Shown here: in pieces, positions 1 through 27,878 of the stretch
How the letters are laid out: each line of letters opens with the position of its first letter
Position numbering within the stretch: the first letter of the stretch is position 1
IMG/VR virus record: IMGVR_UViG_3300031963_000745
Location: 1 to 27,878 of that record
Source of the DNA: a virus
DNA: 27,878 bases
Strand: one strand, 5' to 3'
The notes under the pieces: model-generated
What the model was told of the DNA's origin: nothing
The model's database searches: none
Seen by the model: the letters and a program-made list of their open reading frames with translations, nothing else
Made by a program: the position numbers and the translations under genes

Positions 1-4
1 CCGC

Positions 5-37
5 GAGCCGACGAACGCGAGCCGACGACGAGCCGAC
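5..37. repeat. three short direct repeats GAGCCGAC
   Basis: The 8-mer GAGCCGAC occurs at 5-12, 19-26 and 30-37. The first two copies sit inside a 13-base repeat at 2-14 and 16-28. They lie just before the first early promoters. They could be iteron-like binding sites, or simply repeated codons at the 3' end of a gene that begins left of the window. Confidence 0.3.
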
Positions 38-95
38 AGGCTGGCCACGTCGCCGATCGCCATCGCACGACCGGCGACACGGTCCGGTTTCGCGT

Positions 96-121
96 TTGCT
101 AAGTGTCCGGTCGGATACAAC
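96..121 (+). promoter_or_regulatory. weak promoter with operator-like site O1
   Basis: A TACAAC -10-like hexamer lies at 116-121 and is covered by a site (100-121) matching 17 of 22 positions of the perfect palindrome at 822-843. No good -35 box stands at the normal distance; TTGCTA at 96-101 is too close. It may be an extra operator for the promoter about 80 bp downstream rather than a promoter itself. Confidence 0.35.
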
Positions 122-176
122 GCAGCACGATCGCCCGGCGATTCCAGCGGTTCAAAAATATTTTTGACTGATGCCC

Positions 177-205
177 TTGCACACTTGTTGCCGATCGGAT
201 ACTAT
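177..205 (+). promoter_or_regulatory. early promoter P1 with operator O2
   Basis: TTGCAC (177-182), a 17-nt spacer and TACTAT (200-205) form a sigma70-like promoter. The core CCGATCGGATAC at 191-202 overlaps the -10 box, and 17 of 22 positions of 184-205 match the palindrome at 822-843. A protein bound here should block RNA polymerase. The predicted transcript starts near 212 and carries GGGAG (217-221) in front of the ATG at 231. Confidence 0.6.
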
Positions 206-230
206 GCCAACAACACGGGAGCGAAAGACA

Positions 231-818
231 ATGAACAATGCCGAACACAAAACCGCCGCCGCCGCCGCTGGCCTTGAATGGGCCGACGTGCTCGCCGCAT
301 ATCGTGAGGCCCGGGCGATCGAGGCCGCGGAGCTGGAACGTATCGGCGAGTTTCGCCGCGACGCATTCCGCCAGCTATCCGGCGACGAGCACGGCGGACG
401 ATTCAAGGGACGGCACCGCGACGCATTCGCGGGCGGCGACGCAACCTACATTCGCGGTCTCGACGTGACGGCCGCTGGACGTGGCATGACGGCCGACGAC
501 CTTTACGCTGATCTCGCCACGTCGGCCCCGACCATGCGGCCGGCCGATGACGTTATGCGGGAAACGATCGAGCGCCTCGCCGCCGCCGCCGGCCCAGCCG
601 ACGACGTGGCCACGACCTGGACCGGCCTTGTCGCCGCTGCCGCCGCGGCCGACATAACCGAACAATGGCTCCGCCAGCTCGTGAAGTCTGGCAAGGTCCG
701 CGGCCGCAAGGTCGGCCGCAACTGGCAAGTAGCCGCGGCCGACGTGGCATTCTTCCAGCGTCATCCGACCGCCGGCCGTCCCCGTCTCCGCGCTCACCTT
801 GAAGCCTCCCCCTTTTGA
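231..818 (+). CDS. HTH DNA-binding protein, excisionase/MerR-like C-terminus (candidate regulator)
   Basis: This 195-residue protein has a C-terminal winged-helix segment of the excisionase/HTH_17 type (about residues 134-176). It contains the pattern W-L-R-Q-L-V, K-S-G-K-V, then N-W-Q-V. The Ala- and Arg-rich N-terminal 130 residues match nothing I recognise. The ATG at 231 is chosen because GGGAG lies 9 nt upstream and the predicted promoter P1 starts its transcript near 212, after the farther upstream ATG at 171. The C-terminus, including the G-R-P-R tail, resembles the small HTH protein at 3033-3302, so the two look paralogous. Promoter/operator sites lie just before and just after the gene, which suits a regulator acting on its own region. 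The DNA target is inferred. Confidence 0.75.
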   Translation: MNNAEHKTAAAAAGLEWADVLAAYREARAIEAAELERIGEFRRDAFRQLSGDEHGGRFKGRHRDAFAGGDATYIRGLDVTAAGRGMTADDLYADLATSAPTMRPADDVMRETIERLAAAAGPADDVATTWTGLVAAAAAADITEQWLRQLVKSGKVRGRKVGRNWQVAAADVAFFQRHPTAGRPRLRAHLEASPF

Positions 819-843
819 CTTGTTGTATCCGATCGGATACAAC
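815..843 (+). promoter_or_regulatory. early promoter P2 with perfect 22-bp palindromic operator O3
   Basis: TTGACT (815-820), a 17-nt spacer and TACAAC (838-843) make a promoter that overlaps the stop codon of the preceding gene. Bases 822-843 form a perfect 22-bp palindrome centred on CCGATCGG, covering the spacer and -10 box. It is the most symmetric of five related sites and is probably an operator. It would drive the gene starting at 924. Confidence 0.65.
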
Positions 844-923
844 TACAACAGCACAACTAACAACCAAAACCCGACCCGGCCGCGGGATTCAATCGGCCGG
901 AACACTTGAACGGAGCTTGAACC

Positions 924-1931
924 ATGAGCGTTGCAAACCTTGATGCCGGAAGCCTTGCGTCATTCGCCGCGGCCGCTGTCCGGCTTGGCTTGGGACAACT
1001 GGCCGACGTGGCCGAACTACTGGCCGCCGTTGCCGACGCCAACGCGGCCGCGTTGGCCGCCCAATACGGCGACGACGTGCCGACCATAACCAAAACCGAA
1101 ATCGCGTCGGCCGCGCTCGAAATCATCGCCGAACGTGCCGACGATCGCGGATGGCCGCCGCTGGTCTATAACTGCGTCACGAACGACGGCCAGCTATACC
1201 TGGCCGACGACGTGGCCGAAACCGTCCGCGGCCTCGAGCGTATGGTGGACAGCCAACGCGAGGCCGACGAGCGCCGCATGGCCCGTGCGGAGGCGGACGC
1301 GGTGGCGTACGACGACGTGCCGCAGCTGCGGACGATGAGCCGCGACGCGCTCGCCAGGGCAATGAGCGACGCGGGCGCCGACCGCGTGATCGTTGCAAAG
1401 TTTCGGGTCGATGAGTCGGACAGCCAGAGCGACTACTACGGCCACCGCACCGCCCGCGAGGTCGTGATCGGCTTCGGCCGCGGGAAGCGCGAGTCGTTCG
1501 CCCAGCTGCGGAAAGCCGCGGCCGCGTTCAAGCCCACGGCCGACTACGGGCCGGGCCTTGGCCGCTGGTACGTCAAGCCGGTCACGAGCACCGACTACAC
1601 CGACGACCGCGGCGAACGGGTCTACGCTGGCACCGTGTCCGGCTGGCACCGCGACCTGGTCGCCGGGCCGCTGCCGACGCGGGCCGCTGCCGAAGCCCAC
1701 GCGGCCGCGAACCCGCTGCAGCCCCTCCGCATGGCACACGGGCCGGTCGTGCCGCTGGAGTGGCATATCCGCGAGGATTCGATCGAGCACCGCGAAAACT
1801 ACAGCATGGGCGGCGGCAACTATCTCGGAGACAGCCGATACGGCGGGTGGACCGTCAGCAGCTCTACCTACGTTCCCGAATCCGCGGAGGTGTTTTCGAC
1901 CGCCGCATTCGGCGGCAAGCCAAAGCGCTGA
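924..1931 (+). CDS. unknown early protein, 335 aa
   Basis: I do not recognise this 335-residue protein. The N-terminal 100 residues are Ala-rich and probably helical. Residues about 110-145 are charged and rich in Arg, Glu and Asp, so possibly a coiled coil. The C-terminal half is rich in Tyr, Gly and Trp and looks like a globular beta domain, with a Gly-rich stretch near residue 293. The start at 924 has ACGGAG about 10 nt upstream. It is the first gene after promoter P2, separated by an 80-nt AAC-rich leader. Composition and codon use match the neighbours. A role in early host takeover or replication is possible only from position. Confidence 0.75.
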   Translation: MSVANLDAGSLASFAAAAVRLGLGQLADVAELLAAVADANAAALAAQYGDDVPTITKTEIASAALEIIAERADDRGWPPLVYNCVTNDGQLYLADDVAETVRGLERMVDSQREADERRMARAEADAVAYDDVPQLRTMSRDALARAMSDAGADRVIVAKFRVDESDSQSDYYGHRTAREVVIGFGRGKRESFAQLRKAAAAFKPTADYGPGLGRWYVKPVTSTDYTDDRGERVYAGTVSGWHRDLVAGPLPTRAAAEAHAAANPLQPLRMAHGPVVPLEWHIREDSIEHRENYSMGGGNYLGDSRYGGWTVSSSTYVPESAEVFSTAAFGGKPKR

Positions 1932-2006
1932 CGCACGGCCCCCCGTCGCCCCCCGTCGCCCACGGGCGGGGGCAAACGGGCGGCCGACTGTCGACCGCAC
2001 CACAAC

Positions 2007-2018
2007 CACAACCAGGAG
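2007..2018 (+). repeat. start-associated repeat copy 1 (CACAACCAGGAG)
   Basis: Exact copy of the 12-mer, ending in the Shine-Dalgarno GGAG, 8 nt before the ATG at 2027. It is preceded by further CACAACC units. Confidence 0.75.
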
Positions 2019-2026
2019 CCACAACC

Positions 2027-2341
2027 ATGCCCACAACCGACCCGGCCCTTTTCATGGACCACCCGCACGCCACCAAGCACATCGACCACGCGGCCTACCC
2101 CAAACTGTGCCGCAGCCGATCGGACGCCGAACTGCTCTACGTCATCGCCGATTGCCGCGCCACGCTCGAAGCATGGCCGGACCAGCCGAACCACGGTTAC
2201 TACGCCGACGAGATCAACTACTGTGCCGACGAACTGGCCCGCCGCCGCCGCGGCGGGAAGCGCCGCCGGCCGACAACCGACGAGATCGCCGCCGCCGCGG
2301 CCCGGGCCGCGTGGGATCTAGCGGAGCACCTGGACAACTGA
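2027..2341 (+). CDS. small unknown early protein, 104 aa
   Basis: This 104-residue protein was not recognised. It begins M-P-T-T, carries His- and Asp-rich N-terminal residues, and has a strongly basic run of Arg/Lys near residues 72-81, then an Ala-rich acidic helix to the end. The basic patch could bind nucleic acid, but that is inference. The start at 2027 is fixed by the repeated CACAACCAGGAG ribosome-binding element 8 nt upstream. In-frame ATGs further upstream would overlap the end of the 924-1931 gene. It lies in a chain of small genes each preceded by the same leader. Confidence 0.7.
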   Translation: MPTTDPALFMDHPHATKHIDHAAYPKLCRSRSDAELLYVIADCRATLEAWPDQPNHGYYADEINYCADELARRRRGGKRRRPTTDEIAAAAARAAWDLAEHLDN

Positions 2342-2360
2342 CGCCCGGCCGCCCCGGCCA

Positions 2361-2384
2361 CCGCCGCCCCGCCGGGGACGGCGG
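2361..2384 (+). terminator. GC-rich hairpin between small early genes
   Basis: CCGCCGCCCC (2361-2370) pairs with GGGG plus CGGCGG (2374-2384) as a 10-bp stem with one bulged A and a 3-nt loop. No T-tract follows, so it is not a canonical intrinsic terminator. It may slow transcription or protect a processed mRNA end between the genes at 2027 and 2447. Confidence 0.3.
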
Positions 2385-2426
2385 GAACCGGGCCGGCTGG
2401 CACAACGCCAACCGACAACCCAACGC

Positions 2427-2438
2427 CACAACCAGGAG
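2427..2438 (+). repeat. start-associated repeat copy 2 (CACAACCAGGAG)
   Basis: Exact 12-mer ending in GGAG, 8 nt before the ATG at 2447. It is followed by AACCAACC, also found before the starts at 3033 and 3884. Confidence 0.75.
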
Positions 2439-2446
2439 AACCAACC

Positions 2447-2731
2447 ATGAGACCCGCAGAAACCTTGAAGCATGGCACAACCATCACGCCCGTCGTCGGA
2501 GGGTTTCGCATCCGCTGGGCAGACGGCTCAGCCGCTGCTCGCGTCGCCGTCCGCCTCCGCCGCGATCGCTCGTCGTGGCTTGCGTTCGTCGATTCTTGGG
2601 ATGGCTTTTCGTGGAATCGTGACCGAGTCATCGACCGGCCGACGATCGCCGAACTTGAGCGAGCCGTACGGCAGTATGCCGTCTCGGTTGACGAGCACGC
2701 CTACGTCGCGACCGGCGCTTGCCACAACTGA
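2447..2731 (+). CDS. small unknown early protein, 94 aa
   Basis: This 94-residue protein was not recognised. Its central part reads like a small beta-rich fold with several Trp residues (W-A-D-G, S-W-L-A-F, S-W-D-G-F-S-W) followed by a helix near residues 66-80. It starts 8 nt after the second exact copy of the repeated ribosome-binding element and stops 45 nt before the next gene, in a gap made almost entirely of CCACAAC units. No membrane segment or catalytic motif is visible. Confidence 0.65.
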   Translation: MRPAETLKHGTTITPVVGGFRIRWADGSAAARVAVRLRRDRSSWLAFVDSWDGFSWNRDRVIDRPTIAELERAVRQYAVSVDEHAYVATGACHN

Positions 2732-2755
2732 CCACCACAACCACCACAACCAACC

Positions 2756-2767
2756 CACAACCAGGAG
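2756..2767 (+). repeat. start-associated repeat copy 3 (CACAACCAGGAG)
   Basis: Exact 12-mer ending in GGAG, 9 nt before the ATG at 2777. It sits at the end of a run of ACCACAACC units filling 2729-2767. Confidence 0.75.
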
Positions 2768-2776
2768 CACCACCAC

Positions 2777-3016
2777 ATGACCGCCGCCACGTTCGCCCGC
2801 CTTGCCTCCCGATACTCCGCCATGCCGGACAGCATCCGCCTGGCGGTTGACGCCCTCGCCCTTGCCGATGGCCGCGAGGCCGACCGCCATGCCCCGCCGG
2901 GCACCGACGCACGCCGTGCGGCCGACCGATTCCTGCTCGACCTGGACGCCGCCGGCGCCCCCGTCGGGCCGGCCCGGCCGGCCGTCGCCCGATGCGTCCC
3001 CATGTTCGCAGACTGA
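2777..3016 (+). CDS. small unknown early protein, 79 aa
   Basis: This 79-residue protein is rich in Ala, Arg, Asp and Pro and was not recognised. The first 60 residues should be mostly helical; the tail is Pro-rich. The start is fixed by the third exact copy of CACAACCAGGAG, 9 nt upstream. The next gene begins 16 nt after its stop. The product could be a small host-directed early protein like others in phage early regions, but nothing in the sequence shows a function. Confidence 0.6.
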   Translation: MTAATFARLASRYSAMPDSIRLAVDALALADGREADRHAPPGTDARRAADRFLLDLDAAGAPVGPARPAVARCVPMFAD

Positions 3017-3032
3017 CCGCCGACAACCAACC

Positions 3033-3302
3033 ATGCCCACAACCAGCCTTGACAGCCGGAGCCGATCGGAAACAATGTTTCCCATGGCACCGAAAATCGA
3101 CCCGGACAAATACATCGCGATCGGCACCGCCGCGAAGCTGGCCAACGTCTCCCGACTGTGGATGCGAAAGCTGGTCCAGGGTGGCCACGTCGCTGGCGTC
3201 CAGATTGACACGCAATGGTTCGCCCTACGGTCGGCCGTTGAATCGTTCGCGAAGACAGCCCCGGAACGCGGCCGTCCTCGAGGCGGGAAACACGCGAACT
3301 GA
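3033..3302 (+). CDS. small HTH DNA-binding protein, excisionase-like
   Basis: The C-terminal 65 residues form a winged-HTH domain of the excisionase/HTH_17 class: I-A-I-G-T-A-A-K-L-A, then W-M-R-K-L-V, G-G-H-V, W-F, and a G-R-P-R tail. The pattern matches the C-terminus of the 195-aa protein at 231-818. Three starts are possible. The ATG at 3033 follows AACCAACC, as at 2447 and 3884, but lacks GGAG. The ATGs at 3075 and 3084 lie at or after a predicted promoter at 3049-3076, which would give a near-leaderless message from 3084. It could be an excisionase or transcriptional regulator; an integrase partner is not in this window. Confidence 0.75.
   Translation: MPTTSLDSRSRSETMFPMAPKIDPDKYIAIGTAAKLANVSRLWMRKLVQGGHVAGVQIDTQWFALRSAVESFAKTAPERGRPRGGKHAN
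3049..3076 (+). promoter_or_regulatory. candidate promoter P3 with operator-like site O4
   Basis: TTGACA (3049-3054, consensus -35), a 16-nt spacer and AACAAT (3071-3076). The core CCGATCGGA at 3062-3070 overlaps the spacer, and 3055-3076 matches 16 of 22 palindrome positions. It lies inside the longest reading of the small HTH gene. If active, its transcript would start at about the ATG at 3084, suggesting autoregulation. Confidence 0.4.
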
Positions 3303-3331
3303 CCCCACAACCAAAAACTTTCCTTACCCAC

Positions 3332-3360
3332 TTGTTTCATAGTTGCCGATAGGATATAAC
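3332..3360 (+). promoter_or_regulatory. early promoter P4 with operator O5
   Basis: TTGTTT (3332-3337), a 17-nt spacer and TATAAC (3355-3360, five of six consensus bases). CCGATAGGATA at 3346-3356 overlaps the -10, and 15 of 22 positions of 3339-3360 match the palindrome. The following leader (CCAACGCGGGAACGAAA) resembles the leader after P1, so the two control regions look duplicated. Confidence 0.6.
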
Positions 3361-3389
3361 TACACCAACGCGGGAACGAAACCCGCAAC

Positions 3390-3401
3390 CACAACCAGGA
3401 G
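3390..3401 (+). repeat. start-associated repeat copy 4 (CACAACCAGGAG)
   Basis: Exact 12-mer ending in GGAG, 8 nt before the ATG at 3410, in the leader of promoter P4. Confidence 0.75.
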
Positions 3402-3409
3402 ATGACACG

Positions 3410-3607
3410 ATGAACGCGACCGGCTACTACGTCCTGCAGATTCTCAACTCCCAAGTGTGCTGCCTGCTGAAGTCCGGTGGCCGGGTGATCCCGATCGCCC
3501 CGGAGTCCGATTGCGTCAAGCGATTCGCCACGCTGGCCGAGGCGTGGGAGGCTTGCGACGAAATCAAGGCCGAGGGGATGCACCCGTTTTTCATTCGCAC
3601 CAACTGA
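3410..3607 (+). CDS. small unknown early protein, 65 aa
   Basis: This 65-residue protein was not recognised. The first half looks beta-rich (Y-Y-V-L-Q-I-L, then a hydrophobic C-C-L-L-K), the second half is a helix beginning A-T-L-A-E-A-W-E-A-C. It ends F-F-I-R-T-N. This is the pattern of a small beta-alpha domain protein. It is the first gene after promoter P4. The start is fixed by the fourth copy of the repeated ribosome-binding element. Base composition is slightly less GC-rich than the flanking genes. Confidence 0.7.
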   Translation: MNATGYYVLQILNSQVCCLLKSGGRVIPIAPESDCVKRFATLAEAWEACDEIKAEGMHPFFIRTN

Positions 3608-3610
3608 CAC

Positions 3611-3622
3611 CACAACCAGGAG
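3611..3622 (+). repeat. start-associated repeat copy 5 (CACAACCAGGAG)
   Basis: Exact 12-mer ending in GGAG, 8 nt before the ATG at 3631. It starts 3 nt after the stop of the previous gene. Confidence 0.75.
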
Positions 3623-3630
3623 TCGCAGCC

Positions 3631-3852
3631 ATGACCATGACCCAAGCCTTCCAAGAACTCGACGCGATCCGGAACGATCGCAGCACCACAACCAATGAGC
3701 TGATCGCCCGCGTTGACGCCGTCGGCCACTGGGCCGCATCGCAGAAGCGCTATACCGACCGGCTTGGGAAGGTGCTCGCCGAGGCCAGCGACCTCCACGC
3801 CCGCCTGACCGGAGGCCCGCGGAGTGGCCGGACAACCATCGTGATCGGCTGA
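3631..3852 (+). CDS. small helical unknown protein, 73 aa
   Basis: A 73-residue protein starting M-T-M-T. Residues 5-60 look like two long amphipathic helices separated near residue 20 by a Ser/Thr/Asn turn, so a small helical or coiled-coil protein is likely. The tail is R-S-G-R-T-T-I-V-I-G. The ATG at 3631 has the fifth exact ribosome-binding repeat 8 nt upstream; a second ATG two codons on is less well spaced. Function unknown. Confidence 0.6.
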   Translation: MTMTQAFQELDAIRNDRSTTTNELIARVDAVGHWAASQKRYTDRLGKVLAEASDLHARLTGGPRSGRTTIVIG

Positions 3853-3883
3853 CCACAACCAACCCCAACCAAGAGAACCAACC

Positions 3884-4171
3884 ATGATCCCAGCCAGCCA
3901 CAACCAGCTATGCCGCAGCCTCAACGCACGCGGAGTCCTTCCACGCCCATTCCGTGCCACGCCGCTGATCTGCAGCACCGACGCCAAATGGCAGGTCGTC
4001 GTCGCCCAGGTCGTGCATCCCGATCAAGTGTGGTCGGCCATGACCGCAAAGGATTTGCCGAACCGGACAGCTGCAGCCAACGCAGCGGTAGATCGGCTCG
4101 CCGGCGACCAATGGACCGTCACCCACAACCACGCCGGATCCGTTCTCACCATGAAGGAGTTCGCAGCATGA
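3884..4171 (+). CDS. small unknown protein upstream of primase-polymerase, 95 aa
   Basis: This 95-residue protein was not recognised. The N-terminus is basic (Arg at residues 11, 16, 21 and 23), the middle is hydrophobic with W-Q-V-V-V-A-Q-V-V, and a helix follows (residues about 60-74). It starts after CCAACCAAGAGAACCAACC, a diverged version of the repeated leader. Its stop codon overlaps the start of the primase-polymerase gene (ATGA at 4168-4171), so the two are probably translated together. A replication accessory role is possible from context only. Confidence 0.6.
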   Translation: MIPASHNQLCRSLNARGVLPRPFRATPLICSTDAKWQVVVAQVVHPDQVWSAMTAKDLPNRTAAANAAVDRLAGDQWTVTHNHAGSVLTMKEFAA

Positions 4172-4656
4172 CCCCCATCGAAATACTCGCCGACCTCGGC
4201 TGCCGGTTCGTCCGCGTGGCCCACAACCAAAAGCGCCCGCTCGGCACCGCCTGGCAGCACCGCTCCACAACCAACCCAGCCGACGTGGCCCGGTGGCTCG
4301 CCGCCGGCGACAACGTCGGCCTCCTCCTCGGCCCGGAGTCGGGAGTGGTGGACGTGGAATACGACGACGACGCCGGGCGGGACCAGCTCTCCGACTTCGG
4401 CGTGCTCGACCTGCCCACGCCCACCTGGCGATCGGCCCGGGGTGAGCACCGGCTATTCCGTTGGGAACCGTGGATGCCGCAGTCGGCCGTCGTGAAAACC
4501 GGCTGGCTCGAGCTGCGGATCGGCGGCCGGGCCGCCCAGTCGGTGCTGCCTCCGTCGCGGCACCTGGACGGGGTGGCGTATGAGTGGATAACCAGCCCGG
4601 CGGACGTAGCGATCGCCGGCTTCCCGGCCCAACTCCTCGCCGGAGTCTATGTATGA
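4168..4656 (+). CDS. stand-alone primase-polymerase (Prim-Pol) domain protein
   Basis: This 162-residue protein matches the bifunctional DNA primase/polymerase N-terminal family. Visible elements in order: an N-terminal helix, K22-R-P, the N-V-G-L-L-L-G segment (49-55), a metal-binding D62-V-E64 pair followed by an acidic stretch, the S-x-x-G-x-H motif with H94, and the E-L-R-I-G-G to V-L-P-P-S-R-H region (115-132) ending in Y-E-W. The family is usually fused to a helicase; here the polypeptide stops right after the domain. The usual second Asp of the metal pair is Glu. The start overlaps the preceding gene by ATGA and the stop overlaps the next gene. Primer or DNA synthesis is inferred from the family. 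Confidence 0.75.
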   Translation: MTPIEILADLGCRFVRVAHNQKRPLGTAWQHRSTTNPADVARWLAAGDNVGLLLGPESGVVDVEYDDDAGRDQLSDFGVLDLPTPTWRSARGEHRLFRWEPWMPQSAVVKTGWLELRIGGRAAQSVLPPSRHLDGVAYEWITSPADVAIAGFPAQLLAGVYV

Positions 4657-4790
4657 GCCGACCAACCTGGTCCGCCGTCGTCCGATCTTTGCTGCTGGTC
4701 AGGATCGGCCAGGAGTTGGGCACCGACTCCCGCCTCGCCCGTGCCGTCCACGACGCGATCGACGCCGTGCTGGCGATCGTCGGCCAATAA
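4653..4790 (+). CDS. tiny protein coupled to Prim-Pol, 45 aa
   Basis: A 45-residue ORF starting at an ATGA overlap with the Prim-Pol gene. It is mostly one or two amphipathic helices, with S-L-L-L-V near residue 12 and an Ala/Val-rich C-terminus. Support comes from the overlap and codon use; I see no homology. It is the last rightward gene before the convergent leftward operon. Confidence 0.5.
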   Translation: MSRPTWSAVVRSLLLVRIGQELGTDSRLARAVHDAIDAVLAIVGQ

Positions 4791-4905
4791 AAGCGGGCCG
4801 CCCCACCCGTCGCCAAGCCGTTGTCGGGCTGCGGTCCGTGTCGGCCCAGCCAACCGAACGGCACAGATAGTCGCTGGTGGTGGCGACGCCGTCCGGGCAG
4901 CGAGA

Positions 4906-5256
4906 TCAGTCTGCCGCCATTGCCCGCAGTGTATGACGCCATCCGGCATCGTCCCACCACAGGGGCAGCACGACCTCGCCGATCGCCGAGACGGTGCCTC
5001 CCAAAACCAAATCCCATAGCGGCCCGACGCCGTGCTCCAGCTCATACCGCTCGCGGACTTGTGCCCGCATCAGCGTCAGGGCGTGCAGGATCGTCCGCGA
5101 GTTGCGGCCGGCGGCCGTCGCCGCCTCCAGGTGCCGGTGCGGCCAATGCACCACAACCAGCCTGGTGAGTTCATCGCACCGCTCGACGCCCGCGTACTGG
5201 ACGCGGCTGCCCAACCGATAGCGGACGTGTGCCTGGAGCTGGGCGAGGGGCGTCAC
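4906..5256 (-). CDS. unknown protein at the distal end of the leftward operon, 116 aa
   Basis: I take the start as GTG at 5256, 5 nt after the TGA of the preceding gene, giving 116 residues. The frame stays open further upstream but that part only shadows the previous gene. The protein has an Arg/Gln-rich first third, a middle helix with T-I-L-H-A-L, and a Trp-rich C-terminus (L-P-L-W-W-D-D-A-G-W). Not recognised. It ends about 115 nt from the convergent rightward gene; no clear terminator hairpin with a T-tract is visible in that gap. Confidence 0.5.
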   Translation of the reverse strand: MTPLAQLQAHVRYRLGSRVQYAGVERCDELTRLVVVHWPHRHLEAATAAGRNSRTILHALTLMRAQVRERYELEHGVGPLWDLVLGGTVSAIGEVVLPLWWDDAGWRHTLRAMAAD

Positions 5257-5260
5257 AAGG

Positions 5261-5572
5261 TCACCGGGGCGGGCAGGTTCCGGTCGTGCAGGCTTTCGCC
5301 CGCTCGGCCACACACCGCGGGCAGGTGCAGTCGCAGCGGGCCTCGATCCGCCCGTCCGGACGCCACACCCCACGAACGCAGGTGCTCGAGCACTTGCACG
5401 CCGTCGGCCCCGGCGGGGCCGGCGGCAGGGGCCGGGCCTCCATCTGCTCGATGATCGACGCCCGTGCCACGGCCACGGCCGCGGCTGCCCGGGCCGGCTC
5501 GGTGGCGATCCGCTCGTGATCGGCGGACAGCCACACCAGGAACGCGACGATCCAACGCCACACCATGCTCAC
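5261..5572 (-). CDS. small membrane protein with Cys-rich tail
   Basis: About 103 residues from GTG at 5572, which overlaps the upstream stop (GTGA) and has GAGG 7 nt before it; ATG at 5566 is the alternative. An N-terminal hydrophobic segment (W-R-W-I-V-A-F-L-V-W-L) is followed by an Ala-rich helix, a Pro-rich linker and a tail with nine Cys including C-K-C-x-x-x-C and C-D-C-T-C-P-R-C. The tail could bind zinc or form disulfides if exported. It lies in a run of membrane-protein genes. The TM anchor plus soluble tail loosely resembles an inner-membrane spanin, but nothing shows that directly. Confidence 0.6.
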   Translation of the reverse strand: MSMVWRWIVAFLVWLSADHERIATEPARAAAAVAVARASIIEQMEARPLPPAPPGPTACKCSSTCVRGVWRPDGRIEARCDCTCPRCVAERAKACTTGTCPPR

Positions 5573-5820
5573 GGCTGCACCTCGTCGAGTTTCCGCCAGA
5601 TCGCCATGCACGCCACGGCACCGATCACCGACAGCACCAGGCCGGCAGGCCGGTAGTGGTCACCGCTCACAAGCGAACCGGCCAAACCTCCGGCCACGGA
5701 CCCGGCGACGCCGATTGCGATCGTCTGCCAGCCGGGGTGGGGTTTCGCCGGTGGCCATAGCCATTCGGCGATTGACCCAGCGATCCACCCAAACAAAACC
5801 CAGATGACGATTGCGAACAT
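5569..5820 (-). CDS. GlsB/YeaQ/YmgE-like small membrane protein
   Basis: This 83-residue protein has three hydrophobic segments. The first contains W-V-L-F-G-W-I-A-G-S-I-A, the second is Gly-rich (I-G-V-A-G-S-V-A-G-G-L-A-G), and the third is L-V-L-S-V-I-G-A-V. That pattern and length fit the transglycosylase-associated GlsB/YeaQ/YmgE family, small inner-membrane proteins of uncertain role. The start overlaps the preceding stop as TGATG; its own stop overlaps the next gene. In a phage, such a protein next to other membrane genes could take part in lysis as a holin-like pore, which is inference. Confidence 0.65.
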   Translation of the reverse strand: MFAIVIWVLFGWIAGSIAEWLWPPAKPHPGWQTIAIGVAGSVAGGLAGSLVSGDHYRPAGLVLSVIGAVACMAIWRKLDEVQP

Positions 5821-6077
5821 CACCAGCCCTCCGCATGGCAAACCATCGAACGATCGCAGTGAACCGCTGCGTATTGCTGCTCGACCGGCCTCGGCGGCGC
5901 CTCGGCAAACACCGTGAGCCACAACCCGAGTTTCGCGAACCGCGACAGCAGTTTGAGAACCGGCCGCTGGGGTTGCGGGTGAAACGGGTTGACCGGATCG
6001 AACCCGGGGACGGATGCGGCCAAGTAACCGGCCACCAAACACGCGAGGCAAGACAGCACGACGGCACGTTTCGACAT
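5820..6077 (-). CDS. small membrane or secreted protein, 85 aa
   Basis: This 85-residue protein starts M-S-K-R and then has a hydrophobic stretch (residues about 5-22) with two Cys, like a signal peptide or TM anchor. A Pro/Phe/His-rich segment follows (F-D-P-V-N-P-F-H-P), then a second hydrophobic stretch (K-L-G-L-W-L-T-V-F, about 49-57). Not recognised. It lies 8 nt after the papain-like peptidase gene and overlaps the next gene by TGATG. Position in the membrane cluster suggests a lysis-related role. Confidence 0.6.
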   Translation of the reverse strand: MSKRAVVLSCLACLVAGYLAASVPGFDPVNPFHPQPQRPVLKLLSRFAKLGLWLTVFAEAPPRPVEQQYAAVHCDRSMVCHAEGW

Positions 6078-6085
6078 TGGTGGAC

Positions 6086-7234
6086 CTACAACGCGAGGTA
6101 ATGGTTGACGGCTGGCGACTTCGCCGCGTCGGTGGTTGCCGGGGCCGGGGCCGGCTGCAGCCAGCCGGCGTGATCGAGGTCGCGGTACTTGAATCCGCTG
6201 ACCGAACCGATGACGAATGAATCGCCTTGGGCGAGGATGGCCTCGGCATCCTGGCGGGTGATCCAGAAACTCCCGTCCGGCTGGTCGGCAGGATGCTTGC
6301 CGCCACCGACATACGATCCCCAGCTGTTCATGATGAGCACGCCGTCGCGGGGATTCTTCATCGGGTTTGGAGAACCCGGCCCGTTGTTCTTCGCGTACTT
6401 CACGGAAATCGCGACCATGCAGTGGTTCCAGGTCGAAGCCCTTCGGCAGAACCCGTCAGCGTCACGGTCGCCGCTGGCAAATCCGACGTTGCTGCAAACC
6501 GGGACGCACATGCCCGACTCCAGCGCCGCCACGAGCGAATCCCAGTCCTCGCAGAGGGCGACCGCCTTGGCGGTGTGCTTGTTGGCCTCAATGGCCAGCG
6601 GCTTGGGAACTCCGGCGTTGCCCCACGCCTGCGACCGGGCGATCGAATAGGACGACAGATCAACGTCGCCATACTTCTGCCGATAGAGAATCCCGCCCAC
6701 CGTCGGATCTTTGCACCGGCCCGACACCCACCTGGCCGCGGCCCCGCCGTAGCTGCCGTCGGAGTAGCCGGCCAGCGTCACCGGAGGCATCCTGCCGGCC
6801 GTGCGGCTTCCGCCATACACCGGCTCGGTGGCTACCAGCAGCGGGCATTCAGCCAGCCCACCCGTGACGTGATCGACGCACTGGCCAACGTAGGATCCCA
6901 TGGCCCATCCGAACGACACGCACGAACCGTGCGGCCCCTGGTTCCATGGCCCGAACGGCTTGCCATACTTCTGCCGGTGGCACCGATCGGCGAACCGATA
7001 GAGGTAGGCATCGTTGCCCTTCGCCCCCGCTATGACCTCGGCCCCGGCCTGCCGGAACATCGGCTGGTCCAGCTCGCGGAGAAACTCCTGCGTGCCCTCA
7101 GGGTTGGGGTCATAACCGAAGTTGCTCTCGACCCGCTCGGCCAGCCGCGAGACGTATCTGGAGACCAGCGTCCCCATCACCGCCGCGAAGATGACGAACG
7201 CGATCGCCGACCATGACCAATCACTGCGCCGCAT
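6086..7234 (-). CDS. membrane-anchored papain-like (C1) cysteine peptidase
   Basis: This 382-residue protein has an N-terminal membrane anchor (about residues 7-24) and a papain-type catalytic layout. Gln99 in N-Q-G-P-H-G-S-C supplies the oxyanion hole and Cys105 the nucleophile. His271 (S-T-W-N-H) and Asn303 in N-S-W-G complete the triad in the normal order. The ATG at 7234 is chosen because GGGAGG lies 10 nt upstream; the ATG at 7270 would precede that site. It overlaps the upstream gene by 14 nt. Papain-fold enzymes cleave peptide bonds. Here it may cut cell-envelope peptides during lysis, or virion or host proteins. No separate lysozyme or amidase is visible. The Pro/Ala-rich tail (about 359-376) looks like a linker. 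Confidence 0.8.
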   Translation of the reverse strand: MRRSDWSWSAIAFVIFAAVMGTLVSRYVSRLAERVESNFGYDPNPEGTQEFLRELDQPMFRQAGAEVIAGAKGNDAYLYRFADRCHRQKYGKPFGPWNQGPHGSCVSFGWAMGSYVGQCVDHVTGGLAECPLLVATEPVYGGSRTAGRMPPVTLAGYSDGSYGGAAARWVSGRCKDPTVGGILYRQKYGDVDLSSYSIARSQAWGNAGVPKPLAIEANKHTAKAVALCEDWDSLVAALESGMCVPVCSNVGFASGDRDADGFCRRASTWNHCMVAISVKYAKNNGPGSPNPMKNPRDGVLIMNSWGSYVGGGKHPADQPDGSFWITRQDAEAILAQGDSFVIGSVSGFKYRDLDHAGWLQPAPAPATTDAAKSPAVNHYLAL

Positions 7235-7769
7235 CGGTCGCCGCCCTCCCCACGTCGCGGTAGGCTGCAACCCATGCCGATCGTTGCTCGGCAGTCAGCG
7301 GGCCGCCGTCGGTGCCGACTGCCGCCTCGAGGTATTTGGCGATCGCGTCCCTGGCTGCCGGCTGCCGATCGCCTATCGAAATACCACGACAGCGAAACTC
7401 GCGAACCCGCCGCCGCAACTCATCGACGGCGACGCCGGTGGCCAGGTAGCCCTCGGGCTTGCCGGACGCAAACTCGATCTCGTCGGCGATCTCCTGGCAC
7501 ATGGCACCGACCAGGATGGCGTCTTCGCTGGCCGTGCTGCCGGCGAACAACCCCGACAGGGACAACGGGCCAGCGTCGGGGGCGGGCGTTGGCGGCGTCT
7601 CGGCCGACGGAGCCATGCCGTAGGCCACGGCCGCGGCCACCAGAGCGATGGCGGCGTAGTGCCGTGGCGTCAGCGGCGGCACCGCCGTGCGGGCCTTCTC
7701 GATCAGCGGAACCAGATTCGGCCACGCCCACGCGGCGAACGCGGCGAGCACCAAGAGCGTCGGGATCAT
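7221..7769 (-). CDS. membrane protein with two N-terminal TM segments, 182 aa
   Basis: This 182-residue protein has two hydrophobic segments: residues about 3-17 (L-L-V-L-A-A-F-A-A-W-A-W) and 40-53 (I-A-L-V-A-A-A-V-A-Y-G). A Pro-rich linker follows, then a soluble helical domain of about 110 residues. The start at 7769 overlaps the upstream stop (ATGA) and has GAGG in front. Not recognised. The soluble domain contains E-L-R-R-R-V-R-E-F-R and two Cys. Its stop overlaps the start of the papain-like peptidase, so the two products may act together at the membrane. Confidence 0.65.
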   Translation of the reverse strand: MIPTLLVLAAFAAWAWPNLVPLIEKARTAVPPLTPRHYAAIALVAAAVAYGMAPSAETPPTPAPDAGPLSLSGLFAGSTASEDAILVGAMCQEIADEIEFASGKPEGYLATGVAVDELRRRVREFRCRGISIGDRQPAARDAIAKYLEAAVGTDGGPLTAEQRSAWVAAYRDVGRAATDAAQ

Positions 7770-8143
7770 ACGAGCCTCACAAGTGGCAGGATTTGCTCGA
7801 TCGCCCCGCCGGCGAGGGCGAGAACCAATGCCCGGATCGCGGGCCGGGCCAGCATCCAAACGGGATAGGCGACGATCGGCACCGCCCGATCGGCGAGGGC
7901 GTCGAACAACCGGGCGACGGCCTCGACCGCGAATGACTTCTTCTCGTCCCCGGTCATGCTGCCGACGGCGTCGAGGGCGGCGACCGTCAGGTGGAGCAGG
8001 GCCACCATCAGCTCGCCGAACTCCTGCCACGTCAGGCCGTCCACAGTGGCAGCACGGGCACTCGCGATGAACAGGGCGACCTTGTCCACAACCGATGATT
8101 GCCCATCGGCGGCAGCCTTTGAATCGCTAACCTGACCGATCAT
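7766..8143 (-). CDS. hydrophobic helical protein, holin candidate
   Basis: A 125-residue protein starting at ATG 8143, overlapping the upstream stop (ATGA). The N-terminus is polar. Two amphipathic or hydrophobic helices follow (E-L-M-V-A-L-L-H-L-T-V-A-A, residues about 47-59, and the C-terminal A-L-V-L-A-L-A-G-G-A region). The segment between them carries a T-G-D-E-K-K motif. Size, hydrophobicity and location in front of a membrane protein and a peptidase make it the best holin candidate in the window. No named family is assigned with confidence. Confidence 0.55.
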   Translation of the reverse strand: MIGQVSDSKAAADGQSSVVDKVALFIASARAATVDGLTWQEFGELMVALLHLTVAALDAVGSMTGDEKKSFAVEAVARLFDALADRAVPIVAYPVWMLARPAIRALVLALAGGAIEQILPLVRLV

Positions 8144-8622
8144 GCGTTCCCGGCGTAGACGCCGACCCCGACCATGGTGAGATCGACGGTGTACGTTCCG
8201 GTGGGACCGCCAGAGAGAGAGACTGCCACTCCGGTGGCGCCGACGGCGTAGTCGGCCCAATGCACCTGACCGCCGACACCCACCCGCGTGCCGGTGATGC
8301 CGCCGGGGGCCGCGAGACTTAGGAATCCACCCGTCGGGCCGGAGACCACGTTCACCAGCAGCTCTTTGAGCGTGCCGATGGCCAGGATGCCGGTCACGCC
8401 GAACGCTTGGATCTCCAAGCCTCCGATCGACAGACTGCTGCCGGATCCGGTGCAGGTGATCCGCTGCGAATGGGCGACGTTGGCCTGCCCAGGGCCGGTG
8501 CCGTTCGTGATGCTTCGCGTCGTCCGCTGCTCGGTGCCAGCCGACTGCGAGGCGGCGCTATCAGAGTTGGACAGCGACCACGACAGCCGCGTCGTGCCGG
8601 CGGCAGTGAGGCTATTTGGCAT
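8140..8622 (-). CDS. probable virion (tail-tip or fibre) beta-rich protein, 160 aa
   Basis: This 160-residue protein is rich in Ser, Thr, Gly and Val, with almost no Lys or charged helices. That suits a beta-sandwich virion component such as a tail-tip or fibre subunit. The Gly-Val-rich strands run from about residue 60 to the end. The ATG at 8622 has AGGAGA 10 nt upstream. The gene overlaps the end of the 56-aa gene before it. No family is recognised; the structural role is inferred from composition and position downstream of the tail genes. Confidence 0.6.
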   Translation of the reverse strand: MPNSLTAAGTTRLSWSLSNSDSAASQSAGTEQRTTRSITNGTGPGQANVAHSQRITCTGSGSSLSIGGLEIQAFGVTGILAIGTLKELLVNVVSGPTGGFLSLAAPGGITGTRVGVGGQVHWADYAVGATGVAVSLSGGPTGTYTVDLTMVGVGVYAGNA

Positions 8623-8782
8623 CGGCGGTCTCTCCTGTGTTTACTGGCGCCCTTGGCGGCGGGCCGCCTATCGAAATAACCTGCACGGAAGCGGCAGGCG
8701 ACTCACCTGCGACGACTGGCGAAGGGGGCAGCGACTCTACGGCGACTGGCTCAGACGAAACGTCGGGCTTGGGCTTGCTCAT
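8612..8782 (-). CDS. very small Pro/Ser-rich protein, 56 aa
   Basis: A 56-residue ORF starting M-S-K-P-K-P and rich in Pro, Ser and Val. ATG 8782 overlaps the upstream stop (TGATG), has GGAAGGA 9 nt before it, and its TAG lies 8 nt inside the next gene, so it fills the gap in the operon exactly. It contains V-I-S-I-G encoded by a TATTTCGAT motif copy. It looks natively unfolded; function unknown. Confidence 0.6.
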   Translation of the reverse strand: MSKPKPDVSSEPVAVESLPPSPVVAGESPAASVQVISIGGPPPRAPVNTGETADAK

Positions 8783-9018
8783 CAGTTGATCCTTCCGGAT
8801 TGGTGAAGTCGGATCGCTTCGGCCAGCGTGACGCCCAGCCGAATCGCGAGGTGTTCGTAAAACGTCAGTCGTGGCCGCTCATCGGGCCGCCTACTGGTGA
8901 TGCAGCCAACCCCGACACGACGGTGTGGCTGGTAGTGAATGTGTTCTCCTGACTCGCCTGCCGACGCCAGCGGCTCCCGGCCCCGGGCCGTTGTCCGAAA
9001 TAGCGACTCGCGGGCCAT
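8782..9018 (-). CDS. small basic protein, 78 aa
   Basis: A 78-residue protein starting at ATG 9018 with GTAGGAGAG upstream. The N-terminal half is Arg-rich and probably flexible. The C-terminal third (F-Y-E-H-L-A-I-R-L-G-V-T-L-A-E-A-I-R-L-H) looks like two helices and could be a small HTH-like or assembly domain. Its TGA overlaps the next start. Not recognised. Confidence 0.55.
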   Translation of the reverse strand: MARESLFRTTARGREPLASAGESGEHIHYQPHRRVGVGCITSRRPDERPRLTFYEHLAIRLGVTLAEAIRLHQSGRIN

Positions 9019-9048
9019 GCGGCTCTCCTACCACCATTGTACGGTTGT

Positions 9049-9669
9049 TCAGGTAGAGTCCGGGCGCGTACAACCGGGGCCGCGGAGCGTCCCACTGTTG
9101 ATCTCCGGCCACAGCTTGTCGGAGTGGATCGCCGCCAGCAGGTTCCAGGCGGCGTGGCCCAGGTGCGGCTCGGATCGGTCGCCCTCCAAAAACTGGAAAA
9201 TGTGGGCGATGGCATGGTTCAAGAGGTCGTGAACCGGCATTCCCTTTTCCCAGTTCCAATCGCCGTACTTGCCGGCACCCTCGGCACAGGCCCGCGCCAC
9301 CTCGCGGAGTCCGATCGGCGAAACCAGGTCGTAGCGAAACTCCTCGACCGAGTCGGATCGGACGGCTCCGGTCCCAAACTTCGCCGTCGTACCTGCGGCC
9401 GGCTCCGGCTGCGACGGCCTCACGGCGGAGTAGACGACTCGCTGCGGTGCGTCGGCGGTCCGCTCGCGATACCGCTTCCATGCTGCCTCGATCACCGACG
9501 GGTCATAGGGTGGGGCTGACTGCTCCAGCATCTTCAAAATCTCCTCTCGTTCACGGATCAAACGCATCGTGTGGGCCGCCAGCGTCCCGGCCGTTCCGGT
9601 CCACTGGCCTTGGTATTTCCTTGCGTCGGACTTCGCCTGGGCGATGTAGTCGTCGGGCAATAGCGTCAC
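9049..9669 (-). CDS. dATP/dGTP diphosphohydrolase-like protein (DUF5664 type)
   Basis: This 206-residue protein has a C-terminal domain (about residues 97-190) matching the dATP/dGTP diphosphohydrolase N-terminal family. The features are F-R-Y-D-L, I-G-L-R-E-V-A, G-A-G-K-Y-G-D-W-N-W, then L-N-H-A-I-A-H and E-G-D, followed by G-H-A-A-W-N-L-L. This helical all-alpha fold hydrolyses purine dNTPs to dNMPs; related enzymes (MazZ) support 2-aminoadenine DNA synthesis in some phages. No PurZ partner or DNA polymerase is visible here. The start is GTG 9669, overlapping the upstream TGA. Its first 95 residues are unassigned. Its place among late genes is unusual for nucleotide metabolism. Confidence 0.7.
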   Translation of the reverse strand: MTLLPDDYIAQAKSDARKYQGQWTGTAGTLAAHTMRLIREREEILKMLEQSAPPYDPSVIEAAWKRYRERTADAPQRVVYSAVRPSQPEPAAGTTAKFGTGAVRSDSVEEFRYDLVSPIGLREVARACAEGAGKYGDWNWEKGMPVHDLLNHAIAHIFQFLEGDRSEPHLGHAAWNLLAAIHSDKLWPEINSGTLRGPGCTRPDST

Positions 9670-10874
9670 GCCAACCGTCCGATCTCGAGCCGTGGCCCGG
9701 CGACGTGCATCGCACGCAAACCTCCGGCCTGGTCGTAGATGAACAACTCCATCGCTCGTCGGCTGCCGACGAATCCGCTCGCCGCGTGCCAGTCATCGGC
9801 TGGGCATAGCGCCGGGGCTATACGCACCAGCACGCCGTCGATCGTCTCGATCGGCCGCGACCATTCCGCCGCCTGGTTGTGCAGGTGGCCGGTATGAATC
9901 TCACGGTACGGGCTCGCGGCCCATGCCGCGGCGGCCTCGTGGGCCATGAGTTGCGGCAACCGCTTCTTCGCACGATGCCCGTGGACGAAACCCAATAGGT
10001 TCCGGCCGTGCGTCAGATACTTCCGCGGCGTGTAGGCGGCATCGACGCGAACCCGTTTCGACTTCGCGTACCGCTCCACCAGGATGCGATGGAACGCGAC
10101 GGTCAGTGTCTCGTCGTGATTGCCGTTCACCACCAGCACGTCGGCCGGCGCCACGTCAGCGGCATGATCCACAACCGACACCAGGGCGTCGGCCCCGACG
10201 GAGATCATCTTTTGGATCCTCCCGTCACGCTCCAGCGGCGTCCCGCTGGTCGTCGTCCCCGAGGGCGTATCGTAATGAAAGAGGTCTCCAAGCCCGGCAA
10301 CGGTGATTCGGCCGGGCGAGTATTTCGCAGCCGAGTCAAGCAACTCTGCCGACGCCTCGCGGACCAACCGATCGGCGATGTCGAGGTCGTAGTCGGCCTC
10401 GCCTGTGGACTTCGCCCATGCGTATTTCCCGAAGTGACAGTCGGCGATAACGAGCACTGCCCACGGCCGATCGCCCTTTGCGTCCGCGGTTCGCGAATCG
10501 CGGACACGAAGGGAGCCGGCGGCCCCCGAGATCATCGCCTCCACCAGCTCGGAGACCTTCGGCCCAGCCTTCGGCCTCAACCGGACGAAGACGCGAAACA
10601 GCTCGGTGACGACGGGATCGCAGGTTGCCTTATCTGCCGTGAGCCCTTCCCACTTCGTGGCTTCGCTCACCGCCACTTCAAACCGATCCATGTCGGCGTC
10701 GATGTGCCGCAGCAGATCCTCAACCGTGCGGATCGTCCGCGAGACGCTACGGGCCTCCACGGCGTCGCCGCTGGAACGCTTCGTCACTTCTTCGATGGTC
10801 AGGCCGTCGCCACCGGCAGCCGTCACGGCGGCCTTGGCAGAAACGCGATCGGCTAATCGCGGCGACTTAGCCAT
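9666..10874 (-). CDS. calcineurin-like metallophosphoesterase
   Basis: This 402-residue protein has the metallophosphoesterase motifs in order: D145-x-H147 (I-A-D-C-H-F-G-K), G196-D197 with a following H200-Y-D, G251-N-H-D254, H298-G-H, and G329-H330-x-H332. These bind two metals and cleave phosphate esters, so a nuclease or phosphatase is likely. The first 130 residues are helical and unassigned, and may bind DNA. ATG 10874 has AGGGGA upstream; 10898 is an upstream alternative. It overlaps both neighbours. Phages carry such enzymes for DNA processing, but the substrate cannot be read here. Confidence 0.8.
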   Translation of the reverse strand: MAKSPRLADRVSAKAAVTAAGGDGLTIEEVTKRSSGDAVEARSVSRTIRTVEDLLRHIDADMDRFEVAVSEATKWEGLTADKATCDPVVTELFRVFVRLRPKAGPKVSELVEAMISGAAGSLRVRDSRTADAKGDRPWAVLVIADCHFGKYAWAKSTGEADYDLDIADRLVREASAELLDSAAKYSPGRITVAGLGDLFHYDTPSGTTTSGTPLERDGRIQKMISVGADALVSVVDHAADVAPADVLVVNGNHDETLTVAFHRILVERYAKSKRVRVDAAYTPRKYLTHGRNLLGFVHGHRAKKRLPQLMAHEAAAAWAASPYREIHTGHLHNQAAEWSRPIETIDGVLVRIAPALCPADDWHAASGFVGSRRAMELFIYDQAGGLRAMHVAGPRLEIGRLA

Positions 10875-11110
10875 ACACGCATCCCCTGCGGTCCGCAAAC
10901 TTCCCAGCCGCTCGTCGCGGCTTCCTCAATCAGCAGGTCCGCGAGGGACGAAGCCGACGCCTGCAGTTCGCCGGCCTGGAACCTGCGGCGGACCTCGAGC
11001 AGCTCGGCCTGGGCCTCCGGCGGCAGCTTGTCGAAGAAGTTTCGCGGCCGGCTTGGCGTGGCCGCGATCCTCTCGGCAACCCGGTCAACGAGTGATTGAC
11101 GTGCGGTCAT
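10853..11110 (-). CDS. small unknown protein, 85 aa
   Basis: An 85-residue protein with two helical stretches (residues about 4-16 and 27-45, the latter E-A-Q-A-E-L-L-E-V-R-R-R-F) and a compact C-terminus (S-G-W-E-V-C-G-P-Q-G-M-R-V-W-L). This layout loosely resembles small helical phage packaging or DNA-binding proteins. The start at 11110 overlaps the upstream stop (ATGA), and its end overlaps the metallophosphoesterase start by 22 nt. Not recognised; a partner for that enzyme is possible. Confidence 0.55.
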   Translation of the reverse strand: MTARQSLVDRVAERIAATPSRPRNFFDKLPPEAQAELLEVRRRFQAGELQASASSLADLLIEEAATSGWEVCGPQGMRVWLSRRD

Positions 11111-11382
11111 TCATCGAGTTTGCCCATACCTGTACGGGCGTCAACCCCGGGATTTGCCGTCGATCCTGGCGGCATCCCCAGCCATTTTTCCCCAATGGCA
11201 TTGAGGGCGGCCTGTCGCTCCGGGCATCCGCACGGTCCGCCGACAACAGCAGACACTCGCTCCTTCGTTATGCCAATCGACGCCAGGCCGGCCGCCACCA
11301 TATCTCCGAAGCCAGGCGGAATGAGCACTCGATCTCTAGGCGTTGATGTGGCTAATGTTCTTACCACCGATTCGCTATCCAT
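11107..11382 (-). CDS. small protein with CxCxxRxxxLN motif, 91 aa
   Basis: This 91-residue protein contains I-T-K-E-R-V followed by G-P-C-G-C-P-E-R-Q-A-A-L-N (centred near residue 55). This Cys-x-Cys-x-x-Arg-x-x-x-Leu-Asn pattern is familiar from small uncharacterised phage proteins. The Cys pair may bind a metal or form a redox bridge. AGAGGA precedes ATG 11382. There is a 41-nt gap to the upstream gene, one of few in the operon. Function unknown. Confidence 0.55.
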   Translation of the reverse strand: MDSESVVRTLATSTPRDRVLIPPGFGDMVAAGLASIGITKERVSAVVGGPCGCPERQAALNAIGEKWLGMPPGSTANPGVDARTGMGKLDE

Positions 11383-11423
11383 TTAATTGCGAATCCTCTG
11401 GGTGATGTATTTGGTCAGTCTGT

Positions 11424-12149
11424 CTAGGGGCCGCAGGACGCATTTTCTGTGAAGTAAGCCGTACCAGAAATCGCATCCCGAGCTGCCATGCCATAAGGCC
11501 CGGCCCACTGAGAAGATGCTCCAGTTTCGCTAACAGTTACGCACTCCGACTTAGAAATGGACGCCGGAAGTATTGGTTTTGTTGTTAGAACAGTGCTGCC
11601 ATTGCAACGCTGTAAAGGAACTGCCTGGCATTCATCGCTTGTGTTTAGGTTGCCTAATCCAATGCCTTGCCAAAAGTATACTTCACCAATGTCCGCGCCT
11701 GTCGCGTTGTAATAGAATACCTCCACTGTTACTGAAGAAATAGCGTATAAACGGTGAGCAGTTTTGCCAGTGCCATCTGTGAAGCATTGCAGGGAAAACC
11801 ATGTCTCGGAGTAAAAGCTAAAAGCATCGCGGTACGACGGGCTTGACGTATTTAGTGAAATGTAACCAGACGCCGAATGAAAAATCAAAACTCCTCGACC
11901 ATAAGAGTCATGATTTGCCTGCGAGCTGCTTGACGATGCAAGCACGACCGCGCCGCTAGGCGTTGTGCTGCCGAGCATATAACTAACTTGCTTGGTAACT
12001 TTTGTCTGGGTCGCGGACGCGCAGTTGTACGCAGGGGTTTGCACAGACAATCCCGAAGGGCTTGTTAGGCTTACGCTATAAGAACAAGGATGGACGCACT
12101 CGCAAACAACTAGTGGACCGCAGCACGCGCACCCCGGCAGTAGCACCAT
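11424..12149 (-). CDS. AT-richer, Ser/Thr-rich tail-tip or fibre candidate with Cys-rich N-terminus
   Basis: A 241-residue protein from ATG 12149 (TAATG overlap with the upstream stop, GCGGAG 8 nt before). The N-terminus has six Cys within residues 7-22 (C7, C9, C10, C16, C18, C22), possibly a metal site. The rest is beta-type: Ser, Thr, Gly, Tyr and Asn rich, with W-F-S-L-Q, Y-F-W-Q-G and G-S-T motifs typical of receptor-binding or carbohydrate-binding folds. Its DNA is visibly less GC-rich than its neighbours. That suggests recent transfer of a host-range gene, but no family match is claimed. Confidence 0.6.
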   Translation of the reverse strand: MVLLPGCACCGPLVVCECVHPCSYSVSLTSPSGLSVQTPAYNCASATQTKVTKQVSYMLGSTTPSGAVVLASSSSSQANHDSYGRGVLIFHSASGYISLNTSSPSYRDAFSFYSETWFSLQCFTDGTGKTAHRLYAISSVTVEVFYYNATGADIGEVYFWQGIGLGNLNTSDECQAVPLQRCNGSTVLTTKPILPASISKSECVTVSETGASSQWAGPYGMAARDAISGTAYFTENASCGP

Positions 12150-12931
12150 TACGAGCACTCCGCCGCGATGAGATGCCACGTTGAATCAACACTCGCAACG
12201 GCGACCCATTTCGCCGCTCCGCCGGAGGCTCCGACCGCAGCAAATCGGTTGATCCCCGTCAGCGACAGCGGCCCGCTCGGACCGGTCGCCTGAGCGCCGG
12301 TCCCGGTGTATTCCCACACCGTCTGCGTCCCGCCCTTGGACCATGTCCCGGTGATTTTTCCGACCTTCACTCCGCCCCCCGCCCCGGCACCGATTCGCAC
12401 CAGCCCCCACTTCCCGGCCCCGGTCCCGGTCTCCTTCCACAGGATCGCGGACTCACCAGCCGACGCCGTTTTCAACTCGGACGATGATCCTGTTTTCGTA
12501 GTCGCGTAACGATGGCCGGCGTCAAGGATCTCCAGCTTGCACTGGACAACGCCGTCCACGGCCGCCAGGCCGATGTCGCCTTCCTTGATCGGCTCGACAG
12601 CGATCGCGAAGGCCGCCCCTGCATTGGCCGTTGGTACGACACCGACCAGCCCTGGCCACGACTGGAATATGTCCTGTTCGACCCCCGTTGCCAGCGTTCC
12701 GGTGGCACCGGTTGCCGCCTCGAGCACGCCTACGATCTCCAGCACACCCCATTTGCTCACGGTCCCCGTGCTGGTGTTGCGAATCCGGACCGTGAAGTTT
12801 GTCGCCGGGAACGCCGCATTCTCGCCAGAGAATCTCGGCTTCGTCACGACCTGGTCCACGATGCGGTTCCACGCATCCGCCGCCACCTTGAGCGGTTCGC
12901 CTGGCCGGACCTTGCGGAATGCGTCGCTCAT
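12149..12931 (-). CDS. probable tail-tip/virion protein, 260 aa
   Basis: This 260-residue protein opens with F-R-K-V-R-P-G-E-P-L and A-D-A-W-N, then becomes rich in Gly, Thr, Val and Ala with repeated beta-strand patterns. A Gly-rich hinge lies near residue 180 (G-A-G-A-G-G-G). It looks like a multi-domain virion protein near the tail tip. The start overlaps the upstream stop (ATGA). The N-terminal 30 residues may be an attachment or oligomerisation part. Exact role not recognised. Confidence 0.6.
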   Translation of the reverse strand: MSDAFRKVRPGEPLKVAADAWNRIVDQVVTKPRFSGENAAFPATNFTVRIRNTSTGTVSKWGVLEIVGVLEAATGATGTLATGVEQDIFQSWPGLVGVVPTANAGAAFAIAVEPIKEGDIGLAAVDGVVQCKLEILDAGHRYATTKTGSSSELKTASAGESAILWKETGTGAGKWGLVRIGAGAGGGVKVGKITGTWSKGGTQTVWEYTGTGAQATGPSGPLSLTGINRFAAVGASGGAAKWVAVASVDSTWHLIAAECS

Positions 12932-14040
12932 GCCTTGTTACGCTTCTCGTCGTCGAGTGTCTTGAGCGTTGTCGCGTCAAGTTTGTGCAGGAACTCCTCG
13001 GCTCCGGCCAGGTAGAACCGCGGCCAGTATTTGCCAATCGACAGATCCGCAAACTTTTTGCGTTTGTATATCTGGTCAACGTAGACGAACCGCGGGAACT
13101 TCACTGGCATCCCCTCGCTCACCTCGTCTCCGAACACGATCCATAGGTAGTCCCACCCGTCTTTTTTATCGACGGTTATGTCCCCGATCCCGTGCAGCTT
13201 GAACTCTCCTCGGTTCGCACGCGCCGAGAACGTATATGTCACCGGCACCACCGTTGAGGAGCGGCTCGCCTCAAACCTCGCCCCGAGAAACAGCACCTCG
13301 CCGGGCTTGAAGATCCTGAAGTCGTCTTCGTTGACAGACCCCGTCATATCGTGGAGCGTCACGGCATACGCAGTCGTATCCTCGGTCGGCGCGTCCTCCT
13401 CGTCGGTCTCCTTTTGCTCTGTCTTTTTGCCATTGAGGAGAAACCACGACGGAACCAGCCACGTCTCGCTCCAGTTGAACGCCGGCCAGGTAACGTCAAT
13501 GCCGTTCACCCGGCCGCCCGAGACGTTGATGCTTCCGTATGACTCCGGTGCCGTTTCGCCAGTTGCGGCATACTGTTCGTAGATCGGGCCGTCAGTGTCG
13601 TCGGGGTACGCAGTCGTGATGTGCTCCGTGCCGCCGGTCGTATCCAACGAAATACTGCTGGGCACCATGACGGCACCCTCGTCGGTTTCGATACCGCGCT
13701 CGTCGTAGCCTTCAACCCCAGCATTACCGTAGGTGGCCGATATTTCGTACCAACCGTTTCCGACGGCCCTGCAGCTCAAATCTGACCGGCGGTGCCCGTT
13801 GTAGAAGATCGGGGCAAGCTCGCGCCCCGCCTCCTCTGCCGCGGCGTAGCCGCTGATTGAGTTGACGAGCCAGCGGATCTCCACCTGCCGCGATATAAGG
13901 CCATCGGTGCCGACCGAGACCGTCCCCGATCCAGAATCCACTCGCTCGATGGCGCCATCGGCACCAGCCGCAAGCGGCTTGCCCGAGAAGTTGGCATTTA
14001 CGCCACTAGAGTCAATGCCCATTCCGCCGCCAATCGCCAT
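12928..14040 (-). CDS. probable distal-tail/baseplate protein, 370 aa
   Basis: A 370-residue protein directly downstream of the tape measure, the usual position of distal-tail or tail-tip genes. The N-terminal 150 residues are rich in Gly, Ser and Val with an I-R-W-L-V-N-S strand. An acidic low-complexity stretch follows about residue 210 (E-T-D-E-E-D-A-P-T-E-D-T-T). The C-terminus is basic (K-R-K-K-F-A-D-L). ATG 14040 has GAGGTG upstream. No domain is named with confidence; the role rests on gene order. Confidence 0.6.
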   Translation of the reverse strand: MAIGGGMGIDSSGVNANFSGKPLAAGADGAIERVDSGSGTVSVGTDGLISRQVEIRWLVNSISGYAAAEEAGRELAPIFYNGHRRSDLSCRAVGNGWYEISATYGNAGVEGYDERGIETDEGAVMVPSSISLDTTGGTEHITTAYPDDTDGPIYEQYAATGETAPESYGSINVSGGRVNGIDVTWPAFNWSETWLVPSWFLLNGKKTEQKETDEEDAPTEDTTAYAVTLHDMTGSVNEDDFRIFKPGEVLFLGARFEASRSSTVVPVTYTFSARANRGEFKLHGIGDITVDKKDGWDYLWIVFGDEVSEGMPVKFPRFVYVDQIYKRKKFADLSIGKYWPRFYLAGAEEFLHKLDATTLKTLDDEKRNKA

Positions 14041-14048
14041 TCAGCACC

Positions 14049-15950
14049 TCAAGCAAATGCCACGCCGGAACCGCCATTGCCAAGCATTTGGCGCAGTAAG
14101 TCGGCAGTTTTTTCAGACGCCAGCGCCGTACGCTCCGACGCGGACAGCAGGTCGCGATCGCTTCGGGCGGCCACGCCACCGGCTACGGCAGGGGCACCGT
14201 TCCGAATGCCGGCCTGCAAAGCCTCGGCGTTTGGGATTGCCCGTCCGGCGCGGACCAGCTCCTCGATACCGTCGGCTGTCCGGCCGGTATTGGCGGCGGT
14301 CTCCTGGGCTGACGTGAGCGCCGGGCCGACGCCGAGCTGTGACGCGATGCCAGCGGCGAACGTGCCGATCGACTCGCCTGCCCCGAGGCGACCGCCGTTC
14401 GATGCGATCGGCCTTTGGCCTGGAGCTGCCAATGGATCGCGAAACTTGTCTCGCTGGATGCCGGTTCTGTTCTTCGCCTCCATCGCGCTAGATGCCGCCT
14501 CCGACGACGACGCTAGCCACCACGCAGCGCCGCCGATCGCTGCGGCTGCACCAGCAATCCATCCAATACCAGGAATCGCAAACATCGCGGTGCGAAGAGC
14601 CCCGAGCGCCACGGACAGGCCGCCTACGGCGACAGAAAACGACCGCGTCATCGTCGCTGCCGTCGCCGACGCCGTGATGTACCCAGCCAGCGCGAAGTTC
14701 ACGCCCTGAAGGACGACCCCGACCCCGAGGGCGGCAACGCCGACCGCAAAGAGCCCGCCAGCAACCAGCGACAGCAGCGGCGTAAGACCGGGAATGCCAG
14801 ACAGCAACCACGAAATGCCGTCGATGACTGCGATGACTGCCTTGGCGGCACCTCGAACCGCATAAGTGAACTCGCCGTCCGCGAACGCGATCGCCAGCCG
14901 CTCCACCACAGCGAGAAGCGCGTTGGATACGCCAGTAAGTTGAGACATGGCGATGCCAAACTTGTCGGAGACTGACCGGCTTCCCTCCATCGCGTTAGCA
15001 ATCGCCGCAAACCCTTCCTTCCCTTGTTCCGCAAACGCATGAATGACGCGGATGCCACGAACATCGAACACTTTGACAAGCGCCTCGTTCGTCAGCATGG
15101 CGTCGCGGGCCGACTTGTCCATGCCCTGCATGGCTTTTGAAAACACGTCAGCGATTTGTGCCAGCGGAAGCAGCTTCCCCTGGTTGTCCACGAGCGATTC
15201 CATGGACAGCCCGAGTTGGGCGAGCGCCTCCTTGGCGTCATTTGTAGGGGCCAGCAGCTTCACCAGTAGCGTTTTGATGCCGGTGCCAGCCTCCTCGCCT
15301 TTGATGCCGTAGCGGGCGAGAACCGCCAAGCCTTGCGACAGACCGAAAAGCGATTGGTTTGTCCCCTTGGCAACACTCGCCACGAGGGCGAAAGACTCGA
15401 TCATGGACGCGATCGACGTTTCACTGGAGTCTGCGGCAGCGGACAGCGTGTTGGCGGCCTCCTCGGCCGAGATGCCGAACACGTTCATGGATACCTTCAT
15501 GAACTCCGCAGCCTGAGCCGCCTCAACACCGCTGACTTGGGCGAACTCCACGGCCGCCTTGCCGGCCCCTCCGATCGCATCCTCGACGCTCATGCCAGCC
15601 TTGATAAGCAGCGTGAACGCTTGGGCGATCTTGGCTGGCGAAATACCCATCGACTTGGATAGCCGCAGCGCCTCGGCCCGCACGTCCTCCAGCTGCCGTG
15701 GCGATATGTCTGATACGGCGCCTTTCAACTCCAGCAGTGCATCCTGGAACGTCGCCGCCGACGTGGCCGCCGCCAGCATCGGCAGCCCCATGCCCCCGCC
15801 GGCGATCGCCATTCCCGTGCCAGCCCGCTTGAGCGTGCTCGACAGCCTGACGATCGAGTGCTGCGTCTTCTTGAGCGTCCGCGTGAACTTGTCGTCGTTC
15901 GCGGTTATTTCGATGAACGCCTTGCCGGCCCGAACTGCTCCAGCGCTCAT
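14049..15950 (-). CDS. phage tail tape measure protein (TP901-type)
   Basis: This 633-residue protein spans the tail lumen and sets tail length. It shows the TP901 tape-measure layout. A basic N-terminal helix contains F-I-E-I-T-A-N-D-D-K-F. Long helical repeats follow, with M-G-I-S-P-A-K-I-A-Q-A, then T-L-S-A-A-A-D-S-S-E-T-S and the L-L-V-K-L-L-A-P region. Gly/Ala-rich hydrophobic membrane-like segments lie around residues 375-480, and a loose C-terminus contains R-S-D-R-D-L-L-S. By the rule of about 0.15 nm per residue, the tail would be near 95 nm. The start overlaps the chaperone frameshift stop (ATGA). Confidence 0.9.
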   Translation of the reverse strand: MSAGAVRAGKAFIEITANDDKFTRTLKKTQHSIVRLSSTLKRAGTGMAIAGGGMGLPMLAAATSAATFQDALLELKGAVSDISPRQLEDVRAEALRLSKSMGISPAKIAQAFTLLIKAGMSVEDAIGGAGKAAVEFAQVSGVEAAQAAEFMKVSMNVFGISAEEAANTLSAAADSSETSIASMIESFALVASVAKGTNQSLFGLSQGLAVLARYGIKGEEAGTGIKTLLVKLLAPTNDAKEALAQLGLSMESLVDNQGKLLPLAQIADVFSKAMQGMDKSARDAMLTNEALVKVFDVRGIRVIHAFAEQGKEGFAAIANAMEGSRSVSDKFGIAMSQLTGVSNALLAVVERLAIAFADGEFTYAVRGAAKAVIAVIDGISWLLSGIPGLTPLLSLVAGGLFAVGVAALGVGVVLQGVNFALAGYITASATAATMTRSFSVAVGGLSVALGALRTAMFAIPGIGWIAGAAAAIGGAAWWLASSSEAASSAMEAKNRTGIQRDKFRDPLAAPGQRPIASNGGRLGAGESIGTFAAGIASQLGVGPALTSAQETAANTGRTADGIEELVRAGRAIPNAEALQAGIRNGAPAVAGGVAARSDRDLLSASERTALASEKTADLLRQMLGNGGSGVAFA

Positions 15951-16638
15951 ATGATTTCTTTCAGCTCGTCGGTTGTCAGCGTCCGCACAATCGGCCGGCG
16001 GTCTCGCATTGGGTGGATTTCCGCGGCGTCATATGGCCGCGCTCGTTTTTTCGGGTCGCGATGGATCTCCGCCATCTGCGCTAGGAGGGCTGACGTGTGG
16101 TTCCAGGTTTCACGCTGCCGGCCTCGGACGGCTGCGAGCAGCTCGCGGAGGGACCAGGGGCCTGGGTGGACTCCGATGATTCCGGCGAGTTCGTATCCGA
16201 GCGCCCAGAGGTCCACTGTGCGAGGGCCGCGTCGATCTCCGCCTCGATCTGCGGCATCATCTCGTCCACCAGCTTGTCCGCCGCCTTGTCCGCCTCGCGA
16301 ACCTTCTGCACGGCCGCCGTCAGGATCTTCCTCTGGCGGGGCTGGCAAAAAAAAACCATCTCATCCATGAGTGCCGCGTAGGCACCCTCGAGCGTCGTGC
16401 CGTCAAACTCCGCGAAAAACTGTTCCGGCGTCAGGCCACGGCTCTCGGCCTGCGGCTCGACCAGCGACCAAATCACCTGGCCCAGCGTAAACGGGTCGGC
16501 CAGTTGCTGGAGGCTCTTCCGCTCCTCGGTCGCGATGTCAAACAGCGACACGCCCGTATGGGATCGCACGCGGGCGTAGGAGCCGTAGGTCGCCTCCAGC
16601 GTCCACGTTCGTCCGGTGCGGTCGGAAAACTCGTGCAT
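15947..16638 (-). CDS. tail assembly chaperone fusion by -1 frameshift (G-T type), 230 aa
   Basis: The first 97 residues come from the 16638 start. A -1 slip on the T9 tract at 16355-16347 (T-TTT-TTT heptamer) would join them to the frame ending at 15947, adding 133 residues. The -1 frame is closed by a TGA at 16363-16361 and open from 16360, so the shift must occur after that point. The extension is Gly/Arg-rich at first, then clearly protein-like: D-L-W-A-L-G-Y-E-L-A-G, E-T-W-N-H-T-S-A-L-L-A-Q-M, and R-D-P-K-K-R-A-R-P. Two overlapping frames just before a tape measure are the standard siphovirus chaperone layout. The alternative is an independent GTG start at 16216, giving 89 residues. Confidence 0.6.
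16081..16638 (-). CDS. tail assembly chaperone, unshifted product, 185 aa
   Basis: This is the zero-frame product, read through the T9 tract as V-F-F-C. It starts W-T-L-E-A-T-Y-G-S-Y-A-R-V with the L-Q-Q-L-A-D-P-F-T-L-G-Q-V and E-Q-F-F-A-E-F-D-G-T-T signatures common to small tail-assembly chaperones. A charged helix (K-V-R-E-A-D-K-A-A-D-K) follows. After about residue 142 the frame becomes a Ser/Pro-rich low-complexity tail that overlaps the better-coded -1 frame. AGGTG precedes ATG 16638. It likely coats the tape measure during tail assembly. Confidence 0.75.
   Translation of the reverse strand: MHEFSDRTGRTWTLEATYGSYARVRSHTGVSLFDIATEERKSLQQLADPFTLGQVIWSLVEPQAESRGLTPEQFFAEFDGTTLEGAYAALMDEMVFFCQPRQRKILTAAVQKVREADKAADKLVDEMMPQIEAEIDAALAQWTSGRSDTNSPESSESTQAPGPSASCSQPSEAGSVKPGTTRQPS
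16347..16355 (-). other. T9 slippery tract, candidate programmed -1 frameshift site
   Basis: The coding (minus) strand reads GTT TTT TTT TGC in the zero frame, containing the ideal T-TTT-TTT heptamer. Nine T residues in a row are rare in this GC-rich DNA. A slip of one base back enters a frame open to 15947. A pseudoknot was not assessed; the stretch after it is GC-rich. Confidence 0.6.
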
Positions 16639-16639
16639 A

Positions 16640-17065
16640 TCAAAACACCTGGTAGCCGCTGGTGCCGCCGCTCGCCCCGTGCCCCCACGACCGCAACGCG
16701 AACCGCGGAATCACGGCACCGTCCAGCGACTCGTCAGCGTCGATGTCGTGGATGGTGAACCTGCCTTCAATCTCCATCAGCCCGCCGGTCAGCTTCGCTT
16801 CCACCACTCCAGGGAGCATATAGTCTCCAACCTTCGACCATCGCTTCTGATACAGCGCTCGCGCCAGAGTCATGTCCGGCACCAGGATCTGTATCTCGTG
16901 GCTTCGCATCACCACGACGCTTGAGGTCGTGGACTGATTGAAACCAGTGGCATCAACTTCAACGATCGTCTCGCGGACGCTCACGTCGCTGACGCCGTCG
17001 ATTTCCTGCCCGTCTATTTCCAGTATGCAGTTCTTCCCGAGAGCGAATACGCGATCCTTCAGCAC
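16640..17065 (-). CDS. tail-tube-like protein, 141 aa
   Basis: A 141-residue beta-rich protein from GTG 17065 with a strong GGAGGAG Shine-Dalgarno. The pattern I-L-E-I-D-G-Q-E-I-D-G-V-S-D-V-S-V-R-E-T-I then S-V-V-V-M and G-R-F-T-I-H-D-I-D suits the tail-tube or closely related fold. It lies between a second tube-like gene and the chaperones, where the major tail protein normally sits. It stops one base before the next start. No direct family assignment is made. Confidence 0.65.
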   Translation of the reverse strand: MLKDRVFALGKNCILEIDGQEIDGVSDVSVRETIVEVDATGFNQSTTSSVVVMRSHEIQILVPDMTLARALYQKRWSKVGDYMLPGVVEAKLTGGLMEIEGRFTIHDIDADESLDGAVIPRFALRSWGHGASGGTSGYQVF

Positions 17066-17084
17066 GTCACGCTCCTCCGGTCAA

Positions 17085-17456
17085 CTACGCGATCTGAGCG
17101 CCGGCGTGCCGCTTGAGGCTGATCGTGTATTCGATGGCGCCGTCGATTTCCTGCGGCTGGCTGACGTTGTTGACGTAGTACAGGCCGGTAGCAAGTCCGG
17201 CTTGGCCACTGACGCCGATCGACACGACGCCGGTCCCGTGAATCGGGCAGGTGTGGGCAAGGCACACAACCTCAAACGAGCTGTTCCAGCGGACCGGGAC
17301 AAACTCTTGGATGCCCTCGCTGCCACGGGTAGTGACCTCGGCCTCGGCAGAAGTTTCCAGCGTGAGTGAGACGTTCTTCACGTCGTTGTTCGCGATCATG
17401 CTGCCGAACTGAAAATACTGATCTTTGCCGAGTTTGTAGGTGTGGGCGACGGGCAT
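17085..17456 (-). CDS. tail-tube-like protein, 123 aa
   Basis: This 123-residue protein starts M-P-V-A-H-T-Y-K-L-G and has beta patterns N-V-S-L-T-L-E-T-S-A-E-A-E-V-T-T-R-G and A-I-E-Y-T-I-S-L-K. That is typical of a tail-tube monomer with an extended loop. Two Cys (V-V-C-L-A-H-T-C) are close together. AGGAG stands before ATG 17456, and an extended -10 promoter is predicted at 17504-17512. It and the 141-aa gene next to it may be two tube subunits or a tube plus tail-tip protein. Confidence 0.65.
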   Translation of the reverse strand: MPVAHTYKLGKDQYFQFGSMIANNDVKNVSLTLETSAEAEVTTRGSEGIQEFVPVRWNSSFEVVCLAHTCPIHGTGVVSIGVSGQAGLATGLYYVNNVSQPQEIDGAIEYTISLKRHAGAQIA

Positions 17457-17503
17457 GGTGTGCTCCTGTGCGATGTGGCGGCGGCGGTTGCCACCTGAAC
17501 GTC

Positions 17504-17512
17504 AGTATACCA
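17504..17512 (-). promoter_or_regulatory. extended -10 promoter before tail-tube gene
   Basis: The minus strand reads TGGTATACT: a TATACT -10 (five of six) with the TG extension. No -35 box is visible. The transcript would begin about 40 nt before ATG 17456. It could give the tube gene extra expression inside the operon. Confidence 0.35.
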
Positions 17513-17517
17513 GTTGG

Positions 17518-18303
17518 CTATCCGCGGCGGACCGTGAATCCGGTACCGCGGGCACCGGCCGACGACTTGAACTGGCCCGCGAATGCCTTGGCGATCGAGC
17601 CGTTTGCCACGCAAAACTCCATGGCAGGCTTCATAAACGGGCGGGCTGGATAGGCGGCCACCGTCTGCAGCGACATGGGCCGCCAGTGAGTTTGATTGTG
17701 GGGACGCTGGCCCGTCGGCAGTTTCATGGTGATCGGCTGCCGCATCCCGCCGCGCTTTGTCTTGACCTGCGGAATATAGACCCACGTCCGCAGCCGCAGC
17801 ACGCCGCCAAACTCGTGGAGGTACGGGATCATGCGTCCCTTCTTCGACGGCCCGACGACCGCCGAATGGGTTTGCGAGTCGTAGTAGTTCCAGAGATTGC
17901 GGCGGAAGCCGAGGTAGCTGGCGAAGTGGCCGGCGTACGGCGTGTGCGTGTGCGGGGGCGTGCCTGGCGCCGAGGCCGGCGGCCTCTGAACCTCGCGAAT
18001 GATCCTGTTGCCGAGTTTCCGGTTTGCTCGAGGCGTGCTACCGAGGACTCCCATCTGCATCAGCGACGTGATGCCGGCACCCGGGAACTTTTCCTGCACC
18101 TTGAGCGGCAGCCTCGCGAGACCGCGCTTCTTGATGATCCGCTTTGCCCGATCCTTCACCAGCATCGACGCCTTCGACAACGCCTTCAGATCCATCGCCG
18201 ACATAGCCGCTTGGACGGCCGCCCGGTCGAAGAAGAAATCGACCGACGCCTTCATCCCGACAGACGGGATATTGGGCACCAGCCCGGGGATGCGTGGGAT
18301 CAT
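17518..18303 (-). CDS. HK97 gp10-like tail completion/neck protein
   Basis: A 261-residue basic protein. Its middle helix reads K-A-S-M-L-V-K-D-R-A-K-R-I-I-K-K-R, then come G-F-R-R-N-L-W-N-Y-Y and L-H-E-F-G-G, and the C-terminus has Y-P-A-R-P-F-M-K-P-A. The H-E-F-G-G and R-P-F-M-x-P-A pair with a preceding V-K-D-R-A helix is the HK97 gp10 (tail component) signature, though the protein is longer than the usual 120-150 residues. The inserted middle part is rich in Pro and His. The start overlaps the upstream stop (ATGA). Confidence 0.7.
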   Translation of the reverse strand: MIPRIPGLVPNIPSVGMKASVDFFFDRAAVQAAMSAMDLKALSKASMLVKDRAKRIIKKRGLARLPLKVQEKFPGAGITSLMQMGVLGSTPRANRKLGNRIIREVQRPPASAPGTPPHTHTPYAGHFASYLGFRRNLWNYYDSQTHSAVVGPSKKGRMIPYLHEFGGVLRLRTWVYIPQVKTKRGGMRQPITMKLPTGQRPHNQTHWRPMSLQTVAAYPARPFMKPAMEFCVANGSIAKAFAGQFKSSAGARGTGFTVRRG

Positions 18304-18761
18304 GGGAGTTTCGCGTTGGCGTATCGGTAGGTCACGACGATGTCGCCGAGGAACACACGCGAGCCCGTCACCTGGTCGCGGTCGTAGGTGACCGCGTTGG
18401 TGATCCCCATCCACGCCACGCCGGACGGCATGGGGGGGCTACTCGCGGGCAGTTTTTTGGACCGGATCGCGTCCACGATATTGGTCCGAAGATCCACCAG
18501 GTCGTCCAGTTCCGCGTCGGTCACGAGTTTTTTGCCGATCACAACGTGGATTTCGACCTCAAAAAGATCCGCACCATGCGTGTGGTTGGTGACCTCCACG
18601 CTGCCCGGCACCACCGAAACCTTGATGTCCGCGAGATCCTCTGTCGTGTAGTCGGCGACGTAGGTACGGACGGCATTTACATCACCGATTTCACCGTCAA
18701 ATGTGGCGGATGAAAGGCTTTCGGCCAGCGAGTCGGCGATGAGTATTTCGATAGCGTTCAT
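18300..18761 (-). CDS. probable tail terminator/minor tail protein, 153 aa
   Basis: A 153-residue alpha/beta protein starting M-N-A-I-E-I-L. It has strands I-K-V-S-V-V-P and F-E-V-E-I-H-V-V-I-G-K-K, a helix D-L-V-D-L-R-T-N-I-V-D-A-I, and a final I-V-V-T-Y-R-Y. That topology and position, between the neck module and the gp10-like gene, fit a tail terminator. ATG 18761 overlaps the glycosyltransferase stop (ATGA). The frame stays open upstream but there it only shadows the glycosyltransferase gene. Confidence 0.6.
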   Translation of the reverse strand: MNAIEILIADSLAESLSSATFDGEIGDVNAVRTYVADYTTEDLADIKVSVVPGSVEVTNHTHGADLFEVEIHVVIGKKLVTDAELDDLVDLRTNIVDAIRSKKLPASSPPMPSGVAWMGITNAVTYDRDQVTGSRVFLGDIVVTYRYANAKLP

Positions 18762-19810
18762 GGTTTCGGCCCGTCCTCTGATTTCATTCTGACAAGTGCT
18801 GCGACGTTGCCGGCGTGCCGGTGGTCTGCGGGATCTCGCTTGGCCGCCTCGCGGGCGTGCGTGATCGCCTCGTCGTGCAGCCCCAGCTCGTAGGCCGCCG
18901 AATACGCGATGTCGGCCGGGATCGCGCCGTAGGCCCACGGCTCGCTGGAATGCGTGCGGTTCTGGTCGCTGCACGCCAACGCACGACGAGCCCAGTAGAG
19001 GGCTCCCACCGCATCCTTCATGCCCCACGCCTTGCCGGCCAGCGACGCATACACCTCCGGCTCGTGCGGGCTATTCCAGACCGCGGCGAGGGCGTGGAGA
19101 TCGGCCCGTTCCGGTCGCAGCCGCGAAAGCCGGCGGCAGGCGTGGGCTCGCTCGTGCGGGCTGCCGCCCGCCATCTGCAGGTAGCGTTCGTAGGCCGCCG
19201 CCGCTTCCTCGTTGCCGTCGGTGTCCAGCTCACGGGCCAGATACCAGTGCATCCGGGCGTCGGCCGGATTCTCGCGGCACGCCTGGCGGAGTAGCGTCAG
19301 GTCGGACTTGTGGACCTTGCCAGGCTCACGGTGGTGGCGGATCACCAGGTCGTCGATCCGGACCACCTTCTCCTCGCCATCCCAGCACACCAGCCCCTCG
19401 TGGGTCGCACCCTGCCAGCGGTGGCCGTGCCGGGCGTGGACGCGATCGCCGTAGAACCGCACGTCGGCGGACCAGTGGTACGGGTAGTGCAGCCGGGTGG
19501 TGCCGTCCACCCACGCCCGCTCCAGGGCTTCCCGCCAGCCAGGATCGAATGCCTCGTCGAGGTCCAGCCGGATCGCCACGTCCACGTCGGCAGGGACGTG
19601 CATCAGCGAGAGGTTGTGGGCGTCGTCCCACCTCCACGGGATCGGGGCGCCGCGGGCCACCAGCACGCCGGCCGCCTCGAGCAGTGCCACGGTGTCGTCG
19701 GTGCTGCCGGTGTCGGTGACCACCCGCACGTCGGCGTCTCGGCACGACTCCTCCCACCGGGCCACGTTGGCCGATTCGTTTTTGGCGAGGGCGTAGATGG
19801 CGATCTTCAC
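18758..19810 (-). CDS. family 2 glycosyltransferase with C-terminal TPR region
   Basis: This 350-residue protein begins with a GT-A family 2 domain: I-A-I-Y-A-L-A-K-N-E, then D33-T-G-S-T-D-D-T, and L-D-L-D85-E-A-F as the metal-binding DxD-type site. From about residue 171 it has TPR-like helices (A-R-M-H-W-Y-L-A-R-E-L, A-Y-S-A-A-Y-E-L-G-L, A-I-T-H-A-R-E-A-A). Such GT2-TPR enzymes transfer a sugar from a nucleotide sugar. GTG 19810 overlaps the methyltransferase stop. A virion protein or surface glycan is the likely acceptor, by context. Confidence 0.8.
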   Translation of the reverse strand: MKIAIYALAKNESANVARWEESCRDADVRVVTDTGSTDDTVALLEAAGVLVARGAPIPWRWDDAHNLSLMHVPADVDVAIRLDLDEAFDPGWREALERAWVDGTTRLHYPYHWSADVRFYGDRVHARHGHRWQGATHEGLVCWDGEEKVVRIDDLVIRHHREPGKVHKSDLTLLRQACRENPADARMHWYLARELDTDGNEEAAAAYERYLQMAGGSPHERAHACRRLSRLRPERADLHALAAVWNSPHEPEVYASLAGKAWGMKDAVGALYWARRALACSDQNRTHSSEPWAYGAIPADIAYSAAYELGLHDEAITHAREAAKRDPADHRHAGNVAALVRMKSEDGPKP

Positions 19811-20364
19811 GCAATCACCCCCGCGATCCGCAGGCCGTCGTTGATGAACTCCACCGTCCGGTTTTGCTCCAGGGCGAACTGGTCCACGGCCCGACGCACC
19901 TCGCGGTTGTCGCAGTCGTCAGCAAGGATCGCCCGGCAGCCGGCCACCAGCCGTAGATCGGCCAACGCCCCGGCATACGAATGGTCGCCGTCCACATGGG
20001 CGAAGTCTGCCGGCGGCAGCGACTTGATCGCGTGGGAATCAACGATCACCAAGTCGGCGTCGATCGCGTGCTTTTCGATCATCCGTTTCGCGTGGGCAAG
20101 GCAGTCGTAGCTGTCGTGATCCATGGCACCGTCGATGCACAGGAACCTGGCCTGCGGTGCCACCGACTGAAACGTGATGAGCGAGTAGCCGCAGCGGGTT
20201 CCGATTTCGATGATCCGCCGCGGTGCGTAGCGGCGGCAGATCGCCGCCTTCATCGCGTAGTGGAAAATGACTCGCGTATCGCATCCGAACCAGTCGTCGT
20301 CGCGCCAGTTGGCCTCGAGCAGCTTCCGCGTGGCGTCGGCGATCGGTACGTCTACGCTGGTCAT
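19807..20364 (-). CDS. class I SAM-dependent methyltransferase
   Basis: A 185-residue Rossmann-fold methyltransferase of the Methyltransf_24 kind. Motif I is I-I-E53-I-G55-T-R-C-G, an acidic ribose contact is C-I-D78-G, and H-V-D-G-D-H-S-Y (123-130) is the family's later motif. The N-terminal helix is charged. It overlaps the genes on both sides by ATGA or GTGA, tying it to the glycosyltransferase and the GH130-like gene. Sugar O-methylation is a reasonable guess; the substrate is not shown. Confidence 0.75.
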   Translation of the reverse strand: MTSVDVPIADATRKLLEANWRDDDWFGCDTRVIFHYAMKAAICRRYAPRRIIEIGTRCGYSLITFQSVAPQARFLCIDGAMDHDSYDCLAHAKRMIEKHAIDADLVIVDSHAIKSLPPADFAHVDGDHSYAGALADLRLVAGCRAILADDCDNREVRRAVDQFALEQNRTVEFINDGLRIAGVIA

Positions 20365-21389
20365 GGGGCACCCATGAGGCCGAGAACATCACACAGTGCC
20401 AGATCAGCCATCCACGCCTCCGCGTCGCGGACGCCGAACGTCACTAGCACGCGGCCGTCGTCCACGGCCAGCCCGGCCGCAAACTCGATCGCCTGCGTTT
20501 CGCGAAACGCGAACGGCGGCGACACGGCACGGATCGACCACTCCGCCTCGTCGAACATCACGAACCGGTGTTCGTAGACTCGCTTGCCGGCAACCTCGGC
20601 CACCTCGTGGATTGCCGCCAGCCAGTCGCCGCCGCCGATCGGCACCACCTGGGTTCCGCCGCGGAAGGCCCGGGCCACCGGCGGCGAAGCCGCGTGGGCG
20701 GACACGGTCCAGTCGTCGCCGGAGTCCTCGACCAGGCAGACGTAGCCGCGGGAGTGACAGGAATACAACCACTCCCTCCGCCCCAGGATCGGCATCCAGT
20801 TTTTCTCGTGCAGCCCCGGGGGCGTGTTGTGGCAGCGGAGGTCGTGGATCCAGCCGTCCACGATCTCGCCATACGCCATCCGGCAGGTGCCGTCGTAGCC
20901 GTCGTAGTTGCGGACCGTGGCCGACGCGACGATCCGGCCGTCGATGACGTTGAGCCGAATGTCCTCCAAGCCGTCCACGGGGAAGGCGGACCGTGGGTAG
21001 GTGCAGTAGACCGGCGTGGCCACGACGCCGTCGTAGAGCACGTTCCGCGTCTTGATGACCTCGCCGTCCTCCGGCGGAATCACATACCGGCCGTTTTCGT
21101 CGATCCGGTAGTTGCTGGAGCGGACGTTGTAGAGCGGGACGCCGTCGTGGATCACGACCGATGGGTTGAACCGCGACCAGCCGGCGTAGACGCCTGGCTC
21201 GAGCCGCGAAAACTTCACCTCGGCGAGATCGTCCAGCCGCTGGGTGTACCAGGTGCGGTTCGCCCGGACCTTGGTTTCCTTCTCCGGCGACAGGTCCAGC
21301 CGCAGCAACCGTTCGCACGCCCGCCGGCCGGCGTCGTGCTCGGCGCAGTAGTAGGCGTGGGCGGCGATTCGGTGCAGGTGTTCAATCAT
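20361..21389 (-). CDS. GH130-like five-bladed beta-propeller protein
   Basis: About 342 residues from ATG 21389; GTG 21398 and an earlier start are alternatives, and Shine-Dalgarno sites are weak. The N-terminal ~35 residues are helical and TPR-like. The rest has propeller blade patterns such as F-N-P-S-V-V-I-H, E-D-I-R-L, E-K-N-W-M-P, R-G-G-T-Q-V-V-P, Y-E-H-R-F-V and F-A-A-G-L-A. Their order resembles GH130 mannoside phosphorylases or related glycan-processing enzymes. The catalytic residue is not confirmed. It precedes the methyltransferase and glycosyltransferase in one coupled unit. Confidence 0.65.
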   Translation of the reverse strand: MIEHLHRIAAHAYYCAEHDAGRRACERLLRLDLSPEKETKVRANRTWYTQRLDDLAEVKFSRLEPGVYAGWSRFNPSVVIHDGVPLYNVRSSNYRIDENGRYVIPPEDGEVIKTRNVLYDGVVATPVYCTYPRSAFPVDGLEDIRLNVIDGRIVASATVRNYDGYDGTCRMAYGEIVDGWIHDLRCHNTPPGLHEKNWMPILGRREWLYSCHSRGYVCLVEDSGDDWTVSAHAASPPVARAFRGGTQVVPIGGGDWLAAIHEVAEVAGKRVYEHRFVMFDEAEWSIRAVSPPFAFRETQAIEFAAGLAVDDGRVLVTFGVRDAEAWMADLALCDVLGLMGAP

Positions 21390-21456
21390 GGTGTTCACCC
21401 GTTCACCGATAAGGCTATCGAAATACTCCGGGCCGTAAACCCCGGGATTTCGCCGG

Positions 21457-21771
21457 TTATTCGGGGGGCGACTGTTCCGGCACCGCAAACTCCAGATCGG
21501 CCAGCGGCACCACCTCCACGCTCGCCATCATCTCCTGCGTGATGTACGAGAACGCCTGCGACAGGATGCCGCCGTCGCCCACCTCGCTGAGAACGTCGCC
21601 GCACATGGCCCATCGGCCGTCAGTTAGTTGTCGCCCGACCGGAACGTGTCGCGGATCGCCATGCTCCTCCTGCACGCCGTACAGCGCGACGGCGATCTCG
21701 TAGGGGTAGACCAACGCAAGGTCTTTGCAGTCGGCGTAAGGCATCGGGAGAGTGAGTTCGGAGAGCGTCAT
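21457..21771 (-). CDS. small unknown protein, 104 aa
   Basis: This 104-residue protein was not recognised. It is acidic, with an N-terminal beta-rich part (L-V-Y-P-Y-E-I-A-V-A-L-Y-G-V), then G-R-W-A-M-C-G-D, and a helix (I-L-S-Q-A-F-S-Y-I-T-Q-E-M-M). ATG 21771 overlaps the LamG gene stop (ATGA) and has AGGA upstream. It could be an assembly helper of the adhesin gene it follows, by position only. A 67-nt gap follows to the GH130-like gene. Confidence 0.55.
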   Translation of the reverse strand: MTLSELTLPMPYADCKDLALVYPYEIAVALYGVQEEHGDPRHVPVGRQLTDGRWAMCGDVLSEVGDGGILSQAFSYITQEMMASVEVVPLADLEFAVPEQSPPE

Positions 21772-24134
21772 GCCGTTCGTCCTAAGGCCGTGTTGAAAGC
21801 GGACAGAGCAGCGTGAAAACTAGCGACCTGCTGCTGCGTCATGTCATCGCCAATGCTATACATTCGCATCGCGTAGACTCCTGGATCACCAAAGTCCGTC
21901 CCCGAAAGGTTTGTGCGAAACACATAAAAAGGCAGGTTGCTGGACGCTATGCCTGTGACAGAAGTGGACAGAACCCCATCACTCACTGCGTTTCTGTATA
22001 GGACTAGGTTCGTCGCAGACGTTCTAGTTGCAAGGAGAAATGCACTCGGCCGCGACCCCTGGATGGTGGTTGTGCTTGATAATGCGTTAGCCTTCCCAAG
22101 CCTCGCTTGATCTGACAACGCTGATGATGTTGAGACGCCAATGCTGATTGACCATCTATCTGTTGTTCCGTTGTAGACGCCAAGCAACTGCGGACTTGAA
22201 ACAGTTGATTGTGTCGGGCCGTGCCACGCCGATAAGTGCATAGACTCGTAAACACTTGCAGGCATCGCATCTGTAGCCAGCCCCGTGTTCAAGTACTTTG
22301 TGCTGGCAAGGCTTTGCAGGCCAGCGCCTTCTGAGTAGTCGCCACTGACAAACGGCCCGACGTTGGTGTCGGTGGTGTTGCCATACTGCGTTCCGCCAAG
22401 CGACGGGCCGCGATACAGCGGGACGAGGCAGGCGTTGAGGCCGGTGCCGCAGAAGAGGTTGAGCCGATAGAACCGATCCCGCAGCGATGCCGCATCCAGT
22501 GAGTCGCACAGCGTGTTCACCGCGCTCGCCGTACTGGCACTCACCGACCCGCCGTTGGCATAGACGCGGTTGATCCAGTCTTGCGCGTCGGCGTTGGAGA
22601 CTTGCGGGGCGAGGGTGATGCCCCAGCGGTTTGCCAAGTAGACCTCAAGGCGACGGCGCTCTGAGGACGAAACAGCCCGCGAGTAGACAAGCAGTTCCGC
22701 TATGTTGCTTGCAAACGGAGTGACGACTGACGTTCTTCGCAGCGCTCCGATGTTTGCGGTTGTCAGAGAAAGAGTGCCGCAGTCCAAGGATGCGTTCTTT
22801 GCTACATCTGCTCCGTTAAGCGACAGCGTTGTGGATTGGCCCGCGAACGTCATTGACGCCACGGCCCAAGATGTAAGGGACGCTCCGCTCGCAGTTGCAG
22901 AGACGAGGGATGAGGCATCGTCTCGCCGCCTCGCGCCAATGGCATCGTTCACCGTCTTTTCCAGCACAAAAAACGGGGCATCTGTCGAAGAGTTGCCGAA
23001 TCCAAGAATGGTCGCAGTAGACGCAGATGGGGATGCCAGACAGACTGCGATGGCGGTCATGGGAACGTCTGACCCAGTAACCACAGACGAAAGGGAGTCT
23101 GCTGAAAGCGTTTGGCTTGAGGCCGAAGCAAACTGCGCTACCCTCCTGTTGTTCCTTAGTGTCGCACTGATCGTCGGCCTGCTCGCCGCCGTACTCTGCG
23201 TGGCGTGCCTCGCGTTGCCAGACTTGTCAGCCCAGTACCCCACCGGATCGCTGGAGGCGGTGGCCTGTGCGTGGACGCCAGAGATGCCCCATCGCTGGGC
23301 TAAGTAGGCTTCGACGCGGGCGCGGTCTGCGGTGGAGAGGGCGGTGTTGAAGTGGATAATCTCTGCGATGTACCCGTTGAGGTACTCGGAGGAAGCGCGA
23401 GCCCCGATGGTCACGGCTTGGTTGAGGCTATGGTCCGCAGACTGCCCAGACGCGGCGACGGCCGTTACGCCGTCAAGGTATCCGGCAGCCGATGTCGAAG
23501 AAGTGACCGAGTAGACCCTCGCCTGGGTTGTTGGGTTTGCGGTGGAGGTCAGCACTTGGGCCGACCCGGCGTTCTTTTGGAGCATCCAAATCTGCGGATC
23601 AGAGCGAACGACAAAACCAAACCCAAGAGTGCCAGCAGTCGCACTGAGTTTTGTGTAGACGCCCTTGTTTGCGGCAGACGCCTGCCGAAAAACAATGAAG
23701 TAAGTCAGGTCGCTTGAGTTGAAAGCAGAGTTGGCCGCAACGGTCATCGCGTTCGCGGAGCCGTCGAACGTCATCACGCTCCTGCCGTTCAGACCCCCAG
23801 CCGTCAGCGTTGGCCTCGCGCTTCCGCTTGCGGTCGCGTGGTTGTTCTGACCGCTCTTGTCGTTCCACTGGCTGACCAGCCCGCCAGATTGCGTGATGCT
23901 CGCCGAATCGCTCGCATCCCACCACCCCACGCACCCCGCAATCTCCGTAGGTGAACTCACCGCCGTCACCGGACCAGCGTCGGTGGTGTAAAGCGTGTCG
24001 GCCGAAGAAGCGTCAAGCCAGAGGGCGAGGCCGCTGATTTCGGCTGGCGAAAAGTCTTCAGCGACTTTCCTCCGAACCACCGCCACCGGCAGGCTCGTCC
24101 GCACACCTCTCCTGGGCCACGCTCCACGAGCCAT
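21768..24134 (-). CDS. large LamG-domain adhesin/virion protein, 788 aa
   Basis: This 788-residue protein carries concanavalin-like LamG domains. A complete one (about 62-284) begins E-I-A-G and contains W-W-D-A-S, the W-N-D-K-S-G-Q-N-N-H-A-T motif and the R-W-G-I end. A second one is split: its start (31-61, E-I-S-G-L-A-L-W-L-D-A-S) is cut by the first, and its rest resumes near 296 (Y-W-A-D-K-S-G-N-A-R-H-A-T) and ends at 505 (N-R-W-G-I). The last ~275 residues are a third beta-rich region starting D-W-I-N-R-V-Y. AGGAG precedes ATG 24134. LamG domains bind glycans, so host attachment is likely. DNA is slightly AT-richer than average here. Confidence 0.75.
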   Translation of the reverse strand: MARGAWPRRGVRTSLPVAVVRRKVAEDFSPAEISGLALWLDASSADTLYTTDAGPVTAVSSPTEIAGCVGWWDASDSASITQSGGLVSQWNDKSGQNNHATASGSARPTLTAGGLNGRSVMTFDGSANAMTVAANSAFNSSDLTYFIVFRQASAANKGVYTKLSATAGTLGFGFVVRSDPQIWMLQKNAGSAQVLTSTANPTTQARVYSVTSSTSAAGYLDGVTAVAASGQSADHSLNQAVTIGARASSEYLNGYIAEIIHFNTALSTADRARVEAYLAQRWGISGVHAQATASSDPVGYWADKSGNARHATQSTAASRPTISATLRNNRRVAQFASASSQTLSADSLSSVVTGSDVPMTAIAVCLASPSASTATILGFGNSSTDAPFFVLEKTVNDAIGARRRDDASSLVSATASGASLTSWAVASMTFAGQSTTLSLNGADVAKNASLDCGTLSLTTANIGALRRTSVVTPFASNIAELLVYSRAVSSSERRRLEVYLANRWGITLAPQVSNADAQDWINRVYANGGSVSASTASAVNTLCDSLDAASLRDRFYRLNLFCGTGLNACLVPLYRGPSLGGTQYGNTTDTNVGPFVSGDYSEGAGLQSLASTKYLNTGLATDAMPASVYESMHLSAWHGPTQSTVSSPQLLGVYNGTTDRWSISIGVSTSSALSDQARLGKANALSSTTTIQGSRPSAFLLATRTSATNLVLYRNAVSDGVLSTSVTGIASSNLPFYVFRTNLSGTDFGDPGVYAMRMYSIGDDMTQQQVASFHAALSAFNTALGRTA

Positions 24135-24164
24135 TTCACGCTCCTGCCAAAAGTTTGCGGCCCA

Positions 24165-25049
24165 TCACGTCACCGTCACCGGGGCCGATAGTGGGCCGTC
24201 GCCCACGGCGTTGACCGCACGCACTCGCATGACAGAACCGGCCAAGTAAAAGTCGATGCTCTGCGTGGCCCACTCGTCGCCTGGGCTAAACGGCTCAACT
24301 TGGACGCCGTCTCTGTAGAGCTTGTATGAAGTCAACGGAGATCCGCCGTTACTCGGCGTAGTCCACTCGATGAACACATCGTCACCGACAGTGGTGATCG
24401 TCGGCGCGCCAGGCACAGTCGCAGCCACCGTTGCTGGTGTTGACTTCGCACCCTCGCCCACCACGTTGACCGCCGACACACGCACCACCGCCCCTGCGGC
24501 ATAGGTGCCCACACTGGTGGTCGCGGGAGCCGCGATGGTCTCCTGGAGCACGTTGTTGACGTAGACGCGGTAGGAGGTCACGGGATAGCCGCCGGTCGCC
24601 GTCGGTGCCGTCCAGGTCACTGGGCTGCCCTGCGTGCCGGCCACCCCGGTCGGGGCACCAGGGGCCGTTGGCCTGCGGTCGGCAGCCGACTGCACCACTT
24701 GGGTGTGGATTCTGCGGAGATTCTGGTTTCGGTCCGACCAGCGCCAGTGGTGCTCGGCACCGCTGGGAGCGCTGACCTCGTAGAGCACCTCGCTGCCGTA
24801 CTCTGTCGCAGCTATGCGGTCGCCCTTCCTTGGATCCTGGGCCAGCTCGCTTCGGTGAACGAACCAGTCGCGGGTTTCGCTTCGGATCATCTGTCCGGCC
24901 GCATCGACCGTCTCCCACCTGCCAACCACCACCGTGGCCTTCACCGTGCGAGCGGGGCCGACCACGGGCCGGTACTCGACCTGCACGGCGAGATGCTCGC
25001 GCCGCTGCTGTTCAAACCACGTCTCGCCGATGGCGATCATGTCCTGCAC
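24165..25049 (-). CDS. neck/head-closure protein with two C-terminal Fn3 domains
   Basis: This 294-residue protein starts at GTG 25049 with GAGGT 7 nt upstream. The N-terminal ~125 residues look like a head-tail joining (stopper) domain, with W-F-E-Q-Q-R-R-E-H-L, G-D-R-I, Y-E-V and W-R-W-S-D-R-N followed by R-I-H-T. Two Fn3 domains follow (about 132-215 and 217-294). Both show the P-x-A-P-T or P-G-A-P-T start, the T-S-Y-R-V-Y or T-S-Y-K-L-Y strand, and V-R-V-S-A-V-N or V-R-V-R-A-V-N-A-V-G. Fn3 domains are commonly exposed on virions and bind carbohydrates. The neck role is inferred from gene order. Confidence 0.7.
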   Translation of the reverse strand: MQDMIAIGETWFEQQRREHLAVQVEYRPVVGPARTVKATVVVGRWETVDAAGQMIRSETRDWFVHRSELAQDPRKGDRIAATEYGSEVLYEVSAPSGAEHHWRWSDRNQNLRRIHTQVVQSAADRRPTAPGAPTGVAGTQGSPVTWTAPTATGGYPVTSYRVYVNNVLQETIAAPATTSVGTYAAGAVVRVSAVNVVGEGAKSTPATVAATVPGAPTITTVGDDVFIEWTTPSNGGSPLTSYKLYRDGVQVEPFSPGDEWATQSIDFYLAGSVMRVRAVNAVGDGPLSAPVTVT

Positions 25050-25140
25050 GGCGCAACCTCACGGATCGCCGCTCGGCCGGGGCGGCGCGTTGGAGGATCG
25101 CGCCACCCCGACCGTCTGCGGCAGGAATCATGCCCCTCGA

Positions 25141-25467
25141 TCAAGCACCCGGCCAGAGAAGCACGTCCACCGTCGTGTCGGTGGTCGCCGGTTGCTTGGC
25201 CACGAAGCCCGCCACGCTCCCGGTCACGCCGGTCACGACCTGGTTGTTGAACCAGTAGACCTTCGCACCCTGGGCGTAGTTCGTGCCGGCCCCCGTGGGC
25301 TTCGGCATATTGAACACGCCCTGCGAGTGAACCGCGCCCAGCGTGTTGGCAGCGATCGCCGAATCGGCGACCGTCACCAGGGAACCGATCACGACGACCT
25401 CGCCCGCCGCAACGCCGGTGGTCGGCGTGTAGTCGAGCTTCTCGCCTTCCGCACGAAAACTTGCCAT
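25141..25467 (-). CDS. DUF2190-like capsid decoration protein, 108 aa
   Basis: A 108-residue beta-rich protein: E-G-E-K-L-D-Y-T-P, V-V-V-I-G-S-L-V-T-V-A, G-A-V-H-S-Q-G-V-F, then K-V-Y-W and V-L-L-W-P. This is the small DUF2190-type capsid-surface or decoration protein pattern. AAGGG stands in front of ATG 25467. It follows the capsid gene, separated by the strong hairpin at 25510-25543, as expected for a decoration protein that trims capsid particles. Confidence 0.75.
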   Translation of the reverse strand: MASFRAEGEKLDYTPTTGVAAGEVVVIGSLVTVADSAIAANTLGAVHSQGVFNMPKPTGAGTNYAQGAKVYWFNNQVVTGVTGSVAGFVAKQPATTDTTVDVLLWPGA

Positions 25468-25509
25468 CTGAAAAACCCTTTCGGAACTGGATGATGTTGT
25501 TGAGAGAAC

Positions 25510-25543
25510 CCCGGCGGGCAGGATTGAACCCCTGCCCGCCGGG
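25510..25543 (-). terminator. 13-bp perfect hairpin between capsid and decoration genes
   Basis: CCCGGCGGGCAGG (25510-25522) pairs perfectly with CCTGCCCGCCGGG (25531-25543) around an 8-nt loop. On the minus strand the following bases are GGTTCTCTC, only weakly T-rich, so it is more an attenuator or mRNA-stabilising hairpin than a full terminator. It starts 18 nt past the capsid stop codon. Confidence 0.6.
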
Positions 25544-25560
25544 CACGATTACGTCAGAAC

Positions 25561-26868
25561 TCAGGCAGTCGCCATCCGGTAGGCACCGCGGCTCTCGGCC
25601 TTGGCGACACCGTAGGAGAAGTGACCGCGGACCTGGATGCCCAGCGTCTGGAAGTCCGCATCGGCCTGCTGCACCGTCGGGAGCCGCTGTCCGTTGAGGA
25701 AAGCGACCTCCATGCAGGGCAGCTCGGCCGGGTTGGCCACCAGCCACCAGGTCGAGCTGCTCGTCAGGTACGACGAGCCGACCACCTGGTAACGACCGGC
25801 GAACACGTTCACGTTGCCGCGGGTCGTGTTCTCGCCGGTGATGAGGACCGAGGCCCCCATCAGCTCCTCGGCCGTGATCTCGTTCTCCGGGGAGACGAGG
25901 ATCATCGCCGGGGTGATGCCCAGCGGGTTGCCGTCCGGATCCTTCAGCTTCTTGTAGCTGGAGACCGCGGTCTTCAGCGACGTGAGCGAAAGGGCGTTGC
26001 CGGCCGCTGCCGTCTCCTTCTGGTAGAAGGTCGAGTTGGACGACTCGAACTCGCTCCAGAAATCCTTGTTCAGCTTGATCGCGGCACCGCGACCAAGCCG
26101 GGTCGGAACCTGGGTCAGGGCACCGAGGTCGTCGTTCACGATGTCAACCATCGAGATCGACGACATGCGGCCGGTCAGCTTCGCACGGATCGTCCGGGTC
26201 TCGTCGCTGGCGTCGGCCGACTTGAGTTCGCCCGTGGGGGCCACGTCCTCAAAGTCGAAACCGCCGTTGAGACGAACGCCGTTGACCGCCTTGTAGTCGG
26301 AGACCGACCGGATCGAGGCGATCATGTCCCACGTCGATTCGACGGCGTTGTACCCCTGGAGGAGGAACTTGCCGTAGGTCGCCGCGAGCACGTTGCTGAT
26401 CGAGTGCGTCGCGAAACCGGCCGCAAGGATCTCACGGAGGTTGCCGGCGTTGATCCGGTTGCCGCCCGTGTACCCGTTCGCCCGGGCCGCCTCGATCAGC
26501 ACCTCACCGAGGCTCGACTGGCTCCGCCGCTTGTCGGCCATTTCGAGCGTCTTCTGATCGAAGACCTTCTCGATGTTGGCCAGACCGCCGGCGAGGCACA
26601 GCGAAGCCTCGATCACCTGCGGGCTGTCCGCCCGCTCGGCCGCGACGTGGATCGCCGGGGCGGCGGGACGCGAGGCCCGAACGTCGGCGAGCCGCTCGGC
26701 CCGGATCTTCTCCAGAACGAGGTTGGCGACCGACTCAGCCGTCACCAGGCTGGCACCGTCGGTGCCCTTCGCCTCGACAACGGTCTTGGGATCCACGGCG
26801 ACGTTCGCCGGGGCTTCCGTCTGCGGCGCGGCGGCCTCGACGGGCTTCTCGTTGAGCGGATCGCTCAT
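25561..26868 (-). CDS. major capsid protein from an internal start, 435 aa
   Basis: ATG 26868 is codon 176 of the fusion and has GAGGTG 6 nt before it, an excellent ribosome-binding site within the coding region. Translation from here gives scaffold plus capsid (435 residues) without protease. This resembles the nested lambda C/Nu3 layout, but here the in-frame product would be the capsid itself. Many capsid copies and few protease copies are needed, so the internal start makes sense. Confidence 0.65.
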   Translation of the reverse strand: MSDPLNEKPVEAAAPQTEAPANVAVDPKTVVEAKGTDGASLVTAESVANLVLEKIRAERLADVRASRPAAPAIHVAAERADSPQVIEASLCLAGGLANIEKVFDQKTLEMADKRRSQSSLGEVLIEAARANGYTGGNRINAGNLREILAAGFATHSISNVLAATYGKFLLQGYNAVESTWDMIASIRSVSDYKAVNGVRLNGGFDFEDVAPTGELKSADASDETRTIRAKLTGRMSSISMVDIVNDDLGALTQVPTRLGRGAAIKLNKDFWSEFESSNSTFYQKETAAAGNALSLTSLKTAVSSYKKLKDPDGNPLGITPAMILVSPENEITAEELMGASVLITGENTTRGNVNVFAGRYQVVGSSYLTSSSTWWLVANPAELPCMEVAFLNGQRLPTVQQADADFQTLGIQVRGHFSYGVAKAESRGAYRMATA

Positions 26869-27393
26869 GGTAAGCACCTCATTCGCCTCGGCGGCGATCG
26901 CCGCTGACGTTCTGGCGTCAGCTCCAAAAAGAACCAAGCTCGTTTCTCGGAGATCCGAGGCACGAACAACAGACACAGGGCCGGTGAACTCGCGACCGTT
27001 CACGGTCACAGTCCCACCGGCGTTGACGTTTTCGATGTTGGCGGCGTCGGCACCGATCGACGCCTGCAGCGGGATCCCCGCACGGGCCAACTGGGCGATC
27101 TTCTCCGGCACCTCGCCCGACGTGAGCAGTTCGCCACGGATGATGAGTTGCTGGCCGTCGTTGACGATCTCGGTGCTCTTGCCGATCACGGCGTCCAGGG
27201 TCCGCTCGTGCGACCACAGAATCGGGATCGAAGCCTTGGCGGTGTCCATGCCGGCCAGGTCCACCACGAGCGGCGACCGACTCCAGCCCTGCCGGATGGC
27301 GGCGCCGGTGTAGGCCACCAGCTCAAACGTCGGGGCACGGCCCTCGGCCGCCTCAATCCGCAGATCGGTGGAGAGAGTGATGCGATTGGTCAT
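25561..27393 (-). CDS. prohead protease-major capsid fusion protein, 610 aa
   Basis: From ATG 27393 (GAGGAG upstream, ATGA overlap) the protein has an N-terminal prohead serine protease (about 20-165). Its H62 in W-S-H-E-R-T and S112 in Q-A-S-I-G-A are the catalytic pair. Then come an acidic Ala/Pro/Glu-rich stretch (176-215), likely a scaffold or cleaved delta region, and a capsid domain running to residue 610. That domain includes L-V-S-P-E-N-E and the Mu-gpT/HK97-like F-A-G-R-Y-Q-V-V-G. Protease and capsid are usually separate genes. An internal start at 26868 is described separately. Confidence 0.8.
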   Translation of the reverse strand: MTNRITLSTDLRIEAAEGRAPTFELVAYTGAAIRQGWSRSPLVVDLAGMDTAKASIPILWSHERTLDAVIGKSTEIVNDGQQLIIRGELLTSGEVPEKIAQLARAGIPLQASIGADAANIENVNAGGTVTVNGREFTGPVSVVRASDLRETSLVLFGADARTSAAIAAEANEVLTMSDPLNEKPVEAAAPQTEAPANVAVDPKTVVEAKGTDGASLVTAESVANLVLEKIRAERLADVRASRPAAPAIHVAAERADSPQVIEASLCLAGGLANIEKVFDQKTLEMADKRRSQSSLGEVLIEAARANGYTGGNRINAGNLREILAAGFATHSISNVLAATYGKFLLQGYNAVESTWDMIASIRSVSDYKAVNGVRLNGGFDFEDVAPTGELKSADASDETRTIRAKLTGRMSSISMVDIVNDDLGALTQVPTRLGRGAAIKLNKDFWSEFESSNSTFYQKETAAAGNALSLTSLKTAVSSYKKLKDPDGNPLGITPAMILVSPENEITAEELMGASVLITGENTTRGNVNVFAGRYQVVGSSYLTSSSTWWLVANPAELPCMEVAFLNGQRLPTVQQADADFQTLGIQVRGHFSYGVAKAESRGAYRMATA

Positions 27394-27878
27394 GCTTCCT
27401 GCTCCTCGTCTTCGTTTTCGTGAGCCCAGATACGCTCGGCCCATGCTTGCCCGGCGTCGCCGCCCCACAGAAGCCACGAGATTTCGGCGTTGGAGGGCGG
27501 ATCCTCGCCGTGATTGTTTTTGTACGCAGAGTGGCGGGCGAAGAACGAAACCATCCGGGCGATCGTGTCGAGCGAGAGAGACCGGCCGTTGGCGATGTCG
27601 CGTGCCCGGGCGATCCCCACCGCGGTCCCGCCGCGGCCGTATTTCGATCGCAGCTCCAGGCCACGCCTGGCCGCCGACCGTGCGGCCTGCGGAGGCCGGT
27701 AGCCGTCTGCGGCCTCGATGTCATGCTCGCCGGCACCAGCCGCCACGGGCTCGCCCATCGAAATACCCAACTCCCGCTCCAGCGCCTTCTCGACGGCCCG
27801 CTGCCGGAGCACCTGCCGCCAGTCCTTGTTTCGCTTCTGGCAGACCTCGGCGATCGTGGCGGTGTTCGTCGCGATCAT
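27390..27878 (-). CDS. head morphogenesis protein with conserved RHGT-like motif, possibly partial
   Basis: A 162-residue protein whose ATG coincides with the last three bases of the window, so an earlier start may exist. The C-terminal half has a motif familiar from phage head genes around the protease: A-A-R-R-G-L-E-L, G-R-G-G-T-A-V-G-I-A-R-A-R-D-I-A-N, then R-M-V-S-F-F-A-R-H and L-L-W-G-G-D-A-G. The N-terminus is helical (K-R-N-K-D-W-R-Q-V-L). It overlaps the protease gene by ATGA. A portal or protease partner is expected to the right of the window. The exact function is unknown. Confidence 0.6.
   Translation of the reverse strand: MIATNTATIAEVCQKRNKDWRQVLRQRAVEKALERELGISMGEPVAAGAGEHDIEAADGYRPPQAARSAARRGLELRSKYGRGGTAVGIARARDIANGRSLSLDTIARMVSFFARHSAYKNNHGEDPPSNAEISWLLWGGDAGQAWAERIWAHENEDEEQEA

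What the first reader, a model, noticed from the sequence alone, without database searches (positions are those of the whole stretch)
18758..21389. Glycan cassette within head-tail genes
A GH130-like propeller protein, a SAM methyltransferase and a GT2-TPR glycosyltransferase are translationally coupled and sit between the LamG/neck genes and the tail terminator. Phage virion glycosylation has been reported in some mycobacteriophages. This set could build a methylated glycan on the virion (the Ser/Thr/Asn-rich LamG adhesin is a plausible target), or alter the host surface to block superinfection.
Basis: partly seen in the sequence, partly recalled or inferred. Interest (0 to 1): 0.65.

Follow-up and report, generated by a model that had tools for sequence, protein, structure and literature searches.

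The report
Phage appendage-glycosylation gene cassette
A tailed phage known only from metagenomes carries three tightly linked sugar-handling genes among its structural genes, and because their relatives in other phages and in bacteria repeatedly sit beside collagen-like fibre genes, they probably decorate the phage's surface appendages with a methylated sugar chain.

Summary
Confirmed. A propeller gene, a SAM methyltransferase and a GT2-TPR glycosyltransferase occupy 21389-18758 (minus strand), joined by 4-bp ATGA/GTGA overlaps, between the neck/appendage genes and the tail module. The propeller model (pLDDT 93.6) matches GH130 mannoside phosphorylases and its catalytic residues are invariant. 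The GT model's best solved matches are SunS/ThuS, which glycosylate peptides. In IMG/VR contigs with enough flank, propeller and GT occur together in 59/59 loci, 51 with the methyltransferase. Extra or substitute genes in the cassette include other methyltransferases and glycosyltransferases. Appendage genes upstream turn over; 11 of 42 loci carry collagen-like genes there and nowhere else. Bacterial relatives fuse propeller and GT2-TPR in one polypeptide, and 25 of 46 lie within a few kb of collagen-like genes, in rhizobia nearly pure Gly-X-Thr repeats. Cyanophage and actinophage relatives also neighbour collagen-like genes. Best reading: cytoplasmic glycosylation of virion appendage proteins with a methylated glycan (0.72). 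The window phage has no collagen repeat, so its acceptor (the LamG-type appendage, 24% Ser/Thr) is inferred. Phage virion glycosylation is known; I found no description of this enzyme set or its collagen link.

The parts
20361..21389 (-). PROP: GH130-fold five-bladed-type propeller protein with a short helical N-terminus, 342 aa; probable beta-glycoside transferase or phosphorylase-type enzyme
   Evidence: AF2 pLDDT 93.6; Foldseek PDB top hits GH130, E 1.7e-11; invariant E142, D143, R145, K196, H261, D322
19807..20364 (-). MT: class I SAM methyltransferase, 185 aa, 4-bp overlap with PROP
   Evidence: Methyltransf_24 3.5e-8; weak rhamnosyl O-methyltransferase similarity, below cut-off; conserved EIGTRCGYS and HVDGDHS motifs
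18758..19810 (-). GT: GT2-type glycosyltransferase with C-terminal TPR-like helices, 350 aa, GTG start overlapping the MT stop
   Evidence: PHROG 13126 1.2e-67; AF2 pLDDT 91.3; Foldseek top hits SunS/ThuS, E 1e-15; invariant DxD at D83/D85
21768..24134 (-). LamG-type virion appendage protein, 788 aa, 23.7% Ser+Thr; candidate acceptor (inferred)
   Evidence: PHROG 10356 virion structural protein 6e-45; composition; this region varies among relatives
21457..21771 (-). 104-aa protein of unknown role between appendage and cassette, present in many relatives
   Evidence: no family match
24165..25049 (-). Head-tail joining protein with an Fn3 domain (context)
   Evidence: Phage_H_T_join_3 5.7e-24 and fn3 1.6e-8
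18300..18761 (-). First tail-module gene, translationally coupled to GT (ATGA); tail terminator by position only
   Evidence: no family match to the 152-residue frame

Best explanation
The three genes form a translationally coupled cassette that glycosylates the phage's own surface appendage proteins in the host cytoplasm. The decorated appendages then assemble at the neck or tail. Shown: the genes, their coupling, conserved linkage, folds, intact catalytic residues, fusion of propeller and GT in bacteria, and association with collagen-like fibre genes. Inferred: that the acceptor is a protein, that it is the appendage, which sugars are used, the order of steps, and that the methyl group goes on the sugar.
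For: Conserved trio, PROP+GT in 59/59 testable loci and MT in 51, with 4-bp overlaps kept. Propeller fold GH130 with invariant catalytic residues (motif roles from PMC4599007). GT fold closest to the peptide glycosyltransferases SunS/ThuS. Extra or substitute genes inside the cassette are FkbM methyltransferases, GT2s or another methyltransferase. Collagen-like ORFs only in the appendage interval upstream of PROP, 18/138 against 0/430 ORFs. Independent phages: PROP homologue with FkbM methyltransferases beside collagen-like and tail-fibre genes; GT homologue beside collagen genes. Bacteria: PROP and GT2-TPR fused in 25 of 26 ORFs tested; 25 of 46 loci near collagen-like genes; about 43% of genome-wide (GXT)5 matches in about 0.2% of the genome. 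PROP, MT and GT pairwise identities track each other (0.79-0.84).
Against: No biochemical data. The window phage lacks any Gly-X-Y repeat, so the acceptor link there is indirect. 31 of 42 phage loci show no collagen-like run of 6 or more triplets and several actinobacterial loci show no collagen-like gene. GT homologues in Pseudomonas jumbo phages sit near DNA ligase and head genes, not fibres. GH130 enzymes are mostly known as degradative phosphorylases or hydrolases. Mesorhizobium loci are related to each other and not independent.
Confidence: 0.72

Rival explanations
1. Host-surface modification: the cassette adds, trims or methylates a sugar on host envelope glycans to block superinfection or help release of progeny.
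For: Phage-encoded glycosyltransferases do modify host surface antigens during lysogeny (stated in PMC12619734). GT2 enzymes and methyltransferases also act in lipopolysaccharide and capsule synthesis; the PHROG name is beta-1,4-glycosyltransferase.
Against: The genes sit in the structural module, coupled to a tail gene. No flippase-like partner recurs in the cassette. The GT fold points to polypeptide acceptors and bacterial relatives sit by collagen-like proteins.
Confidence: 0.12
2. Virion glycosylation, but of capsid or tail tube rather than of the appendages, as reported for mycobacteriophages; the neighbouring fibres are incidental.
For: Mycobacteriophage glycans are on capsid and tail tube (cited in PMC12619734 and PMC12363180). 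In the jumbo phages the GT homologue is near head genes.
Against: Repeated proximity to collagen-like and appendage genes in unrelated phages and in bacteria that have no virion.
Confidence: 0.1
3. Phage DNA hypermodification by the GT and MT.
For: Virus-encoded glycosyltransferases modify DNA in other phages (stated in PMC12619734). One GT2 found between PROP and GT in L079 has a sub-threshold TET-associated GT match (E 0.006).
Against: No base-hydroxylation or thymidylate-type gene among the window proteins scanned, though the record may be incomplete. GT fold and bacterial context point elsewhere.
Confidence: 0.03

Closest known systems
Mycobacteriophage virion glycosylation (Che8, Corndog, Myrna; Freeman et al. 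2023, seen here only through citing papers PMC12363180 and PMC12619734)
   Same: Phage-encoded glycosyltransferases proposed to decorate the phage's own virion proteins.
   Different: There capsid and tail tube are modified. Our GT has no tblastn match in any mycobacteriophage record at E 1e-3, and here a GH130-fold propeller and a methyltransferase are part of the set.
GH130 mannoside phosphorylases and related enzymes (Uhgb_MP, Uhgb_MS, Teth514_1788, BT3780)
   Same: Same propeller fold; ED-x-R and other active-site motifs appear kept.
   Different: 13-16% identity, no Pfam hit for the window protein; found fused or coupled to glycosyltransferases instead of in mannan-degradation loci.
SunS/ThuS GT2 S-glycosyltransferases of glycocins
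   Same: Best solved fold matches of GT (E about 1e-15); act on a peptide acceptor (general knowledge).
   Different: 15-17% identity; the collagen-like neighbours suggest Thr/Ser O-glycosylation instead of Cys S-glycosylation (inference).
Mimivirus collagen glycosylation (L230) and methylated fibre glycans (PMC4691112, PMC9614988)
   Same: A virus encodes enzymes that glycosylate its own collagen-like proteins, and methylated sugars occur in its glycans.
   Different: L230 adds glucose to hydroxylysine with a different domain set. The PROP fold does recur in other giant-virus proteins.
BclA of Bacillus spore exosporium (general knowledge; title only in the reference list read)
   Same: Collagen-like repeat protein carrying O-linked oligosaccharides.
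   Different: Not compared here; its enzymes were not tested for homology.

Membership tests
GH130 | Five-bladed propeller fold of the family | tested here: met
   Foldseek E 1.7e-11, prob 1.00, TM about 0.55
GH130 | Match to the family sequence model above cut-off | tested here: not met
   No Pfam hit for the window protein; weak hits in 7/37 homologues; a distant bacterial relative passes the cut-off
GH130 | Conserved catalytic aspartate and active-site motifs | tested here: met
   E142, D143, R145 and D322 invariant in 37; correspondence by weak profile alignment, roles from PMC4599007
GH130 | Mannoside phosphorolysis, hydrolysis or synthesis activity | not testable with these tools
   Needs enzyme assay
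SunS-type GT2 polypeptide glycosyltransferase | GT2 fold followed by TPR-like helices, with DxD motif | tested here: met
   AF2 secondary structure, Foldseek, D83 and D85 invariant
SunS-type GT2 polypeptide glycosyltransferase | Sequence relation to SunS/ThuS | tested here: inconclusive
   phmmer gives no SunS/ThuS hit; profile gives 7msk (ThuS) at E 0.027
SunS-type GT2 polypeptide glycosyltransferase | Polypeptide acceptor | not testable with these tools
   Needs assay; suggested by fold and by collagen-like neighbours
Phage virion glycosylation system | Phage-encoded glycosyltransferase linked to virion genes | tested here: met
Phage virion glycosylation system | Glycan present on a virion protein | not testable with these tools
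   Needs virions and mass spectrometry

The most novel reading that the evidence does not exclude
The GH130-fold propeller plus GT2-TPR enzyme is the core of an undescribed cytoplasmic O-glycosylation system for appendage and collagen-like (Gly-X-Thr) proteins, shared by tailed phages, several bacterial phyla and, by fold, giant viruses, in which a phosphorylase-fold enzyme has been recruited to build instead of break protein-linked glycans.
Probability: 0.45. Interest if true: 0.8.

Novelty: new variant of a known kind. Interest (0 to 1): 0.66.

Why it matters
Phage virion glycosylation is known from a few mycobacteriophages. This would extend it to a group of uncultivated phages seen in many metagenomes, with a different, modular enzyme set and a clear class of candidate acceptors. 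It would also give a functional handle on a propeller family of unknown function and on the long Gly-X-Thr collagen-like proteins of rhizobia, whose modification is, as far as I could find in an open-access library, undescribed. Both can be tested by expression and mass spectrometry.

Tried and rejected
Near-identity search of the region in phage records: nothing. PROP against PDB sequences, single and profile: nothing; only fold comparison worked. Defence system: no PADLOC match. Chance or mis-assembly: rejected, since the same order recurs in many contigs from different samples. Host: the scan of genome contigs returned no bacterial relative above 41% identity, so no prophage of this clade was seen and no host could be assigned. 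MT has no match in phage records at E 1e-3. DNA modification: no supporting genes found. Literature on GT108/GH130 with viruses, and on collagen-like proteins with glycosyltransferases in Mesorhizobium: nothing relevant held. The primary paper on mycobacteriophage virion glycosylation is not in the library.

Full report
Observation. The window is a 27,878-base virus record. Its structural genes run on the minus strand: a portal-end fragment, protease/major capsid, cement, a head-tail joining protein with Fn3, a 788-aa appendage protein, a 104-aa protein, then PROP, MT and GT, then tail genes to the tape measure. PROP/MT overlap by ATGA, MT/GT by GTGA, and GT overlaps the next gene by ATGA. Promoter-like sites in the region are no more than chance gives, consistent with one transcript. 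The PROP start at 21389 is supported by its conserved N-terminus.

What the proteins are. PROP has no Pfam hit, but its model (pLDDT 93.6) matches GH130 mannoside phosphorylases at E 1.7e-11 (TM about 0.55, 13-16% identity, so a distant relative). An Ignavibacterial member of the same family passes the GH130 Pfam cut-off. The ED-x-R motif, K196, H261 and D322 are invariant in 37 phage homologues and nearly so in 44 bacterial ones. By weak profile alignment these fall on GH130 active-site motifs; in BT3780, Glu141, Asp142 and Asp363 are needed for activity (PMC4599007). GT is a GT2 enzyme with TPR-like helices whose closest solved structures are SunS and ThuS. MT is a class I methyltransferase of the Methyltransf_24 group with weak, sub-threshold similarity to rhamnosyl O-methyltransferases.

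The trio is a unit. Scans of IMG/VR returned 142 to 341 relatives of PROP, 263 of GT and 175 of MT; the best 80 of each were kept, so the counts below describe the nearer relatives. Where flanks allow the test, PROP and GT are together in 59/59 loci and MT joins them in 51; anchored on GT, 39/39 have PROP; anchored on MT, 38/38 have all three. Pairwise identities of the trio track each other (0.79-0.84), against 0.42-0.79 with the tail genes tested and -0.29 to 0.60 with head genes. Inside the cassette some relatives carry extra or substitute genes: FkbM methyltransferases, further GT2s, another methyltransferase. Glycan-tailoring loci vary in this way.

The target. Genes between the neck gene and PROP turn over between relatives while the cassette stays. 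In 11 of 42 loci they include collagen-like ORFs, and such ORFs occur nowhere else in these loci (18/138 against 0/430 ORFs, p = 3.6e-12; ORFs of related loci are not independent). One of these proteins joins collagen, Fn3 and Laminin_G_3 domains, which ties the LamG-type appendage of the window to the collagen-bearing ones. Outside this clade, Synechococcus phage DSL-LC02 has a PROP homologue with two FkbM methyltransferases between collagen-like and tail-fibre genes, and Actinomycetia phage DSL-LC01 has a GT homologue beside collagen genes (Pfam check).

Bacterial relatives give the strongest independent clue. Of 46 loci in bacterial genomes, propeller and GT2-TPR are one polypeptide in 25 of 26 tested. 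A Mesorhizobium ORF adds a DXD sugar transferase and, by my reading of the sequence, a methyltransferase-like C-terminus that Pfam did not call. A collagen-like run lies in 25 of 46 loci, in 24 of the 32 measured at 0.05 to 5 kb from the PROP gene. In the alphaproteobacterial loci the third residue of the triplets is Thr in 79-100% of cases. In genomes with more than 20 (GXT)5 matches, 43% of all matches lie in the PROP locus, which is about 0.2% of the genome. Many of these loci are from Mesorhizobium and are not independent; Ignavibacteria and two Acidimicrobiia loci show the association too, with Thr at 50-60%; several actinobacterial loci show none. By fold, PROP also recurs in proteins of giant viruses, some annotated as sugar-transfer enzymes.

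Mechanism and doubts. The best reading is cytoplasmic glycosylation of appendage proteins: GT on the polypeptide, PROP extending or reworking the chain, MT capping it. The order, the sugars and the acceptor are inferred. The window phage has no Gly-X-Y repeat; its most likely acceptor is the 788-aa appendage, 23.7% Ser+Thr, the second highest among the 20 window proteins measured. GT homologues of Pseudomonas jumbo phages are not next to fibre genes. Host-surface modification, and modification of capsid or tail tube, remain possible.

Known and new. Virion glycosylation by phage glycosyltransferases is reported for mycobacteriophages (cited in PMC12363180), and glycosylation of collagen-like proteins, with methylated sugars, for mimivirus (PMC4691112). 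Within an open-access library I found no description of this propeller, GT and methyltransferase set or of its link to collagen-like proteins.

Noticed in passing
L112:1416-5477 (-); also L091, L106, L114, L126 and others: Very long Gly-X-Thr collagen-like genes in rhizobia beside the fused GT2-TPR-propeller gene; in L112 the collagen region follows a DUF4347 domain.
   Followed up: partly
BFVD entries A0A481Z9G3, A0A3G5AFP7, A0A1V0SDN7, A0A3G5AG18: The PROP fold recurs in pithovirus-like and other giant-virus proteins (TM up to 0.86); several longer ones are annotated as fucosyltransferase, LicD/fukutin-type or pyruvyl transferase proteins.
   Followed up: no
L006 against L128; L018 and L019: The cassette stays similar to the window's while adjacent tail genes are close in one relative and distant in another, which suggests recombination near the cassette edges.
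   Followed up: partly
window 16638-15947 (-): Two overlapping frames before the tape measure gene, conserved in order in relatives, as expected for a frameshifted pair of tail assembly chaperones.
   Followed up: no
window 7270-6086 (-): 394-aa protein with a GSCVSFG stretch that looks like a papain-type cysteine protease site by eye; no Pfam match.
   Followed up: no
L003:1799-2531: A near-identical contig has a duplicated or disrupted MT/GT junction (MT matches twice, GT in two pieces), perhaps an assembly fault.
   Followed up: no
L092, L108, L121: Contigs titled Bifidobacterium breve MAG carry PROP relatives; the titles look doubtful for such lake-type sample names and may reflect mislabelled bins.
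   Followed up: no
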